DNA of 64,000 nucleotides from Deltaproteobacteria bacterium (lineage in GTDB: Bacteria > Myxococcota > XYA12-FULL-58-9). The position numbers and the translations under genes are program-made. The notes below the pieces were generated by a model that saw only the letters and a program-made list of their open reading frames with translations, was not told the DNA's origin and ran no database searches. Positions 1 to 64,000 of the stretch are shown piece after piece. The stretch lies in contig JACRCV010000034.1 in assembly GCA_016218825.1 (NCBI GenBank), forward strand, positions 62,001-126,000, written 5' to 3'. Each line of letters begins with the position of its first letter. Within the stretch, counting starts at the first letter, position 1.

Positions 1-623
1 AGCAGGCCGGCGGGGACGGCGGTGGCGCTCGCCCGCATCGCGTCGAAGTCGAAGCTCGACGCGGCGGCGCCGAAGATGGTGAAGAACGCGAGCAGGCACG
101 CGGTGCCGAGGTGGGTGGCGACCAGGTAGACCCACGCGGCGCGGCGGACCTCGGCGGCGCTGCCGTCGTAGAGCACGAGGACGAACGACGACAGTGACAT
201 CACCTCCCAGGCGAGGAGGAACAGGACGCCGTTTTGCGCCACCACCACGAGCAGCATGCTGGCGATCAGGGTGTTGAACGCCAGCCAGTGGACGCCGAGC
301 GTGCCGTTGGCGTGCGCCGGGTCGAGGTAACGGGCGCCGTAGATCGCGGCGAGCACACCGAGCACCGCCATCGGTACGACGAACAGCGCCGCGAGCGGGT
401 CGAGGCCGACGCGGAGCGCGGCCCCGGGCATGCTCCAGGGGAGGCTGGCGACGAGGGTGCCGCCCCCAAACAGCGTCGGCAGCGCGGGCACGAGCACCAG
501 ACCCGCGCCGAAGATGGCGCCCGTGACCGCGACGCGGGTCGCGAGCGTGGCGCGCCGGTAGCAGAGCGCTGCCATCACGCCGCTGCCGACGAGCGTGCCG
601 AGGCCGGTGAAGAACAGAGCCAT
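1..623 (-). CDS. HyfB/NuoL-like proton-translocating membrane subunit (partial, C-terminus outside window)
   Basis: About 207 N-terminal residues are visible; the frame runs off the left edge. The product is very hydrophobic, with several membrane segments from residue 1. Around residue 140 it carries LLAWEVMSLSSFVLVLYDG, the motif typical of hydrogenase-4 component B / formate hydrogenlyase subunit 3 and related NuoL/MrpA-type antiporter subunits. In that family the protein is an ion-translocating inner-membrane subunit of a hydrogenase-like or Mrp-like complex. The ATG at 623 lies 5 nt after the stop of the upstream HTH/EIIA gene, with an AGGA ribosome site overlapping that stop region, so the two are probably one transcript. 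The partner subunits would lie left of the window, so whether this is a hydrogenase, FHL-like or orphan antiporter module cannot be decided. Confidence 0.75.
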   Translation of the reverse strand, partial: MALFFTGLGTLVGSGVMAALCYRRATLATRVAVTGAIFGAGLVLVPALPTLFGGGTLVASLPWSMPGAALRVGLDPLAALFVVPMAVLGVLAAIYGARYLDPAHANGTLGVHWLAFNTLIASMLLVVVAQNGVLFLLAWEVMSLSSFVLVLYDGSAAEVRRAAWVYLVATHLGTACLLAFFTIFGAAASSFDFDAMRASATAVPAGL

Positions 624-628
624 CAACG

Positions 629-1327
629 TTATCCTGGCGGCGGCGCCGAGGGGGGCCGGAGCCGCGCTTCGACGCCCTTGATGGCGGCGATGATGGTCGC
701 GGGGTCGGCTTTGGCGGCGAGGACGTGCTTGACCTCGGGCTCGCGGAGCAACAACGACAGGCGCGACAAGAGGTGCAGGTGGATCGGCACGGTCGGTGAC
801 AGCAACAAGAACAGGATGTGGACCGGGCGGTTGTCGAGGGCCGCGAAGTCGATCGGCGTCGCCAAGAAACACAATGATATTGCCGGTTTGACGCCGTGGA
901 GGATGATCGGGTTTCGCACGTGGGGGATGGCGATGCCGCCGCCGATGCCGGTGGAGCCGAGGGCTTCGCGGGCGAGGAGGACGCTCAAGAGGCCGTCGCG
1001 ATCGATCTTCGGCGGCAGGTTCAGCAGGCCGACGACGGTGCGCAGCGCGGTCGCGGTGTCGTGGCCGGCGGCGTCGTACGAGATGCCCCCTTGAGTGAGA
1101 GCTTCGACCACGGTGGGCAGGATCTGGCTCTGGTGCGCGGCGACCGGCGCGATCTCAGGCGCGGCCTTGACGCCGTGGGTGGTGGCCCACTCGAGGAGCT
1201 CGGCGCGGTTGAAGCGGACCTGGCGGTCGAGGTGGCTGGCGGGCAGCTCGCCCTGGCGCACCCAGCGGTAGATGGTGGCTTCGGATACCGACAGGAGCTT
1301 GGCGGCGTCACGGACCGTCAGCTGCAT
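629..1327 (-). CDS. Helix-turn-helix / PTS EIIA (PtsN-like) fusion regulator
   Basis: 232 residues. Residues 1-50 form a MerR/excisionase-type helix-turn-helix (LTVRDAAKLLSVSEATIYRW). Residues about 70-232 form a PTS IIA domain of the fructose/nitrogen class, with the motif TGIGGGIAIPHVRNP; His136 in it is the expected phospho-acceptor. The family links phosphotransfer status to regulation, so this is probably a DNA-binding regulator sensing EIIA phosphorylation. I chose the ATG at 1327 because it follows a strong AGGGGGGAG ribosome site and lies downstream of a good promoter (1370-1397). A longer in-frame start at 1381 would fall inside that promoter. The HyfB-like gene follows after 5 nt, suggesting that the regulator controls, or is co-expressed with, an ion-pumping complex. 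Confidence 0.82.
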   Translation of the reverse strand: MQLTVRDAAKLLSVSEATIYRWVRQGELPASHLDRQVRFNRAELLEWATTHGVKAAPEIAPVAAHQSQILPTVVEALTQGGISYDAAGHDTATALRTVVGLLNLPPKIDRDGLLSVLLAREALGSTGIGGGIAIPHVRNPIILHGVKPAISLCFLATPIDFAALDNRPVHILFLLLSPTVPIHLHLLSRLSLLLREPEVKHVLAAKADPATIIAAIKGVEARLRPPSAPPPG

Positions 1328-1369
1328 CGCTCCCCCCTGAATCTGGAGCACGCGCCGCGCACGGCGCGC

Positions 1370-1397
1370 CTTATAGGGCATTCTGCGATCTAGTCAA
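1370..1397 (-). promoter_or_regulatory. Sigma-70-type promoter for the HTH/EIIA-HyfB unit
   Basis: Read on the minus strand: -35 TTGACT (1392-1397), a 16-nt spacer, and -10 TATAAG (1370-1375). Each hexamer matches 5 of 6 consensus positions. Transcription would start near 1363, leaving a leader of about 36 nt before the ATG at 1327. Confidence 0.6.
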
Positions 1398-1464
1398 GCA
1401 CGGGGGTGGTGGCACTTGACCGCCACAGGGTCGAATGGTCTGTTCCGATGCGAAGGCGAAACTG

Positions 1465-2676
1465 ATGGCCGAGCGTTTTGGTGGATACTCCCTCCTCGAG
1501 CAGATCGGCGTCGGCGGAATGGCCGAGGTCTTCCTCGCCCGTCACTCCGGGGTCGAGGGCTTCGAGAAGGAGATCGTGATCAAGAGGATCCGGCCGCACC
1601 TGTCGGCGATCCCGTCGTTCGTCAACATGTTCTTGGGCGAGGCCAAGCTCGCGGCGCAGCTCAATCACCCCAACATCGTCCAGATCTACGACCTCGGAAA
1701 GATCAAAGACTCGTTCTTCATCGCGATGGAGTACGTGCCGGGGCGCGACATGTCGGCGGTGATCCCGAAGAGCAAGGCGACGGCCATCCCGTTCCCGGTC
1801 GAGTACGCTCTGAAGATCGCCAGCAACGTCTGCGAGGCCTTGTACTTCGCGCACACCAAGGCCGACGCGCTCGGGATGCCGCTGCACATCGTGCATCGCG
1901 ACGTGTCGCCGGAGAACATCCGCGTCGCCTGGACCGGGACGGTGAAGATCCTCGACTTCGGCATCGCCAAGGCCGCGACCCAGCTGCACGAGACCAAGGC
2001 CGGCGAGATCAAGGGCAAGCTGATCTACATGTCGCCGGAGCAGGTGATGGGCAAGGACGTCGACCACCGCTCCGACATCTTCTCGTTGGGGGTGGTGCTC
2101 TACGAGTGGTTCACCGGGCTGAAGTTGTTCTCGGGCGAGAACGATCTCGCGATCATGAACAACATCATCGAGGGCAAGATCTATCCGCCGAGCTACTTCC
2201 GCGACGACATCCCCGCCGAGGTCGAGTCGATCCTGATGAAGGCGCTGGAGAAGGAGCCGAAGCGGCGCTACGCCAACGCCTGCGACATGCAGCTCGACAT
2301 CGACACCTACCTCGCGGGCTGCGAGTTCACGCCCTCCAACATCCACCTCGCGAACTTCATGAAGCAGCTGTTCAAGGACGAGCTCGCGGCCGAGAAGGAG
2401 CGGCGCCTCGCCGAGACCCCGCCGTCGCCGGCGCGGTTTTCGGGCGCGAGCCCCAAGGTCAGCGCGCCACCGCCGCCGCCGATCCAGACCGGCGGCTCCG
2501 GAGAGCTCGAGGTGTCGGCCGAGGTCCTCGAGGAGGAGGACACCAAGGACGCGCTGCTGGTCGCGTTGCCGCCGGAAGAGATGCACAAGCTCAAGCGTAT
2601 GGCGATCGCGAAGTCGACGACGATCGAGAGCATCGTCAAAGAGATCGTCGCGACCTTCCTGAAGTTTCAGAGCTGA
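1465..2676 (+). CDS. Eukaryotic-like Ser/Thr protein kinase
   Basis: 403 residues from the chosen start. Numbered from the alternative upstream start at 1435, the kinase hallmarks are all present: a glycine-rich loop GVGGMAEV (25-32), the catalytic lysine in VIK (Lys50), HRDVSPEN with catalytic Asp156, DFG (Asp174) and SPEQ in place of APE. It is a Pkn2/STPK-type kinase expected to be active. The catalytic domain ends near residue 300. A Pro/Ala-rich linker follows, then a short C-terminal helix rich in Lys, Ile and Thr. No membrane segment or PASTA domain is visible, so it is probably cytoplasmic. I preferred the ATG at 1465 because it has an AAGG site about 8 nt upstream; the ATG at 1435 has none and sits close to a TTGACC element at 1416. 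It converges with the next gene with 4 bp between stops. Confidence 0.88.
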   Translation: MAERFGGYSLLEQIGVGGMAEVFLARHSGVEGFEKEIVIKRIRPHLSAIPSFVNMFLGEAKLAAQLNHPNIVQIYDLGKIKDSFFIAMEYVPGRDMSAVIPKSKATAIPFPVEYALKIASNVCEALYFAHTKADALGMPLHIVHRDVSPENIRVAWTGTVKILDFGIAKAATQLHETKAGEIKGKLIYMSPEQVMGKDVDHRSDIFSLGVVLYEWFTGLKLFSGENDLAIMNNIIEGKIYPPSYFRDDIPAEVESILMKALEKEPKRRYANACDMQLDIDTYLAGCEFTPSNIHLANFMKQLFKDELAAEKERRLAETPPSPARFSGASPKVSAPPPPPIQTGGSGELEVSAEVLEEEDTKDALLVALPPEEMHKLKRMAIAKSTTIESIVKEIVATFLKFQS

Positions 2677-2680
2677 GGGG

Positions 2681-3661
2681 CTACTCGCGGCCGGTGCGGC
2701 GGCGGTTGCCGACCAGCGGTTGGCGGGCCAGCATGCGGCCGACGGCGTCGTAGGAGCTCGTGCCTTCGGCGGCGAGCTCGGGGGCGGTGGCGCACCACTG
2801 GGTGTAGTCCAAGAGCACGTCGGAGATCTTCTCCCAGACCTCGTGCGACGCGTGCATCGGGCTCAGGACGCCGACGATACCCCAGAGCTCGCGGCCGGAG
2901 GTGCTGAACTCTTGCAGGCCGTCGCGTAGCAGCGCCTGCTTGCGTTGGTTGATGCCGCCGAAGAAGCCGCGGGAGCGGATGTGGGTGCCGTAGAACAGCA
3001 GCACCAACGCCCGGTAGCCGCGGGCGATCGGCACCAGGTCGCGCAGGGATTGCAGCGCTTGCAGGAAGCGCTCGATGCGGACCACGTCCCGGTCGTGGCG
3101 CAGGCGGAAGCCGGCCTCGGGATCGTAGATCGGCATGCCGACCTCGCCGCCCAAGAACGCCTCGATGGCCTCGTCGAACTGTGTCAACAGCGCGCCGTGG
3201 TCGACGCTGATGCCGAACTCGTCGCCGAAGTCGGCGTCGGAGAGCAGGTCGACGATGAGGTCGTCCGCCGGGATGGTCTCGACCGCCGGCTCGACCGCGA
3301 AGCGGGGGTCGGCCTCGTCGAGCTGCGCCTGGCACATCTCCCAGAGGAAGTTGAGGTAGCGGTCGCTGGCGACGAGCGCCAAGACCAGCTCGCGCTTGTC
3401 GCCGAGGACGCGCATGGTGTCGGCGAGGTAGGCGAACTCCTTCTGGAACACCGGGTCGCCCTGGCGCGCGAGGTCGAAGCAGATCAGGCAGCTGGCGAAC
3501 TGCGCTCGCTCGCCGCCCTTCTTACGCAGCACGTCGAGGTAGAGCCGCAACCGCTCCGGTTTGTGCTGGAACGCGTAGCACAGCGCCAGGATGTCATCGA
3601 CGCCCAGCGCCGCGGCTTCCTCGCGCAGGCTGCTCTCCGCCGTTGTCAGCTCGTCGGTCAT
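2681..3661 (-). CDS. Hypothetical protein, 326 residues, mostly helical
   Basis: I do not recognise a family. The sequence is soluble, acidic and predicted mostly helical. It has a run of Leu/Arg-rich helices at residues 20-120 and an aromatic stretch near residue 225 (ALVLLFYGTHIRSRGFFGG). No signal peptide, membrane helix or catalytic motif is visible. It starts with ATG at 3661 and is served by a clear promoter at 3743-3771, so it is a real, independently transcribed gene. It converges on the kinase gene, leaving only 4 bp between stops. Functional coupling to the kinase is possible but is only inferred from position. Confidence 0.75.
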   Translation of the reverse strand: MTDELTTAESSLREEAAALGVDDILALCYAFQHKPERLRLYLDVLRKKGGERAQFASCLICFDLARQGDPVFQKEFAYLADTMRVLGDKRELVLALVASDRYLNFLWEMCQAQLDEADPRFAVEPAVETIPADDLIVDLLSDADFGDEFGISVDHGALLTQFDEAIEAFLGGEVGMPIYDPEAGFRLRHDRDVVRIERFLQALQSLRDLVPIARGYRALVLLFYGTHIRSRGFFGGINQRKQALLRDGLQEFSTSGRELWGIVGVLSPMHASHEVWEKISDVLLDYTQWCATAPELAAEGTSSYDAVGRMLARQPLVGNRRRTGRE

Positions 3662-3742
3662 CGATCCTCACCCGCGACGAAGCGCGGGCTGGCAGCAGGT
3701 AGGACCCGGCCGCGATGGTCGCGGGGAGAGGCCCGACCGGGG

Positions 3743-3771
3743 AGTCTAGGGGCGGCGACGCGCTGAGTCAA
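3743..3771 (-). promoter_or_regulatory. Promoter of the 326-residue hypothetical gene
   Basis: On the minus strand: -35 TTGACT (3766-3771), spacer of exactly 17 nt, and -10 TAGACT (3743-3748). The start codon at 3661 lies about 75 nt downstream of the expected transcription start. Confidence 0.6.
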
Positions 3772-3878
3772 ACGACGATTACGGCGCGCCGGTCACCGAA
3801 GGCGGCGCAGGGCGGCCGCGACTCGATTGGCTCACGACCTCGCGACCCGTCCCGACGCGCTCACGGCCCGCCGATTTC

Positions 3879-3906
3879 TTGCGCAATCCATAAGCCGTCC
3901 TAGACT
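3879..3906 (+). promoter_or_regulatory. Candidate promoter of the pilMNOPQ-aroK operon
   Basis: TTGCGC (3879-3884), 16-nt spacer, TAGACT (3901-3906). The -35 is weak, but the -10 is identical to the one used by the divergent gene. The pilM ATG lies about 90 nt downstream. No sigma-54 type GG-N10-GC element was noticed. Confidence 0.45.
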
Positions 3907-3997
3907 GAGGACCGGGACGACTGTCCGCAGGCGCGTGGGCCCATTCCGGGGCGCGAGCGCTTGGTGCCGCGAGCGGCGGCGGGAAGGACGAGGGCAG

Positions 3998-5056
3998 ATG
4001 GCACGCGAGAAGTTGTGCGTCGGCATCGACATCGGCGCCAGCTCGGTCAAGCTGTGCCAGCTGAAGGTCAGCAAAGGCGGCCAGGCGCTCGTCAACTTCG
4101 GGTTGGTGCCGTTGCCGTCCGAGGCGGTGGTCGACGGCGCGTTGATGAACGCGCCGCGCATCGTCGAGGCGATTCAGGAGCTGGTGGCGGCGCACAAGAT
4201 CAAGAACAAGCGCGTCGCGATCTCGGTCTCCGGTCACTCGGTGATCATCAAGAAGATCCCGTTGCCGCAGATGACGCGCGACGAGCTCGAAGAGTCGATT
4301 CAATGGGAGGCGGAGCAGTTCATTCCGTTCGACATCCAGGACGTCAACATCGACGTCCAGATCGTCAACCCCAAGTCGGCGCAGCAGGGGCAGATGGACG
4401 TGGTCCTGGTGGCGGCGAAGAAGGACCTGGTCAACGAGTACACCTCGCTGATCGCCGAGGCCGGCCTGCAGGCGGTGGTCTGCGACGTCGACGCCTTCGC
4501 GATCCAGAACATGTTCACCACCAACTACGACGTCCCGCCGGCCGAGACCGTAGCGCTCGTGAACGTCGGCGCCTCGAAGACCAACATCAACATCGTCGCC
4601 GCCGGCAACCCGAGCTTCACCCGCGACCTGACGATCGGCGGCAACGCGTTCACCGAAGAGATCCAGAAGCAGATGAACCTGTCGTTCGACGAGGCCGAGG
4701 CCTTGAAGATCGGCGGCAAGGACAACCGCGACACCGACGTCGTCATCCCCCAAGACGTCGAGCGGGCGCTGCAGTCGGTGGCCGAGAACCTGACCAGCGA
4801 GGTGCAGCGCTCCATCGACTTCTACTCGGCGACCAGCGCCGACCCCGCGCCCTCGCAGCTCTATCTCGTGGGCGGCAGCGCCCGCTTGTTGGCGTTGTCG
4901 CGCTCGATGGAGGCGCGCATCGGCGTGCCGGTGCACGTCGCCGATCCCTTCCGCCAGATCCAGGTCAGCCCCCAGGACGCCGACTACGTCAAGGCCTTCG
5001 GTCCGACCGCCGGGGTCGCGGTCGGCCTGGCGCTGCGCTCCGAGGGGGACGGCTGA
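3998..5056 (+). CDS. pilM: PilM, type IV pilus inner-membrane platform ATPase-like protein
   Basis: 352 residues. It begins with the actin-like nucleotide-binding motif CVGIDIGASSVKLCQL, as PilM does, and is of typical PilM length. PilM is a cytoplasmic actin-fold protein that binds the N-terminus of PilN and anchors the PilN/O/P alignment complex of the type IV pilus machine. I chose the ATG at 3998 because it has GGAAGG and GAGGG ribosome sites just upstream and starts right at the PilM homology. The stop overlaps the pilN start (TGATG). It is the first gene of a pilM-N-O-P-Q-aroK cluster, an order conserved in many proteobacteria. Confidence 0.94.
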   Translation: MAREKLCVGIDIGASSVKLCQLKVSKGGQALVNFGLVPLPSEAVVDGALMNAPRIVEAIQELVAAHKIKNKRVAISVSGHSVIIKKIPLPQMTRDELEESIQWEAEQFIPFDIQDVNIDVQIVNPKSAQQGQMDVVLVAAKKDLVNEYTSLIAEAGLQAVVCDVDAFAIQNMFTTNYDVPPAETVALVNVGASKTNINIVAAGNPSFTRDLTIGGNAFTEEIQKQMNLSFDEAEALKIGGKDNRDTDVVIPQDVERALQSVAENLTSEVQRSIDFYSATSADPAPSQLYLVGGSARLLALSRSMEARIGVPVHVADPFRQIQVSPQDADYVKAFGPTAGVAVGLALRSEGDG

Positions 5057-5619
5057 TGCTGCGCATCAACTTACTGCCGACCAAGGCCGCCAAGAAACAC
5101 GAGGGCATGCGCCAGGAGATCCTGGTCATCGTCGCGCTGCTGTTGGTGGTCGTGGTCGGCCTCTACATCTGGTCGCACCTGATCGGCTCCGATCTGTCGG
5201 CGATGGACACTCGCATCGCCACCGTCAGCCAAGAGATCGCGCAGCTGCGTCAGGACGTGGTGCGGGTGGAGGATTTCAAGAAGAAGGCCGAGGTGCTCGA
5301 GAAGAAGATCGGCGTCATCACCCGGCTGCAAAGCCAGCGCACCGGCCCGGCCCACCTGCTCGATGATCTGGCGGTGATCCTCACCGAGCAGCACAAGGTG
5401 TGGCTGACGCGGCTCGTGGAGGGCGGCGGCGCGCTGGTGCTCGAGGGGGGGGCGATGGAGCACGAGAACATCTCCGACTTTCAGCTGGCGCTCGAGAAGC
5501 GCTCGAAGTTCATCACCGCGCCGGCCTTGGGCACGGTGAAGTCGAACGACAGTCACGGCGGCGGCGTGGTTTACATTGAGTGGAAGATGACCTGTAAGAC
5601 CAACTACTCGGGGAGCTAG
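5056..5619 (+). CDS. pilN: PilN, type IV pilus alignment protein
   Basis: 187 residues. It starts with MLRINLLPTK, the conserved PilM-binding INLLP motif. A single transmembrane helix follows (about residues 24-44), then a periplasmic coiled coil and a ferredoxin-like C-terminal domain. This is the standard PilN architecture: it bridges cytoplasmic PilM to periplasmic PilO. Its ATG shares a base with the pilM stop codon, so the two are translationally coupled. pilO starts 5 nt after its stop. Confidence 0.93.
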   Translation: MLRINLLPTKAAKKHEGMRQEILVIVALLLVVVVGLYIWSHLIGSDLSAMDTRIATVSQEIAQLRQDVVRVEDFKKKAEVLEKKIGVITRLQSQRTGPAHLLDDLAVILTEQHKVWLTRLVEGGGALVLEGGAMEHENISDFQLALEKRSKFITAPALGTVKSNDSHGGGVVYIEWKMTCKTNYSGS

Positions 5620-5624
5620 CCACC

Positions 5625-6212
5625 ATGGAGAAGTTTCTCCAGCACTACGCCAAGATTCCCGCCAAGCAGCGCTACGCGCTGGCGGGGTTGATCGCCGTGG
5701 CGATGGTGGGCGGCTACTACTACCTCTATCACCTGGACGACACCCGGCGGCTCTCCGACTTGCAGCAGCAGTATGCCAAGCTCGAGGCGGAGCGCGCCGA
5801 GAAGCAGGCCTACATCGACAACCTCGCCAAGTACGAGGCCCGTTTGAACGAGCTGCAGCAAGACCTGAACAAGGCGCGGGCGCAGCTCCCGGACGCCGCC
5901 GACGTGCCGCAGCTGTTGGCGCAGCTCGGCAACAAGGCCCGGCAGTCCGGCCTCACCATCGTCAACTTCGAGCCCAAGGGCGAGTCGCTGCGCGAGTTCG
6001 TCGCCGAGCTCAACTTCGCCACCCAGGTGAAGGGCTCGTACCACGAGGTCGCGACCTTCATCGACTCGGTCGGCAAGCTCGACCGCATCGTCAACGTCTC
6101 GGCGCTGAGCCTGGAGACCCCGAAGACCGTCAACAAGAAGATCTTGCTGGACGCCAAGTTCACGCTCTCGACCTTCCGTTTCCTCGGGGACCAGCCGGAG
6201 AAGAAGAAATGA
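5625..6212 (+). CDS. pilO: PilO, type IV pilus alignment protein
   Basis: 195 residues. A short cytoplasmic N-terminus is followed by a transmembrane helix (about 17-36), a periplasmic coiled coil (about 40-95) and a C-terminal globular domain, as in PilO. PilO pairs with PilN and contacts PilP in the periplasm. The start lies 5 nt after the pilN stop, and the gene overlaps pilP by four bases (ATGA at 6209-6212). Confidence 0.93.
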   Translation: MEKFLQHYAKIPAKQRYALAGLIAVAMVGGYYYLYHLDDTRRLSDLQQQYAKLEAERAEKQAYIDNLAKYEARLNELQQDLNKARAQLPDAADVPQLLAQLGNKARQSGLTIVNFEPKGESLREFVAELNFATQVKGSYHEVATFIDSVGKLDRIVNVSALSLETPKTVNKKILLDAKFTLSTFRFLGDQPEKKK

Positions 6213-6757
6213 GCGCCCGCAGCGATTATCACCGCCGCGCGCTGGCGGTGCTCCTGGTGCTGACCTCGGCCTGCGCGAGCGAAGAGAGCGGCGGCATGGC
6301 CGCGGCGCCTGCCGGCCCGGCGAAGAAGGCCGGCGGTGCAGGCGCGGCCAGCGTCGAGAAGGCGGAGGCGGCGGCGCCGGCTTCGACCTGGGCCTATTCG
6401 CCGATCGGCAAACGGGACCCGTTTCACTCCTACCTCGCCGACCTCGACGAACAGGTGAACAGCGAGCGCGAGCACAAGATTGAAGAGACCGAGAAGTACG
6501 AGCTCGACCAGTATCGATTGACCGGGCTCGTGACCGGCACCGCGCAGCCGAACGCGATGGTCGAGGATCCGACCGGCCGCGGCCACGTGCTGCACATCGG
6601 CACGCGACTCGGGAAGAACGGCGGTCGGGTGACCCGGATCGCCGACGACGCCATCGTCGTCACCGAGGAGTTCCGCGCCCCCACCGGCGAGCGCGTCCGT
6701 CTGCCGATCACGATCAAGCTGCCGAAACCCGACCTCGAAACGAGCGACCGGCCTTGA
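6209..6757 (+). CDS. pilP: PilP, type IV pilus periplasmic lipoprotein
   Basis: 182 residues. A lipoprotein signal ends at LTSAC (Cys at about residue 23). A disordered Ala/Gly/Lys-rich linker follows. Then comes the PilP signature YSPIGKRDPFHSYL near residue 70, and a beta-rich C-terminal domain. PilP links the PilN/PilO complex to the N-terminal domains of the PilQ secretin. The start overlaps pilO by ATGA, and pilQ begins 19 nt after its stop. Confidence 0.93.
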   Translation: MSARSDYHRRALAVLLVLTSACASEESGGMAAAPAGPAKKAGGAGAASVEKAEAAAPASTWAYSPIGKRDPFHSYLADLDEQVNSEREHKIEETEKYELDQYRLTGLVTGTAQPNAMVEDPTGRGHVLHIGTRLGKNGGRVTRIADDAIVVTEEFRAPTGERVRLPITIKLPKPDLETSDRP

Positions 6758-6776
6758 AGCAGTCGAGGAGCCACTG

Positions 6777-9700
6777 ATGGCAACCACAGCAAGGACACCC
6801 CGCATGACCGTCGCCGTTCTTGACCTGACGCGGATGACCGGGCGCAAGACGGCGCTGGTCGCGGCGCTGGCGACGCTGTTGCCGCTCGACCTCTCGGCGG
6901 CGAAGAACGTCATTCAAGGGGTCGACGTCGTCGGCTCCGGCGACACCCGCATCGTCCGCATCCAGACCAGCGTCGAGCCGACCTTCACGGTGTTTCGGCT
7001 CTCGGACCCGATGCGCGTCGTCGTCGACGTCTCCGGCGCCGACCTGTCCGAGCTCGACGCGCCGATCGCCATCGAGGACGGCTTGATCGATCAGATCGCG
7101 ACCCGGCAGTTCTCGTCCGACGGCTTCAACATCGGCCGCCTGATGATCGGCTTCACCAAGACCGTCGCCTACGACGTCCAGGCCGAGGGCAACGCCGTCG
7201 TCGTTCGGGTCGGCAACACGCCGCAGACCCAGGTCATCGCCGCCGCGCCGCCGCCGGTGGCGCCCGTCGATCGCGCCGCCGCCGAGCGCTTCGAGACCGC
7301 GCGCGCCGAGGCCGACAAGGCCGCGGAGCGCGCCGCCGAAGAGCGTCGCAACGCGGAGACCGCGGCGAGCCGGGCCAAGGAGCAAACCGCGCAAGCCGAG
7401 AAGATCGCGAAGGAATCGGAGCGCCTGCGCAGCGAGGCCGAGCGCGCCAAGGCCGAGGCCGACGATCTGCGCCGCCAAGCCAACGACGCGATCAGCCGTG
7501 ACCGGGCGCAGAGTGAAGCGGCCGCCAAAGAGGCCGAGGCCAAGGTGGTCGAGCTGCAGAAGGCGGCGACCGCGGTGGCCCGCTCCCGCGCCGCCGCCGA
7601 GCGCATCGCGGCCGAGGCCGAGCGCAAGCGCTTGGACGCCGAGGAGACCGCGGCGCGTGCCGAGGCCAAGCACAAGGAGCAGGTGGCCGAGCTCGAGGAG
7701 CGCGTCGCCAAGGCGCAGCAGGAGAAGCAGGCCGCGGAGAAGGCGCGGGAGCGCGCCCAGGTCGCCAAGGCCGAGGCCGAGCGGGCGGGGGCCGCGGCCG
7801 AGCAGGCCCGAGCCGCGGCGTCCAAGGCGCGTGAGGAGATCGACGCCAGGCTCGCCGAGATCAGTGACCGCGAGCGCGAGGCCCAGGCGGCGCTGCAGCA
7901 GCTGCACGGCGAGAAGCGCGCCGTCGCCGCGATGCGCGAGCGCGTCAGCGCCGACCAGGACGCGGTGGAGAAGGCGCGCCGCGAGCTCGAGGCCAAGGAG
8001 CGCGAGGTCGAGGGCAAGCAGGCGGCGATGAGCACCGAGAAGACCCACCTGGTCGCGATGCAGCGCAACGTGGAGGCGGCGCAGGCGAAGATCGAGAACG
8101 ACCGCAAGGCCCTCGCCGCCGCCCAGGCCGAGCTGCAGAAGAACGAGGCGGAGCGCTCGGAGCGCGAGCGCCACGCGGCCGGGGTGCGCAAGGCGACGAC
8201 CCAGGAGCTCAACGCGCTGCAGGCGGAGCGGACCCGGCTCGAGGAGCTCAAGCGCAGCATCGACGCCGCCCAGGCCGAGATCAAGCGGGAGCGCGACGCG
8301 GTCGCCAGCGTCCAGACCAACCTCGAACGGCTGCAGCCGGAGGCCGAGAAGATCGCGAAGGAGAGCGCCGAGCTCAAGCGACAGCGCGACGAGCTCGAGC
8401 GCAAGCGCCGCGAGCTCGCGGCCGCGGAGGCCAAGGCCAAGGCGGAGGAGCAGGCCCGCAAAGAGGCGCAGGCGCGCCATGACGACAAGGTGCGCCGCGA
8501 AGAGCAGGCCCGTCGCGTCGAGCTGGCGCGCAAGGAAGACGAGCAGCGCCAGGCGCGTCGCGCCCGCGAGGAAGCGCAGGCCCGCAAGGAGGCGGCGGCA
8601 CGCGCTCGGGAGAGCAAGAGCGCTCGCAAGGCGGCGAGGGCGGCGAGCGTCGATCCGGAGATGTCGCCCGACCTGGCGACGGTGGACGAGGCCGACGGTG
8701 GCGGGCCCGAGCCCACGGCCGCCGAAGCGCCACCGATGACGCCGGCGAGGACCGGCGCCAAGGGCAACCGGGTGCGCCTCCTCGGGGTCGAGCCGCGGGG
8801 GCGTGACGATCAGACCGGCGTGCTGTTGCTCTTCGACCGCAACCCGACCTTCGACGCCCAACGCCTCGAGAATCCGCCGCGCCTGGTGGTGGACCTCAAG
8901 GACACCGACCGCAGCGTCAGCCGCAGGACCTACGGGGTCCGGAGCCCGTACGTGCGGCGGGTGCGGCTCGGCGACCACGGGCAGCTGTTGCGCGTGGTGT
9001 TCGATCTGTCGCGCGCCGACACCGAGCACGTGGTGACCGCCACCAGAGAGGGCCTGTTCGTCAGCCTCAAGCCGGCGGTGGTGGCGAAGGCGCCGCAGGC
9101 GACCCCGGCCGCAGCGGTGGTTGCCGCGGTCGAGCCGCCGAAGCCGGTGGCGCCCCAGGGAACGCCGGTGCTCAAGGACGTGCGTTTCACCGGCAACCCC
9201 GACGAGGCGCACATCGTCGTGGAGGTGCCGGCCGGGGCGGTGACCAAGGTCGACGACCGCTCGCCGAAGTCGTGGGTGCTCGAGATTCGACCCGCGGTGG
9301 TGCCGAAGAGCCTGGAGGCTAGCCTCGACACCACGGCGTACGGCTCGGTGGTGCGCCTGGTGTCGACCTACCAGGCGTCGTTGGAGCCGCCGGTGGTGAA
9401 CGTCGTCGTCAGTCTCACCGGACCGGCGACCCAGACCCTCGTCGACCAGGGCGGCAAGGTCTCGTGGGTGATCCGCACCCAGGCCAAGCCCATGACGGTG
9501 GCGTCGGTCGCGGCGCCGCAGACCGCCGGTTTCGCCGCGGACGCGGCGGTGATGGCGGCGAGCACGCCGACGCAGACCCGGCAAACCAAGAAGCGCATCT
9601 CCATCGACCTCAAGGAAGCCGAGATCGTGAACGTCTTGCGGCTGCTCGCCGAGGTCTCGGGCGCCAACATCGTCACCAGCGACGACGTCAAGGGCAAGAT

Positions 9701-10901
9701 CACGCTGCGCTTGCGCGACGTGCCGTGGGACCAGGCGCTCGACACCATCCTCAAGTCGAAGGGCTACGATCGCGAGTGGCAGAACAACATCATGCGCATC
9801 GCGCCGGCCGGCAAGATCCGCGAAGAGAACGAGATGAAGCTCGCCAAGAAGAAGGCGATGGAGCAGATCGAAGACACCAAGATCAAGATGATCACGATCA
9901 ACTACGCTTCGGCCGCCGACATCGTCGGCCAGATCAAGCCGCTGTTGAGCCCGCGCGGCAGCGTGCAGCCGGAGCCCCGCACCAACACCATCATCCTCGA
10001 GGACGTCGACTCCAACCTCGACCGCGTGGTCGAGCTGGTGCGGCGCTTGGACAAGCAGACGCCGCAGGTCTTGATCGAGTCCCGGATCGTCGAGGCGTCG
10101 AGCAGCAACAACGACGAGCTCGGTATCCAGTGGGGCGGCACCGGGCAGGCGACCGCGATGCAGGGCAACCCGACCGGGCTGATGTTTCCGGGCGACGTCA
10201 CGGTGTCCGGCGCGGCCGATCCGGTGAACGGCAACCGCACCGAGGGCACCAGCAACCCCGGCCGGTTCGCGGTCAACCTGCCGGCGGCGATCGGCGCCGG
10301 CGCCGGCGGCGGCCTGGGCTTCATCTTCGGCTCGGCGGGCGGCAGCCAGCTGCTGAACCTGCGGCTGTCGGCGCTGGAGTCGAACGGCAAGGGGCGCATC
10401 ATCAGCTCGCCGCGGATCACGACCCTCGACAACAAGACCGCCAAGATCTCCCAAGGCATCGACATCCCGATCACCGTGGTGTCGGCGGCCGGCGCCAACA
10501 CCCGCTTCATCCCCGCGGTCCTCGAGCTCGAGGTGACGCCGCACGTGACCAACGACGGCAGCGTGCTGTTGAAGATCAAGACCTCGAAGAACGAGCCCAG
10601 CCAGTCGCTGAAGGGCGCGCAGGGCGATCCGGCGATCGAGAAGAAGCAGGCCGAGACCGAGGTGTTGGTGAGAGACGGCGACACCACGGTGATCGGCGGC
10701 ATCTACACCCGCAACACCGCCGAGAGCTATGACGGCGTGCCGTTCTTCTCCGACATCCCGGTGCTCGGCTGGCTGTTCAAGAAGCGCTCGACGAGCGACA
10801 AGCGCGCCGAGCTGTTGGTGTTCATCACGCCGCGGATCATCAACCGCGAGGAGTCGGCGGTGCAGTCGACGTCGCTGCCGGGCAAGGTCTCGGACAAGTA
10901 G
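6777..10901 (+). CDS. pilQ: PilQ, type IV pilus secretin with a long coiled-coil insert
   Basis: 1,374 residues, far longer than the roughly 700-900 of known PilQ proteins. In order: signal peptide; AMIN domain 1 (about 43-147); Ala/Glu/Lys/Arg-rich coiled coil (about 166-625); AMIN domain 2 (about 663-767); AMIN-like domain 3 (about 798-902); secretin N-terminal STN/N0 domain (about 938-1015); N1 domain (about 1037-1110); and the secretin pore domain (about 1100-1362), which ends in the family motif ELLVFITPRII. PilQ forms the outer-membrane channel for the pilus, and its AMIN domains bind peptidoglycan. The ATG at 6777 has a GAGGAG site 6 nt upstream. The frame is continuous across the insert, so it is not a fusion caused by a frameshift. 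The insert could span the periplasm or extend the peptidoglycan anchor; that is inference. Confidence 0.93.
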   Translation: MATTARTPRMTVAVLDLTRMTGRKTALVAALATLLPLDLSAAKNVIQGVDVVGSGDTRIVRIQTSVEPTFTVFRLSDPMRVVVDVSGADLSELDAPIAIEDGLIDQIATRQFSSDGFNIGRLMIGFTKTVAYDVQAEGNAVVVRVGNTPQTQVIAAAPPPVAPVDRAAAERFETARAEADKAAERAAEERRNAETAASRAKEQTAQAEKIAKESERLRSEAERAKAEADDLRRQANDAISRDRAQSEAAAKEAEAKVVELQKAATAVARSRAAAERIAAEAERKRLDAEETAARAEAKHKEQVAELEERVAKAQQEKQAAEKARERAQVAKAEAERAGAAAEQARAAASKAREEIDARLAEISDREREAQAALQQLHGEKRAVAAMRERVSADQDAVEKARRELEAKEREVEGKQAAMSTEKTHLVAMQRNVEAAQAKIENDRKALAAAQAELQKNEAERSERERHAAGVRKATTQELNALQAERTRLEELKRSIDAAQAEIKRERDAVASVQTNLERLQPEAEKIAKESAELKRQRDELERKRRELAAAEAKAKAEEQARKEAQARHDDKVRREEQARRVELARKEDEQRQARRAREEAQARKEAAARARESKSARKAARAASVDPEMSPDLATVDEADGGGPEPTAAEAPPMTPARTGAKGNRVRLLGVEPRGRDDQTGVLLLFDRNPTFDAQRLENPPRLVVDLKDTDRSVSRRTYGVRSPYVRRVRLGDHGQLLRVVFDLSRADTEHVVTATREGLFVSLKPAVVAKAPQATPAAAVVAAVEPPKPVAPQGTPVLKDVRFTGNPDEAHIVVEVPAGAVTKVDDRSPKSWVLEIRPAVVPKSLEASLDTTAYGSVVRLVSTYQASLEPPVVNVVVSLTGPATQTLVDQGGKVSWVIRTQAKPMTVASVAAPQTAGFAADAAVMAASTPTQTRQTKKRISIDLKEAEIVNVLRLLAEVSGANIVTSDDVKGKITLRLRDVPWDQALDTILKSKGYDREWQNNIMRIAPAGKIREENEMKLAKKKAMEQIEDTKIKMITINYASAADIVGQIKPLLSPRGSVQPEPRTNTIILEDVDSNLDRVVELVRRLDKQTPQVLIESRIVEASSSNNDELGIQWGGTGQATAMQGNPTGLMFPGDVTVSGAADPVNGNRTEGTSNPGRFAVNLPAAIGAGAGGGLGFIFGSAGGSQLLNLRLSALESNGKGRIISSPRITTLDNKTAKISQGIDIPITVVSAAGANTRFIPAVLELEVTPHVTNDGSVLLKIKTSKNEPSQSLKGAQGDPAIEKKQAETEVLVRDGDTTVIGGIYTRNTAESYDGVPFFSDIPVLGWLFKKRSTSDKRAELLVFITPRIINREESAVQSTSLPGKVSDK

Positions 10902-10911
10902 GAGGTCGACG

Positions 10912-11583
10912 ATGGAGCGCGGCAGACATCGAAGTGGCGAGGCCCGGACGTGGCCGGACGAGGCGCCGCACCCGGACAGCGTCCCGGCCGTGGTGTCGAT
11001 GCCGGCGGCGGCGTTGTCGCCGGCGCGCTCGCACCTGGTGGTCGTGGGCTTCATGGGCGCGGGCAAGAGCACCGTCGGCAGGCTGATCGCCGAGCGCACC
11101 GGCCGGCCCTTCGTCGACCTCGACGACGCGATCGCAGAAGAGGCCGGCCAGTGCATCGCCGACTTCATCCGCAAGAGCGGCGCGGTGGCGCTCAAGGCCA
11201 AGGAGCGCGCGGTGCTGCGGCGCCTGCTCGCGTCGTCGCAGCCGTTGGTCATCGCCACCGGCGGCGAGACCTTCTTGGACACCACGGTGCGCGACTGGCT
11301 GCGGGTGCGGGCGCACACGGTGTTCCTCGAGGCCGAGCCCGAGACCCTGGTGCGGCGGCTGTCGGCGGGGAACCCCTTGCAGCAGCGCCCGGTGAAGCCG
11401 GGGCCGAACCTGGTCGAGACGGTGCGGCGGCAGCTCGTGGGGGTCACCCCGATCTATCGCGAGGCGAGCTTGACGGTGCACAATGATGGGGAGCGGATCG
11501 AAGAGGTGGTCGGCGAGATCGCGCGGCAGCTGCGCCTCGACCGCACTGAGCACGGCCGCACGCCGCGGCGCGCGGCTGGATGA
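10912..11583 (+). CDS. aroK: Shikimate kinase-like P-loop kinase
   Basis: 223 residues, with an N-terminal extension of about 38 residues compared with usual AroK (about 170). P-loop GFMGAGKST at 46-54; FVDLDDAI with the shikimate-contacting Asp; GG pair at 117-118 in ATGGET; lid arginine region QQRPVKPG. Shikimate kinase phosphorylates shikimate on the way to chorismate. The usual substrate-site motif GE..FR is replaced here by GAVALK (Lys95 in place of Arg), so activity towards shikimate is probable but not certain. GGAGG overlaps the pilQ stop and sets the ATG at 10912. The pilQ-aroK order is the same as in many gammaproteobacteria. Confidence 0.83.
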   Translation: MERGRHRSGEARTWPDEAPHPDSVPAVVSMPAAALSPARSHLVVVGFMGAGKSTVGRLIAERTGRPFVDLDDAIAEEAGQCIADFIRKSGAVALKAKERAVLRRLLASSQPLVIATGGETFLDTTVRDWLRVRAHTVFLEAEPETLVRRLSAGNPLQQRPVKPGPNLVETVRRQLVGVTPIYREASLTVHNDGERIEEVVGEIARQLRLDRTEHGRTPRRAAG

Positions 11584-11596
11584 AGGAGGCTTGGTG

Positions 11597-12523
11597 ATGA
11601 AGACGACGATGCTCTCCAGTGTGTGTGTGGTCCTGGTCAGCGCCTGCGGCGTCGAGCACGGGACGTCGCTGCAGCTGGTCCGGATTGCCAAGCCGAGCGG
11701 CGCGTGCACCACCGACCCCGAGCCCCAGGCTGCACTCGCTCGCGGCTTCTTCGATCCGCGGGGCTTCATCAACGCCGGCCCGGCGTTCTCCTATTCGCTG
11801 GCACCCAATATCCGCAACAACATGTCTCCCGCGGTCGCCGACGCGGCGGTGAGCTTCAGCCCGACCAACCGCAGACCCGACGGCAACGACGTCCTGCTTC
11901 ACGGCTTCGACATCTGTTGGTTCCGCGCCGACGCTGAAGGGGGGAGCCCCGAAGCTATGCGCTATGGCGCGTGGGAGGACGGGCCGCCGGACAGTCTCAA
12001 GTGCGACAACCTGCCCGCCAGTCAGCGGGCCTTCATCCCGGCCACCGGGCAGGTCCCGGCCAACTCCGGCCAGCTCAGCCTATTCGTCGACGTTCTGGAT
12101 CTGGCGGCAATGCGGACAATGTACGGCTCGGGCTTCGATCCAAGTGCGCTACCGGCGCGCGGGCTGAACGCCACGACCGGGACCTACTTCTACGGCACGG
12201 CGGACGCTCCGAGCGCGGCGCCGCGGAACGCGGCGTGGGGCACCTATCCGCATGAGAACGTCGCCACCGTGGTGCTGCAAATCCAGGCGTTGGGGAAGCT
12301 GCAAGCGGGCACCTCGGTGAAGTCGAACTGGCTCGTCCACCCGATCGACGTGTGCGTCGGCTGCCTGGCGGATGCGTGCGGGCTGCTCACCATCGACGCG
12401 AGCGTCGCCTGTGCGGTCGGGACCACCGGGGTCAGTGGCCTCGCGATGGCCCCGATTACGAGTTGCCTGCCGTTTCAGGACGTGCAGCTCAATTGCACCC
12501 AGTATTCCACCTGCGTGCGTTGA
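11597..12523 (+). CDS. Hypothetical secreted lipoprotein
   Basis: 308 residues. The N-terminus is a lipoprotein signal ending VLVSAC. The mature part is beta-rich, with a central aromatic region and eight or so cysteines, several in the last 70 residues (for example VCVGCLADACGLL), suggesting disulphides. I do not recognise a family. A strong AAGGAGG site at 11583-11589 sets the ATG at 11597, and the gene follows aroK by 13 nt, so it may be expressed from the pil operon. An outer-membrane-lipoprotein location is inferred. Confidence 0.7.
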   Translation: MKTTMLSSVCVVLVSACGVEHGTSLQLVRIAKPSGACTTDPEPQAALARGFFDPRGFINAGPAFSYSLAPNIRNNMSPAVADAAVSFSPTNRRPDGNDVLLHGFDICWFRADAEGGSPEAMRYGAWEDGPPDSLKCDNLPASQRAFIPATGQVPANSGQLSLFVDVLDLAAMRTMYGSGFDPSALPARGLNATTGTYFYGTADAPSAAPRNAAWGTYPHENVATVVLQIQALGKLQAGTSVKSNWLVHPIDVCVGCLADACGLLTIDASVACAVGTTGVSGLAMAPITSCLPFQDVQLNCTQYSTCVR

Positions 12524-12568
12524 CCCCGGCGCTTGACTCCCGATCCTGAACGGCCTACCCCATGGAGG

Positions 12569-13111
12569 GTGTCCCCGACCACTTGGGATACACCGACGAT
12601 GGCGGAGCTGTTCCTGCGGCAGGGACTTCCGGCGCGGGCGGTCGCCATCTACCGCAAGCGGGTGCGCGAGCACCCGGAGGACGAGGTAGCCGCCAGGCGT
12701 CTCGCCGAGCTCGAGACACAGAACGCGGGTCAATCTGGAGGAGCCATGGGTTTTCGAGAGCCTCTGCAGCGCATCGTCGACACGACGCCCGGCGCCATCG
12801 CCAGCACCCTGATGGGGTTTGACGGCATCGCCATCGACACCTATCAGGTGGGCGAGTCGGAGCTGGACGTCGCGACGCTACTCATCGAATACGCCGGCGC
12901 GGTGCAGCAGCTCCGCCGCACCGCGGACACCATGCCGCAGGTGGGGAAGGTGGCGCAGGTGGAGATCCAGGCGCACAACCTCGTCGCGATGATGCGGCCG
13001 GTGACCGACGAGATCTTCCTCGGCGTGGTGCTGCGCGCCGACGCGATGACCGGCAAAGCCCGCTATCTGATGCGCCTCGCCGTGCCCCACTTCGTCAAAG
13101 AGCTGAGCTGA
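12569..13111 (+). CDS. TPR segment plus Roadblock/LC7-like domain protein
   Basis: About 180 residues from the GTG used here. The N-terminal 55 residues resemble a single TPR motif often seen in deltaproteobacteria (TPTMAELFLRQGLPARAV). The C-terminal about 120 residues resemble a Roadblock/LC7 fold of the MglB type, which in myxobacteria acts with small Ras-like GTPases in polarity and motility. Start choice is uncertain. TTG at 12533 lies in a TTGACT promoter-like element, GTG at 12569 is close to the expected transcription start, and ATG at 12599 lacks a ribosome site. A strong GGAGGAG precedes an internal ATG at 12746, which would give a stand-alone 121-residue Roadblock protein. It lies between pilus genes and the TPR protein at 13.9 kb. 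Confidence 0.68.
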   Translation: MSPTTWDTPTMAELFLRQGLPARAVAIYRKRVREHPEDEVAARRLAELETQNAGQSGGAMGFREPLQRIVDTTPGAIASTLMGFDGIAIDTYQVGESELDVATLLIEYAGAVQQLRRTADTMPQVGKVAQVEIQAHNLVAMMRPVTDEIFLGVVLRADAMTGKARYLMRLAVPHFVKELS

Positions 13112-13128
13112 GCCGCGGTCGTAGACGC

Positions 13129-13158
13129 TCGACTCCCGCATGATCTTTGTGTTAGAGC
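13129..13158 (+). promoter_or_regulatory. Candidate efp promoter and GC-rich leader hairpin
   Basis: TCGACT (13129-13134), 18-nt spacer, TAGAGC (13153-13158). The transcript leader would contain an inverted repeat, GCGGCC (13175-13180) with GGCCGC (13192-13197), before the AGGTGG ribosome site. No known leader element was recognised. Confidence 0.4.
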
Positions 13159-13215
13159 ACCGCCTTCGCAACCGGCGGCCAGGGGAATTCCGGCCGCGAG
13201 CGTCCAGGTGGTGTC

Positions 13216-13779
13216 ATGTACGAAGTGTCTGATTTTCGCACCGGTTTGAAGATCGAATACGAAGGCGAGCCGTATATCGTCGTCGAGTTTCAGCACGTCA
13301 AGCCCGGCAAAGGCAACGCGTTTACCCGCACGAAGCTGAAGAGCCTGCTCTCCGGTCGGACCATCCAGCCGACCTTCAAGTCGGGCGAGACCTTCGGCGA
13401 GCCGGACGTGGAAGAGAAGCAGATGCAGTATCTCTACCACGACGACGACCACTACACCTTCATGGACACCACGACCTACGACCAGGTGGCGGTGCAAAAA
13501 GAGCTCCTCGGTGACCAGGTGAGCTGGCTGCAGGAGAACTCGACCTGCGCGGTGTTGTTCTGGAACGGCAAGCCGCTGGCGGTGACGTTGCCGACCTTCG
13601 TGGTGTTGAAGATCACGAGCTGCGAGCCCGGGGTCCGCGGTGACACCGCGACCAACGCCTCGAAGCCGGCGACGCTGGAGTCGGGCGGCATCGTGAACGT
13701 GCCGCTGTTCATCAACGAGGGTGAGCGGGTCAAGATCGACACTCGCACCGGCTCTTACGTCGAGCGCGTCAACTACTAG
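13216..13779 (+). CDS. efp: Elongation factor P
   Basis: 187 residues, the usual EF-P length, with the three-domain beta-barrel architecture. Domain I carries HVKPGKGNAF; Lys32 in it is the position that is post-translationally modified (beta-lysylated) in other bacteria. The C-terminal S1-like domain ends RTGSYVERVNY, as is typical. EF-P helps ribosomes through polyproline stretches, and Pro-rich proteins are plentiful in this window. It starts at ATG 13216 with an AGGTGG site. No EpmA/EpmB-type modification gene lies beside it. Confidence 0.96.
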   Translation: MYEVSDFRTGLKIEYEGEPYIVVEFQHVKPGKGNAFTRTKLKSLLSGRTIQPTFKSGETFGEPDVEEKQMQYLYHDDDHYTFMDTTTYDQVAVQKELLGDQVSWLQENSTCAVLFWNGKPLAVTLPTFVVLKITSCEPGVRGDTATNASKPATLESGGIVNVPLFINEGERVKIDTRTGSYVERVNY

Positions 13780-13883
13780 CGGCGCCGAGGGCGAGCGCGG
13801 GGCGGAGGCTTCGCGGTCTCGCGACACTGGAGCCGGCAGGGGCGGCGTGCTATCGTCCGAAGCGGACGTAGCCCAGATTTCGC

Positions 13884-16800
13884 GTGACCACGAACAAGGA
13901 CAAGACCCGCGCCAACGCGCAGAAGTTCCTGCAGAAGGGGCAGATCGACAAGGCGATCAAGGAGTTTCAGCACCTCGTCGAAGAAGACCCGAAAGACGTC
14001 CGGACCCTCCTCAAGATCGGTGATCTGCAGACCCGCATCGGCGACCATGCCGCGGCCACCAAGACCTACGACCAGGTAGCGCAGTTCTACGCCGACCAGG
14101 GCTTCTTCCTCAAAGCGGTCGCGGTCTACAAGCAGATCCTCAAGATCGATCCGGCGCTCGTCGAGGTGAACGTCAAGCTCGCCGACCTCTATCACCAGCT
14201 CGGCCTGCTCTCCGACGCCAGCAACCAGTATCGGCAGATCAGTCAGATCTACGAGAAGCTCGGCAAGGTCGAAGAGAGCATCCAGGTCCTGCGCAAGATG
14301 GTCGAGCTCGATCCGGAGAACGTCGCCAGCCGCATCAAGCTCGCCGAGCTCCTCGCCAAACAGAACCAGGTCGACGAGGCGCGGCACGAGTTTCAGAGCG
14401 CCGCGACCTTCCTCAAGACCCACCACCGGGTCGACGACTACATCAAGGTCGCGGAGCGCATCGTCCACTTCGACCCCAGCGACCTGGCGACGACGCGCGA
14501 GCTCGCCAACATCTACATTCAGAAGAAGGATGCCCGGCGCGCGCTCGCCAAGCTTCAAGTCTGTTTCAAGGCCGATCCGAAAGACGCCGAGACCCTGGCG
14601 CTCTTGGCCAACGCGTTTCGCGACCTCGGTCAGATCCCGAAGACGGTCTCGGTCTACAAAGAGCTGGCGCACATCTATCGGGAGTCCGGCCAGACCGACG
14701 CCTACCAGGGCGTGATGCGCAAGGTGCTCGACCTGGTGCCCGACGACGCCGAGGCGTTGGCGGTCGTCGGCGACGCGGCGCCGATGGGCGAGATCGAGGT
14801 CGGCGTCGAGACCCAGGGCGAGGGCGACTCGATCGAGGTGGACGCCTCCGAGCTCGATCTCGACACGGACGTCGTCGACCAACCCGACCAAGGCGCGGCG
14901 GTGGGCACGGCGAGCGGCCCGGCGCCGGAGCTGACGCCGGCCGCGGCGGGGGACGCGATCCTGCGCATCCTGACCGAGGTCGACGTCTACGTGAAGTACG
15001 GCTTGAAGCCCAAGGCCATCGAGCACATCCAGAAGGTCTTCGAGATCGATCCCGAGCACCGCGAGGCGCGCACCAAGCTCAAAGACCTCTACATCGACAC
15101 CCAGGAGCCGCGCGCCGCCGCCCGCGAGCTGTGGCTGCTCGCCGGCGTTGCCTACCGCAACGGCTTCACCGACACCGCTCGCGATGACCTCGAGGAGCTG
15201 CTCGGCATCGACCCGGAGCACTCCGAGGCGCGTGAGCTGCTGCAGGCGATCGCGCCGGAGACCACCGGCAAGATGTCGCTGGCCGACGTCACCGAGCAGG
15301 CCGTGTCGCCGGCCTTGGGGTATCAACCCTCGTCGGCTGCGGCGGAGATCGATCTGGACGCCGAGGCCGAGAGCGCCGAGCCCGAGGCCGGGACCGAGCT
15401 CCTCGAAGCCGAGCCGTTCGACGAGCTCGACGAGGATCGCCCGAACGTCGCGGCGCTCATCGACGAGCCGCTCGAGGTCGAAGAGGGCGCGCCGCAGCCG
15501 ACCGCGGTGGTCTCGGGCGAGTCGCACCTGCCCACCAGCCGCGAGCGGCCAAGCGCGGTGATGGGGGCCCGCACCCAGTCGATGGTCAACCTCACGATGG
15601 CCAGCGAGTCGGGCTCGAGCGCGCTCAACTACGAGCCGGAGCCGAGCGCCGCGCCGCCGACACCCGCGCCCGCCGCGCCACGGCTCGCGCCCAAAGGGGA
15701 GCGCACCTCGCCACCCAAGGCCGACGCCCTCGTCGATGATCTCGACGCCCTGCTCGCCTCCGCGGTGCCGACCCGCCGCGCGCCGACACTCGCGGCCAAA
15801 GCTCCGGTCGCTCCGGCCAAGGCTCCGACCAGCGTGGCTCCGGCCAAGGAGCCGGCGGCGCCGAGCACCGCGGGCCGTAGCTTCGCCAGTATCGACGCCG
15901 AGCTCGATGATCTCGGCCTGTCGCCACCCACTGCGACCGCCGCGCTCGATCGAGCTCCGGCGCCGGCCGATGAGCCCGAGACGCCCGAGACCGCCGGCCC
16001 CATCGAAGCCGCGGCGCCCGCCGAGACCACGGCGCCCGTCGAGACCACGGCGTCCCTGGAAGCCGCCGAGCCCGTTGTCGAGCCGGCGCCCGCCACGCCC
16101 GTTGCCGAGGCTACGGCCGCCGATGGTCCGGACACCACCGACCTGACCGACGAGCTCGAAGAAGTCTCGTTCTACCGCCAGCAAGGCCTGGAGGACGAGG
16201 CCAAGGACGCGCTCGCGGCGCTCGTCAGGAAGCATCCGACGCACGCGGGGGTCCTGGCGCTGCAGGCCGAGCTCGAGGCGCCGCCGCCGGCCGTGGTTTC
16301 GACCCCCGCCCCGGCGCCGAGCGCGCCGAGCGGTGACCTCGAGTCGGAACCCGAGCCGGAACCCGAGCCGGAGCCGGTCTCGGCCGGGACCCACGATTTG
16401 GCCGCCGAGCTCGCAAGCGACCTGAACGCCGCGGCCGCGGTCGACGACTTCCAGGTCTCGTTCACCGACGTCTTCGACGAGTTCAAGAAGGGCGTCGCCG
16501 AGCAGGTCGACGCCTCGGACTACGACACCCACTACAACCTCGGCATCGCCTACAAGGAGATGGGGCTGCTCGCAGATGCGATCCGGGAGTTCGAGGTCGC
16601 GGTGGTCGCGGCCGGCCGCCACATCGGCGCCTTGACGATGGTCGGCTTGTGCTACCTCGAGCTCGGCAACACCGAGCGTTCGATGGACGCGTTCTTGCGG
16701 GGCTTGAACGACCCGCAGGTGACCGCGGAAGAGGCGATGGCGCTGCGCTTCGAGGTCGGGGCGGCGTACGAGTCGATGGGGCGCTTCCGCGAGGCCGGCA

Positions 16801-16985
16801 AGTTCTACGAGAAGGTCGCGGCGATGGACCCGAAGTTCCGCGACGTCGGCGAGCGCCTCAAGGCGACCGAGCGTCAAGCCGCGAGCCAGACCGCGACCGC
16901 GACCGACGAGCTCGATGCGTTGTTGGAGGACTCGCCGCCCGCGAAGCCCAAGGACGTCAAGGCGGCGAAGATCTCGTACCTGTAG
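13884..16985 (+). CDS. Large TPR protein with acidic and Pro/Ala-rich linkers
   Basis: 1,033 residues, GTG start, with no strong ribosome site. Residues 1-290 form a run of at least seven tetratricopeptide repeats (for example AVYKQILKIDPALVEVNVKL). Two further TPRs sit at about 350-470. Residues 480-760 are low-complexity acidic/Pro/Ala linkers, including a run of alternating Glu-Pro near residue 825. A last TPR block lies at about 870-1000, and the C-terminus is a short Lys-rich tail. TPR proteins of this type are scaffolds; the placement near pil genes and a Roadblock protein suggests a role in motility or polarity, but this is inference. No signal peptide was seen, so it is probably cytoplasmic. 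Confidence 0.82.
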   Translation: MTTNKDKTRANAQKFLQKGQIDKAIKEFQHLVEEDPKDVRTLLKIGDLQTRIGDHAAATKTYDQVAQFYADQGFFLKAVAVYKQILKIDPALVEVNVKLADLYHQLGLLSDASNQYRQISQIYEKLGKVEESIQVLRKMVELDPENVASRIKLAELLAKQNQVDEARHEFQSAATFLKTHHRVDDYIKVAERIVHFDPSDLATTRELANIYIQKKDARRALAKLQVCFKADPKDAETLALLANAFRDLGQIPKTVSVYKELAHIYRESGQTDAYQGVMRKVLDLVPDDAEALAVVGDAAPMGEIEVGVETQGEGDSIEVDASELDLDTDVVDQPDQGAAVGTASGPAPELTPAAAGDAILRILTEVDVYVKYGLKPKAIEHIQKVFEIDPEHREARTKLKDLYIDTQEPRAAARELWLLAGVAYRNGFTDTARDDLEELLGIDPEHSEARELLQAIAPETTGKMSLADVTEQAVSPALGYQPSSAAAEIDLDAEAESAEPEAGTELLEAEPFDELDEDRPNVAALIDEPLEVEEGAPQPTAVVSGESHLPTSRERPSAVMGARTQSMVNLTMASESGSSALNYEPEPSAAPPTPAPAAPRLAPKGERTSPPKADALVDDLDALLASAVPTRRAPTLAAKAPVAPAKAPTSVAPAKEPAAPSTAGRSFASIDAELDDLGLSPPTATAALDRAPAPADEPETPETAGPIEAAAPAETTAPVETTASLEAAEPVVEPAPATPVAEATAADGPDTTDLTDELEEVSFYRQQGLEDEAKDALAALVRKHPTHAGVLALQAELEAPPPAVVSTPAPAPSAPSGDLESEPEPEPEPEPVSAGTHDLAAELASDLNAAAAVDDFQVSFTDVFDEFKKGVAEQVDASDYDTHYNLGIAYKEMGLLADAIREFEVAVVAAGRHIGALTMVGLCYLELGNTERSMDAFLRGLNDPQVTAEEAMALRFEVGAAYESMGRFREAGKFYEKVAAMDPKFRDVGERLKATERQAASQTATATDELDALLEDSPPAKPKDVKAAKISYL

Positions 16986-17012
16986 CGCGGTCGGCCGCGG
17001 CCGGCGTCGCGT

Positions 17013-17774
17013 CTACTCCTGGCGCGTGATCCAGTCGATCTCGAGCCTCTCGGCGTCGAGGGCGTTCGGGTGGAACAGCACCCGGTCGCCTCTGGTCAGG
17101 TACCAGGACACCAGGTTGCGCTTGTTGTCGTCGCGGGTGAGATCGACGCCGCCTTCGCCGACGGTGTACGCCACCGGGGCCTCGATGACCTTGCCGTAGC
17201 GCAGCTTGGTGCGCAGCGCCCCGGCGCGCGCGGTCTTGCGGACCTTGAGCTTGAGCATCACGGTCGGGAACGTGCCCTGCTTGATCTCCACGACCTCGGC
17301 CTCGTAGCGCTCGTCGGCGTTGTGCTCCTTGATGATGCTCGGCCGCATCGTCGTCGCGGTGGGCTTCGAGGCGCGGATCGAGCCGCCGCCCTCCGGCGAA
17401 TTCATCGCGGTGACCGCGCCGCCGAGGCCGGCGAGGTCGGCCAACGGGTCGGCGCTGCCGCTCAAGCTCAACGTCGACAGCTGGTCGAGGAGCGCGTCCT
17501 TCGGCACGCCGGCGATGGTCAGCTGGCCGCCCTCGAACGAGACCTTGGCGCCCGCGAGCCTGTCGCCGAGCGTCTTGGCGACCGCCGCCCCGTCGACGCC
17601 GTCGGCGAGCACGAACTGCACGCCGGTGTCGGCCGCCTTCCAGCTCTTCGCGGCTCCCGGCTGGTAGCTGCCGTCTTTGCCTTTGACCACCAGCGTGTCC
17701 GCCGCCGCGTAGGCGACCGTCGCCCACGCCGCGACCACCACCGTCAACACCAGGCTCTGTGCCATCGTTCGCAT
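17013..17774 (-). CDS. Hypothetical secreted protein, 253 residues
   Basis: A clear Sec signal peptide (MAQSLVLTVVVAAWATVAYA after three residues) is cut near residue 25. The mature protein has a region with repeated DGxxGAAVAKTLGD-like and LTIAGVPKDALLDQL elements, then a beta-rich C-terminal half ending at a Trp/Ile-rich strand. I recognise no family. The ATG at 17774 follows GGGAGG. It is divergent from the AsmA-like gene (160 bp apart) and convergent with the TPR gene. Periplasmic or extracellular location is inferred. Confidence 0.72.
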   Translation of the reverse strand: MRTMAQSLVLTVVVAAWATVAYAAADTLVVKGKDGSYQPGAAKSWKAADTGVQFVLADGVDGAAVAKTLGDRLAGAKVSFEGGQLTIAGVPKDALLDQLSTLSLSGSADPLADLAGLGGAVTAMNSPEGGGSIRASKPTATTMRPSIIKEHNADERYEAEVVEIKQGTFPTVMLKLKVRKTARAGALRTKLRYGKVIEAPVAYTVGEGGVDLTRDDNKRNLVSWYLTRGDRVLFHPNALDAERLEIDWITRQE

Positions 17775-17884
17775 GCTTGCCTCCCGAGGGTTCTGTCCCG
17801 CGAAGTACACCAGCCAAAAGCCCCCCGCAAGGTCCGTTTGCGGCGCCGCCGGTCTTCGCGCCCGGCCGACAGCGGTGTGGTTGT

Positions 17885-17914
17885 TTGCTTGGACGTCCGG
17901 GAACACTCTATGAT
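17885..17914 (+). promoter_or_regulatory. Promoter of the AsmA-DUF1318-CHAT operon
   Basis: TTGCTT (17885-17890), 18-nt spacer, TATGAT (17909-17914). The -10 overlaps an ATG at 17910, so translation should start at the next in-frame ATG (17934), which has GAGGA just upstream. The leader would be only about 13 nt. Confidence 0.5.
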
Positions 17915-17933
17915 TCGACCGTTCGAGGACGTC

Positions 17934-20900
17934 ATGACCGCCGACCCTGTCACCTCCACCGCGCCGCCAACAAGCCCTCGCGTGCGGCGACGGCTGCGCA
18001 AGATCCTCAAGATCACGGGGATTACGCTCGGGGTGTCGCTCGCGCTCGTCGCCAGCCTCCTCGTCGCCGTCCGGCTCTATTATAGTGATGAGCGGCTGCG
18101 TCGCCTCGGCGAGGCGTGGGGCACGACGACCATCGGCGCCGAGGTGGAGATCGGGCGCCTCGAGCTGTCGTTGTTCAGCGGGATCGAGGTCGGCGGTTTC
18201 CGCATCGGCCCGCCGCCGGGGTTTGGCCGAGACGTCGTCGCCTTCGAGCGTCTGGCGTTGCACTGGTCGGCGGTAGACCTCCTCCGCCTGCGCGTCGTGC
18301 TGCCCGAGGTCGCGCTCGAGCACGTGCGCTGCAACCTCGAAGAGAACGACCGCGGCCAGAACCTCGAGGCCGTCCTCGCCGCGCTTCACGGCCGCGCCGC
18401 GCCGCAGCCGGAGGTCCCACCCGAGCCCGCCCCTGTCGAGGCGCCGCAGCCCAAGAAGCCGCTGACGCAGCCGTCGGTGCCGGTGTACGTCGAGGTGCAG
18501 CGCCTCGTGCTCTCGGTGGACGAGGTCACCGTCACTCGCCCCGGCCAACAGCTGCAGGTCGATCGGCTCGGAATGGAGGGGCGCCTGACGGCCGAGGGTC
18601 AGAGCCTCAGCCTCGACGTGTGGCTCGGGCTCGGCGACCGCAACCCGCAAGGGCGGCCGTCGCACTTTCGCCTGCAAGGCGGCGCGCCGTTCACGAGCGT
18701 CGTCACCGAGCAGCGCCTGGGCGTCACCCTCGCCTCGAGCGGCTTCGCCGACATCGGGGTCTCGGTGAGCCTCGCGGCGAAGGTCGAGCTGCAGAAGGAG
18801 CGACCGCTGCCGCCGGTGACCCTGGCCTTCGAGCTCCAGAACCGCCTCGATCTGTTGCGTCAGATCTTCACGCTGTCGCGCTGCGACCTCGCCTTCGGCG
18901 ACGCCACCCGCTTCAGCCTGGAGGCGAACGGCACCGAGCTCCTCGTTCACCCGCGCGTCCGGGTCGACAAGCTCAGCTTCACCTCGGAGCTCGCCGAGCT
19001 CCAGCCTTTCGTGGCCGCCTTCGTGCCCGACACCACCATCGCCGGGCGGCTGCGGTTTCACGCCGTGCCCTTCGACGTGGTCACCGACCCGGCGCAGATG
19101 AGCACGATGCAGGCTAAGCTCGACCTCGGCTTCGACGACGGCACCCTGGCGTTCAAGAACAACGCCGCGTCGGGTCTGCAGGCGACCTCGGTCCTGACGC
19201 TCGACGCCGGCAGCGCGCACCTGGAGGTCAAGGCGAAGCTGCGTCAGGCGCAGGCCGGGCCGCAGCGGGTTCGCGGTCTGAGCACGACCGTCGATCTCGT
19301 CGCACCCCTCGCGCCCTTTCTCGGCGGTCCCCCCGAGGGCAGCATCACGGTGGCGGCGACGGTCGGGGTGGGTGAAGCGGTGGCGCCCGCGGCGACGGTG
19401 TCGAACCTGCGGCTGGTCTTCGGGAGCGAGGCGCCGGTGGCGCTCATCAAGGCCAAGGCCCACGGTGTGCCGTCGACGAGCAAGGCGCGGCTGACGATCG
19501 GCGAGGTGGCGGCGCCGGCGGCGACGCTGCGCGACCTGCGTCTCGACTTGAGCACGCGTCTCTTCGACCTCGCGGGGCAAACGCTCACGGCCGAGCTCGA
19601 CTCGGGGATCGCCGCGATCACCGTGCCACAAGGCGACGGCGCCCTGACGCTCGGTGACACCCGCATGGCGTTGAGCGTGGCGCGCGCCGCGGAGGAGATC
19701 AACGTGCGGCGGCTGGATTTCTCCACCGCCGACCTGATCCGCTTCCACGCCGCGGGGGTCATCGATCAAGTGTCGAGCCCGGCGCCGGTCTTCCACCACT
19801 TCGGCGCCGAGGTCGCGCCCATCGACATCGCGAAGCTCCTGGCACTGCTGCCGGCGGCACGACGCCCGCCGGCGACCGTGACCGGCACCGTCGGCGTGGC
19901 CCTGCAGCTCGACGGCAAGGTGCCGTACCGCGAGCTGACGCTGAAGAGCAAACCGCCGGTGGTGAGCCGCGCCCCCGGGGAGAAGAATCTCTCGGCGCTG
20001 ATGGCCGCGTACGCCGGCTTTCTCCAGGCGTGGCAGGACGAGCTCAGCCGCGGCATGCCGTTCACCGCCAGCGTCGCCGCCGCGGTGCGCAACCTCGGCT
20101 ACGTCGACGAGCACAACGCCCTCTCCGGCCTCGACGCCGACATCAGCCTCGCGATCCAGCCGCACGCTCCGGTCGTCGGGTTTTCGTTGAGCCTCGCCGA
20201 GCTGACGCGGCCGGCGGTGGTGCGCGGCCTGCACACCGAGCTCGACCTGACGCTCGCCGAGGGCGCGCTGCGTTTGGGCTACCGGTTCAAGAGCGCCGCC
20301 GTCTTGCACCCGAGCTTGACGCGGCCGCTCGAGAACGCCGCCGGCGAGGTGTCGCTCAGCTATCGGATGGGCGGCGACTTGTTGTTGGACAAGATGCTGT
20401 TCGAGGCCCCGGATCGGGGCGGTCGCATCGACGCGAGCGGCGTGCTCAGCAGGCCGCTGCAGTTCGCCCTGACCCGCGGTTGGCAGCGCTCCGGGCTGCC
20501 CGGCCTGGACGCGACCTTGCGGTTGGCGATGGCGCTCGATGCCGGCGAGCTGAAGCCGGTGATCGTCGACGGCCCCGAGCTCGGCGGCAAGATGGGTCTC
20601 AAAGGGACGTTGCGGGCGGAGGACGGCATCGTGGCTCTCGAGGGGGTCCTCGAGACTGCGCACCTCGGCTATCGCGCCGGCACCCTGTCGGTGGCGGACA
20701 TGTCGGGGGCGCTGCCGTTCGACGTGCGTTTGGCCTTCGATCCGCGGCCGGACGCGACGGTGTTGAAGCGGGACCTGGGCGTGGGCGGCGGGGTCTTGGC
20801 GTTGTTGACGTCGGGCGAGGACATCCGTCGGCGCGCGGCGCGCCCGACCTTCTATGATCGAGTCCGTTCCTATCGCCAGCGCTCGGGGCTCGCGGCGCGG

Positions 20901-21530
20901 AAGGTGCAGAGCGGCAGCTATGAGATCTTCGACTTCGAGCTCGAAGGCCGGCTGACGCAGGGGATGTTGCTCGCCGACTGGATCTCGATGCACGTGCTCG
21001 GCGGCGACGTCGCCGGCAACATGGCATTGCAGCTCGGCCGGGACCGGGCGGTGCGCGGCGACTTCGCGTTCAAGGCGTCGAACCTCGACGCCAGCTACTT
21101 CAAGGAGCTGTCGCTCAAGCCGGGACCGGAGTCCGAGCTCTCGGCCGACGTGCAGCTCGGGTTGCTGCTCGCGCCCAAGAGCCGCGATCTGACGCTGAAC
21201 ATGAACGTCACCAAGATCGGCACCTACACCCTCGACCGTTTCTTGCAGATCCTCGATCCCGCCGCCAAGGACGAGAAGATGCAGGGCACGCGCAAGAACC
21301 TGCGCTACGTCAAGATCGACAACGTCGCGGTGTGGATGCGCTACGAGAGTCTCAACATGGACCTGGCGTGCACCACCTTCCTAAGGATCCCTGGCACTCA
21401 GATCGGCTTCCCGAACATCGATCGCGAGCTGTTGCGGCGCTATCCGCTCACCGATCGATTGGACGACATCTTGATCCCGATCAACGACAAGTACCTCGCG
21501 CCGCTGTTGGGGTGGAACCGTGCCGGTTAG
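17934..21530 (+). CDS. AsmA-like / YdbH-like inner-membrane anchored protein
   Basis: 1,198 residues. A short basic N-terminus is followed by one transmembrane helix (about 27-48) and then a very long periplasmic beta-rich region. The first 120 periplasmic residues show the AsmA-type pattern: amphipathic beta strands, then NLEENDRGQNLEAVL, the family's G-x-N-L-x-x-L element. AsmA-like proteins (YhdP, TamB, YdbH) form hydrophobic grooves that are thought to carry phospholipid between membranes. The N-terminal anchor, the length and a DUF1318-like gene directly downstream best match the YdbH branch. The start was chosen by promoter and ribosome site. The stop overlaps the downstream gene by 11 bases. 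Confidence 0.8.
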   Translation: MTADPVTSTAPPTSPRVRRRLRKILKITGITLGVSLALVASLLVAVRLYYSDERLRRLGEAWGTTTIGAEVEIGRLELSLFSGIEVGGFRIGPPPGFGRDVVAFERLALHWSAVDLLRLRVVLPEVALEHVRCNLEENDRGQNLEAVLAALHGRAAPQPEVPPEPAPVEAPQPKKPLTQPSVPVYVEVQRLVLSVDEVTVTRPGQQLQVDRLGMEGRLTAEGQSLSLDVWLGLGDRNPQGRPSHFRLQGGAPFTSVVTEQRLGVTLASSGFADIGVSVSLAAKVELQKERPLPPVTLAFELQNRLDLLRQIFTLSRCDLAFGDATRFSLEANGTELLVHPRVRVDKLSFTSELAELQPFVAAFVPDTTIAGRLRFHAVPFDVVTDPAQMSTMQAKLDLGFDDGTLAFKNNAASGLQATSVLTLDAGSAHLEVKAKLRQAQAGPQRVRGLSTTVDLVAPLAPFLGGPPEGSITVAATVGVGEAVAPAATVSNLRLVFGSEAPVALIKAKAHGVPSTSKARLTIGEVAAPAATLRDLRLDLSTRLFDLAGQTLTAELDSGIAAITVPQGDGALTLGDTRMALSVARAAEEINVRRLDFSTADLIRFHAAGVIDQVSSPAPVFHHFGAEVAPIDIAKLLALLPAARRPPATVTGTVGVALQLDGKVPYRELTLKSKPPVVSRAPGEKNLSALMAAYAGFLQAWQDELSRGMPFTASVAAAVRNLGYVDEHNALSGLDADISLAIQPHAPVVGFSLSLAELTRPAVVRGLHTELDLTLAEGALRLGYRFKSAAVLHPSLTRPLENAAGEVSLSYRMGGDLLLDKMLFEAPDRGGRIDASGVLSRPLQFALTRGWQRSGLPGLDATLRLAMALDAGELKPVIVDGPELGGKMGLKGTLRAEDGIVALEGVLETAHLGYRAGTLSVADMSGALPFDVRLAFDPRPDATVLKRDLGVGGGVLALLTSGEDIRRRAARPTFYDRVRSYRQRSGLAARKVQSGSYEIFDFELEGRLTQGMLLADWISMHVLGGDVAGNMALQLGRDRAVRGDFAFKASNLDASYFKELSLKPGPESELSADVQLGLLLAPKSRDLTLNMNVTKIGTYTLDRFLQILDPAAKDEKMQGTRKNLRYVKIDNVAVWMRYESLNMDLACTTFLRIPGTQIGFPNIDRELLRRYPLTDRLDDILIPINDKYLAPLLGWNRAG

Positions 21531-22062
21531 ATCTCTCATCCTGGTCGTCCTCGCCGCGCCCGTGCCGGCGTGCATCAGCACCAACGTGATCCCGGTCGGC
21601 CAAAAGACCTCGCTCGAGAAGCAGCTGATGGGTGAGGTCGAGCCGCTCACCGAGGAGGAGCTGCTCGTGGCCTCGGTGCGCGCCGGGCCGGGGGTCGAGC
21701 TCGGCAGTCAAGACGACTTGAGCCGCAAGGCGATCGCGGCGCGCCGCCGGCAGTTGTTCAACCGCGACGACATCGACGAGCTGAAGACCGCGGGGTGTCT
21801 CGCCGAGGGCAAGAGCGCGCGTCTGGTGGCGCGGCCCTGCGACAAGGTGTCGGATCCGGAGGCTCTGGCGCTGCGCGAGCGCGTCGTCGGCGAGGAGAAC
21901 GCCGATCGGCAGGCGGTGATCGACTGGGCGATCAGCGTCGACCCGGTGTTGACCCGTGCCGATCGGCCGCAGATCGAGGCGCTGTTCACCGAGCTGCTGC
22001 ACGAAGGGGCGCGGCCGGGCGACCTGGTCGAGGAGAGCGACGGGAGCTTCACGAAGCGATGA
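21520..22062 (+). CDS. DUF1318/YdbL-like lipoprotein
   Basis: 180 residues. GTG start inside the AsmA-like gene. The N-terminus ends APVPAC, a plausible lipobox. The C-terminal half resembles DUF1318 proteins such as E. coli YdbL in its pattern of G-x-x-x-E-G..., EN-x-DR..., and the terminal GARPGDLVEESDGSF (YdbL ends in a pG-x-x-x-x-x-x-G-x-W element). In E. coli, YdbL works with the AsmA-like YdbH and the lipoprotein YnbE in lipid traffic between membranes. The same pairing here is strong context for the assignment, although the sequence is longer and diverged. It overlaps the next gene by ATGA. Confidence 0.66.
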   Translation: MPVRSLILVVLAAPVPACISTNVIPVGQKTSLEKQLMGEVEPLTEEELLVASVRAGPGVELGSQDDLSRKAIAARRRQLFNRDDIDELKTAGCLAEGKSARLVARPCDKVSDPEALALRERVVGEENADRQAVIDWAISVDPVLTRADRPQIEALFTELLHEGARPGDLVEESDGSFTKR

Positions 22063-25000
22063 GGCCGGCGGCGCCACATACGCGGCCCCGCTTCGGGGCG
22101 ATCGCCGCGGCGCTATTGGCGGCGGGCTGCGCGGCGTCCGCGCCGCAGGTACCGAAGGCCAACTTTCCGCGGCCGCGCGACGCGGTGTTTCAGGATCCGG
22201 TCCCGGTGGTGAAGACCACCTACGACGATCTCTATCCGTCGATCGTGGCGACCTGCGACCTGGTCGCTTACGCCGCCAAGGTCGACGGCAACGTCGACGT
22301 CTACGTCCGGCCGCTCGCCGGCGGCGCGGCGCTGCGCCTGACGCTCCACTCCGCCGACGACATCGAGCCCGAGCTCTCCCCGGACGGCCGACAGGTGGCG
22401 TGGACCGCGCAGGCCGAGGACGTCAAGGGTGACATCTGGGTGATGGACGTGGACGGCGGCAACAAGCGCCGTCTGACCGATCGCAGCACCGCCGACCGCG
22501 CGCCGACGTGGGCGCCCGACGGCCGGACGCTGTACTTCACCGCGCGCGCTCCCGGGGGCAACGCCGACCGCGTCGACGCGATCCTCGTGGAGAGCGGCGC
22601 CCGACGCACCGTCGCCGACGACGGTCGCGACCCGGCGGTATCGAGCGACGGTCGGGTCTTGTTCTACGTCAGCCCCGACGATCGGGTCCGGCCGCGGATC
22701 TTTGCGCGCCGGCTCGCGGACGGTCGCATCGCCGCGGTGACCGACGGCGCTTACCTGGAAGGGTTTCCGCGCCTCGCCCGCGGGGTGCGCCCGGCGACGC
22801 TGTTGTTCACCCGCTGGGTAGACGATCAGACCGGGGACGGCGCGGTCGACGCCGACGATCCGCCGAGCCTCTGGTCGGTGGTGGTCGCCGACGGCATCTT
22901 CGCCGGCACGCCCCCGGCGACGCCGCGGCCGCTCACCGCCGGCGAGGGCGGCGAGATCTTCGTGTCGGTGGCCGGCGACTGGATGGTCTACACCGCGGTC
23001 GGCAACCAGGACCTCGAGATCTACGCCCTGCCGCTTCACGGCGCGATCCACTCGGCCGCCGGTGCCGAGGCGGTGCTCGCCGCGGCCCGGGCCCAGGACA
23101 ATCCGGCGTTCAAGCGCCTGGCGTTGCGCTACCTGGTGGCGACGGCGCCGACCTTCGCGGCCTCGGCGCGCTACGAGCTGGCGCGCGAGCTCTTCGAGCG
23201 CGGCCGTCTCGCCGACGCCATCGAGGAGCTGCAGCGGGTGATCGCCGCCGCCGGTCAGGATCTGATCGCCGGCGTCGCGTCGATCGAGGTCGAGCGGCTG
23301 CGCCTGCTGATCCTGCTGCGCGGCGTCCTGGTGGTGCGCGAAGAGGCGGAGCGGCGCTACGCTCACGAGCGCGAGGCGGCGATCAACGCCATCGTCGAGC
23401 GCTATCCCCGAGAGCCGAGGGTCGCGACGCGCGCCGCGGTGACCCTCGCGGAGGTGGCGGCGGCGCTCGGCCAGCGTCAGCGCGCGCTGCGGGTGTTCGA
23501 AGCGGTCGCCAAAGACCCGGCGGCACCTGCCGAAGATCGGGCGCGGGCCGCGGACCGCCTCGGCGAGCTTTACGACAGCCTGCAGGACCCGGAGGCGCTG
23601 GCGCGGGTCTCGACCCTCTGTCTGCGGCACTTCGGCACCGAGCGCTTCTACGCGCGGCGCGCCGCGGATCGGCTGGTCGCTGCGGCCCGCCGGGGTGTGG
23701 GCATGTCGCCGATGGCCGGGCTGCAGCAGCTCGCGGCGACGCACGCCGACCTGCCGCTCCTCGTGGCGCGGGCGACGGTGGCGTTGGCGATCGAGCAGGA
23801 GCTCTCGGCGCACAGCACCGCGGCGCTCGCCACCTGGCGGCGGATCGCGACCGCGCTCGCCGTCGACCGCGAGACCCAGGCCGAGGCGCTCATCACCTTG
23901 GGCGAGGCGGCGCAGCGCAGCGGCGATCAGGCCGAGGCGCTCAAGGCCTACGAGCAGATCTTGAGCGAGTTCCCGGAGCGCCCGGCGCTGCGCTCCCGGG
24001 CGCAACGCGGCGCCTCGCGGATGGCGTTCGCCAAGGCCCGCGGCGAGGAGGCCCAGGGCGACTTCAAGGCGGCGCGCGACAGCTACGCCCGATTGCTGCA
24101 GGCGGACCGCGAGAGCGTGCTGGCGCACCGGCGCTACATCGCGTTGTCGGCCCGCCTGCACCGCCTGCCCGAGGTCCTGGCCGCGTACCGCGCCGCCGCG
24201 GCCGGCGACCCGCGCGACAAGCTCGCGCATTACGGCCACGGCTACGCGCTCACCTTCGTGACGCCGCCGCCGCTCGCCGACGCCGAGCGCGAGATCGCGA
24301 CGAGCCTCACCTTGGATCCGCGCTTCGCCGCCGGCCACTTGACCCTGGGTTGGATCCGCGAACAGCGCGACCGCGCCGATCCCCGCGGCGGCTGGCTGGA
24401 GAAGGCGGCCGACAGCTACGAGACCGCGCGCACCCTGGTCGACGAGCTCTCGGACCCTGAGCTCTACGCCGCGGCCCAGCTCAATCGCGGCAACGCCCTC
24501 ACCGCGCTCGGCAAGACCGACGACGCCTTCGCCGCCTATCTGGCGCGCGAGCTCAGTACCGCCGCCTTCGACGATCCGCGCACCGAGCTCCTGTTCCGCG
24601 AATCCTTCGCCCGGGTGGCGCTCCGGCAGGGCGAGTACGACGTCGCGCTCGACATGGCGTACGTCGGGCTCAGTCTGTCGAAGAAGCTCGCCGGCCGGCC
24701 ACGGGTCGGGGCGCTCACCGGGCTCGTCGGTGTCGTGAACCTGTTGACCGCGAGCTACGCCGACGCCGCGTCGTGGCTCCACAAGGCGCGCGAGCACTAC
24801 GCCGGCCGGCGTGACTGGGTCCGGATGATCCCGATGCTCCGCGGCGAGGCGCTGGCGCTCGAGGCCTCCGGCCGCTACGACGAGGCGCTGACGGTGCTCG
24901 CCACCCTCCTCGGCCATCTCGCCAAGGACGAGGGCCCGGGGCCGCTCACCCGCTGCTGGCCGTCGAGCTTCTTCGAGCAGCAGGTGCCGGCGAACGCGTT

Positions 25001-28000
25001 GAGCGTCACCCGCGCGATCTGCGGCTTCTCGTCGAGCCAGGAAGAAGAGATCGCCACCGCCATCACCGCCGCGATCGTCGGCAGACGCGGCTACACCGCC
25101 GCAGCCCTGCGCTTTCAAGAACGCCGCCTCGAGCTCACCCGCCAGGCAGCGGGCGACGCCAAGACCGGGCCGCGGCTGCGCCTGGAGCTGATGCTGACCC
25201 TCGCGGCCACGGCGCGCGCTGCCGCGCACCGCGGCGAGCTCCTGCCGGCCCAGCGGCACTACGTCGAAGCGGCGACGATCGCCCTCGACGAGCTGCGCTT
25301 CGAGGACGTCGCCACGTTGCTGGCGTCGCTGGCGACGCTGTGGGGCTTTGCGCCCGAGAGCCGCGACCCGGAGAGCGCGGCCGCGGCCGAAGAGCTCGCG
25401 AACCGGGTGCTGAAGCGCGAGCCCGCCGTCGCCGTGGGCCTGCGGCGGCGCGTCGCCCATTGGCTGGCGCTGGCGCAGCTCGGCGACGTCTTCCGGCCCC
25501 CGGCGCAAAACGTCAGCTCGCCGGGTGATCGCCTTCAAGCCCATTTGAGCGCGCTCGACCGTCGGGTGGGCCGACTTCGAGACGCGGTCGCCGTGCTGCG
25601 CTCGAGCGTCGAAGCGCAAGGCGGCGACGGCGGATCGCTCGACCACCTCGAGGCGCTGCTCGGGGTCGCCGAGGCGCCGGCGGCCGGGGCGCGCGCCGCG
25701 GCGTTGGCGGCGGCACCCACGGACTGGCGCCGGTGCTTCGACCGGGCGCTGTGGGACAGGGCGAGCGACACTCCGGCGCCCGACCCCGCCTGGTTGGAGA
25801 AGGCGATCGCCGGGTTCGAGGGCGACTTGTCGCCGGCGCGCGCCCCGGAGCGGCCGGCGTTCATGGAGGCGGCGACCGAGCTGCTCGTGGCCCGGGGCGA
25901 AATCGAGCGCGCCTGGCGTCTGTTGGAGAAGGATCGGCTGCTGGAGCTGCGGCCGCAGCCGGCGCGGCTCGGCGACGGCGCGCTCGGCAAACGTTGGCGG
26001 GCGCTGCGGGCGGCGCGGGACGACAGCGCCAAGTACGCCGGCCTGCTGAAAGGCGCGGCCGCGGTGTTGCGGGCGCTCGAGGCGCGGCCGGCGGCGGTCG
26101 CCGACGTCCAAGCGGCGCTCGAAGGCGACGCGGTGCTCCTGCAGGCGTTCGGACCGGGCGCCGGCCACTGGCACTGGTTTGCGATCCGCGCCGACGGCGT
26201 GCACCACGTCGCGACGCCGGCGCCGCGCGCCGGAACGCTGCCGCCCAAGGTCGCCGACCAGCTGCTGCCGGCCGAGGCGAAGGCGAGCCTGTTGTACGTC
26301 GACAGCGGCGAGCTCGCCGACGTGCCGGCGTGGAGCCTGGTGTTGGGCGAGACCCAGCTCATCAGCCGCTTCGAGGTCAGCGAGGTGCTGTCGGCGACCT
26401 ACCTGGTGGCAGCGCGCGAGGCGCGCAAGCTCGGTGGCCAGGAGGCGTTGGTGTTGGGCGCGTCCCGCGAGCGCCGCGAGGTGACCGTCCTTCCGCGGTC
26501 GCAGGCGGACGCCGAGCGACTCAGGGCGCTCGGGGCTGCCAGTCGCCTCGTCGATCTGGCGCTCGCCGGGACCCTGGAGTCGAGCCGGTTCGCGGCGGCC
26601 GGCGCCGCGCAGGTGGTGTTCGCGACCGATCCGAAGATCGCGGTCGAGAACCGTATCGATCTGGATCAAATCGCCGCGCTCGAGCTGCCGGCGTCGTTGG
26701 CGCTCACCGACCACGTGACGCCCGCGGCCCGCGCCGCCCGCGCCGTGGCGCAGGCGTGGCTGTTTGCCGGGGTCGCCACGGCCGTCGTCGGTGACGGCAG
26801 CAACACCCAGGGCGGGGTGCTCGACGCCATGCTCGCCCAGCTCGGCGACGAACGGGTCTCGACCTTGTTCGCCGGCGAGGCGGTCGCCGGCCGCGCTTCG
26901 AGCTTGCGGCTCTTCGGCCATCGGGGCCTGAACGCCAAGGAGCGGGTGGACTTTGCGTTGGACAGCATCGTCCGCCTCGCGGGGCCCGGCCGGGCGGCCT
27001 TCGAGGCCGCGAAGACTCGGGGCGAGGCGTCGTTGTGGCTCGAGGCCAAGAGACTGTTCGGCGAGCTCGGCGACGCGCTCGCCTTCCTGCGGCGGCCGGA
27101 GTCCGCGGAGCTGTTGGCCAAGTCGAGTCACAAGTACGCCAAGGTGATGGCGCCGAACCTGAAGAAGAACGAGGTCGCGAACCAGAAGAACCTCGGCACC
27201 ATCCACATCGCGCTGAAGGAGGTGGACGACGCCGCCGCGCTCCAAGAGATGATGCTGCACGCCGCCGAGGCCGACGGTGACCAGAAGGGCACGGTGGAGG
27301 CCACCCGTGACCTCGGCGCGATCCTCTATAGCGGTAAGCGCTTCCCGGAGGCCGCGGCGGCGCTGCGGCGATGCACCGACCTGGCGGCCGAGATCGGCGA
27401 GCCCTTGCTGAAGGCCGACTGCCTGAAGAAGCTCGGCTCGGCGATGCGGGAGCTGTTCGACTACCAGGGCGCGGTGCGGGTCTACAACGAAGCGATCATG
27501 ATCTACGCCGCCAAGAAGCCCGTCGGTCAGGTGGAGGCCCGGCGCTACCTCGGGTTCCTCTACGCCGACGTCCTGAACAAGTACGACAAGGCGTTGGAGC
27601 AGTTCCAGGCGGCGCTGAGCGTCGCGCGGCTGGCGAAGCTCGACGACGACGTCATCGCGGTGTTGCTCGACATCGCCCGGGTCTACCGCTCGCGCGGCGA
27701 ATACGAGCCGGCCATCGCCCACGCGCAGGAGGCCGAGACGCTGTTGGGCTCGACGGAGCCGGCGGCGGCCGACCGCGCCAAGGTGTTCAAGGCGCGCGCC
27801 GACGTCGGGCTCGAGGTCGCGCGGATCTATTGGTACCGCGGCAACTACCGCCGCGCCCTCGACCGGCAACGGCAGGCGCTCGACGCCGCGCGCCGGGCGC
27901 CGGACGACTTCCGCGAGATCCAGGCGCTGAGCCTCGCCGGTCTCATCGCCCTCAACCAGGGCGAGCTCGACCGCGCCGAGAAGTCGATCGGCGCGGCGCT

Positions 28001-29822
28001 CGAGCTGTCGCGCCTCAAGGGCCGGCAGAGCGAAGAGGCGGCGCAGCTCAACAACTTGGGCATCGTGCTGCGCCAGGCCGGCCGGCTCGGCGAGGCGGTC
28101 GAGAAGTTCCGCGCCGCGCTAAAGATCGACGAGGAGCGCGGCAGCGTCGAGGGCCGCGCCTTCGATCTACGCAACCTCGCGGTGGCGCTGAACCGCCAGG
28201 ACGCCCGCGACGAGGCCGAGGCGCGCGTCGAGCAGGCGCTCGAGCTCAGCCGTGCGATCGGCAGCCAGTACAACGAGGTCCAGAGCCTGCTCGCCGCCGG
28301 TGAGATCCTCGAGGCCGAGCACGATCCACGGAGCCAACAGCGCTACGAAGAGGCGGTGACCCTGGCGCGCCGCACCGCGGTCGCCGAGGTCGAGTGGCGC
28401 GCGGTCTACGCGCTCGGACGGCTGGCGGTCGGCCGCAAGGAGCCGCAGGTCGCGCGCCGAGCGATGGAGCGGGCGCTCGCGGTCGCCGAGCGCTTGGGAC
28501 GAGGTCAGGCCGAGAGCAGCGCCGAGGTCAGCCGGGACGATCTGTACGCCGACGCCATAGCCCTGAGCATCGACGCCGGCGACCTGGGCGGCGCCTATCT
28601 GCTCACCGAGCGCGCCCGGGGACGCGCGATCCTGGACGTGCTCGCCACCCGGACCCTGGAGCTGCCGAGCCCGCGGGCCAAGACCCTGTTGGACGCCGAC
28701 CTGCAGGCCCAAGACGCCCACGCCGTGGCGCTGCGCGAAGCCGGCGCCGAGACCACGCCGAGCCTGCGCCAGGCCGAGGCGGCGCGCGTCGCCGCCCGCC
28801 AGGCCCTGCGCGCCGAGTTTCCGCGACTGGCGCGCCTGTTCACCATCGACCCGGTCGGACTCGACAAGCTCCAGGCCAAGCTCCCGGAGGGGACCACGGT
28901 CCTGTCGTACTTCGTCAGCCGCCGCCAGACCTACGCCATCGTCATCGATCGGCGCGAAGCGCACGCGTTCACGCTCGCCCCCGGGCTCGCCGAGCTGCGC
29001 GCCGCGGTTCAGGAGCTCAAGGACGGCCTCCGCGCCTTCGCCGCGGTCGACGACCGGCTCGCGGCTCTCGCGCACACCATCCTCGAGCCGCTGGCCGCAA
29101 CCTTGACGAGCACCAAGACCCTCGTCGTGCTGCCGCACGGGCCGCTGCACTACGTGCCCTTCGCTGCCCTGCCGCTCGGCGGCGCGCCGCTCGTCGAGCA
29201 CGTCGTCGTCAGCGTCGCGCCCTCCGGCTCGTCGTTCTTCGACACGTTGTCGGTCGTGGCGCGCGGTCGCGCCCGCACCATCAAGGCCCTGGCGCCCGAC
29301 AGCGATCTGGTGTTCGCGACCCTCGAGGCGACGGCGATCGGCGGTCCGGGCGCCTTGCTCGGCGCCGCCGCCACCGAGACCGCGCTGCGCGCCACCGTCG
29401 CCGATGCCGTCGACGTCGCGGCGCACGGCCGGCTCGACCCCCGCGATCCCCTGGCGAGCGCCCTCATGCTCGTGCGCTCGCCACAACACGACGGCAACCT
29501 CGAGGTCTCCGAGCTCTTCGCGCTGCCGTCGGTGCCGGCGCTGATGAGCCTGTCGGGATGCGACACCGAGGCGAGTGAGAGCCAGGGCAACGAATGGCTC
29601 GGGCTCGGCTCGGCGCTGCTCGCCGCCGGCGCGCGCTCGGTCGTCGCCAGCACCTCCCGAGTGTCCGACCTCGCCACCGCAGTGCTGATGAAGCGCTTCT
29701 ACCGCTTCAACCGCGAGCAGCCCACCGGCGAGGCCCTCCGCCAAGCCGCCCTCCTGGTCCGACGCTACTTCCCACACCCCGCCCACTGGGCCACCTTCGT
29801 GCTCATCGGCGACTACCGCTGA
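22059..29822 (+). CDS. Giant CHAT-domain lipoprotein with TolB-like propeller and TPRs
   Basis: 2,587 residues. Lipoprotein signal (ALLAAGC, Cys at about residue 25). A TolB/WD40-like beta-propeller (about 68-318) contains DGRTLYFTARAP-type blades. A long TPR region spans about 330-1315. A first CHAT-like region (about 1347-1635) lacks the catalytic His and Cys. A second TPR array covers about 1690-2170. The C-terminal CHAT domain (about 2278-2587) has both catalytic residues, His2456 in VAAHG and Cys2501 in LSGCDTEAS. CHAT domains are caspase-like Cys proteases. It is the last gene of an overlapping trio with AsmA-like and DUF1318-like proteins (ATGA start). Lipid anchoring would place the protease in the envelope rather than in the cytoplasm, which is unusual for CHAT. 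Target unknown. Confidence 0.87.
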   Translation: MRPAAPHTRPRFGAIAAALLAAGCAASAPQVPKANFPRPRDAVFQDPVPVVKTTYDDLYPSIVATCDLVAYAAKVDGNVDVYVRPLAGGAALRLTLHSADDIEPELSPDGRQVAWTAQAEDVKGDIWVMDVDGGNKRRLTDRSTADRAPTWAPDGRTLYFTARAPGGNADRVDAILVESGARRTVADDGRDPAVSSDGRVLFYVSPDDRVRPRIFARRLADGRIAAVTDGAYLEGFPRLARGVRPATLLFTRWVDDQTGDGAVDADDPPSLWSVVVADGIFAGTPPATPRPLTAGEGGEIFVSVAGDWMVYTAVGNQDLEIYALPLHGAIHSAAGAEAVLAAARAQDNPAFKRLALRYLVATAPTFAASARYELARELFERGRLADAIEELQRVIAAAGQDLIAGVASIEVERLRLLILLRGVLVVREEAERRYAHEREAAINAIVERYPREPRVATRAAVTLAEVAAALGQRQRALRVFEAVAKDPAAPAEDRARAADRLGELYDSLQDPEALARVSTLCLRHFGTERFYARRAADRLVAAARRGVGMSPMAGLQQLAATHADLPLLVARATVALAIEQELSAHSTAALATWRRIATALAVDRETQAEALITLGEAAQRSGDQAEALKAYEQILSEFPERPALRSRAQRGASRMAFAKARGEEAQGDFKAARDSYARLLQADRESVLAHRRYIALSARLHRLPEVLAAYRAAAAGDPRDKLAHYGHGYALTFVTPPPLADAEREIATSLTLDPRFAAGHLTLGWIREQRDRADPRGGWLEKAADSYETARTLVDELSDPELYAAAQLNRGNALTALGKTDDAFAAYLARELSTAAFDDPRTELLFRESFARVALRQGEYDVALDMAYVGLSLSKKLAGRPRVGALTGLVGVVNLLTASYADAASWLHKAREHYAGRRDWVRMIPMLRGEALALEASGRYDEALTVLATLLGHLAKDEGPGPLTRCWPSSFFEQQVPANALSVTRAICGFSSSQEEEIATAITAAIVGRRGYTAAALRFQERRLELTRQAAGDAKTGPRLRLELMLTLAATARAAAHRGELLPAQRHYVEAATIALDELRFEDVATLLASLATLWGFAPESRDPESAAAAEELANRVLKREPAVAVGLRRRVAHWLALAQLGDVFRPPAQNVSSPGDRLQAHLSALDRRVGRLRDAVAVLRSSVEAQGGDGGSLDHLEALLGVAEAPAAGARAAALAAAPTDWRRCFDRALWDRASDTPAPDPAWLEKAIAGFEGDLSPARAPERPAFMEAATELLVARGEIERAWRLLEKDRLLELRPQPARLGDGALGKRWRALRAARDDSAKYAGLLKGAAAVLRALEARPAAVADVQAALEGDAVLLQAFGPGAGHWHWFAIRADGVHHVATPAPRAGTLPPKVADQLLPAEAKASLLYVDSGELADVPAWSLVLGETQLISRFEVSEVLSATYLVAAREARKLGGQEALVLGASRERREVTVLPRSQADAERLRALGAASRLVDLALAGTLESSRFAAAGAAQVVFATDPKIAVENRIDLDQIAALELPASLALTDHVTPAARAARAVAQAWLFAGVATAVVGDGSNTQGGVLDAMLAQLGDERVSTLFAGEAVAGRASSLRLFGHRGLNAKERVDFALDSIVRLAGPGRAAFEAAKTRGEASLWLEAKRLFGELGDALAFLRRPESAELLAKSSHKYAKVMAPNLKKNEVANQKNLGTIHIALKEVDDAAALQEMMLHAAEADGDQKGTVEATRDLGAILYSGKRFPEAAAALRRCTDLAAEIGEPLLKADCLKKLGSAMRELFDYQGAVRVYNEAIMIYAAKKPVGQVEARRYLGFLYADVLNKYDKALEQFQAALSVARLAKLDDDVIAVLLDIARVYRSRGEYEPAIAHAQEAETLLGSTEPAAADRAKVFKARADVGLEVARIYWYRGNYRRALDRQRQALDAARRAPDDFREIQALSLAGLIALNQGELDRAEKSIGAALELSRLKGRQSEEAAQLNNLGIVLRQAGRLGEAVEKFRAALKIDEERGSVEGRAFDLRNLAVALNRQDARDEAEARVEQALELSRAIGSQYNEVQSLLAAGEILEAEHDPRSQQRYEEAVTLARRTAVAEVEWRAVYALGRLAVGRKEPQVARRAMERALAVAERLGRGQAESSAEVSRDDLYADAIALSIDAGDLGGAYLLTERARGRAILDVLATRTLELPSPRAKTLLDADLQAQDAHAVALREAGAETTPSLRQAEAARVAARQALRAEFPRLARLFTIDPVGLDKLQAKLPEGTTVLSYFVSRRQTYAIVIDRREAHAFTLAPGLAELRAAVQELKDGLRAFAAVDDRLAALAHTILEPLAATLTSTKTLVVLPHGPLHYVPFAALPLGGAPLVEHVVVSVAPSGSSFFDTLSVVARGRARTIKALAPDSDLVFATLEATAIGGPGALLGAAATETALRATVADAVDVAAHGRLDPRDPLASALMLVRSPQHDGNLEVSELFALPSVPALMSLSGCDTEASESQGNEWLGLGSALLAAGARSVVASTSRVSDLATAVLMKRFYRFNREQPTGEALRQAALLVRRYFPHPAHWATFVLIGDYR

Positions 29823-30011
29823 GAGCCGTTCGGTCCCCACCCCTGGTCACAACGGTGCCCGCTTGCCCCATCGCCCACCGCGGACACCCGCCACGGCCCG
29901 CCGCCACCTGTCCAACAGCATAGATTTGTTGAGCTTCTCTCAAACGCCAAAGCCTCGGATGCCCGCCATCGATAGCGTGCCGCTGGTCTGGTCTTTGCAG
30001 CGTCGGTTGCC

Positions 30012-31484
30012 ATGCGTCAGGCGCGCCTTGTTCGTGGTGGTGGGCAAGTGGGGTACAGGGCGGCGGCGCTGTTGGCGGCGAGCTCGGTTTTCGGGGGTTG
30101 CGGGGACGGTGCGGAAGGCGAGCCCGAGTTCGTGCTGGCCGAGGGCGCCGAAGGGGCCATGATCTACGGCACCAACGCGACCGAGCCCAAGTACGACGCC
30201 GTCGGCGCGATGCTGGCGGTCACCGCCGTGAATCCAGACGGCTCGATCGCGCTGCGGCCGTTCTGTTCGGGCACCCTGATCGCGCCGCGCATCTACGTCA
30301 CCGCCGCGCATTGCGTCGCGCCGGGGTTTGGCGCCGACAACGGCCGCATCTACTTCGGGGATGAGATCAAGAGTCCGCTCAGCCAGTACGGGCAGCTGGT
30401 CAAGGTGCGCTCGGCAACGGCCCATCCGAGCTACGACCCGAACGTCGTGAAGAACGACATCGCGCTCGTGGAGCTCGCGACCGTGCCGGCCGGCATCACG
30501 CCGATTCCGCGTTTGACTCCGGCGCTGGGCCTGAGCGCGAGCGACATCGACAAGAGCGTGCGCTTCCTCGGCTTCGGCCTGACCGAGGAGAGCTACCTCG
30601 GCAGCCGGCCGTTCGAGATGTGGATCAAACGGTGGGCTCGAGACCCGATCGCCGACGTCTGTGTCGCCGCCGGTGGCTGCTACTCCAATTGGCTCGGCGA
30701 CAACCTGATGCCCTACACCTACCTCTACGACCACGCGACCGGCGGCCCCTGTCACGGCGACTCCGGTGGGCCCGGGCTCGTCACCCGCGCCGGCGTCGAG
30801 TACGTGGCCGGCGTGACGTCGGTCGGCATCGGACCGGTGTGGCCCGGGGACCCGAATCTCTCCGACTGCCTGCACACCGTCGCCGGCACCCAGACCATCG
30901 TCGATCGCTTCGACCCCTGGGTCCAAGCCTTCATCGACCAGCGCGACCCGTGCAAAGCGACCACCACCCACTGCGACCCGCTCGCCGGTTGCAGCGACGC
31001 CGGCGACGGCACCGCCAAGTGCGGCCCGTGCCCCGCCGGCTACCAGGACGTGAACGGCGACGGCAGCAGCTGTCGCGACATCGACGAGTGCGCCGCCGGC
31101 ACCGACACCTGTGACGCGCACGCGGTGTGCGCCAACACCGCGGGGAGCTTCGGCTGCGCCTGCGCCACCGGTTACGAGGGCAACGGCCACACCTGCAGCG
31201 ACATCGACGAGTGCGGCCGCAATCCGCAGGCGTGCGCCGCGCCGCTCATCTGCGTGAACACCGCGGGCGCGTTCTCCTGTGTCGCGAGCCCGCCGCCGCC
31301 ACCGACCGATCCGTCCGGCCCGCCGCCGCCGGGGGCCAAGAGCTCGTCCGCGCTCCCGGGTGCGCCGGCGTGCGGCGACGACTGCACCAGCGTCAGTCAG
31401 AGCAGCTGCAGCGCGGTCTCGGCCTCGAGCGCGGCGATCTGGGTGCTGGTGCCGGTGTTCTTCCGGTCGCGGCGCCGCGCGTAG
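30012..31484 (+). CDS. Secreted trypsin-like serine protease with EGF modules and MYXO-CTERM-like tail
   Basis: 490 residues. The N-terminal signal ends SSVFGGC, a possible lipobox. A chymotrypsin-fold protease domain (about 50-315) has His100 (TAAHC), Asp149 (NDIALVEL) and Ser251 (GDSGGP). Two calcium-binding EGF-like modules follow (about 355-425; each starts DIDEC). A Pro-rich spacer comes next, then a Cys-containing C-terminal tail with a transmembrane stretch and a terminal RSRRRA, as in MYXO-CTERM sorting signals. It is an extracellular or surface protease. Having both a lipobox and a C-terminal sorting tail is odd. No strong ribosome site precedes the ATG at 30012. It converges with the polyferredoxin gene across a palindrome. 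Confidence 0.88.
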   Translation: MRQARLVRGGGQVGYRAAALLAASSVFGGCGDGAEGEPEFVLAEGAEGAMIYGTNATEPKYDAVGAMLAVTAVNPDGSIALRPFCSGTLIAPRIYVTAAHCVAPGFGADNGRIYFGDEIKSPLSQYGQLVKVRSATAHPSYDPNVVKNDIALVELATVPAGITPIPRLTPALGLSASDIDKSVRFLGFGLTEESYLGSRPFEMWIKRWARDPIADVCVAAGGCYSNWLGDNLMPYTYLYDHATGGPCHGDSGGPGLVTRAGVEYVAGVTSVGIGPVWPGDPNLSDCLHTVAGTQTIVDRFDPWVQAFIDQRDPCKATTTHCDPLAGCSDAGDGTAKCGPCPAGYQDVNGDGSSCRDIDECAAGTDTCDAHAVCANTAGSFGCACATGYEGNGHTCSDIDECGRNPQACAAPLICVNTAGAFSCVASPPPPPTDPSGPPPPGAKSSSALPGAPACGDDCTSVSQSSCSAVSASSAAIWVLVPVFFRSRRRA

Positions 31485-31496
31485 CGCGCGCGCTAC
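31481..31496. repeat. 16-bp perfect palindrome containing both convergent stop codons
   Basis: GTAGCGCGCGCGCTAC equals its own reverse complement. It contains the TAG of the protease gene (31482-31484) and the TAG of the polyferredoxin gene (31493-31495 read on the minus strand). It could form a hairpin in either transcript. It has no T-tract, so termination is uncertain. Confidence 0.6.
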
Positions 31497-33004
31497 ACCC
31501 GGCCGCCGGTGAGCATGATGCGGTTCTTGGCGCTGCGGCTCTCGCCGACCGAGGTCACGCGGATCGCGGCCTCGTCGTAGACCGGACAGTGATTCTCGCA
31601 CACCCCGCAGCCGACGCAGCGGTCGAGATCGACGAACGGCCGCTTCAAGGTCTTGCTGCTGCCGTCGCGGGTCACCACGGTCTCGAGCTTGAAGTAGACC
31701 GCCTTCGGCGAGGTCGGGCAGACCTCCTCGCAGACGATGCACGCGGTGTCCATCGCCCAGGGCAGGCAGCGGCCGCGGTCGATGAAGGCCGAGCCGATGC
31801 GCACCGGCTCCTGATGTGGCGGCTTGCCCACCTTCTTCAACACCGTCAGCGGCGCGATGGCGCCGGTGGGGCAGACCGCGGAGCACAGCACGCAGAGGTT
31901 CTCGCAGTAGCCGAGGCGCGGCACCAAGATCGGGGTCCACAGGCCTTCGAGCCCGGCCTCGGTGAGCGTCGGCTGCAGGCCGCCGGTGGGACAGGCCTTC
32001 ATGCAGACGCCGCACTTGATGCAGCGGGCCAGGAAGTCGGGCTCGTCGAGGGCGCCCGGCGGCCGGATCCGAAGCGGGCTCGGCCGCGGCTCGCTGCCGC
32101 TCCCGGCGCGCAACAGCGGCACCGCCAACAAGCCTCCGAGCGCGGCAGTGAGCGTGCGCCGGCGCGTCAGGTCGAGGCGGTCGGTCGTGAGCTCGGGGGA
32201 CGGCAAGAAGCCGTAGCGGATGCCGTCGCGCGGACAGCGCCCCTGACAGTTCAGGCACAGCATGCACTCGGAGACCCTGAGCGTGCCGTGCGGCTCGGCG
32301 GCGCCCTGGCAATCGGCGCCGCAGGCGTTGCAGTCTTTGCACTTGTCGGGGTCCTTCTGCAGCCGGAAGAGCGCGAAGCGCGACAGCAGGCCCAGGAGCG
32401 CGCCGAGGGGGCACAGCAGCCGGCAGTAGAGGCGCGGGATCCAGAGGTTCATCGCCAGCGCGGCGATGAAGAGGATCGCGATCACGCCGCCGAACGAGAA
32501 GTGCCGCGTGCCCTGATAGACGCCGTACGCGGTGTTGTCGGCGGCCGGCATCACCACCGTGGTGAAGGCGCGCCAAATGAAGGCGATCGGATCCAACAGG
32601 CCGATCTGGGCGCTGCCGCAGACCGCGGCGACCAGGAAGCCGACGAGCAGGTAGTACTTCAGGGTGTAGGCGGGGCGCGGGGCGTTGAGCTTCACCCGAT
32701 CGGGGACGCGGCGGAGCTTTCCCACCCAGCCGAAGAAGTGATGCAGCGTGCCCATCGGGCAGATCCAGCCGCAAAAGAACCGGCCCATCACCAGCGTCAG
32801 CACGATGAGCGGTAGGCTCCAGGCGAGGGTGACGAAGAGCGTGTGGCCGGCGAGCGCGGTGGCGATCGCCACCAGCGGGTCGAAGCCCAGGAACCACTCC
32901 ACCGGGTAGCCGCTGATGAACGAGATCGTGGTCACGCCGACGAGAAAGAGGAACAGCGCCAGGAAGGTCGCTTGGTAGACGCGGCGCAGCCAGAGGTAGC
33001 GCAT
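31493..33004 (-). CDS. NapH/NapG-like membrane polyferredoxin
   Basis: 503 residues. The N-terminal part has about five transmembrane helices with two CxxxCP motifs (Cys78/Cys82 and Cys194/Cys198), as in NapH/MauN/NosR-type proteins. Then come two 4Fe-4S clusters (Cys222/225/228/232 and 247/250/253/257). A Tat-like RRR plus hydrophobic stretch follows (281-300). Four further Cys groups (328-338, 367-378, 413-429, 463-473) resemble NapG. It looks like a NapH membrane half fused to a NapG-like ferredoxin half. The family passes electrons between quinol and periplasmic acceptors. It begins 2 nt after the DUF362-A stop, in an operon DUF6599-DUF362-polyferredoxin. The partner oxidoreductase is not visible. 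Confidence 0.87.
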   Translation of the reverse strand: MRYLWLRRVYQATFLALFLFLVGVTTISFISGYPVEWFLGFDPLVAIATALAGHTLFVTLAWSLPLIVLTLVMGRFFCGWICPMGTLHHFFGWVGKLRRVPDRVKLNAPRPAYTLKYYLLVGFLVAAVCGSAQIGLLDPIAFIWRAFTTVVMPAADNTAYGVYQGTRHFSFGGVIAILFIAALAMNLWIPRLYCRLLCPLGALLGLLSRFALFRLQKDPDKCKDCNACGADCQGAAEPHGTLRVSECMLCLNCQGRCPRDGIRYGFLPSPELTTDRLDLTRRRTLTAALGGLLAVPLLRAGSGSEPRPSPLRIRPPGALDEPDFLARCIKCGVCMKACPTGGLQPTLTEAGLEGLWTPILVPRLGYCENLCVLCSAVCPTGAIAPLTVLKKVGKPPHQEPVRIGSAFIDRGRCLPWAMDTACIVCEEVCPTSPKAVYFKLETVVTRDGSSKTLKRPFVDLDRCVGCGVCENHCPVYDEAAIRVTSVGESRSAKNRIMLTGGRV

Positions 33005-33006
33005 CG

Positions 33007-34035
33007 TTAGAGCTCGACCCGCTTCAGGCTCTTGTAGTCGAGGGTGCCGATGCCGGCGGCCACGGCGCGCGCCAAGAAGCCGAGCTCGCTCGGGCTCCGA
33101 TTCAAGAAGCCGGCGCCGAAGGCGTCGAGCGCCACCTCGTCCACGCCGACCGCGACGGTGTCGAAGCGCTTGACGTCGTCGAGGCTGCCGCCGGTGGGGC
33201 CGTTCGCCAAGAGCACTCGGGTCGCGTCGAGAATCGTCAGGGTGGGCTTCATCATCGCGGCGAGGTCGGCGATCGATTGATCGATCTCCTGGTGCAAGCG
33301 CACCCGATGGCCGCCGATGACGCCGTACCAGTTCTTCAGGCTCATCGTCGCGTTGGTGAGGCCGTGGTGCTTGACGATCGGCATGTTGATGATCTTGTCG
33401 GCATCCACGAACGGCCAGAACACCTCGGCGGTCTGCAAGACGCGGCCCCCCACCGCGACCGCGCGAAAGCCCGTGCTGCCGGGCAGCACGACCTTGGCAC
33501 CGGCGGCCTTCGCCGCGGCCTCGATCCCGGAGCGCGCGAAGCACTGCTCGACCTTGTTGACCGACACGTCGGTCACCCAGACCTCTTTGGCGCCCAGCGT
33601 GACGCACTGGCGCACCACCTCGGCGACGAGCTCGGGGTTGGTGTTCGCGGCCTGCTCCGGCAGCCGGTTCCAGCCGACGTTCGGCTTCACCACGACCCGT
33701 TCGCCCGGCTTGATGAAGGTCTCCAAGCCGCCCATCGCTTTGAGCGCCTTGCGCACGTTCTCGACCGCGTCCGGCCCTCTGGCGATCGCCATGTCGACCG
33801 CGCCGGCGGGGCGCGCGATGCGATGGTCGCGCATCTTGATCAGCGGCTCGGCGCGGGCGGTCTCGCGGTCGTAGAGCCAGGTGCCGAGGCCGAGGGTGGC
33901 GAGGGCGGCGACCGAGGTCTGCGCGATCTTCGACGTGATCTCGCGGCGCGTATAGGCCCGGGGCTTGCCGGCATTGTCGGCGGCGCGTTGCAGCGCGTCG
34001 GCGAGGGGCAGATCGGGGTTGTTCTTCCGTGTCAT
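33007..34035 (-). CDS. DUF362 protein A, Tat-exported type
   Basis: 342 residues. The N-terminus has a twin-arginine (TRREITSK, about residue 30) and a hydrophobic stretch. The DUF362 core carries KPNVGWNRLPEQAAN, VTDVS, MPIVKHH, LKNWYG and a terminal ILDATRVLLANGPTGG. DUF362 proteins are an uncharacterised family often found beside iron-sulphur proteins; a metal or cofactor role is suspected but unproven. The ATG overlaps the upstream DUF6599 stop (ATGA), and the gene is followed by the polyferredoxin after 2 nt, so the three are one transcription unit. Confidence 0.84.
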   Translation of the reverse strand: MTRKNNPDLPLADALQRAADNAGKPRAYTRREITSKIAQTSVAALATLGLGTWLYDRETARAEPLIKMRDHRIARPAGAVDMAIARGPDAVENVRKALKAMGGLETFIKPGERVVVKPNVGWNRLPEQAANTNPELVAEVVRQCVTLGAKEVWVTDVSVNKVEQCFARSGIEAAAKAAGAKVVLPGSTGFRAVAVGGRVLQTAEVFWPFVDADKIINMPIVKHHGLTNATMSLKNWYGVIGGHRVRLHQEIDQSIADLAAMMKPTLTILDATRVLLANGPTGGSLDDVKRFDTVAVGVDEVALDAFGAGFLNRSPSELGFLARAVAAGIGTLDYKSLKRVEL

Positions 34036-34637
34036 GGCATCCGGCTCGCGAGCAAGCGCCCGAGGTCGACGAGCGCCGCCTCCGCGCCTGCATCGAACGC
34101 GGTGAGCTTGACGTAGTAGCGGCCGCGGTAGAACACCACCGCCAGGCGACCCTGGTGGCCGGCGTCGCCGAGCGCCAGGACCTGCGCCGCGGGGGGTTTC
34201 TCGAAGGTGAAGATCGCGAGGGCGTTTTCGGTGATGCCCATGTCGTAGACGTCGGCGGCGAGCTCACCGCCGGCGGTGGTCTTGAGCTCCAGCGCCGCGA
34301 GCTTGCGGAAGCCGCGCTCGATGAACACCGGGGCGGCGCCGTCGATGTAGTCGAACAGGCCCTTCTGATCGTAGAGCGCGGCCTCGGCCTTGAGCGTGAA
34401 GCCGGCGAGGGGTGGGGCGAGCAGCGCCTTGAGGGCGGCGTCGGGGTCTTTCGCGGCGTTCGCGGCCGGCGTCGCGCCGGGCGTCCCTTCGGCACGGCCC
34501 GCACCTGCGGTGGGCGGGGTCGTGGCGCCGAGGGGCGAGCACGGGTCGACGCGGCACGGGCCGGTGCCGCGGGCGACGAGGAAGGTGACGAGCGCGGTGG
34601 GCACGGCGACGAGGAGGGCGAACAGAGTTGAGCGCAC
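34032..34637 (-). CDS. DUF6599-like periplasmic or membrane-anchored protein
   Basis: 201 residues. GTG at 34637 preceded by AAGGAG; a longer start at 34667 has no such site. The N-terminus is one hydrophobic anchor (about 4-20), then a Pro/Ala/Thr linker. The core contains GLFDYIDGAAPVFIERGFRKL and VYDMGITENALAIF, the pattern I associate with the DUF6599 family (Y-I-D-G-A-A ... G-F). The function of this family is unknown. It is coupled by ATGA overlap to the DUF362-A gene, so it probably works in the same envelope process as the polyferredoxin. It is divergent from another DUF6599-like gene at 34774. Confidence 0.72.
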   Translation of the reverse strand: MRSTLFALLVAVPTALVTFLVARGTGPCRVDPCSPLGATTPPTAGAGRAEGTPGATPAANAAKDPDAALKALLAPPLAGFTLKAEAALYDQKGLFDYIDGAAPVFIERGFRKLAALELKTTAGGELAADVYDMGITENALAIFTFEKPPAAQVLALGDAGHQGRLAVVFYRGRYYVKLTAFDAGAEAALVDLGRLLASRMP

Positions 34638-34707
34638 GCCGGGGCTCCTTGGTGAGACGCGGGCCATTCTGCAGTGCCGGCGCCGGAAGCGCAACCGCGG
34701 CCCCGAA

Positions 34708-34736
34708 TTGACACCCCCACCCCTTCTCTGTAGGAG
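34708..34736 (+). promoter_or_regulatory. Candidate promoter upstream of the DUF6599-like lipoprotein gene
   Basis: A perfect -35 TTGACA (34708-34713) is followed after 17 nt by TAGGAG (34731-34736), a poor -10 resembling only the first half of TAGACT. The start codon lies about 31 nt after the expected transcription start and has a GAGGAGG site. Confidence 0.35.
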
Positions 34737-34773
34737 CGTCAAGCCGCCCAAATCTGCGGCGCGAGGAGGTCTC

Positions 34774-35361
34774 ATGATGCTGCGTACGCTCGTTCTGGTC
34801 GTTGGCGTGGGTGTGGCTGCGGTCGGCTGCGACGGTGGTGATGACACGCCGGCGAGGTGCACGAACACCGCGGCGCTCGCCACGGTGTTCCCCGCCGACG
34901 GCGAGGTGGCGGGCTTCACGGTCGCGGCCGGGTCGACCTTCGAGACCGCGAGCACCAAGAACGACCTCGTGGCGCTGATCGACGGCGCCGCCGATCCCTT
35001 CACCGACAACGGCTTCGTCACCTGGGGGCGGCAACACTACACCGACGGCAGCAACACCCTGGACTACCAGGTCTACCAAATGCCGAGCGTCGCCGCGAAC
35101 GAGACCACCTGGGCCGCGGAGCTCGACCCCGCCAAGAGCTATCGCCAGAGCCAGGTGGCCGGGGGCTGGACCGACGTCGCCGGCATCGGCGACGCGGCGC
35201 GGGTCGCGAACGGCGGCGCCGCGGTTTGGTGGTACGGCGTCCGCAAGTGCGCCTACCAGGTCGACGCCCACATCACCGACCTGTCGGGCACCAAGAGCGA
35301 CGCCACCAAGACCGCCGCCGAGACCTATCTGAAGGCCGCGGTCGCCAAGATCCCAGAGTAG
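34774..35361 (+). CDS. DUF6599-like lipoprotein
   Basis: 195 residues. A lipoprotein signal ends AAVGC (Cys about residue 19). The mature part holds DLVALIDGAADPFTDNGF and a later KCAYQVDAHITDL, weaker but recognisably similar to the DUF6599 motif found in the neighbouring gene and in the propeller protein at 37.5 kb. GAGGAGG lies 4-7 nt before two adjacent ATGs (34774, 34777). It is convergent with the DUF362-B gene, leaving 5 bp between stops. An envelope role is inferred. Confidence 0.68.
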   Translation: MMLRTLVLVVGVGVAAVGCDGGDDTPARCTNTAALATVFPADGEVAGFTVAAGSTFETASTKNDLVALIDGAADPFTDNGFVTWGRQHYTDGSNTLDYQVYQMPSVAANETTWAAELDPAKSYRQSQVAGGWTDVAGIGDAARVANGGAAVWWYGVRKCAYQVDAHITDLSGTKSDATKTAAETYLKAAVAKIPE

Positions 35362-35366
35362 CGCTC

Positions 35367-36416
35367 CTAGAGCACGATCGGCCGCAGCTCGACCTGACGG
35401 GTCCCCAACCCGAGGTCGCGGGCCTGGTCGACCCAGCCGAGCAGCGCCGCGGGGACCGGCAGCATCGAGCCGTCCGCGGCCCGCAGCTCGTTGACCAAAT
35501 CGAGGGCGTAGGAGTCGAGCGCCAGCGGATCGCGCGCCACCGCCAGGCGCCTCGGGGTGCTGTCGCTCTCGGACGCCGTGCCGCCCAACACCACCGCGAT
35601 CAGGGCGTCGAGCACCGTGAAGCGAAAGCGCTCGCGGATCGGGGCGAGGGCGTAGATCGCCGGCAGCGCCGTGTTCAGGTCGTTGTGGAAGTCGCCGGGG
35701 TTGTCGATGACGCCGTAGACGTTCTTCAGCGCCGCGGTGACCCCCGAGACCTCGTGGGTCTTCAGCACCGGGCAGTTGATGGTCACGTCGGTGAGCTCGG
35801 TGAGGATGCGCGAGAACCGCACCCGCTTGCCGGCCGACACCTCGCAGTAACAGTCCTCGTAGCCCGGCCCGCTGAGGTCGGTGGTCGACGTCACGGTGCC
35901 GAGCACTTGGGTGCCCAAGACCTCGGGGGTGAGCCCGGCGCGCGTCAGCTCGTCCTGGCGGCGGTCCCAGACGATGATGTCGCCCTTCGGGATGCCGAGA
36001 TCGCGCTGCAGCCCGCTTATCACCGCCTGCACCACCGGGACCGAGGTCGGCACGAAGCCGTTCAGGGTGTTGACCTTGAGACCGACCTTCATCCCGGCGC
36101 CGTAGTCCGGAAAGATCTCGCGCCACGGCGTGCTCGCGCCGTCGGTGAGCTCGGCCATCGCCCGATCCAACATCGGCGCCACCCGCGCCGCCTGAATCGC
36201 CACCGCCGGCGGCGACGTCACGCTCGCCTCGTCGTACACCGCGACCACCCGACTGACCGCGGGCACCGGGTCGAGCGCCGCTGCGGAGCACACCGCGCGG
36301 GCTCTCGGCCAGGTCCCACCGACGTCGGGGAAACAGCGCGCCACCGAGGTCCCCGCGGCCACCAGCGCCGCCTCACGAAGGAAACGCCGCCGACTCGTCG
36401 TCGCCGCGTCGGGCAC
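35367..36416 (-). CDS. DUF362 protein B, Tat-exported
   Basis: 349 residues from the GTG at 36416. Twin-arginine signal TSRRRFLREAALVAAG. The DUF362 core includes LKVNTLNGFVP, VLKTHEV and LKNVYGVIDNPGDFHND. It differs from the A and C copies in lacking KPN and in having several Cys (for example EDCYC). An alternative start is ATT at 36458, which has a near-perfect GGAGG six nt upstream and adds 14 residues; the GTG has no good ribosome site. A strong promoter lies at 36505-36533. The gene is divergent from DUF362-C. Export by Tat suggests that a folded or cofactor-loaded protein is exported. Confidence 0.8.
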   Translation of the reverse strand: MPDAATTSRRRFLREAALVAAGTSVARCFPDVGGTWPRARAVCSAAALDPVPAVSRVVAVYDEASVTSPPAVAIQAARVAPMLDRAMAELTDGASTPWREIFPDYGAGMKVGLKVNTLNGFVPTSVPVVQAVISGLQRDLGIPKGDIIVWDRRQDELTRAGLTPEVLGTQVLGTVTSTTDLSGPGYEDCYCEVSAGKRVRFSRILTELTDVTINCPVLKTHEVSGVTAALKNVYGVIDNPGDFHNDLNTALPAIYALAPIRERFRFTVLDALIAVVLGGTASESDSTPRRLAVARDPLALDSYALDLVNELRAADGSMLPVPAALLGWVDQARDLGLGTRQVELRPIVL

Positions 36417-36481
36417 GACACCAGCGCCGTCGTGCCGCCTCAGCCTCTTCGTGCGAATGATGCGCCTCCAAAGTGGGGTTC

Positions 36482-36509
36482 GTGACCCGCGCCGATAAGC
36501 TGCTATGAT
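36482..36509 (+). promoter_or_regulatory. Promoter of DUF362-C operon
   Basis: GTGACC (36482-36487), 16-nt spacer, TATGAT (36504-36509). It overlaps the opposing promoter of DUF362-B: the -10 elements share bases 36505-36509. Both directions could be controlled by one regulator or compete for polymerase. Confidence 0.48.
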
Positions 36510-36533
36510 AGAAGCCGCTCTCGAACCTGTAAA
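36505..36533 (-). promoter_or_regulatory. Strong promoter of DUF362-B
   Basis: On the minus strand: -35 TTTACA (36528-36533), exactly 17 nt, -10 TATCAT (36505-36510). Each matches five of six consensus bases. The leader to the GTG at 36416 would be about 80 nt. Confidence 0.6.
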
Positions 36534-36564
36534 GGTCGCTCGCCGGGCCACGCAGGAGTAGCCA

Positions 36565-37482
36565 ATGCCTTCCTTCAGCAGACGACGCTTCATCGAGGGG
36601 ACCGTGGTCGGCGCGGGGCTCGTGGCGCTGCCCTTCAGACGCGTGGTCGCCGCGACCCTCACGCCCGACATCATCGAAGTCGAGGGCACCGACCACAAGA
36701 AGATGGTCGCCGCCGCGGTCGAGGCGCTCGGCGGCATCAAGCAGTTCGTGCACAAGGGCGACATGGTGGTGTTGAAGCCGAACGCCGCGTTCGCCAACCC
36801 GCCCGACTGGGGCACGACGACGCACCCCGACACCGTGGCGGCGATGGCGCAGCTCTGTCTCGACGCCGGCGCCAAGCAGGTGCTGGTGATCGAGTACCCC
36901 CAGGCCAAGGGGCAGAAGTGTCTGGATCGCTGCGGTCTGACCGCGGCGATGGCTCTGGTGCCGGGGGTGAAGGTCAAGGTGCTCGGCGCCGACGACGACT
37001 TCAAGACCACCAAGGTGCAAGGCGGCGTCGCCTGCACCTCGACCGACGTCGCCAAGGCGGTGTTGTCGGCCGACGTGCTCATCAACCTGCCGGCGGCCAA
37101 GGCGCACACCCAGGGCATCGTCTCGTTCGGCTTGAAGAACGCCATGGGCCTCATCAAAGACCGCCAGGCGTTCCACACGATGTTCGATCTGCAGCAGGGC
37201 ATCGCCGACTTGAACCGCGTCATCAAGCCGCAGCTCACCATCGTCGACGCGACCCGGGCGCTGCTCACCAACGGCCCCGCGGGCCCGGGCGAGACCTCGA
37301 ACCCGAACCGGATGATCGCCGGACGCAACGTCGTCAGCGTCGACGCCTACAGCCTCGGGGTCGCGCGCTTCAACCAGCGCCAGCTGACGGTCGCGGACGT
37401 GCCGCACATCGCGCTCGCGGGCAAGGCCGGGCTGGGTGAGGTCGAGGTCGCGAAGCTCAAGGTCAAGAAGGTGACGGCCTGA
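36565..37482 (+). CDS. DUF362 protein C, Tat-exported
   Basis: 305 residues. It begins with a textbook Tat signal (SFSRRRFIEGTVVGAG). The core shows VVLKPNAAFANPPDW, LVIEYPQAKG, INLPAAKAH, FGLKNAMGL and TIVDATRALLTNGPAGPG, closely matching the A copy in layout. The ATG at 36565 has GCAGGAG upstream. The downstream propeller/barrel gene begins at or next to its TGA stop, so both are in one transcript. DUF362 function is unknown; co-occurrence with a polyferredoxin and DUF6599 suggests a redox or metallocentre role. Confidence 0.84.
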   Translation: MPSFSRRRFIEGTVVGAGLVALPFRRVVAATLTPDIIEVEGTDHKKMVAAAVEALGGIKQFVHKGDMVVLKPNAAFANPPDWGTTTHPDTVAAMAQLCLDAGAKQVLVIEYPQAKGQKCLDRCGLTAAMALVPGVKVKVLGADDDFKTTKVQGGVACTSTDVAKAVLSADVLINLPAAKAHTQGIVSFGLKNAMGLIKDRQAFHTMFDLQQGIADLNRVIKPQLTIVDATRALLTNGPAGPGETSNPNRMIAGRNVVSVDAYSLGVARFNQRQLTVADVPHIALAGKAGLGEVEVAKLKVKKVTA

Positions 37483-40400
37483 TCCGACGCCTGGCGCCAC
37501 TGCTCGTGGTCTTGGCGGCGACGCGCGCCCAGGCCCGCACCCCGGAGCTCGCGGTCGACCCGCGCGAGGGCGTGTGGTTTGCGGCCGGCGAGATCTTCGT
37601 CAAGCAGGCCCGCGATCGCTTCGCGGTGTTCAACGCCCCCGCCAAGGTCAACAACCTCGCGGTCGACGACGAGACCGTGTGGATCGCGAGCGACGACGGC
37701 GTCATCCGCTTCGAGTCCGGCAGCCAACGCCTGAGCTCGCTGTCGATGGACGACGGCCTGCCGAGCCAGGCGGTGTCGAGCGTCGCCGTCGATCCCGACT
37801 ACGTCTGGTTCGGCACCAACAAGGGGCTGGCCCGTTACCGCAAGGTCGATCGCACCATCCGGGTCTACGGCGACGACAACGGCCTGCCGCACCGCGCCGT
37901 GACCTACATCCGTCGGGTCGGGCGCCAGATGTGGTTCGGCACCAAGGGCGGGCTCGCGGTCTACGACCCGGACACCGACGGCCTGCGCGCTTACACCAGC
38001 GCCGACGGCCTCGCGTCCGACTACGTCGAGGAGCTCTATCAGGTGGCCGATGATCTCTGGGCGCAAACCGACGTCGGGCTCAGCCGCTTGCGGATCGCGA
38101 ACAAGCGCTTCACCAACTTCAGCTTCGCGGACATCGGCGGCACCGAGCTCCGCGCCTTCGTCGTCGTCGGCGATCAAGTCTGGGTCGGCACCGAGCAGGG
38201 CCTGACCACCTTCGACAGCGCCGCCGACGCCTTCATCGCCTTCCCGCAGATGGGGGCGCTCGAGAGCCCTTCGATTCGCGGCATCGAGCCGTTCACCGAC
38301 TACCTCTTCATCACCACCGACAAGGAGGTGGTGCAGTATCACAAGATCAATCGCAGCTTCCGCCGCTTCACGGAAGGAGACGGCATCATCCGCAACGCGG
38401 GCGCGGTCGGGACGCTGCTCTCCGGCAGTCAGCTGGCGATGCTCTTCGCGGACGGCGTCCAGCTCTATGACATTCAGCGCGAGCTGTGGGTGTGGCGCGC
38501 GCTGTTGGCGACCGAAGAGACCGAGGCGGGCGGCGGCGCGTCGAGCTGGCAGCTCTCGACCAAGGTGGACAGCCAAGAGCCCTTCGACCTCCGGCGTTGG
38601 CGCGAGCGGTTTACGCCGGGCGACAACGGTTACACCGCGCTGTCGTTGACGGGCGGCGCCGGCTCCCAGCTCGAGGGCAACCGCTCGCTCGATGTCTCGA
38701 CGCTCCTCGACTACGGCGAGCTGGCGCGCGACCGCGAGGGGCGCGCGTCGTTGAAGTACAACGGCATCCGCGACGCCAAGCTCAAGATCGAATACCTCGG
38801 CAACCAGGAGGACGTGCTGCGCGAGGTGAAGGCGAGCGACGCCCTGCGTTATCAACAGACCCTCGAAGACGGCGTCTTGAACCCGTTGTTCTTGGCCGGC
38901 GCCCACGTTCGCGTCGCGTCTCCCGGCGCCGAGCCCGCGCTTCAGGGTCAGGCGGACGCCGGCCTGCGTCGCGGGGTCACGGCGCGGGACTTTCTCACCG
39001 GACCGCGGCAAGAGGTCTACAGCCTGTCACAGCGCTACATCCTCCCGGGCTCGGAGCGGGTGTTCTTGGACGGCGAGCTCCTGACCTCGGGCACCGACTA
39101 CACGGTGATCTATCCCGCCGGGCAGCTCGCGTTTCTCGATCCCGAGCGCGTCGACGACCTGTCGATCATCGAGGTCGAGTACGAGTACGACGTGATGCCG
39201 AAGAAGGGCCTCGGCGTCATCTCGCTCCTGGATCTGTTGCCGGCCGACAACGAGGTGGGCGCCTGGGTGCGGGCCGCGGAGCCGACCATCATCTCCGAGG
39301 AGTCGGGGCTCTACGCCCAGATCGACGGCGCGGCGCCGAAGTACATCGACCGCGGCTGGGTGCGGAGCGTCTACGTCGAGTACCGCCAGGGCAGCCGCAG
39401 CTTGCAGCTCGCGATCCACGACATGGGCACGGCCGCGCAAGCCGAAGACCTCTACGGCTACGACTTGCCGGCGGCGCGCGAGCCGATCCCCGAGCACGAC
39501 AACATGATCCTCGACGTCGGCCTCGCGACCTCGTACGCGGTCAAGGCGCACCAGGACGGCTTCTACGTCGAGCTGTCGATCGACGAGAAGTCCGACGCCG
39601 CGAAGCAGTCGCTGAAGCTCTTCGCGATCCAGGTGATCGACCGCGGCGAGAACGCCGGCGCCAACAAGATCCAGACCCTGCGCGAGCTCTTCGCCGCGGC
39701 GCGCGCCGCGGTGTCGCCTTTTGCCGGGATGGAGATCGGCGCTCGCGCCGTCGAGGTCTCGAGCCTCCGCGACCCGAGCCTTCGCACCCCGCCCCGCGAC
39801 CTCCTGACCGGCATCATGGACGCGCGTTACGAAAAGGCGCTCGCGGACCGCGGCCGCTTCACCGCCTATGCCGAGGCCGCCGGCAGCCACAGCCAGGGCG
39901 GCGCCCGCGAGGACGGCTTCGCCGTGATGACCCGCCTCAGGCTCGCGCACCCGTGGCTCGACGGCACGCTCTCGGGGCGTTACCAGGACCAGGGCTTCAC
40001 CGCGATCGGCAGCGACCGCACCCTGTACGGCAACCTGCGCGACGAGACCCGGCTCGCGGCCACGGCGTATCCGACGCGTTACCTGCCGACCTCGGTGTTC
40101 TTCACCCGCCAAGAGGCGTTCGTCGACGGCGACCCCGACGTCGGTGTGGTGCAGCACGCGCTGGCGCGGCTGCAGCTGACGCACCCCGACCTGCCGGCGA
40201 CCAGTCTGCAGTTTGGCCACACCTTCTTGGACGACGCGACCGGCGGGGTGACGAACCGTCTGAAGGCGGTGGCCGCCACCGACTACGATCTCGCCGAGGG
40301 CATCCTGAAGCCGTTGGGGTTGAAGCGCTTCATCGTCCGCGGCACCTATGGGATCTCGGAGGCGACGACGAAGGCGAGCGGCCGCTTCGCGCACGCCGAC

Positions 40401-41465
40401 CGGGTGCAGGTGGCGCGCCTCGAGGCCAAGCTCGCGCCCACCGCCACCGAGACCGCCTACGCGCTGTTCCGCACCCGCAGCGCCCGCACCGAGGACAGCC
40501 CCACCGGTGACTACGCGCTGACCCTGCGTCATTGGGAGCTGAACGCCGGGGCGCGCAGCGCCTTCATCCCCGGGCTCATCCCGCAGGTGAACCAGACGGT
40601 GTTGTTCGACGACGATCGCATCGGCCAGCCGCTCCCGGTGCGGACCGCGAACGCCAGCATCGCCGGCCAGCTGGGGATCTATCCCGGCGAGTGGGTCGCG
40701 GCGTTGACGCCGGTCGCTATCGACAGCCGCTACTCGGTGGGCAGCGAGTCCAAGGCCGAAGGGATCTTCCGCACCGTGGACCGTCGGCTGCAGCGCGTCG
40801 ACAACCGCATGAGCTACAACGGCATGGGCAAGCTCGAGGTGCAGCTCTACGAGATCTTTCAGATCTCGCGAGTCGGCGAGACCGCCCTCGAAGACGAGCG
40901 GCGCCTGGAGCTCAGAAACCGCGTGGTGTTCCGCCCCACCCACGCCTCGCCCATCACCCTGCGCCTCGACTACGTGACCGCGCGCCGTCGCAACGATCTG
41001 AGCGTCGATCCCACGGTGGCGCTCTGGGGACGGCTCGACACCTATGAAGGTGCCCTCGAGTGGCTGCTGCGCTGGAGCTCGAGGTTCACGACCAAGGTCA
41101 AGGGCACCTACAGCGTCGGCGACACCATCGATCTGCTCTACGTCGACCCCAGCACCCGGGTCGGCCAGCGGCAGGACTACACCCAGCAACAGGTGAAACC
41201 CGAGGTCGAGCTGCGCTTCCTGTTACAGAAGGAGACCGGCTCGTTCTTCTTGATCGAGCGCAACCAGGTCTTTCGCCAGTTCGGCAGCGCCGGCGCCCAA
41301 GAGCTCGTCGGCGGCGTCGTGACGCTGGGGGTCATCTGGAGCGAGGCCGACAACCTCTACCTCGACGCCGAGGTCGCGTATCAGCAGACCCACTGTCTGC
41401 AGGCGGTCGGCTGCAGCGATACCCGGATGCTGCTGCCGCGGATCTTGCTGACCGCGAAGCTGTAG
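37482..41465 (+). CDS. Propeller-DUF6599-beta-barrel-like envelope protein
   Basis: About 1,327 residues. The frame encodes a good signal peptide (RRLAPLLVVLAATRAQA) only if translation begins at ATC 37482 (TGATC, overlapping the DUF362-C stop, with AAGGTGA upstream). The first standard start, GTG 37506, would cut the signal short. Residues 30-330 are two-component-regulator-type propeller blades (VWFGTNKGLARYRK). A beta-rich middle follows, then a DUF6599-like module near residues 595-740 (LYAQIDGAAPKYIDRGW). The last about 450 residues are alternating amphipathic strands typical of an outer-membrane beta-barrel, ending RILLTAKL. It may be the outer-membrane component of the DUF362/polyferredoxin locus; function unknown. 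Confidence 0.78.
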   Translation: MRRLAPLLVVLAATRAQARTPELAVDPREGVWFAAGEIFVKQARDRFAVFNAPAKVNNLAVDDETVWIASDDGVIRFESGSQRLSSLSMDDGLPSQAVSSVAVDPDYVWFGTNKGLARYRKVDRTIRVYGDDNGLPHRAVTYIRRVGRQMWFGTKGGLAVYDPDTDGLRAYTSADGLASDYVEELYQVADDLWAQTDVGLSRLRIANKRFTNFSFADIGGTELRAFVVVGDQVWVGTEQGLTTFDSAADAFIAFPQMGALESPSIRGIEPFTDYLFITTDKEVVQYHKINRSFRRFTEGDGIIRNAGAVGTLLSGSQLAMLFADGVQLYDIQRELWVWRALLATEETEAGGGASSWQLSTKVDSQEPFDLRRWRERFTPGDNGYTALSLTGGAGSQLEGNRSLDVSTLLDYGELARDREGRASLKYNGIRDAKLKIEYLGNQEDVLREVKASDALRYQQTLEDGVLNPLFLAGAHVRVASPGAEPALQGQADAGLRRGVTARDFLTGPRQEVYSLSQRYILPGSERVFLDGELLTSGTDYTVIYPAGQLAFLDPERVDDLSIIEVEYEYDVMPKKGLGVISLLDLLPADNEVGAWVRAAEPTIISEESGLYAQIDGAAPKYIDRGWVRSVYVEYRQGSRSLQLAIHDMGTAAQAEDLYGYDLPAAREPIPEHDNMILDVGLATSYAVKAHQDGFYVELSIDEKSDAAKQSLKLFAIQVIDRGENAGANKIQTLRELFAAARAAVSPFAGMEIGARAVEVSSLRDPSLRTPPRDLLTGIMDARYEKALADRGRFTAYAEAAGSHSQGGAREDGFAVMTRLRLAHPWLDGTLSGRYQDQGFTAIGSDRTLYGNLRDETRLAATAYPTRYLPTSVFFTRQEAFVDGDPDVGVVQHALARLQLTHPDLPATSLQFGHTFLDDATGGVTNRLKAVAATDYDLAEGILKPLGLKRFIVRGTYGISEATTKASGRFAHADRVQVARLEAKLAPTATETAYALFRTRSARTEDSPTGDYALTLRHWELNAGARSAFIPGLIPQVNQTVLFDDDRIGQPLPVRTANASIAGQLGIYPGEWVAALTPVAIDSRYSVGSESKAEGIFRTVDRRLQRVDNRMSYNGMGKLEVQLYEIFQISRVGETALEDERRLELRNRVVFRPTHASPITLRLDYVTARRRNDLSVDPTVALWGRLDTYEGALEWLLRWSSRFTTKVKGTYSVGDTIDLLYVDPSTRVGQRQDYTQQQVKPEVELRFLLQKETGSFFLIERNQVFRQFGSAGAQELVGGVVTLGVIWSEADNLYLDAEVAYQQTHCLQAVGCSDTRMLLPRILLTAKL

Positions 41466-41623
41466 CTCCCGGCGTCTTTGCCACCCCCTACACGCAAATC
41501 AAATGGACAAGCGCGCCTGACCGCTGATAGACAGCGCCGTTCCCATTAAAGTTGCGACCTCTTTTCGGCTGGACGCGGGATCTCGATTCGTCGGCGAACA
41601 GACCAGGAGCTTGGGGGCTCACC

Positions 41624-44600
41624 ATGACCAGAGGATTCTTCTCGCGATCTCTTGTTGCTGTTGCACTGCTCGGCCTCACCGTTCTTGGGCGAGAGGCTCG
41701 CGCGCAGCTGCTCGTCTACACCCAGGACTTCGAAGCGGACAACGGCGGCTATGCCGGCTCCGCGGGCGGATGGTGGGAGTGGGGTCAGCCGACCGTGGTA
41801 GGACCGGCCGCGGCCCACTCAGGCACCAAGGTGTGGGGGACCGACCTGAACTCAAGCACGACCATGGGCGACTACTCGCTCATCTCGCCGCCGATCGCCG
41901 TGCCGGTCTTGGGCGCGGACCAGCAGGCCTTCGTGTCGTTCTGGGCGTGGGTCGACACCGGCTGGGCGGCGTCAAACCGTGGCGAGTTCTACGTCTCGAA
42001 GGACGCCACCACCTGGGAATTCAAGTCACCGTTCTTGGAGAGGATGTTGGGTGGATGGCAGCAGTACACGCACGACATCACCGCGTATGGCGGCGGCGAC
42101 GTCTACCTGCGCTACCGTTACACGACCGCCGGCGGTTGGCCGGGGTTGTATGTCGACGACATCTCGATCGAGGTGGCGTCCGTGCCGCCCGCGCCCACCA
42201 AGGTTACCCTCGAAGCCAACGAGGGCGACCTCGGCACGGCCTCGTGTCCGTGGATCTTTCCGTGGGACGGCACCGACTACCAGCGCGACAACGACATCTA
42301 CTCGACCGCGCGCGGCGCCAACGGCGAGTACCGTGACTACTACACTCTGCGGATGCCGCTCGTGGCCGAGAGCGGCAGCTATCTGCTGCAGGTGCGCGAG
42401 ACGGAATACGAGCAATCGTTCACCGATCTGGTCCGCCTGGTGACGGTGGACCACGCCGCCGACGTGCGGGTGGCCGGCGACGATCTGGGCAACATCCTGA
42501 CGTTTGGCAACCCAGTTCCGCCGGACAGCGCCACGAACAGTCGGGGCGTGGACCTCCTCGCCGAGATCGCGGCCGAAGACGGCGTCGGGTTTCCTGGCTA
42601 TCACGGCGACAGCGTGCTGCTCGACTTCGGCTCCGCCGACACCACCATGGGCGCGACGCTGGTGCTGCGCGTCAAGGGCTTCCAGGCCGATGGTCCGGAG
42701 GGAGCGCCCACCGGCAAGCGGCCGTACGTTCACGTCCAGACCAGGGATGGAGCTGGGACGTGGGTGACGCGAGGCGAGGTCTACCCGCGCATGGAGTCGG
42801 CGATCAACGCCTACGACTTGTCCGTCTACTTGGGTTCCGACAAACAGGTGCGGCTCGAGCTCGTCTCGTGCAACGAGTTCAAGTACCACCTCTTGGACTA
42901 CGTCGGCCTGGAGACCGGTCCGCAGGCGCCCACGACGATCACCACCTTGTCGGCGTCGTCCGCGATCCGCTCGGACGGGGCGGACGTCCGCGAGAACCTG
43001 GTCGCCGACGACGGCAGCTACGCGCAGTTGGCCCAGGGCGAGCTGATCGACCTGGCGTTTCCGGTGCCGCCGCTCTTGGGCGAAGTCAGGGACTTCCTGT
43101 TCGTGAGCGAGGGCTACTATCTCCCGGGCGGCAGCTACTACATCTTCACCTGGGACGGCAGCGCCTGGGTGCAGCGAGAGGGCTTCCAATACCCCCTCAC
43201 AGACCTGGCGCACGACTTTGACTTGACCCGTTGGCTCCCGGACCCAGCCGACGAGTACAAGATCCGAGTTTGGCAGAGCTACCTGACAACCACGGCGCAA
43301 ATCGACTTCGTGGGTCTCTCCAAGGGGGGCACCTCGGGAACGCTCACCTATGCCTGGGACCTGCAACAAGGCGTCGACATGATGGCGGCGGCGCAGACAT
43401 CGGACGACTTCCGTTGGTCGCTCGGCAGTAGCGGTGCGAGAAACCGCTGGTACGAATTCCGTTGGGGCAATCTCGACGTGCCGCCCACCGTGAACCCGGT
43501 GTCCATCAGCAGTCCGTTGGTGCTGACGCCCACGATCAGCTGGGTATTCGCCGATGCCAACGGCGACGCCGAGGACCAGTATGAGGTCGAGGTCTGGTCC
43601 GGGCCGGCAGGCACCGGCGCTCAACTCTGGGACGTCGCGCCGGTGACCGGCACCGAGACCTCCGTCGTCTACGCCGGCACCGCCCTGCAGGACGCCCAGA
43701 CCTACTACGCGCGCGTCCGCGCTTCGGACGGCACCCTGTGGGGATTCTGGGCCGACGTCGCCTGGGTGCCGTTCTTCGACGACGACGGTGACGGCGTCCG
43801 CAATTCGGCCGACAACTGCGGCAGCATCGCCAACCCGAGCCAGACCGATAGCGACGGCGACGGGCTCGGTGACGCCTGTGATGCCTGCCCCCTCGACGAC
43901 GCCAACGACATCGACGCGGACGGCGTGTGTGGCGACGTCGACAACTGTCCGACCGTGAGCAACGCCGGCCAGGCAGACTACGACGGCGACAGCCTGGGCG
44001 ACCCGTGCGACCCGGATGATGACGACGACGGCATCCTCGACCTCGCGGACGCCTGCGCCTACGGCGACCTCGGCTGGGTATCGTCCGGAGTAACCGACCG
44101 GGATGTGGACGGCTGCCGTGACGACGGCGAAGACACCGACGACGACGACGACGGCGTCGCCGACCCGAGCGATCGATGTCCCCGGGGCGAAATGGGGTGG
44201 GTCCCGAACGCGGCGACCGACCATGACGCCGACGGCTGTCGCGACGACGGCGAGGATGGAGACGACGACAACGATCGGATCGCCGACGCCGGCGATGCCT
44301 GTGCGCGCGGCGACACCGGCTGGGCGTCATCGTGGCTGACGGATCACGACAGTGACGGCTGCCGCGACGGCGGCGAGGACTTGGACGACGACAACGACGC
44401 TGTGGCCGACACCGCTGACGACTGCGCGAGCGGCGACCGAGGCTGGACGTCCAACCCCGGCACGGACCATGACGCCGACGGCTGCCGAGACTCCGGCGAA
44501 GACACCGACGACGACAACGACGGCGTGCCGGACCTGCTCGACGCCTGTTCGGCGGGCGAGATCGGTTGGCTCTCGTCGGCGAGCACCGACCACGACACCG

Positions 44601-47563
44601 ACGGCTGCCGAGACGACAGCGAGGACCCCGACGACGACAACGACGGCGTGCTGAACCTGCAGGACGCCTGCGGGCTGGGCGATCTCGGCTGGACCTCTGC
44701 CGCCGGCACCGACCACGACACCGACGGCTGCCGCGACGCCGGCGAAGACACCGACGACGACAACGACGGCGTGCTCGATGCCGTCGACACGTGCGAGCGT
44801 GGCGACCTCGGCTGGACAGCGTCTGCGGCGACCGACTACGACAGCGACGGCTGTCGCGACGCCGGCGAGGACACCGACGACGACAGCGACGGCGTGCTCG
44901 ACGCCGCCGACGCCTGCCCGCTGGGCGACCTGGGCTGGAGCTCTGCCGCCGGCACCGACCACGACGGCGACGGCTGTCGTGACGCCACCGAGGACGCCGA
45001 CGACGACAATGACGGCGCCGCCGACGACGACGACGACCTTTGCCCGGTGGGCGACCTCGGTTGGACCTCGTCGTCGAGCACCGACTACGACAGCGACGGC
45101 TGTCGTGACGCCGGCGAGGACACCGACGACGACAACGACGGCGTGCTGGACCTGCTCGACCTTTGTGCGCTGGGCGATCTCGGCTGGACCGCTGCCGCCG
45201 GCACCGACCACGACGGCGACGGCTGCCGCGACGCCGGCGAGGACGCCGACGACGACAACGACGCCGTGGCCGACGCCAGTGACCTCTGCGCGCAGGGCGA
45301 TCTCGATTGGACCGCCACCGGCTTCACGGACTATGACGTGGATGGGTGTCAGGACGACTACGAAGACACCGACGACGACAACGACGGCGTCGCCGACACC
45401 AGTGACGACTGCCCGCGTGCCGACCTCAACTGGACATCAGCGACGGCGACCGATTACGACATCGACGGCTGCCGTGACGCCGGCGAGGACACCGACGACG
45501 ACAGCGACGGCGTCGCCGACACCAGTGACGACTGCCCGCGCGGTGACCTCGGCTGGGTGTCATCCTCGGCCACGGACCACGAGCGCGACGGCTGCCGCGA
45601 CGGCGGCGAGGACGCCGACGACGACGACGACGGCCTGGCGGATGCCGCCGAAGCCGCGCTCGGAACGAATCCCCGAGACGCCGACAGCGACGACGATGGT
45701 GTGGTCGACGCCGACGAGCCGAGTCCGAGCCTCGACACCGACGGCGACGGGTTCGTCAATGCCCTCGACCCGGACAGCGACGGGGACGGCCTGTTCGACG
45801 GCACGGAGCTCGGCGTCACGGTGCCGCACGTCGACACCAACCTCCTGGCGCGCACCTGCATCCCCGATGCGGATGCCACGAGCACCACGGATCCGCTCGC
45901 TCGCGACACCGACGGCGGTGGCGTCAGTGACGGCGACGAGGACCTCGACAAGGACGGCAAAGTCGACGCCGGCGAGACGAGCCCCAACAATGGCGGCGAT
46001 GACGCGTTGCCCACGGACACGGACGGCGACGGCATCGGCGACCTCGAGGAGCGGCTCATCGGCAGCGATCCGTTCGACGCGGATTCGGATGATGACGGCA
46101 TCCTCGACGGCGCCGAGCCCAGCTACAGCATGGACCCCGACGGCGACGGCCTCATCAACGCCCTCGACTGCGACAGCGACGGCGACTCGGTATTCGACGG
46201 GACGGAGTCGGGCGTGACGCAGGCGAGCGGGGGAACAAACGCCGCGGCGGGGTGCTTCGTCGCCGACGCTGACAGCTCCACCACGACCTACATGCTGCGC
46301 GCCGACAGCGACGGCGGCGGCCTGGCCGACGGCGTCGAGGACGCCAACAAGAACGGCCGGGTCGACGCCGGGGAGACCGATCCCAGCGCTGCCGGCGACG
46401 ACACGGTTGCGCCCGTGGACAGTGACGGCGACGGGCTCACCGACAACGAGGAGTCGGCCTTCGGCACCGATCCGACCGACACCGACAGTGACGACGACGG
46501 CTCCCTGGACGGGCTCGAGCCCGATTGGCGACGGGACACGGATGGCGACGGGCTCATCAACGCTCTCGATTCCGACAGTGACGGCGATGGCGTCTTGGAT
46601 GGCACCGAGATGGGCGTGACCACCGCCCTGCCGGGCACGAACACGGCCGCCGGCAACTTCGTGCCCGATGCGGATCCGCTGACGACAACCGACCCACTGC
46701 GTCCGGATTCCGACAGCGGCGGCGTGACCGACGGCGTCGAGGACGCCGACGCCGACGGCGCCGTGGACGCGGGCGAGACCGATCCGAACGACAGCGCTGA
46801 CGATGACCTCGCCTTCGACTCGGACGGCGATGGGATCCCGGACGCCGTCGAAGGATTCACCGACGTCGACGGTGACGGCGTCCCCAACCACCTCGACGTC
46901 GACAGCGACGGCGACGACATTCGGGATGCTGATGAGTCCGGCAACGCGGCATCGGGCAACGGGCCCGAGGACCGCGACCTCGACGGAGTCCTGGACTTCG
47001 TCGACGTGGATTCCGACGGGGATGGTATCTCGGATCGCGACGAGGCCGGCGACGCGGACCTGAACACGCCGCCCATCGACACTGACGGCGACGGCCTGCC
47101 GAACTTCCGAGACCAAGACGCGGACGGCGACGGCGTGATGGACGGCGTCGACAACTGCCTGCTCGTCGCCAACCGCGACTCGACCGACGCCGATGGCGAC
47201 GGCATCGGGGACGCGTGCCAGGACGACGACGACGGTGACGGTGTCGGCGACGCGGCCGACAACTGCCCGCTGGTGGCCAACCCGAGCCAAGCGGACGGCA
47301 CCGCCGACGGCATCGGCGACGCCTGCCAGGACTCGGATCACGACACCATCGCCGACGCGATCGACAACTGTTCGCTTGCCGCCAACTACGATCAGGCGGA
47401 CGCAGACGGCGACGGCGTCGGCGATCTCTGCGGTCCGCCGCGAGGCGCGGGCATCGCCCGGGGCAACGGCTGTTCCTGCAGCGTCGACGGTCGCTCGCCG
47501 AGCTTGGCGTTCGTCGTGCTGGCGGTGGTCGGGTGGGCGCTGCCCAGGCGGCGACGGAGGTAG
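41624..47563 (+). CDS. Thrombospondin type-3 repeat surface protein with MYXO-CTERM tail
   Basis: 1,979 residues. Signal peptide SLVAVALLGLTVLGREARA. Residues about 30-190 look like a jelly-roll or MAM/lectin domain with WEWGQPTVVGP. Several beta domains continue to about 720. Then comes a very long calcium-binding region: TSP3 units, thirteen 41-residue repeats (809-1342), three about 133-residue repeats (to about 1746), and more TSP3 units to about 1940. The C-terminus has a GCSC motif, a transmembrane stretch and five arginines, the MYXO-CTERM signature. The Asp-rich DxDxDG loops would bind calcium and stiffen the protein. It is expected to be a long surface adhesin or structural protein. 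ATG at 41624 has CAGGAG nearby. Confidence 0.88.
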   Translation: MTRGFFSRSLVAVALLGLTVLGREARAQLLVYTQDFEADNGGYAGSAGGWWEWGQPTVVGPAAAHSGTKVWGTDLNSSTTMGDYSLISPPIAVPVLGADQQAFVSFWAWVDTGWAASNRGEFYVSKDATTWEFKSPFLERMLGGWQQYTHDITAYGGGDVYLRYRYTTAGGWPGLYVDDISIEVASVPPAPTKVTLEANEGDLGTASCPWIFPWDGTDYQRDNDIYSTARGANGEYRDYYTLRMPLVAESGSYLLQVRETEYEQSFTDLVRLVTVDHAADVRVAGDDLGNILTFGNPVPPDSATNSRGVDLLAEIAAEDGVGFPGYHGDSVLLDFGSADTTMGATLVLRVKGFQADGPEGAPTGKRPYVHVQTRDGAGTWVTRGEVYPRMESAINAYDLSVYLGSDKQVRLELVSCNEFKYHLLDYVGLETGPQAPTTITTLSASSAIRSDGADVRENLVADDGSYAQLAQGELIDLAFPVPPLLGEVRDFLFVSEGYYLPGGSYYIFTWDGSAWVQREGFQYPLTDLAHDFDLTRWLPDPADEYKIRVWQSYLTTTAQIDFVGLSKGGTSGTLTYAWDLQQGVDMMAAAQTSDDFRWSLGSSGARNRWYEFRWGNLDVPPTVNPVSISSPLVLTPTISWVFADANGDAEDQYEVEVWSGPAGTGAQLWDVAPVTGTETSVVYAGTALQDAQTYYARVRASDGTLWGFWADVAWVPFFDDDGDGVRNSADNCGSIANPSQTDSDGDGLGDACDACPLDDANDIDADGVCGDVDNCPTVSNAGQADYDGDSLGDPCDPDDDDDGILDLADACAYGDLGWVSSGVTDRDVDGCRDDGEDTDDDDDGVADPSDRCPRGEMGWVPNAATDHDADGCRDDGEDGDDDNDRIADAGDACARGDTGWASSWLTDHDSDGCRDGGEDLDDDNDAVADTADDCASGDRGWTSNPGTDHDADGCRDSGEDTDDDNDGVPDLLDACSAGEIGWLSSASTDHDTDGCRDDSEDPDDDNDGVLNLQDACGLGDLGWTSAAGTDHDTDGCRDAGEDTDDDNDGVLDAVDTCERGDLGWTASAATDYDSDGCRDAGEDTDDDSDGVLDAADACPLGDLGWSSAAGTDHDGDGCRDATEDADDDNDGAADDDDDLCPVGDLGWTSSSSTDYDSDGCRDAGEDTDDDNDGVLDLLDLCALGDLGWTAAAGTDHDGDGCRDAGEDADDDNDAVADASDLCAQGDLDWTATGFTDYDVDGCQDDYEDTDDDNDGVADTSDDCPRADLNWTSATATDYDIDGCRDAGEDTDDDSDGVADTSDDCPRGDLGWVSSSATDHERDGCRDGGEDADDDDDGLADAAEAALGTNPRDADSDDDGVVDADEPSPSLDTDGDGFVNALDPDSDGDGLFDGTELGVTVPHVDTNLLARTCIPDADATSTTDPLARDTDGGGVSDGDEDLDKDGKVDAGETSPNNGGDDALPTDTDGDGIGDLEERLIGSDPFDADSDDDGILDGAEPSYSMDPDGDGLINALDCDSDGDSVFDGTESGVTQASGGTNAAAGCFVADADSSTTTYMLRADSDGGGLADGVEDANKNGRVDAGETDPSAAGDDTVAPVDSDGDGLTDNEESAFGTDPTDTDSDDDGSLDGLEPDWRRDTDGDGLINALDSDSDGDGVLDGTEMGVTTALPGTNTAAGNFVPDADPLTTTDPLRPDSDSGGVTDGVEDADADGAVDAGETDPNDSADDDLAFDSDGDGIPDAVEGFTDVDGDGVPNHLDVDSDGDDIRDADESGNAASGNGPEDRDLDGVLDFVDVDSDGDGISDRDEAGDADLNTPPIDTDGDGLPNFRDQDADGDGVMDGVDNCLLVANRDSTDADGDGIGDACQDDDDGDGVGDAADNCPLVANPSQADGTADGIGDACQDSDHDTIADAIDNCSLAANYDQADADGDGVGDLCGPPRGAGIARGNGCSCSVDGRSPSLAFVVLAVVGWALPRRRRR
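44048..45649 (+). repeat. Thirteen tandem copies of a 123-bp (41-residue) coding repeat
   Basis: Each unit starts near D-A-C and runs G-D-L-G-W ... T-D-x-D-x-D-G-C-R-D ... E-D-x-D-D-D-N-D-G. The spacing is exactly 123 bp except for one extra codon in unit 8. All copies stay in frame, and each has two Cys at constant spacing. Copies differ by many synonymous and conservative changes, so it is not a fresh expansion. Confidence 0.9.
45662..46860 (+). repeat. Three tandem copies of an about 400-bp TSP3-type coding repeat
   Basis: Units begin G-T/S-D/N-P at 45662, 46061 and 46463, so periods are 399 and 402 bp. Each contains DGDGLINALD, a TTT(D)PL/YML element, a D-GGG-x-x-DG step and VDAGET-P. 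The unit is a long calcium-binding module distinct from the 41-residue repeat that precedes it. Confidence 0.78.
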
Positions 47564-47639
47564 GCTCCGCGAGCGCGCACGACCGCATCCGCGTCGGCCG
47601 TCGCGTTTCCGTCGTACGAATGGACGCCCCCAGGCGTGG

Positions 47640-47667
47640 TTGCGAAATCGCGCCACGGTGCTACACT
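47640..47667 (+). promoter_or_regulatory. Candidate promoter of the DUF3365 sensor gene
   Basis: TTGCGA (47640-47645), 16-nt spacer, TACACT (47662-47667). The start codon is about 97 nt downstream of the expected transcription start. Confidence 0.4.
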
Positions 47668-47771
47668 GGGCCCGCCTGTCGCCGCGCCTTCACCAGGGGC
47701 GCCCGGCGTGCCTCTCACCTCGCCTGTGCCGAGCTCGAGCCCCGGGGTTGGCTCACGAGGGTCCGGGACCC

Positions 47772-48797
47772 ATGACCAAGCGCTCGCGAACGAGTGCGGC
47801 GACGCAAACCCGGCGGGTCCTCGGGGCCTTCTGGGGCGCGCTGGTGCTCGCCACCGCGGGCTCCCTGTACCTCAACCTCGAGGACAACGAGACCCGCTAC
47901 CGAGAGCTCGCCGCCGCCTTCGCGCGCTCGGTCTCAGAGACCGTGGCGGCCATGCGCGACTGGAACGCCCTGCACGACGGCGTCTACGTGCTGGTCTCCG
48001 ACAAGATCCAGCCCAACCCCTACCTCGAGGATCGGCTGCGCGACGTCGTGACCCAAGACGGCATGCAGCTCACCAAGGTCAACCCCGCCTACATGACGCG
48101 CCTCGTCTCCGAGGTCTTGAACAGCCGCAATGGCGTCCGCATGCGCATGCACAGCACCAACCCCTTGCGGCCGGGCAACGAGTCCGATCGCTGGGAGGAG
48201 TCGGCGTTGGCCCGGTTCTCTGCCGGGGTCGACCAGGAGATCTACACCGTCATCCCGGACCGGGACGGCCCGACCTTCCGCTACGTCGCGCCGCTGCTCA
48301 CCGAGGCCGATTGCCTGAGCTGCCACGAGACCCAGGGTTACCAGCTCGGCGATGTGCGCGGCGGGCTGAGCGTGGCCTTCACCTACGCGCCGTTCGCGGA
48401 CCTGAGGAGCGGCACCCAGAACCGCATCCTCTACCTCCACGGCCTGTTCTTCGCGATCATCGCGGCTCTCCTCGCGGTGCTCGGCACCAAGCTCACGCGC
48501 TTCGTGGCGGCGCTCGACGTCTCGCTCGCTCGGGTGCGGACTCTCGAGGATCTCTTGCCGATCTGCGCGAGCTGCAAGAAGATCCGCAAGGCCGGCGAGG
48601 ACCCGCAGGACCAGCACGCCTGGTCCCCGGTCGAGACCTACATCGCCGAGCGAACCGGCACCCAGTTCACCCACGGCCTGTGCCCCGAGTGCGTGACGAA
48701 GCTCTATCCCGAGGTGGCAGAGCGCCTGCGCCGCGCGCCGGCGGCGCCCGCGCCCACGCAGCGCCCGGAGGGGCTCCTTGAGGCGCATCGACGTTGA
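47772..48797 (+). CDS. DUF3365 haem-sensor-like membrane protein with C-terminal Cys module
   Basis: 341 residues. First transmembrane helix at about 16-35, an extracytoplasmic DUF3365/Tll0287-like domain with a c-type haem motif CLSCH (Cys181, Cys184, His185), a second helix at about 220-238, and a cytoplasmic helix. The C-terminal module has LLPICASCKKIRKAGEDP ... FTHGLCPEC (Cys265, 268, 304, 307). That C-terminal motif usually follows PAS, GAF or receiver domains in bacterial signalling proteins and looks like a zinc or iron site. So an outside haem domain is coupled to an inside Cys module without any kinase or cyclase domain. It may sense redox state or a gas. The partner is unknown. Confidence 0.82.
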   Translation: MTKRSRTSAATQTRRVLGAFWGALVLATAGSLYLNLEDNETRYRELAAAFARSVSETVAAMRDWNALHDGVYVLVSDKIQPNPYLEDRLRDVVTQDGMQLTKVNPAYMTRLVSEVLNSRNGVRMRMHSTNPLRPGNESDRWEESALARFSAGVDQEIYTVIPDRDGPTFRYVAPLLTEADCLSCHETQGYQLGDVRGGLSVAFTYAPFADLRSGTQNRILYLHGLFFAIIAALLAVLGTKLTRFVAALDVSLARVRTLEDLLPICASCKKIRKAGEDPQDQHAWSPVETYIAERTGTQFTHGLCPECVTKLYPEVAERLRRAPAAPAPTQRPEGLLEAHRR

Positions 48798-48843
48798 CTT
48801 CGCAAAGAGAGCACGCACCTTCCCCTAGTCCGGGAGGTGAACC

Positions 48844-49698
48844 ATGACCGACAAGATTGTGCTCGTGACCGGGGCGACAGGTCGCCAGGGCGGCGCGGTG
48901 GCGAACGCGCTCATCGACCTCGGCTTCAAGGTAAAGACGCTCGTGCGCCACGCCGACAGCGAGCGCGCCAAAGCGCTCTCCAAGCTCGGCGCCGGCGTCA
49001 CGGTCGGGGATCTGGATGACGCGACCTCGCTCGCCCGCGCGCTCGAGGGCGCGTGGGGAGTCTTCGCGGTGCAGAACACCTGGGAGGCAGGCGTCGAGCG
49101 CGAAGAGGAGCAGGGCAAGCGTCTGGCGCGGGTCGCTCGCGAGCGGGGCGTCAAGCACTTTGTCTACAGCTCGGTGTGCTCCGCCAACCGAGCCACGAGC
49201 ATCCCGCACTTCGAGAACAAGTGGCGCATCGAGGAAGAGGTGCGAAAGCTCGACTTCCCGTCCTACACCATCCTTCGCCCGGTGTTCTTCATGGAGAACT
49301 TCTGCTCACCCTGGTTCAAGCCGGCGCTCGCGGACGGACAGCTGACGCTCGGCGTAAGGCCCGACACCCGACTGCAAATGATCGCGGTCGGCGACATCGG
49401 CCGCGTCGGCGGACGCGCCTTCGAGGAGCACAGCCGCTTCAATCGGCGGGAGCTCGCGCTCGCCGGGGACGCCTGCACCATGCCGGAAGCTGCGGCCACC
49501 CTGAGCCGCGCCCTCGGGAAGGCGATTCGCTTCGCTCCGACCGCCCCGGCCGAGATACGCCAGGCAAACCCTGACTTCGCGGCCATGCTCGAGTGGTTCG
49601 ATCGGGTGGGCTATGACGCCGATCTGACCTTCATGCGCCGCGAGCTCGGTTTCGAGGCCACCCGCCTCGCCGAGTGGGCCCGGGGCGTGACCTGGTGA
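48844..49698 (+). CDS. NmrA-family NAD(P)-binding protein
   Basis: 284 residues. Rossmann-fold N-terminus with VTGATGRQGGAVANAL, the NmrA/atypical SDR glycine motif, then FVYSSVCSANRATSIPHF and LRPVFFMENF, all typical of the NmrA-like group. These proteins bind NAD(P) and act as redox-sensing regulators or as oxidoreductases; which one cannot be decided here. A GGGAGGTGA site lies ahead of the ATG at 48844. It is transcribed away from the sensor gene and converges with the paralogous lipoproteins, with 15 bp between stops. Confidence 0.85.
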   Translation: MTDKIVLVTGATGRQGGAVANALIDLGFKVKTLVRHADSERAKALSKLGAGVTVGDLDDATSLARALEGAWGVFAVQNTWEAGVEREEEQGKRLARVARERGVKHFVYSSVCSANRATSIPHFENKWRIEEEVRKLDFPSYTILRPVFFMENFCSPWFKPALADGQLTLGVRPDTRLQMIAVGDIGRVGGRAFEEHSRFNRRELALAGDACTMPEAAATLSRALGKAIRFAPTAPAEIRQANPDFAAMLEWFDRVGYDADLTFMRRELGFEATRLAEWARGVTW

Positions 49699-49713
49699 GG
49701 GGTCGAGGCTCCG

Positions 49714-50421
49714 TCAGCGTACCACCGTGACGCTCTCGAGCTGCACGTCCTGCACTTGCACGTTTCTGAGCTCGATGCGCCCGAAGACGCTCGACCGCTC
49801 GACGACGACGCTCTCGACGAACCCTTCGCCGCCCGGGGGCCCGAGCAGGCGAATGCGGTTGGCGCGCGCGCCAGTCAGGCCAAGAGACTCCGGCGCGACG
49901 TCGCTCGCCGTCCCGACGCTCAGGGTCGCGACGCCGCCCCGACCGCAGCGAACCACGGTGCCAGGGTCCACGACGATGCCGGGATCGTCCTCGAGGCTCA
50001 CGTCGATCGCTGTGAGGGTTTGGACCACGACGTTGGCGGCCAGAAGCTCGGCGGCATCGACGTCTTTCAATGTCAGGCGGCAGATGACCACGCGCCCGAC
50101 GACGCCGGTCGCGGCGTCGGTTTCACCGGCGATCTCGAGGGTGGGCCCCGTGGGCGTGGCGAAGAGAAGCGTGTCCCGCAGAGTCACCGAGTCGAGCGGC
50201 TCGTTCGGGCCCAGGCGCACCGTGATGGTCTGGCTCGAGCCCCCGACCTGTGCGGCTCTGCCGGTCTCGAGCCCCCCCCTGTCCTCCCCCCAGAGCTTCG
50301 CGCCATCCCGATGGTCTCCCTCGGCTCCACAGGCGGCGAGAAGCATCACGCCGGCCAGACATCCAGCCGCGTCTCCCGGGCCACCGCGAGGGAGCGGCGC
50401 TCCTGTCCGACCACGCTGCAT
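49714..50421 (-). CDS. Hypothetical lipoprotein, paralogue 2 of tandem pair
   Basis: 235 residues. The N-terminus is hydrophobic and ends MLLAAC, a good lipobox, after a Gly/Arg-rich extension of about 30 residues. The mature part is a beta-rich domain with PTLEIAGE, GRVVICRLTLKDVDAAELL, VDPGTVVRCGRGGVA and ANRIRLLGPPGGEGFVESV. The same elements recur in the adjacent gene (50448-51233). I recognise no family. The true start may be further downstream because the first 20 residues look non-signal-like. It follows its paralogue after 26 nt, in the same transcript. Confidence 0.72.
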   Translation of the reverse strand: MQRGRTGAPLPRGGPGDAAGCLAGVMLLAACGAEGDHRDGAKLWGEDRGGLETGRAAQVGGSSQTITVRLGPNEPLDSVTLRDTLLFATPTGPTLEIAGETDAATGVVGRVVICRLTLKDVDAAELLAANVVVQTLTAIDVSLEDDPGIVVDPGTVVRCGRGGVATLSVGTASDVAPESLGLTGARANRIRLLGPPGGEGFVESVVVERSSVFGRIELRNVQVQDVQLESVTVVR

Positions 50422-50447
50422 TCCCGGTGCGTCCCCTGCGGCCCGGC

Positions 50448-51233
50448 CTAGATCGGATCGCGGTCGATAGTCACCGTTTCCAGCACCAGCCTCTTCACGG
50501 CAGCCTGGTTGATCTCGAATTGGCCGAAGACGCTCGTGCGCTCGATCAGGACCTTCTCGACGAAGCCATCCTTGCCGGGCGGCCCGAGGATCCGGATACG
50601 GTTGGCCCGGAACCCGGCGTTGCCGCCGGCGGTGAGCACCAGCAACGCGGAGTCTCTGGTGTCGAGGATACCGATATCGTCCTCCGTATCTAGCCCGCCG
50701 AGCGCGACCACGGCGACGCCTCCACGACCGCAACGGACGACGTTCACCGGGTCGACCTGAATCTCCTGCTCGTCGAGCGCGACGTTGAGCGCGGCGAGCT
50801 GGGTAATCTTCGTATTCGCGACCCGGAGCTCTTCGGCGTCTACCTTGCGCAACTTCAGCTCGCAGATGATCACGCGGCCGGAGCTACCGGTCGTCAGGTC
50901 GTCTTGGCCGTGAATCTCCAGGGTCGGCTCCGAAGGGCTATCGACGAGCAGCACCTCGCTCAGGATGATCTCTCGCACCGGCTCGCGCTCGTTGAGCTGC
51001 ACGACGATGGTGTTACTCGGACTGCCGGTCTGCGCTTGGGACCGCTCGATCGACTGGTTCCACTCGCGATTGATCGCGTCGTAGCTCACGGTCGTGGTCG
51101 TGTCCTCCGGCTCTCCGTCGCCGCGGATGCCGGCCTCGCATCCCGCAAGGGCTACGGCTATGCCCACGATTCCGGTAACGCCCATGCAGATCTGCCTGCC
51201 GTGAGGCCTTGCGAGCATTCCGATTCCGCGCAT
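50448..51233 (-). CDS. Hypothetical lipoprotein, paralogue 1 of tandem pair
   Basis: 261 residues from the ATG at 51233; GGAGGGGAGG precedes three nearby ATGs, with best spacing for this one. Lipobox VALAGC. The mature part holds PTLEIHGQ, GRVIICELKLRKVDAEELR, VDPVNVVRCGRGGVA and ANRIRILGPPGKDGFVEKV, clearly homologous to the downstream gene. The two must stem from a duplication. The fold appears beta-rich and the conserved RCGRGG segment may be functional, but no known domain was recognised. Located between the NmrA gene and a divergent Cys-rich lipoprotein. Confidence 0.74.
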   Translation of the reverse strand: MRGIGMLARPHGRQICMGVTGIVGIAVALAGCEAGIRGDGEPEDTTTTVSYDAINREWNQSIERSQAQTGSPSNTIVVQLNEREPVREIILSEVLLVDSPSEPTLEIHGQDDLTTGSSGRVIICELKLRKVDAEELRVANTKITQLAALNVALDEQEIQVDPVNVVRCGRGGVAVVALGGLDTEDDIGILDTRDSALLVLTAGGNAGFRANRIRILGPPGKDGFVEKVLIERTSVFGQFEINQAAVKRLVLETVTIDRDPI

Positions 51234-51467
51234 TCCCATCCTCCCCTCCATAGACCACGGAGGTTAGCGACTTCCCCCGGCAGGCGTCACACCTGCACCG
51301 AGAAGAGTGGTGCCGTTACACAGTGAGCTTGTGCATGGTAACCGTGCCTGTCCAGAGCGGCGTCGCGGGGCCCGAGCGATTCTGGCGACGCTGGGGTTCT
51401 CCTGGCATACTACGGCAGATCGGTTCACGACACCCCGGGGGGGGCAGTCACTCCAAGGAGAGACCTC

Positions 51468-53207
51468 ATGGAACACAGCAGGAGGGCCGGTCTCGCGCTG
51501 GCGATGCTCGTCGCCGGTTGTGCCGGGGGGGGCGGCGTGCGAAGCGCGGCATGCGACGCGGGCTCGGTCTTCGTCGACGGCAGAGGCTGCGTCCTCGTTT
51601 GCCGCGACGAGGACGACTGCGCGCCGGACGAGCTGTGCATCGATCGGGCGTGTACGCCGGTCGCCGGTGTGTGCAGCGCGGACGTCGAGTGCGCCACCCC
51701 GGGTGTGTGCGAGATCGAGGTCGGCGCGTGGTGCGAGGGGGCCGCGTGCCACTACCTGCCGCTCTCCTGCGTTCAGCCGCAACCGGTGAACCCGTGCGCC
51801 GAGTTGGCGGGGACCTGCGACGCCAACCGGCCCGGATGCCAGGGCCTGTCGTGCTGCGAGTACGCCCCGGCGTGGCCGGCCGCGAGCGGCGATCCGGCAC
51901 CCCCATGTCCCTTCGCCGGCGAGGACGACGGTGACGGGGTGCAGCAGCCGGCCGAGACCTGGAGCGGGCATTGCGACCACACCGGCACGTGCGCCGACTG
52001 CACGGACGCCAGCCAGTGCAACGACGGCAATGTGTGTACGCTGGATTCGTGCACGGCCGGCGGCGTCTGCAGCTACGCCCCGGCGTGGCCGACCACGAGC
52101 GGCGCTCCGTCTCCCCCGTGCCCCTTCACCGACGAGGACGACGGTGACGGGGTGCAGCAGCCGGCCGAGACCTGGAGCGGGCATTGCGACCACGTCGGCA
52201 CGTGCGCCGAGTGCGCGGACGCCAGCCAGTGCAACGACGGCAACGAGTGCACCCTGGATTCGTGCGTGGTCGGCGGCGTCTGCAGCAACGACACCGAGGC
52301 CTACCTTGGCCGGTCGTGCACCGTGGCCCAGCCCGATGACGGCGAGTGCACGGCGCAAGGACCGAACGCGATCGGCTGCGAGTTCATCCGTGGTCACTAC
52401 TGCGACACCGGCGACGAGTGCGCGACCGGCGAGTGCGCGGACCACCGCTGCTGCAATGACGCCTGTGTTGGCAACTGTAATCGCTGTGACGTCGCCGGCA
52501 ACGCGGGGACCTGCGTGCTGGTGGACACTGAATGCGGCGGCAACTGCGACGTCTGCGCCGCCTCCGGCAACTGCGAGGCGGTGGCGGCCCGGTGCACGGG
52601 CAACTGCGACACCTGCGTCGGCGCCGACAAGGCGTTCAGCTGCCAGGCGGTCGAGTCGGCCTGCGACGGCACCAGGTGCACCACCTGCACCGCGAGCGCC
52701 GCGAACCCCACGACGGAATTCAACTGCGTCTTCGACGCGGCTCGGGACGCGGAGTGCCCGGACGCGGGCACCGAGTGTTACGCCGCCGGCGAGTGTCGCA
52801 AGTCCCGGCTCGAGTACTGCACCTCGGGACCGGAGTGCATGGACGGTCTCTGCCTGGCGAACACCTGTCTGTGGAACGGCGCCATCGCGAGGCCGCAATG
52901 CAACGCCTATTCCACCGCCCACCCCGTCAACAGCGTCTGCATCGGGTACTTCGAGGTCACGGCTGGGGTGATTTCGTTGGCGGTCCAGTGTCTCTGCAAC
53001 AACGTAGACCTTTGTTACAAGGCCGCCGTCACCAGTACCGGGAGCATCTCGAACTATTGCGGACCGGCGAACTGCACCACGAACAGTGCCACGCGCCCGA
53101 TCGTCGGCTACGCCTACATCGGCAGTCGCGTTCCGACCTTGACCAACTACGACGGCGTCCCCAACGTTACTTACTGCACCGCCACCCAAGCCTGGCATGC
53201 ACCATAG
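51468..53207 (+). CDS. Cys-rich secreted lipoprotein with an internal 71-residue duplication
   Basis: 579 residues. Lipoprotein signal LAMLVAGC. The mature protein has more than fifty cysteines in patterns typical of myxobacterial Cys-rich proteins (C..C.D..QCNDGN.CT.DSC). Two adjacent 71-residue copies lie at about 132-273. A second Cys region with repeated G-N-C-x-x-C is at about 330-440. The C-terminal 120 residues have fewer Cys and end in a beta-rich region. It carries no enzyme motif. CAAGGAGAG precedes the ATG at 51468. It ends 18 bp before the ABC transporter start and may be co-transcribed. Likely surface-exposed and disulphide-stabilised. Confidence 0.82.
   Translation: MEHSRRAGLALAMLVAGCAGGGGVRSAACDAGSVFVDGRGCVLVCRDEDDCAPDELCIDRACTPVAGVCSADVECATPGVCEIEVGAWCEGAACHYLPLSCVQPQPVNPCAELAGTCDANRPGCQGLSCCEYAPAWPAASGDPAPPCPFAGEDDGDGVQQPAETWSGHCDHTGTCADCTDASQCNDGNVCTLDSCTAGGVCSYAPAWPTTSGAPSPPCPFTDEDDGDGVQQPAETWSGHCDHVGTCAECADASQCNDGNECTLDSCVVGGVCSNDTEAYLGRSCTVAQPDDGECTAQGPNAIGCEFIRGHYCDTGDECATGECADHRCCNDACVGNCNRCDVAGNAGTCVLVDTECGGNCDVCAASGNCEAVAARCTGNCDTCVGADKAFSCQAVESACDGTRCTTCTASAANPTTEFNCVFDAARDAECPDAGTECYAAGECRKSRLEYCTSGPECMDGLCLANTCLWNGAIARPQCNAYSTAHPVNSVCIGYFEVTAGVISLAVQCLCNNVDLCYKAAVTSTGSISNYCGPANCTTNSATRPIVGYAYIGSRVPTLTNYDGVPNVTYCTATQAWHAP
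51861..52286 (+). repeat. Two tandem 213-bp near-identical copies
   Basis: Units at 51861-52073 and 52074-52286, both starting TACGCCCCGGCGTGGCC. They encode 71-residue copies with DGDGVQQPAETWSGHCDH. Similarity at DNA level is much higher than between the older repeats at 44-47 kb, so this is a recent duplication. Confidence 0.85.
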
Positions 53208-53225
53208 CACCTCGCTCTGCTGGCC

Positions 53226-54206
53226 TTGAGAATCGGGACGACGGCCGTCGTGTTTCGGGGCGCTGCCTTGGGGTTGGCGTTGTCCGCCGCCACCGCCGCC
53301 ACCACCTGCGCCGCCAAGCAAGAGATCATCGTCTTCCACGCCCCGTCGTTGTCGCGCGCCCTCGACGACGTCGGCGCCGCCTTCATGAAGCAACACCCGG
53401 AGACCCGGCTGCGCTTCGAGGTCAGCGGCTCGCAGGTCGCGGCCCGCAAGCTCACCGAGCTCAACCTCGAGGCGGACGTGGTGGCGCTCGCCGACGCCGA
53501 CGTCATCGACAAGATGCTGCGGCCCGAGGTCGTCGACTGGACCCTGCGCTTCGCGACCAACGAGGTGGTGTTGGCGCACGCGGCGCACAGTCGCTACACC
53601 GAGGAGGTGACGACCGCCAACTGGCCGGCGGTGTTGGCGCGCAGTGACGTCCGCTTCGGGATCGCGAGCGCCGCGACCAGTCCGCTCGGCTACCGCACCC
53701 TCTTCGTGCTGCAGCTCGCGGCCACGCTCTACCAGACGCCGGGGCTGGCGGCGGCGTTGTCACGCCGGGTGGCTGCGGAGCACACCGCGCCGGACGAGGC
53801 CGAGCTCTTGGCGCTGTTGTCGGCCCGGGCCATCGACTATGCATTCTTCTACCGTTCGACCGCGGAAGACCATCGCCTGAAGCTCACCGCGCTGCCCGAC
53901 AGCATCAACCTCGGCACCCCGGCGCGCGACGCCGACTACCGCGCCGCCAGCGTCCCGGTCGTGCTCAAACACGGCGCGCCGCCGGTCGTGATGCGCGGCG
54001 CTGCGGTCTGGTACGGCCTGGCCGTGCCCCGCAAGGCGCCGCACCGCGACGCCGCGGTTCAATTCGTTGCCTTCCTGCTCGGTGACGCCGGCGGCCGTAT
54101 CCTCGAGCGCGTCGGCTTCAGGCCGGTGACGCCGGCCCTGTGTGCCGAATGGGCGTCGTTGCCGGTCGCGCTGCAGCCTCTCGCGCGTCCGCCCGGAGCC
54201 CCATGA
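53226..54206 (+). CDS. wtpA: Tungstate/molybdate-type ABC substrate-binding protein
   Basis: 326 residues from a TTG at 53226; a GTG eight codons later is another possibility. After a signal sequence, the core reads IIVFHAPSLSRALDDV, VSGSQVAARKLTEL, ADVVALADADVIDKML, FATNEVVLAHA, NWPAVL and DVRFGIAS. This order of motifs is that of WtpA/ModA-type oxyanion binding proteins, close to the tungstate group. It captures the oxyanion in the periplasm for the permease and ATPase encoded directly downstream (ATGA overlaps). Tungstate versus molybdate cannot be told from the sequence alone. Confidence 0.82.
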   Translation: MRIGTTAVVFRGAALGLALSAATAATTCAAKQEIIVFHAPSLSRALDDVGAAFMKQHPETRLRFEVSGSQVAARKLTELNLEADVVALADADVIDKMLRPEVVDWTLRFATNEVVLAHAAHSRYTEEVTTANWPAVLARSDVRFGIASAATSPLGYRTLFVLQLAATLYQTPGLAAALSRRVAAEHTAPDEAELLALLSARAIDYAFFYRSTAEDHRLKLTALPDSINLGTPARDADYRAASVPVVLKHGAPPVVMRGAAVWYGLAVPRKAPHRDAAVQFVAFLLGDAGGRILERVGFRPVTPALCAEWASLPVALQPLARPPGAP

Positions 54207-55423
54207 AGCTGTCGCTCACCAAGGCGGCCCTCGTCGTGCTCTGTCTGGGCGCGGTACATCTCGGTCTCGCCGCGATGCCCGGGGCGACGCTCAGTCCGGC
54301 GTGGAGCTTCGTGTTGTTCGCGACCAATCTCTACGTCGTCTACGCCGCGCTCCTGGTGAAGGTCGAGCGCAGGCCGGCCGGGCTCGCCATGTTCGCGGTC
54401 GGCTATCTGGTGCTCTTCCTGTTGCTGATGGTGCTCCTCGACAAGAAGCCGCTCTTCATCCTCCTGATCATTCTCTACGCCAGCGTCTTTCGCTCGCCGT
54501 TCTTGCTCGGCTGCTTCGCGATCTTCGTGCTCAGCTTCGTGGTGCTGCAACCCTACGCGCTCGAGACCTTCGTGCCGCTCGTCCTGATCTACCTCGTCGT
54601 CTGGCGGGTCCGCGACGCCAGTCGCTTCGCGCGCCTCTGCCTCACCCTCGGCCTGGTGATGTTCGCGGCGGTGCTGCTGCCGTTGTTTCACCTCGGCATT
54701 CAGGACTCGCTCCAGACCCTGGGGCACACGTTGGCGCGCCCCGACGTCCAGGAGGCGGTGTGGCTGTCGGTCGCGTCGTCGACGGTCGCGACCCTCTTCG
54801 TCGCCCTCTGGGGCATTCCGCTCGCCTACGCCCTGTCGCGCCTCGAGTTTCCCGGCAAGCGCCTCGTCGAGTCGCTCATCGACGTGCCCATCCTCGTGCC
54901 GCAGTCGGTCGCCGGCATCGCGCTGCTGGTGCTGTTGGGCCCGGCGAGTCCGCTCGGTGCGGCTCTGAATGATGCCTTCGGGGTTCAGATCGCCGGCCGC
55001 TTCGTGGGCATCGTCCTCGCCCAGGTCTTCGTGGCGTCGCCCTTCCTCATCAAGACGGCGCTCACCGCGTTCGCCGCGGTGCCCGAGACCCTGGAGATGG
55101 CGTCGCGGACGCTCGGGGCGTCGCCGGCGGTGACCTTCTGGCGCATCACGTTGCCGCTGGCGTCGCGGGGCGTCGCGGTGGGCGGCATCCTGGCGTGGTC
55201 GCGCGCCATCAGCGAGTTCGGCGCCGTGGTGCTGTTCGCGAGCGCGCCTTTGACCGCCCCGGTCCTGGTGCACACCGAGTTCTTGCGTGCCGGCGCCGCC
55301 GAGAGCCGCCCGATCGCGACCTTGCTGCTCATCATCTGTTTGTGGATCTTCATTGTGCTGCAGCTCGGCCAGACGCTCTTGCCCACCGCTCTCCAGGGCG
55401 CGGCGCGCGGCAGGCCGCGATGA
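54203..55423 (+). CDS. wtpB: ABC permease with extra N-terminal membrane domain
   Basis: 406 residues, against about 250 for WtpB/ModB. Residues 1-140 form about five additional transmembrane helices with no family I recognise. From about 145 a standard binding-protein-dependent permease domain begins, with the EAA loop around 295-318 (LEMASRTLGASPAVTF). It forms the channel for the oxyanion transporter with the ATPase downstream. Its ATG overlaps wtpA's TGA, and its TGA overlaps the ATPase ATG. The extension may be a fused uncharacterised membrane protein. Confidence 0.84.
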   Translation: MKLSLTKAALVVLCLGAVHLGLAAMPGATLSPAWSFVLFATNLYVVYAALLVKVERRPAGLAMFAVGYLVLFLLLMVLLDKKPLFILLIILYASVFRSPFLLGCFAIFVLSFVVLQPYALETFVPLVLIYLVVWRVRDASRFARLCLTLGLVMFAAVLLPLFHLGIQDSLQTLGHTLARPDVQEAVWLSVASSTVATLFVALWGIPLAYALSRLEFPGKRLVESLIDVPILVPQSVAGIALLVLLGPASPLGAALNDAFGVQIAGRFVGIVLAQVFVASPFLIKTALTAFAAVPETLEMASRTLGASPAVTFWRITLPLASRGVAVGGILAWSRAISEFGAVVLFASAPLTAPVLVHTEFLRAGAAESRPIATLLLIICLWIFIVLQLGQTLLPTALQGAARGRPR

Positions 55424-56199
55424 TCTCCATTCGGGCCCTCGAGCGGCGCTTCGGCGCCTTCGCGCTCGGACCGTTGAGCCTGGAGATCGGGCGCGGCGAC
55501 TATTGGGTGCTGCTCGGCCCGAGCGGCGCCGGCAAGTCGATGCTCCTGCACCTCCTGGCCGGCGTCTTCAAGCCCGACGCCGGCGTGCTCTGCGTCGACG
55601 ACCGCGACGTGACCTCGACCCCGCCTGAAGAACGCCGCGTCGGCCTGGTCTTCCAACAGTCGGCGCTCTTCCCCCACCTCAGCGTGACCGACAACCTGGC
55701 TTACGCGCTGACGGTACGAGGCGTGACCGCGGCCGAGAGGCGACGGCGGACCGACGAGATCGTGAGCGCCCTCGGCATCGGCGCGTTGTTGCACCGCCCG
55801 GTCGCGACGTTGTCGGGCGGCGAGGCGCAGAAAGTCGCCATCGGCCGAGCCCTCGCCGGTCGTCCGCAGCTGTTGCTCCTCGACGAGCCTCTCGGACCCA
55901 TCGACCACAACGCCCGCCTCGAGCTGCAAGAGGAGCTCAAGCGGGTGCACCGCACCTTCGGGCTGACGACGCTGCACGTCACCCACAGCCGCGACGAGGC
56001 CTTCGCGCTCGGCTCGCACCTCGCGATCTTGCAGAACGGCCGCATCGTCCAGGCGGGCGCCGCCGACGCGGTGCAGGCCGCGCCCCGTTGTTCGTTCGTG
56101 GCCCTGTTCTTGGGGTTGGACGCGGCGGCCGGCGCGCCGCGCTGCCAGCGATCTTGTCTCACCACCCCCGGCAGCTGCGACCACCCCGCCGGCGCCTGA
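55420..56199 (+). CDS. wtpC: ABC transporter ATPase (tungstate/molybdate type)
   Basis: 259 residues. Walker A GPSGAGKS (33-40), Q-loop Gln79/80, signature LSGGE (131-135), Walker B LLLLDEP with catalytic Glu156, and switch His in VTHS. It powers oxyanion uptake with the two upstream genes. It is shorter than ModC because no TOBE/Mop regulatory domain follows. The last about 30 residues contain four Cys in a short tail (CQRSCLTTPGSC), which is unusual. ATGA overlap with the permease shows tight coupling. Confidence 0.88.
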   Translation: MISIRALERRFGAFALGPLSLEIGRGDYWVLLGPSGAGKSMLLHLLAGVFKPDAGVLCVDDRDVTSTPPEERRVGLVFQQSALFPHLSVTDNLAYALTVRGVTAAERRRRTDEIVSALGIGALLHRPVATLSGGEAQKVAIGRALAGRPQLLLLDEPLGPIDHNARLELQEELKRVHRTFGLTTLHVTHSRDEAFALGSHLAILQNGRIVQAGAADAVQAAPRCSFVALFLGLDAAAGAPRCQRSCLTTPGSCDHPAGA

Positions 56200-56266
56200 T
56201 TGGCCGCGGGATGCGGGGGCATCTCGAGGCTCGAACAGCCGCGGCGTTCGTGGCACCCTTGCGGGC

Positions 56267-57343
56267 ATGCAGCCGGAGCGCCTGCCGTTCTCCAAGATCT
56301 TCGACTCGCCGTTCATCTCGCTGGACGAGACCAGCATCGAGATGGCGTCGATCTTGTTCTTGTTCCTGGCGGTGGTGCTGATCGCCAACGTCGAGCGCCG
56401 CCGCCAGCTCATCCGCCACGCGGTCCAGGTGGCGTCGTTCCTGGTGTTCTACTACTTCGTCTACTCCTGCCTCGGCGTGTTCGGCATGATCCGCAACGGC
56501 CTCTACGGCATGACGCTGCTCGGCACGGTGTACTCCGAGTCGTTCTATTGGCTGGCGTTGCCGGCCACCGTCATCGCCGTGACCCTGCTGATGGGGCCGG
56601 TGTTCTGCAGTTGGATCTGTCCCACCGGCACGATCCAAGAAGCCGCCGGCTGGGCGCGGCGGCGGGTCCTGCCCAAACGGGCGGCCTCGGGTCGCTTGTC
56701 GCTGGCGCTGCTCGGGGTCTTCCTCGCCGCCTTCATCGCGATCACCGTCCACGCGAGCCTGAGCAAGGAGATGTTCATCGAGGACTCCAGCCTGCACTGG
56801 GCGGCGGCGCTGTTGCTGTTGTGCTACCTGGTCGTTCTCGGGGTCGTCGATGACCTGCCGATCCGCACCCTGCGGCTGTTCTCGGTGCTCGCGATCTTGG
56901 TGACCGCGGTGTCGCACGTCAACATCACCTCGCCGATGCACTTCGCGTTCACCGCCCGCAACGACCCGGCGTCGCAGACCTCGACCTTGGTGATCCTCCT
57001 GGCCTCGATGGTCGTGGCGCGCTCCTGGTGCCGCTATCTGTGCCCGTGGGGCTACGTCATGAGCGTGCTGCACCGCCTGTCGCGGGTGAAGATCGCCAAG
57101 GCGCACGACCGGTGCTCGGGCTGCCACGACTGCCTCGGGGTCTGCGACGTCGACGCGGTCACGGCCGACGGCGTCCGCCACGAGCACTGTCAGCTCTGCT
57201 ACGCCTGCATCGACGGCTGCAAGACCGGCGCCTTGACCCTGGTCGACGTCTGGCAACGGCCACCGACCAAAGGTTTGCCCGTCCTGCCCGGGCCGACGGC
57301 CGCGTCCGCCGATGCCGAGCGGCGCGCGAGGCGCGCAAAGTGA
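56267..57343 (+). CDS. NapH-like membrane ferredoxin
   Basis: 358 residues. About six transmembrane helices with FCSWICPTG (Cys114/118) and YLCPWG (Cys255/259), the paired motifs of NapH/NosR/RdxA-type proteins. Two C-terminal 4Fe-4S sites follow: Cys283/286/289/293 and Cys308/311/314/318. It belongs to the same broad family as the polyferredoxin at 31.5 kb but is shorter and lacks the NapG-like half. The stop overlaps the start of a PQQ-type propeller gene (GTGA). Together they may move electrons from quinol to the propeller protein; that is inference. Confidence 0.85.
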   Translation: MQPERLPFSKIFDSPFISLDETSIEMASILFLFLAVVLIANVERRRQLIRHAVQVASFLVFYYFVYSCLGVFGMIRNGLYGMTLLGTVYSESFYWLALPATVIAVTLLMGPVFCSWICPTGTIQEAAGWARRRVLPKRAASGRLSLALLGVFLAAFIAITVHASLSKEMFIEDSSLHWAAALLLLCYLVVLGVVDDLPIRTLRLFSVLAILVTAVSHVNITSPMHFAFTARNDPASQTSTLVILLASMVVARSWCRYLCPWGYVMSVLHRLSRVKIAKAHDRCSGCHDCLGVCDVDAVTADGVRHEHCQLCYACIDGCKTGALTLVDVWQRPPTKGLPVLPGPTAASADAERRARRAK

Positions 57344-58815
57344 GGCGCGCGGCGTGCGGCTTGACGCTGGCGCTCGTCACCCTGCTCCCGGTGACCGCGC
57401 GGGCCGGCGGCGACTGGCCGATGTTTCGCGCCAACCCCGCCAATCAGGCTTCGGCGGTGCTCGTCGCCGGCGCGAGCCCGGCGGCCCGTGCCTGGACCTT
57501 CGACGGCGGCGGCAGGGTCTTTGGCTTCGAGCCCGGCATGACGGTGTGGTCGTCGCCGGCGCTCGGGGTCGCCGGCGGCCGCGCGGTGCTCGTCGCCGGC
57601 TCCTACGATCACAACGTCTACGCCGTGGACGCCGCGAGCGGCGAGCGGTTGTGGAGCTACACCACCGGTGACGGGGTCTACTCGGCCCCGGTGCTCTGGA
57701 ATGGCCCGGCGGGGCTGGTGGCGTTTGCGGCGTCGAGCGATCGGATGTTGTACGCGCTCGACGCGGCCTCGGGCCGGCGTTTGTGGATCTACGCGGTCGC
57801 CGACTTTCGCCCGACCTTGGGCGGCGCCCGGCTCTCCGCACCTGCGGTCGGCACCGCTCGTGGCCGGGCCGCGGTCTTCTTCGGCCACTGGGTGTGGGAT
57901 CGCTCGCTCGCCGGCAATCAACAAGAAGGCGGGGTCACCGCGCTCGACGCCGAGAGCGGCGCGGTGCTCTGGAAGCGGTTGCTCGGCGACAACGAGCTGA
58001 CGGCGCCGATCTTCGTCGCGGGCGGCCATGGAGGCCGGGGCGGCACGTTGTATCTCGGCTCGACCGACGGCAGTCTCGCGGCGCTCGACGCCGATCACGG
58101 CGAGGTCCTCTGGCGGCGCACCGAGCTCGACGCCATCCGCAGCGCGCCGGCGGCCGCGACCGCGATGCGCCCGCTTCGCTTGCTGACCGCCTCCAAGGCC
58201 GGGCTGGTGCGCTGTCTGGACGCCGCGACCGGCGCCGAGGCTTGGCGCTATCAGGTGGGTGACTGGGTCACGGGCTCGCCCGCCGTGCTCCGGGTCCGCG
58301 AGCGCGATCTCGTGGTGCTGGGCTCCTACGATCGCAGCCTCTACGCGCTCGACGTCCTCGACGGCTCGCTGGTGTGGCGCACCTTCACCCGCGGCGGCAT
58401 CCACGCGTCGCCGGCGGTGGCGGCCACGGAGCGGGGGCCGGTGGTGCTGACGTCGTCGTGGGACCACCACCTCTACGCCGTCGACGCCAAAGACGGCGCC
58501 ATCCTCGGCAAGCGCTACACCGGCCGGCCGCTGTGGGACACGGTCGGCCTCGAGAACAGCAACTGGTCGTCGCCGGTCGCCGCGGTGCTCAACGGCGTCG
58601 GGATGAGCTACGTCGGCTCCTACGACGGCAAGCTCTACGCGTTGCCGCTCGCCGAGCTGCTCGACGGGCGCGGCCATTTCGAGCGCTCGAACCTCGCGTT
58701 CTGGCTGTCGTTCCCGATCTCGCTGTCGCTCGTCACTCTGGTGGCGCTGCTTCTCACCTGGCGCCACCGCCGCCGCGGGCCGCCTACGGCGTCTTCCGCC
58801 GCCGCAGGCGCGTGA
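57340..58815 (+). CDS. Membrane-anchored PQQ-type beta-propeller
   Basis: 491 residues, GTG start overlapping the ferredoxin stop. Sec signal (GLTLALVTLLPVTARA), then about eight PQQ-enzyme-like blades (VYAVDAASGERLWSY, LYALDAASGRRLWIY and so on), and a C-terminal transmembrane helix with a basic tail. Such blades occur in quinoprotein dehydrogenases and in BamB-like scaffolds. I see no dedicated PQQ-binding Cys pair or haem motif, so it may be a scaffold rather than an enzyme. The tail faces the cytoplasm. It overlaps the opposing ankyrin gene by 32 bp. Confidence 0.8.
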   Translation: MRRAACGLTLALVTLLPVTARAGGDWPMFRANPANQASAVLVAGASPAARAWTFDGGGRVFGFEPGMTVWSSPALGVAGGRAVLVAGSYDHNVYAVDAASGERLWSYTTGDGVYSAPVLWNGPAGLVAFAASSDRMLYALDAASGRRLWIYAVADFRPTLGGARLSAPAVGTARGRAAVFFGHWVWDRSLAGNQQEGGVTALDAESGAVLWKRLLGDNELTAPIFVAGGHGGRGGTLYLGSTDGSLAALDADHGEVLWRRTELDAIRSAPAAATAMRPLRLLTASKAGLVRCLDAATGAEAWRYQVGDWVTGSPAVLRVRERDLVVLGSYDRSLYALDVLDGSLVWRTFTRGGIHASPAVAATERGPVVLTSSWDHHLYAVDAKDGAILGKRYTGRPLWDTVGLENSNWSSPVAAVLNGVGMSYVGSYDGKLYALPLAELLDGRGHFERSNLAFWLSFPISLSLVTLVALLLTWRHRRRGPPTASSAAAGA

Positions 58816-59884
58816 TCGCCCACAGCGCGATGATGACGAGCGGCGCGGCGAGGTAGGCCAGGTATTGGATCGCGGCGGGTGGCGCGCGCAGGCTGACGGT
58901 GGCGACTTTGATCTTGCCCTGATCTTCCGGCGTCACCCCGCGGCGGGCGTCGATCGGCAGCTCGAGGTGCGAGACCACCGTGCCGCCGCCGCGCGTCAAG
59001 CGCAGCGTCGCGACGCCGGCGTCACCGCTCTGCGCCGGGTCGCGCGCCAAGGTCAGGACGTAGTCGACGAGCTCGGCCGGATTCAGCACGACCGGTGGCG
59101 CCGGCGCGACCGTCACCGTGGCGAAGTCGGTCTCGGCCTCGAGCCGCAACGCGTCGACGGGGTGTGGGGTCACGTTGCGCACCGCCACCACGAAGGTGGC
59201 GCTCGGCCCGGCGAGCCTGATGAACGGCGCCTGGGGATAGACGACGACGGCCGGCTTCTCGGCGTCCGCGGCCGCGGCCATTTGCACCGGCTGGATGCCG
59301 TTGTGGGCCGGCGCGAAGGGATCGGCGCCGGCGTCGAGCACCGCCTGCGCCACGCCCTTGGTGTACACCAGGTGCAGCGGCGTCATGCCGCGCTTGTCGA
59401 CGACGCCGGGCTTGAGCCCGACCTTGAGCAGCAGCTTGACGACAGCCGGATCGCTCGCCTCATGGAGCGCCGACATCCCGTACATGTTGCGGGCGTCGAG
59501 GTTGGCGCCGCGGCCGAGGAGGAGCTCGACCAGCTCGGCCTCGCCGGCCAGCGCCGCGACCAAGAGCGGCGTCATGTCGTAGTAGGCGCGGGCCTCGAGG
59601 TTGGCGCCACGGTCGACGAGCAGGCGCGCCGCGGCTTTGTGCCCGGAGATCGCGGCCCAATGCAGCGGGGTGCGGTCGAAGCGGTCCCGTGCCTCGATGG
59701 GAGCCGCCTGCGCGAGGAGCGCCGCGACGGTCGAGGTCGCGCCGTCCTGCGCCGCGAGGTGCAGCAACGTCAGGCCGTCCTCGTCCTTCGCGCTCAGCTC
59801 CTCCTTGGCAAAAGGTGCGCGCTCCAAGCACGATGTGGGTGCCAGTAGGACAAACAGGACCGCTCCGGTCCACGCACGCGTCAC
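58784..59884 (-). CDS. Ankyrin-repeat envelope protein with C-terminal anchor
   Basis: 366 residues from the GTG at 59884, which follows GAGGGG. Hydrophobic N-terminus with APTSC, a poor but possible lipobox. About five ankyrin repeats (about 30-210; for example GLTLLHLAAQDG, RTPLHWAAISG). A following beta domain resembles the NEW3/alpha-galactosidase-like type. A C-terminal transmembrane helix carries a basic tail. Ankyrins outside the cytoplasm are uncommon in bacteria and mediate protein binding. It is convergent with the PQQ propeller gene and divergent from the PKD-domain gene (142 bp). Confidence 0.78.
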   Translation of the reverse strand: MTRAWTGAVLFVLLAPTSCLERAPFAKEELSAKDEDGLTLLHLAAQDGATSTVAALLAQAAPIEARDRFDRTPLHWAAISGHKAAARLLVDRGANLEARAYYDMTPLLVAALAGEAELVELLLGRGANLDARNMYGMSALHEASDPAVVKLLLKVGLKPGVVDKRGMTPLHLVYTKGVAQAVLDAGADPFAPAHNGIQPVQMAAAADAEKPAVVVYPQAPFIRLAGPSATFVVAVRNVTPHPVDALRLEAETDFATVTVAPAPPVVLNPAELVDYVLTLARDPAQSGDAGVATLRLTRGGGTVVSHLELPIDARRGVTPEDQGKIKVATVSLRAPPAAIQYLAYLAAPLVIIALWAITRLRRRKTP

Positions 59885-59899
59885 GGACCCCTCGTTTCC

Positions 59900-59929
59900 T
59901 TGAGAGCCATCGCGGTCGGAGACTATACT
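59900..59929 (+). promoter_or_regulatory. Promoter of the PKD-domain protein gene
   Basis: TTGAGA (59900-59905), 18-nt spacer, TATACT (59924-59929); both hexamers match five or more of six. The start codon is about 90 nt downstream. A TATAGT on the opposite strand (59922-59927) overlaps it and may serve the ankyrin gene. Confidence 0.5.
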
Positions 59930-60026
59930 CACGAGGTTGTACTTTGAAGCGCGTGGCACACGCCGCCGCGGGTTGAAGACCGGGCATGCGCTCGGCGCGT
60001 GCGGCCCATGAGGATGTGAGGGATCC

Positions 60027-63000
60027 ATGGTTCGAATCTCGACGTTGCGTCTGCTCTCGACCGTTCTGGTCGCCGCCGGCGTGCTCACCCCCGGCGGCGC
60101 GAGCGCCCACTGGTGCAACTCCTTGTGGATCTCGCGCTACAACCTGGTGGTGCGCCCGGCGAGCGACACCGTGACGTTGCCCGGCACCCTCGACGTCTAC
60201 GTGCAGAACAACATGGGCTACGCGCTCAAAGCGTTCGACCTCTCGGCGACCGCGAGCGGCGCCACGGTCACCAACATCCAGAAGCCGGCGCTGACTCAGG
60301 TGGGCAGCTTCGGATATCTGCTGCCCGGCCAGAAGCTCAAGTACACGCTGACGCTCGGCGGCTCCGGCGCGTTCGACGTCCAGAACATCTCGTTCTTCGT
60401 CGAGAACTTCGGGAACGACCAGAACTGGGGAAACGGCGCCAGCTCTCGCTACGGCGACCTCGATCAAAGCCGCACCCCCGGCTCGCCGCCCGCGAGCGGC
60501 GGCGGCTCGGGGTTCGTGATCAAGAAGAGCACCGGCGGCGTTCCGTCCGGGGGTGGCACGTTCAACCTGCCGACCAGCTACGACGGCCCGGGGAGCCAGG
60601 CGATGTACTTGCGCGCCGCGGCGGCGGCAGACTGGCGAACCGCGGGCGCCGTCGACTCGACCGCGGTGGACAACATGCTGCGGATCTTCTGCACCGACAC
60701 CCTGTTCTCGACCTCGCCGCGGCGCTACTGCAGTCCCACCAATTGCACCGAGGAGTACGGCAGCTACCTGACCGTGGGATATGCCGAGGAGCTGTGGGCG
60801 ATCGGCGAGCTGGCGGTCCGCAAGACCGGGTTGAACGGCGATCAAATCGCCGACGCGGTCATTGGCGCCAACTGCGGCGCGACCAAAGACCAGCCGATGG
60901 AGCCGCGCCTCTTCGACATGCTGGCCTTGGGCTACCTCGGCCGGAGCCAGGGCGCGTGGACGAGCCCGGTGCAGAGCGACGTGCGCGCCAAGCTCGCCGC
61001 GGCGGCGCTGGCCGGCAGCGCCAACGTCAACGTGGCGATGGGGGCGAAGGCGGCGCATTACATCACCGGCGATGCGACCTACGAGACCGACGTCGACGGC
61101 TGTTTGGCGAGCGGCAGCTACTCGACCGAGACCAAGATCCTGTGCGCCGCGGCGCGCGCCATCGTCCTGGGCGCCGGTGGCACCACCGACGCCGAGATGT
61201 CGACGTACGTCGTCAACAAGGTCTACTGGACGAGCGAGAGCCCGGGCTTCAAGGCCATCAACGTGCCGACCGCGGGCAACATTGAAGGGCCGCTGAATAT
61301 CACCGGCTTCTACGCCAGCCACGTCCTGGGCCTCGTCGCCTGGGACCGGCGAGGCTACGCGCCGAGCGCCGGCGACTCCGGTTGCGTGTCGTTCTACGAC
61401 GCGACCTGCGTCTCGGACACCGTCAAGCCGCGCGCGCCGGTCGCGGCCTGCGGTGTGGCGCCGTCCTCCACCCCGGAGGCGCCGGTCGTCCGGGTCTCTT
61501 GGCCGAGGGTCGATCGAGACATCAACGACGACCTCGAGACCGTGTTCACCTACACCGTTCACTACGGCACGACGCCCGGTACCTATGCGCACACCACCGA
61601 CGTGACCGATCCCACCGGGGCGCGCCCGTACAACTTCGCCGACCTCGACCAAGCGGCCCTCACCCCGGCGCAGCCCTACTTCTTCGCGGTCACGGCCGTC
61701 GACGGCAACTCAGTGCCACCGGGCCTGGCGAGCGACATGTCTGCCGAGGTCTCCTGCACCCTGCCGGTGGCCAAGCACTTCCCGACCGCGGTGCTCTCGT
61801 GCGGCACCCCGGCGCCGTGCGCGACCCCGGGGAGCTGCACCCCGCCGCAGACCATCACCTGCACTTGCACCGCGAGCACCGACGCCGGCGATGACCTCGC
61901 GGGCGGCAGCTGCGCCTTCATCCTCGACGGCAACACCGACGCCGCCAACGAGGTGCCCTTCGGGACCGGCTCCTGGGAGTTCATCTTCGACCAGGCCGCC
62001 GCGCACTCGATTACCCTCGTGGTCACCGACGCCGCGGGTGACGCGAGCAACAACGTCGCCGAGGTGGTGGTGTACATCGGCAACCCGCCGGTCATCGCCT
62101 CGATTACCGCGACGCCCAACCCGACGCCGCCCAACGTCGACGTCGCTTTCACCGCGGCGGTGAGCAACACCACGAGCCCGACCTACGACTGGAGCTTCGG
62201 TGACGGCACCGCGCACAGCACGACGACCAATCCGACGCATCAGTACAGCACCGCCGGCAGCAAGACCGTGGTGTTGACGCTCACCGACGGGGCGTCGGGT
62301 CTGCCCGCCACCCGCACCGCGACGGTGGTGGTGGTGCAAAACCACGCGCCCGATCTGACGATGGCCTTCGCCAACCCGGTGGTCGTGGCCCCCGGAGGAA
62401 CGGTCACGTTCAACGCCGACGGCATCAGCGACCCCGATGTGGGACAGACGCTCACCGTCGACTGGGACTTCGGTGACGGCACGCCGCACGGCTCGACGCG
62501 GAGCGTGAACCACACCTACGGCGCTGCGATCGCGTCCTACACCGCGGTGCTCACCGTCACCGACGACGGTGTTCCAGCGATGACGGCGACCAAGGAGCTC
62601 ACCATCGACGTGACCACCAATCGGGCGCCGAACATCGACGCGGCGCGGGTCGCGCCGGTGAGCGGCGCCGTGCCGCTGCCGGTATCGATGACATGCGACA
62701 CCTGTGCCGATCCGGACGGCCAGGCGGTCACCTATACGTGGACCGTGAGCCTCGACAACCAATCGAGCGAGACGGTCACCGGTCAAAACGGCGTCTACAC
62801 CTTCACCCGCGCCGGTACCCACCACATCACCCTGGTGGCGCGCGACAGCGATCCGCTGACGCCGCTGCAGACGACCAAAGCCTTCACCGTCACGGTGCGG
62901 GAGGGTGCCGCGCCCGGCGCTGACGCAGTGCCGCCGGCGATCGTGGCCGGCTGCGCCTGCCGGAGCACGAGCGCTGCCGACGCGCTCGGGCTCGCGGCCG

Positions 63001-63044
63001 CGGCGACCCTGGCGCTCGCTCGGCGGCGCCGACGGCGGTCGTAG
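60027..63044 (+). CDS. PKD-domain surface protein with MYXO-CTERM tail
   Basis: 1,005 residues. Signal peptide STVLVAAGVLTPGGASA. Residues 30-480 form a beta-rich region with several Cys pairs; the fold is not recognised. A fibronectin III-like domain lies at about 482-578. Three PKD domains follow (about 687-962), each with a W/Y-D-F-G-D-G-T-x-H or similar motif. The C-terminus has GCACR, a hydrophobic helix and a run of six arginines, the MYXO-CTERM signature. It is probably exported and sorted to the cell surface. Start chosen at ATG 60027, which lies close after the promoter at 59900. Confidence 0.88.
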   Translation: MVRISTLRLLSTVLVAAGVLTPGGASAHWCNSLWISRYNLVVRPASDTVTLPGTLDVYVQNNMGYALKAFDLSATASGATVTNIQKPALTQVGSFGYLLPGQKLKYTLTLGGSGAFDVQNISFFVENFGNDQNWGNGASSRYGDLDQSRTPGSPPASGGGSGFVIKKSTGGVPSGGGTFNLPTSYDGPGSQAMYLRAAAAADWRTAGAVDSTAVDNMLRIFCTDTLFSTSPRRYCSPTNCTEEYGSYLTVGYAEELWAIGELAVRKTGLNGDQIADAVIGANCGATKDQPMEPRLFDMLALGYLGRSQGAWTSPVQSDVRAKLAAAALAGSANVNVAMGAKAAHYITGDATYETDVDGCLASGSYSTETKILCAAARAIVLGAGGTTDAEMSTYVVNKVYWTSESPGFKAINVPTAGNIEGPLNITGFYASHVLGLVAWDRRGYAPSAGDSGCVSFYDATCVSDTVKPRAPVAACGVAPSSTPEAPVVRVSWPRVDRDINDDLETVFTYTVHYGTTPGTYAHTTDVTDPTGARPYNFADLDQAALTPAQPYFFAVTAVDGNSVPPGLASDMSAEVSCTLPVAKHFPTAVLSCGTPAPCATPGSCTPPQTITCTCTASTDAGDDLAGGSCAFILDGNTDAANEVPFGTGSWEFIFDQAAAHSITLVVTDAAGDASNNVAEVVVYIGNPPVIASITATPNPTPPNVDVAFTAAVSNTTSPTYDWSFGDGTAHSTTTNPTHQYSTAGSKTVVLTLTDGASGLPATRTATVVVVQNHAPDLTMAFANPVVVAPGGTVTFNADGISDPDVGQTLTVDWDFGDGTPHGSTRSVNHTYGAAIASYTAVLTVTDDGVPAMTATKELTIDVTTNRAPNIDAARVAPVSGAVPLPVSMTCDTCADPDGQAVTYTWTVSLDNQSSETVTGQNGVYTFTRAGTHHITLVARDSDPLTPLQTTKAFTVTVREGAAPGADAVPPAIVAGCACRSTSAADALGLAAAATLALARRRRRRS

Positions 63045-63047
63045 CTC

Positions 63048-63683
63048 TTAAGGCATCTGCGGTTCGGGGACGCCGAGGGGAGCCCGGTCGATCGGCAAGT
63101 CGGGCGACGTCGGAAGGGCGGCGTGCGCGGCCTCGCAGATCTCGCGCTGCAGCCGGCTGTTGATCTTCGCCACCAAGCGGCGGGTATCGGCGCGCGACAA
63201 CCGGTGGGTCGGTGTCGGCGCCAGGTGCGGCTCGAGCGGCGTCTGGATCGACTCGGTGACCAGCATCACGCCGGCACCGCCGATCCCGAGCCCGCCGAGG
63301 GCCACGGCCAGGCTCGCCGCCTCGGGGATGGCGGTGTTCTGGCCGAACAGCACCCAGCCGACGCAGGAGATCGCGGTGCCGACCGCGGCCGAGAGCATGC
63401 CGATGTAGACCCAGGTGCCGCGGCTCGCCATCTCGACGCGGGTCAGATCGATGGCCTGGTCGTCCTTCGCCAGCCCGGCGACCTGGGCGTCGGAGAGCGG
63501 CACCCCGTCCCAGAGGACCTGCCAGTTGTCGATCGTCGGGATCGCGGGATTCTCGACCCGGTCGATCACCAGCTGCGGCAAATCCATCGCCGCCGGGCAG
63601 GGTCCGCCGGCACCGGCCCGCGCCGTCGCCGGGAGGATCAGCAGGCAGAGGGCGACCATGGTCGGGTGGCGCGCGCGCATCAT
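63048..63683 (-). CDS. Hypothetical secreted/membrane protein, 211 residues
   Basis: Signal-like N-terminus MVALCLLILPATARA a few residues in. Two transmembrane stretches near the middle (WVYIGMLSAAVGTAISCVGW and a Gly/Ala-rich one), then a Pro/Arg-rich C-terminal tail. No family recognised. Start set at ATG 63683 by a GAGAGG site; a GTG overlapping the ACP stop (63698) is the other choice. It lies just downstream of an acyl carrier protein and is convergent with the PKD gene. Confidence 0.6.
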   Translation of the reverse strand: MMRARHPTMVALCLLILPATARAGAGGPCPAAMDLPQLVIDRVENPAIPTIDNWQVLWDGVPLSDAQVAGLAKDDQAIDLTRVEMASRGTWVYIGMLSAAVGTAISCVGWVLFGQNTAIPEAASLAVALGGLGIGGAGVMLVTESIQTPLEPHLAPTPTHRLSRADTRRLVAKINSRLQREICEAAHAALPTSPDLPIDRAPLGVPEPQMP

Positions 63684-63694
63684 CAGCAGACCTC

Positions 63695-63946
63695 TCACCC
63701 CTTCTTTGCCGATCCGAGCCTTTCGACCAGCCGCACCGCGTCGGCGAGAGAGCGGATGTCGCGCAGCGCGTCCTCGGGCACCTGAAGGTCGAAGCGCTTC
63801 TCCATCTCCAGCACGATCTCCAGCGCCTGCATCGAATCGATCCCGAGGTCGGCGTACAAATCGGCGTCGTCGGTGATGCGCGCCGGGTCGTCGATCTCGC
63901 CGATCTCGGCGATCACCGCCCTGAGCTCGTCGTGCATGCTCGCCAT
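63695..63946 (-). CDS. Acyl carrier protein
   Basis: 83 residues, normal for ACP. The phosphopantetheine attachment site is DLGIDSMQALEIVLEMEK (Ser38). Surrounding residues are acidic helix-rich, as expected. ACP carries acyl chains on a phosphopantetheine arm. An AGGAGAG site lies ahead of the ATG at 63946. It may be a stand-alone ACP of a specialised lipid or natural-product cluster continuing to the right, since housekeeping fab genes are not seen. Downstream is the small membrane protein gene. Confidence 0.9.
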   Translation of the reverse strand: MASMHDELRAVIAEIGEIDDPARITDDADLYADLGIDSMQALEIVLEMEKRFDLQVPEDALRDIRSLADAVRLVERLGSAKKG

Positions 63947-63955
63947 GGCTCTCCT

Positions 63956-64000
63956 CTATACCGCGTCTCCGGCGTCGGGCACAGCGGCGAGCACCAAGGC
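63956..64000 (-). CDS. C-terminal end of an upstream gene (partial)
   Basis: The last 14 codons of a frame that enters from the right edge (ALVLAAVPDAGDAV) end at TAG 63956-63958, just ahead of the ACP ribosome site. The short stop-to-start distance (about 10 nt) suggests an operon with the ACP gene. Too short to assign. Confidence 0.35.
   Translation of the reverse strand, partial: ALVLAAVPDAGDAV

Follow-up and report, generated by a model that had tools for sequence, protein, structure and literature searches.

A type IVa pilus secretin whose linker between the first two AMIN domains is a 458-residue coiled coil is encoded in the window, that is, the whole stretch of 64,000 nucleotides of a Myxococcota contig analyzed here (JACRCV010000034.1, positions 62,001 to 126,000). 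The reading that we tentatively favor is that the coil serves as a hinged helical arm, carrying AMIN domain 1 (AMIN1) tens of nanometers from the pore, where it would grip the cell wall. Features of the locus are given in Table 1.

Table 1. Features of the pilMNOPQ locus and of its coil-armed PilQ (positions in the window)
Feature	Position	Strand	Evidence
pilM	3956..5056	+	PF11104, 1.8e-74
pilN, 187 aa	5056..5619	+	PF05137
pilO, 195 aa	5625..6212	+	PF04350
pilP, 182 aa	6209..6757	+	PF04351
pilQ, coil-armed type IVa pilus secretin, 1374 aa	6777..10901	+	ORF; TIGR02515
AMIN domain 1 (head of the putative arm)	6921..7208	+	PF11741, 36.8 bits, piece searched alone
Pro-rich hinge, AMIN1 to coil	7215..7271	+	Sequence; pLDDT <50 at model residues 108-126
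Coiled-coil insert, 458 aa	7272..8645	+	3.5-residue periodicity; composition; helix in both AlphaFold2 models
Conserved proximal coil, residues 166-374, Ala-rich core	7272..7898	+	Ungapped in G000, G001, G002 and G004
Heptad-register defect, one extra residue, residue 239	7491..7493	+	Same place in 4/4 species
Gly378, candidate hinge	7908..7910	+	Alignment; break in G001 model at 327-367, none in window model
Flexible linker, coil to AMIN2	8646..8768	+	pLDDT <50, model residues 572-623
AMIN domain 2	8799..9050	+	PF11741, 48.2 bits
AMIN-like domain 3 (marginal)	9177..9431	+	PF11741, 20.6 bits; cutoff 20.5
STN / N0 domain	9669..9806	+	PF07660
Secretin_N / N1 domain	9885..10067	+	PF03958
Secretin pore domain	10371..10841	+	PF00263, 6.4e-50

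The window protein scores 449.3 bits against TIGR02515 (IV_pilus_PilQ; curated cutoff, 284.35), and PF00263, PF03958, and PF07660 all exceed their cutoffs in a Pfam search. By family membership it is the type IVa pilus secretin PilQ, as the first-pass annotation had proposed. The pilMNOP genes lie directly upstream on the same strand, and open reading frames and Pfam matches together give a complete pilMNOPQ operon. The domain order is signal region (assigned by eye), AMIN1, coil, AMIN2, a marginal AMIN3, N0, N1, and secretin; the pieces on either side of the insert, scored separately against PF11741 (cutoff, 20.5 bits), each hold an AMIN domain, upholding the placement first given to the insert. 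The best PDB match is the PilQ of 3jc8 (E 1e-182, from residue 692 onward), which we take to be the Myxococcus xanthus protein and which has 901 aa compared to 1374 aa here. PilQ of the M. xanthus type shares the operon, exceeds the TIGR02515 cutoff, and has the order AMIN-AMIN-AMIN-N0-N1-secretin, but according to PMC10653833 flexible linkers connect its AMIN domains, whereas in the window protein one of these linkers is the coil. The coil-armed PilQ is an altered form of a known secretin and not a new system. Searched alone, the coil has no sequence relative in the PDB, and a profile search of the insert placed no Pfam family on it.

The insert occupies residues 166 to 623, in frame. Its start is the one first annotated, and the end given then (8650) lies 5 bases past the helical segment as cut here. 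It is composed of 27% alanine, 18% glutamate, 15% arginine, and 8.5% lysine, with one proline and four glycines. The best hydrophobic period is 3.50 residues, a signal matched by 0 of 300 shuffles of the whole insert on each of three hydrophobicity scales; together with the helix seen in both AlphaFold2 models, this bears out the long heptad coil claimed from the sequence alone. For the first 210 residues, the signal is not significant when only ILVMFYW are counted (32/300 shuffles reach it), because the core of this proximal segment is alanine; with alanine counted, no shuffle of 300 reaches it. Relatives with a coil were compared in the same way, and in what follows G000 is the window genome, G001 belongs to the same genus, G002 to another genus of the same family, and G003 and G004 to two further families of the order, which was sampled in eight genomes (G000 to G007); G010 represents a distant Myxococcota family. 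Periodicity is weak in some of these relatives on one scale, as in G004 with ILVMFYW (36/200 shuffles) and, with alanine counted, in G003 (11/200) and G010 (6/200). Register assignment by dynamic programming gave the window coil a single unbroken register of 375 residues, compared to a mean of 110 and a maximum of 280 in 60 shuffles. Only G000 and G001 (289) exceed this maximum, with G002 (116), G004 (194), and G010 (151) below it, and under a lax penalty even the window coil has seven register breaks. Its heptad phase is near-constant over about residues 249 to 556.

GC content by codon position in the coil (0.81/0.49/0.94) has the same pattern as in the flanking coding domains, indicating that the plus frame is the coding one and ruling out a wrong reading frame for the insert. 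A 1577-aa open reading frame runs antisense to pilQ (6714-11447, minus strand); because the codon-position pattern supports the plus frame, this antisense frame most likely arises just from the GC-rich codons. The coil region contains no large tandem DNA repeat and only two weak 21-bp arrays of 2.4 copies each (7769-7819 and 8369-8418). Each unit encodes exactly one heptad, and the arrays may be a relic of expansion through heptad duplication; with just these two arrays present, tandem DNA duplication was rejected as the sole origin of the coil. Internal protein repeats do not exceed shuffle level in the coil, and length changes are not confined to heptad multiples, since gaps of 7 and 28 occur among relatives but so do gaps of 2, 9, 10, 30, 32, 45, and 115.

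The proximal part of the coil is conserved beyond its composition. Its first 210 residues align to those of G001, G002, and G004 with 68, 49, and 44% identity and no gaps, an ungapped alignment that spans two families. Identity in the distal half is 42, 28, and 38% for the same genomes, with long gaps in G001 and G004, so the coil is not kept at a constant total length, a point that weighs against the arm reading given below. With heptad a/d positions assigned from the window protein alone, proximal a/d residues are retained at 55 of 61 positions compared to 88 of 149 other positions in G001, 44 of 61 compared to 58 of 149 in G002, and 43 of 61 compared to 49 of 149 in G004. Because core positions are rich in alanine, the count was repeated with alanines only, giving 35/36 versus 21/32 in G001 (Fisher p 7e-4), 30/36 versus 15/32 in G002 (p 1.6e-3), and 33/36 versus 14/32 in G004 (p 2e-5). 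The a/d excess persists among alanines, so composition alone does not suffice to explain it; in the distal coil the excess is small or absent. The one-residue register defect at residue 239 (insert position 75) recurs in four of four species at four penalties, and a glycine lies within a residue or two of Gly378 in G001, G002, and G004. We take this pattern to reflect purifying selection that, at least for the proximal arm, acts on a packed helix. A coil acting as a docking platform for another periplasmic or wall-remodeling protein could also account for sequence conservation of the first 210 residues beyond the heptad pattern, but conservation peaks at the helix core and not on an exposed face, and no partner was identified, so we consider docking quite improbable.

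Five of the eight genomes sampled in the order (G000 to G004) encode the coil. As cut for comparison, the inserts measure 460 residues in G000, 363 in G001, 460 in G002, 169 in G003, and 268 in G004; the corresponding linkers without a coil measure 79 residues in G005 and 141 in G007, and the PilQ of G006 (L037) is a 667-residue frame without AMIN1 in a genome that retains PilNOP. The insert is real: it recurs in the separate genomes G001 and G002 and, shorter, in G003 and G004, and assembly error was rejected on these grounds. The first-pass annotation had named coil-free close relatives, together with signs of misassembly, as what would speak against the insert; such relatives exist (G005, G006, and G007), but no sign of misassembly was seen. 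A phylum-wide search of 195 genomes yielded a PilQ match in 191 and a match above cutoff in 173. Among 77 of these genomes whose PilQ was read, only six have a coil-like stretch of at least 100 residues (G000 to G004 and G010), the next longest being 80 residues (G008); the others were judged by open-frame length among the matches listed. Most of the remaining short coil-like stretches sit at the N0/N1 region and not between AMIN domains. A coil is likewise missing from thirteen PilQ loci of named genomes, G001's excepted. In the phylum of a Desulfamplus genome, 289 of 297 genomes searched have a match, the longest open frame among the matches listed is 1127, and eight of the longest frames were read and contain no coil. 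The comparison of PilQ across Myxococcota proposed at first thus shows the insert to be clade specific, with one separate coil of unrelated sequence elsewhere among the proteins read.

That other coil, of about 476 residues, lies at the same AMIN1-AMIN2 junction in G010, the sole genome of its order in the sample, and shares no significant similarity with the other coils (best E, 0.93). Starred branches part G010 from the order in a 41-row secretin tree, requiring at least two changes of the coil trait; most simply, the coil probably arose twice, with G010 as an independent gain. In a PilN-O-P-Q tree, p-AU (0.017) spoke against grouping the coil-bearers of the order as one clade, but G006 is a long branch there and few forks are starred, so the coil-bearers may yet form one clade. 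The linker at this junction also differs in nature: G011 (L042), which in the secretin tree lies closer to the order than any other relative, carries a linker of roughly 200 residues rich in proline, lysine, valine, and alanine, so that the AMIN1-AMIN2 linker varies in kind and not only in length. The statement that known PilQ proteins have short AMIN linkers therefore does not always hold within Myxococcota. Such variation across the phylum would suit passive growth of a tolerated linker in GC-rich genomes, with no function of its own, as would the two weak one-heptad repeats inside the coil and the fast-diverging distal half with its small or absent a/d excess. Passive growth is nevertheless very improbable given the 210 ungapped residues, the a/d conservation that survives the alanine control, the common register defect, and the second coil in a distant lineage, which suggests selection.

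The geometry of the envelope limits how such a coil could be accommodated. A helix rises about 0.15 nm per residue, so full extension would give a length of about 68 nm for the 458 helical residues and of about 31 nm for the proximal 210. The tens of nanometers first estimated therefore apply when the helix is fully extended; with a hinge or hairpin, the reach could fall to a half or a third. The distance from inner to outer membrane in Escherichia coli is 30 to 32 nm according to PMC8824477. An extended coil of about 68 nm could not fit upright into an envelope of this width and would have to run along the wall, fold up, or be bent at a hinge. An unusually thick envelope, the other possibility raised at first, is not supported: in the order, PilN has 185 to 187 aa and PilO 190 to 203 aa with or without the insert (PilNOP of G005 lies off its contig), PilP lengths lend it no support either, and the pore is thus probably no further from the inner membrane.

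AMIN1 appears to be tied to the coil. In each of the four coil-bearing relatives it is at least as conserved as AMIN2 and AMIN3; AMIN1, AMIN2, and AMIN3 share 63, 45, and 47% identity with the window protein in G004 and 62, 46, and 51% in G002. Across G002 to G004, AMIN1 identity is 58 to 63%, compared to 40 and 48% in coil-free G005 and G007, and secretin identity is similar with or without a coil (65 to 70%; 67% in G005 and G007). In this small sample, AMIN1 and the coil behave as if they function as a unit. In M. xanthus, according to PMC10653833, septal and polar peptidoglycan is the proposed ligand of the PilQ AMIN domains, which are required to recruit PilQ to nascent and new poles, but a single AMIN domain suffices for PilQ to assemble correctly and localize to the poles, so that a remote AMIN1 is not obviously needed.

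The two AlphaFold2 models agree on helix and disagree on shape. In the model of the window protein, which starts at residue 41, helices span 126-282, 285-426, and 432-579 (157, 142, and 148 residues); in the G001 model they span 127-326 and 368-493, with a break at 327-367. The bends lie at different positions, and with pTM as low as 0.29 and 0.24 we trust the helix but not the overall shape. VIA-align pairs window-model residues 304-512 with an SMC hairpin and residues 356-506 with the iSH2 coil, targets that we take to be antiparallel, at Z 13-14, values common for helical models in this comparison; matches to PI3K iSH2, SMC, and YscO were taken only as common helix-hairpin geometry. The bend in the window model and the antiparallel matches suggest that the coil may fold back, and an antiparallel hairpin or two- to three-helix bundle of 20 to 30 nm would make a rigid spacer or strut, holding AMIN1 near AMIN2 or at another periplasmic height. 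The division of the coil into three helices of similar length in the window model, the unusual conservation of block 460-483 in G001, and the glycine near 378 common to four species are consistent with such a strut. Yet the G001 model runs straight through the turn at 467-471 and bends elsewhere, the turn block is partly lost in G002, the segment after the turn is strongly shortened in G001 and all but missing in G004, the heptad phase hardly shifts over residues 249 to 556, and monomer predictions offer no partner helix. A mirror-correlation search for a hairpin center was not discriminating. On balance, folding back seems to us rather unlikely, but it is the strongest competitor of the extended arm.

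Pairing between subunits was considered as well. PilQ is an oligomer of 12 to 15 subunits, according to PMC10653833, which makes neighboring coils available, and the conserved a/d core is expected of a helix packed on another helix; coils of adjacent subunits could therefore pair as a sheath, collar, or extra ring round the secretin vestibule and stiffen the machine. However, a g-e' salt-bridge test for a parallel in-register homo-oligomer was negative (9 attractive and 11 repulsive pairs), a flexible linker separates the coil from the ring, and lengths of 169 to 460 residues among relatives would be odd for a fixed collar, making such pairing improbable. Intrahelical i,i+4 ion pairs are enriched over a heptad-preserving null (z 5.2, 4.9, 1.2, 3.6, and 3.4 in G000, G001, G002, G004, and G010), which would also be expected of a lone helix.

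The hinged arm thus remains our tentative choice, and we infer from the above an arm that is extended, runs along the wall, and serves in anchoring or capture. A long alpha-helical coiled coil built into the AMIN1-AMIN2 linker of the pilMNOPQ secretin would be tied to AMIN1 by the Pro-rich hinge and to AMIN2 by the flexible linker, with the secretin still held at the usual height between PilP and outer membrane. The arm would take AMIN1 sideways, up to about 30 nm with the proximal segment alone or to the full extended length, and 12 to 15 subunits could then grip a wide peptidoglycan patch and not just the wall beside the pore. One likely benefit would be that a PilQ monomer could catch wall at the division site or pole before it assembles, since a hinged arm would enlarge the area it can search and later spread the anchor points; another would be to spread the force of pilus retraction over the wall. 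A more specific arrangement is doubtful. In it, each secretin would be the hub of about a dozen extended in-plane spokes, tens of nanometers long, whose AMIN1 grips peptidoglycan far from the pore, and Myxococcota would have evolved this design two or more times at one domain junction. PilT family ATPases exceed their cutoff in eight of eight genomes of the order, a presence that suits the arm reading; they occur equally in members without the coil, indicating that the coil does not track retraction. TsaP, sought through PF16538, was found in none of these eight genomes, but it did not exceed the cutoff in 7 genomes including three of f13 either, so its absence carries no information.

TolA and Lpp are periplasmic proteins with a long helix and resemble the coil by description. 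Among described systems, the closest analog in operation is SlpA/OmpM of Deinococcus, Thermus, and others, in which, according to PMC9388160, an N-terminal wall-binding domain is followed by a long periplasmic coil, of a length that varies among relatives, and a C-terminal outer-membrane pore; the coil of Deinococcus SlpA, 28 nm long, ties that pore to the wall. A coil between wall-binding domain and outer-membrane pore is also present in the window PilQ. The protein is not a member of this group, however, because AMIN replaces the SLH domain, for which no match up to E 0.1 was found across the full window PilQ, and a secretin, the 12- to 15-fold pore of a dynamic machine, replaces the trimeric beta-barrel; it also has extra AMIN domains at the pore end. 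No description of a coil-armed PilQ was found in titles and abstract openings of the open-license literature searched. Live questions include the way secretins are anchored in the wall and the means by which type IVa pilus machines find division-site or polar peptidoglycan. Natural versions of 169, 268, 363, and 460 residues, together with coil-free relatives, separate the position of the anchor from that of the pore, a series that lets reach, and not only affinity, be weighed for placement and force. The coil of G010 adds a version at the same junction with an unrelated sequence. The truncated PilQ frame of a further genome, G036 (L023), starts with an AEK triplet repeat at the contig edge and perhaps belongs to another long helical linker.
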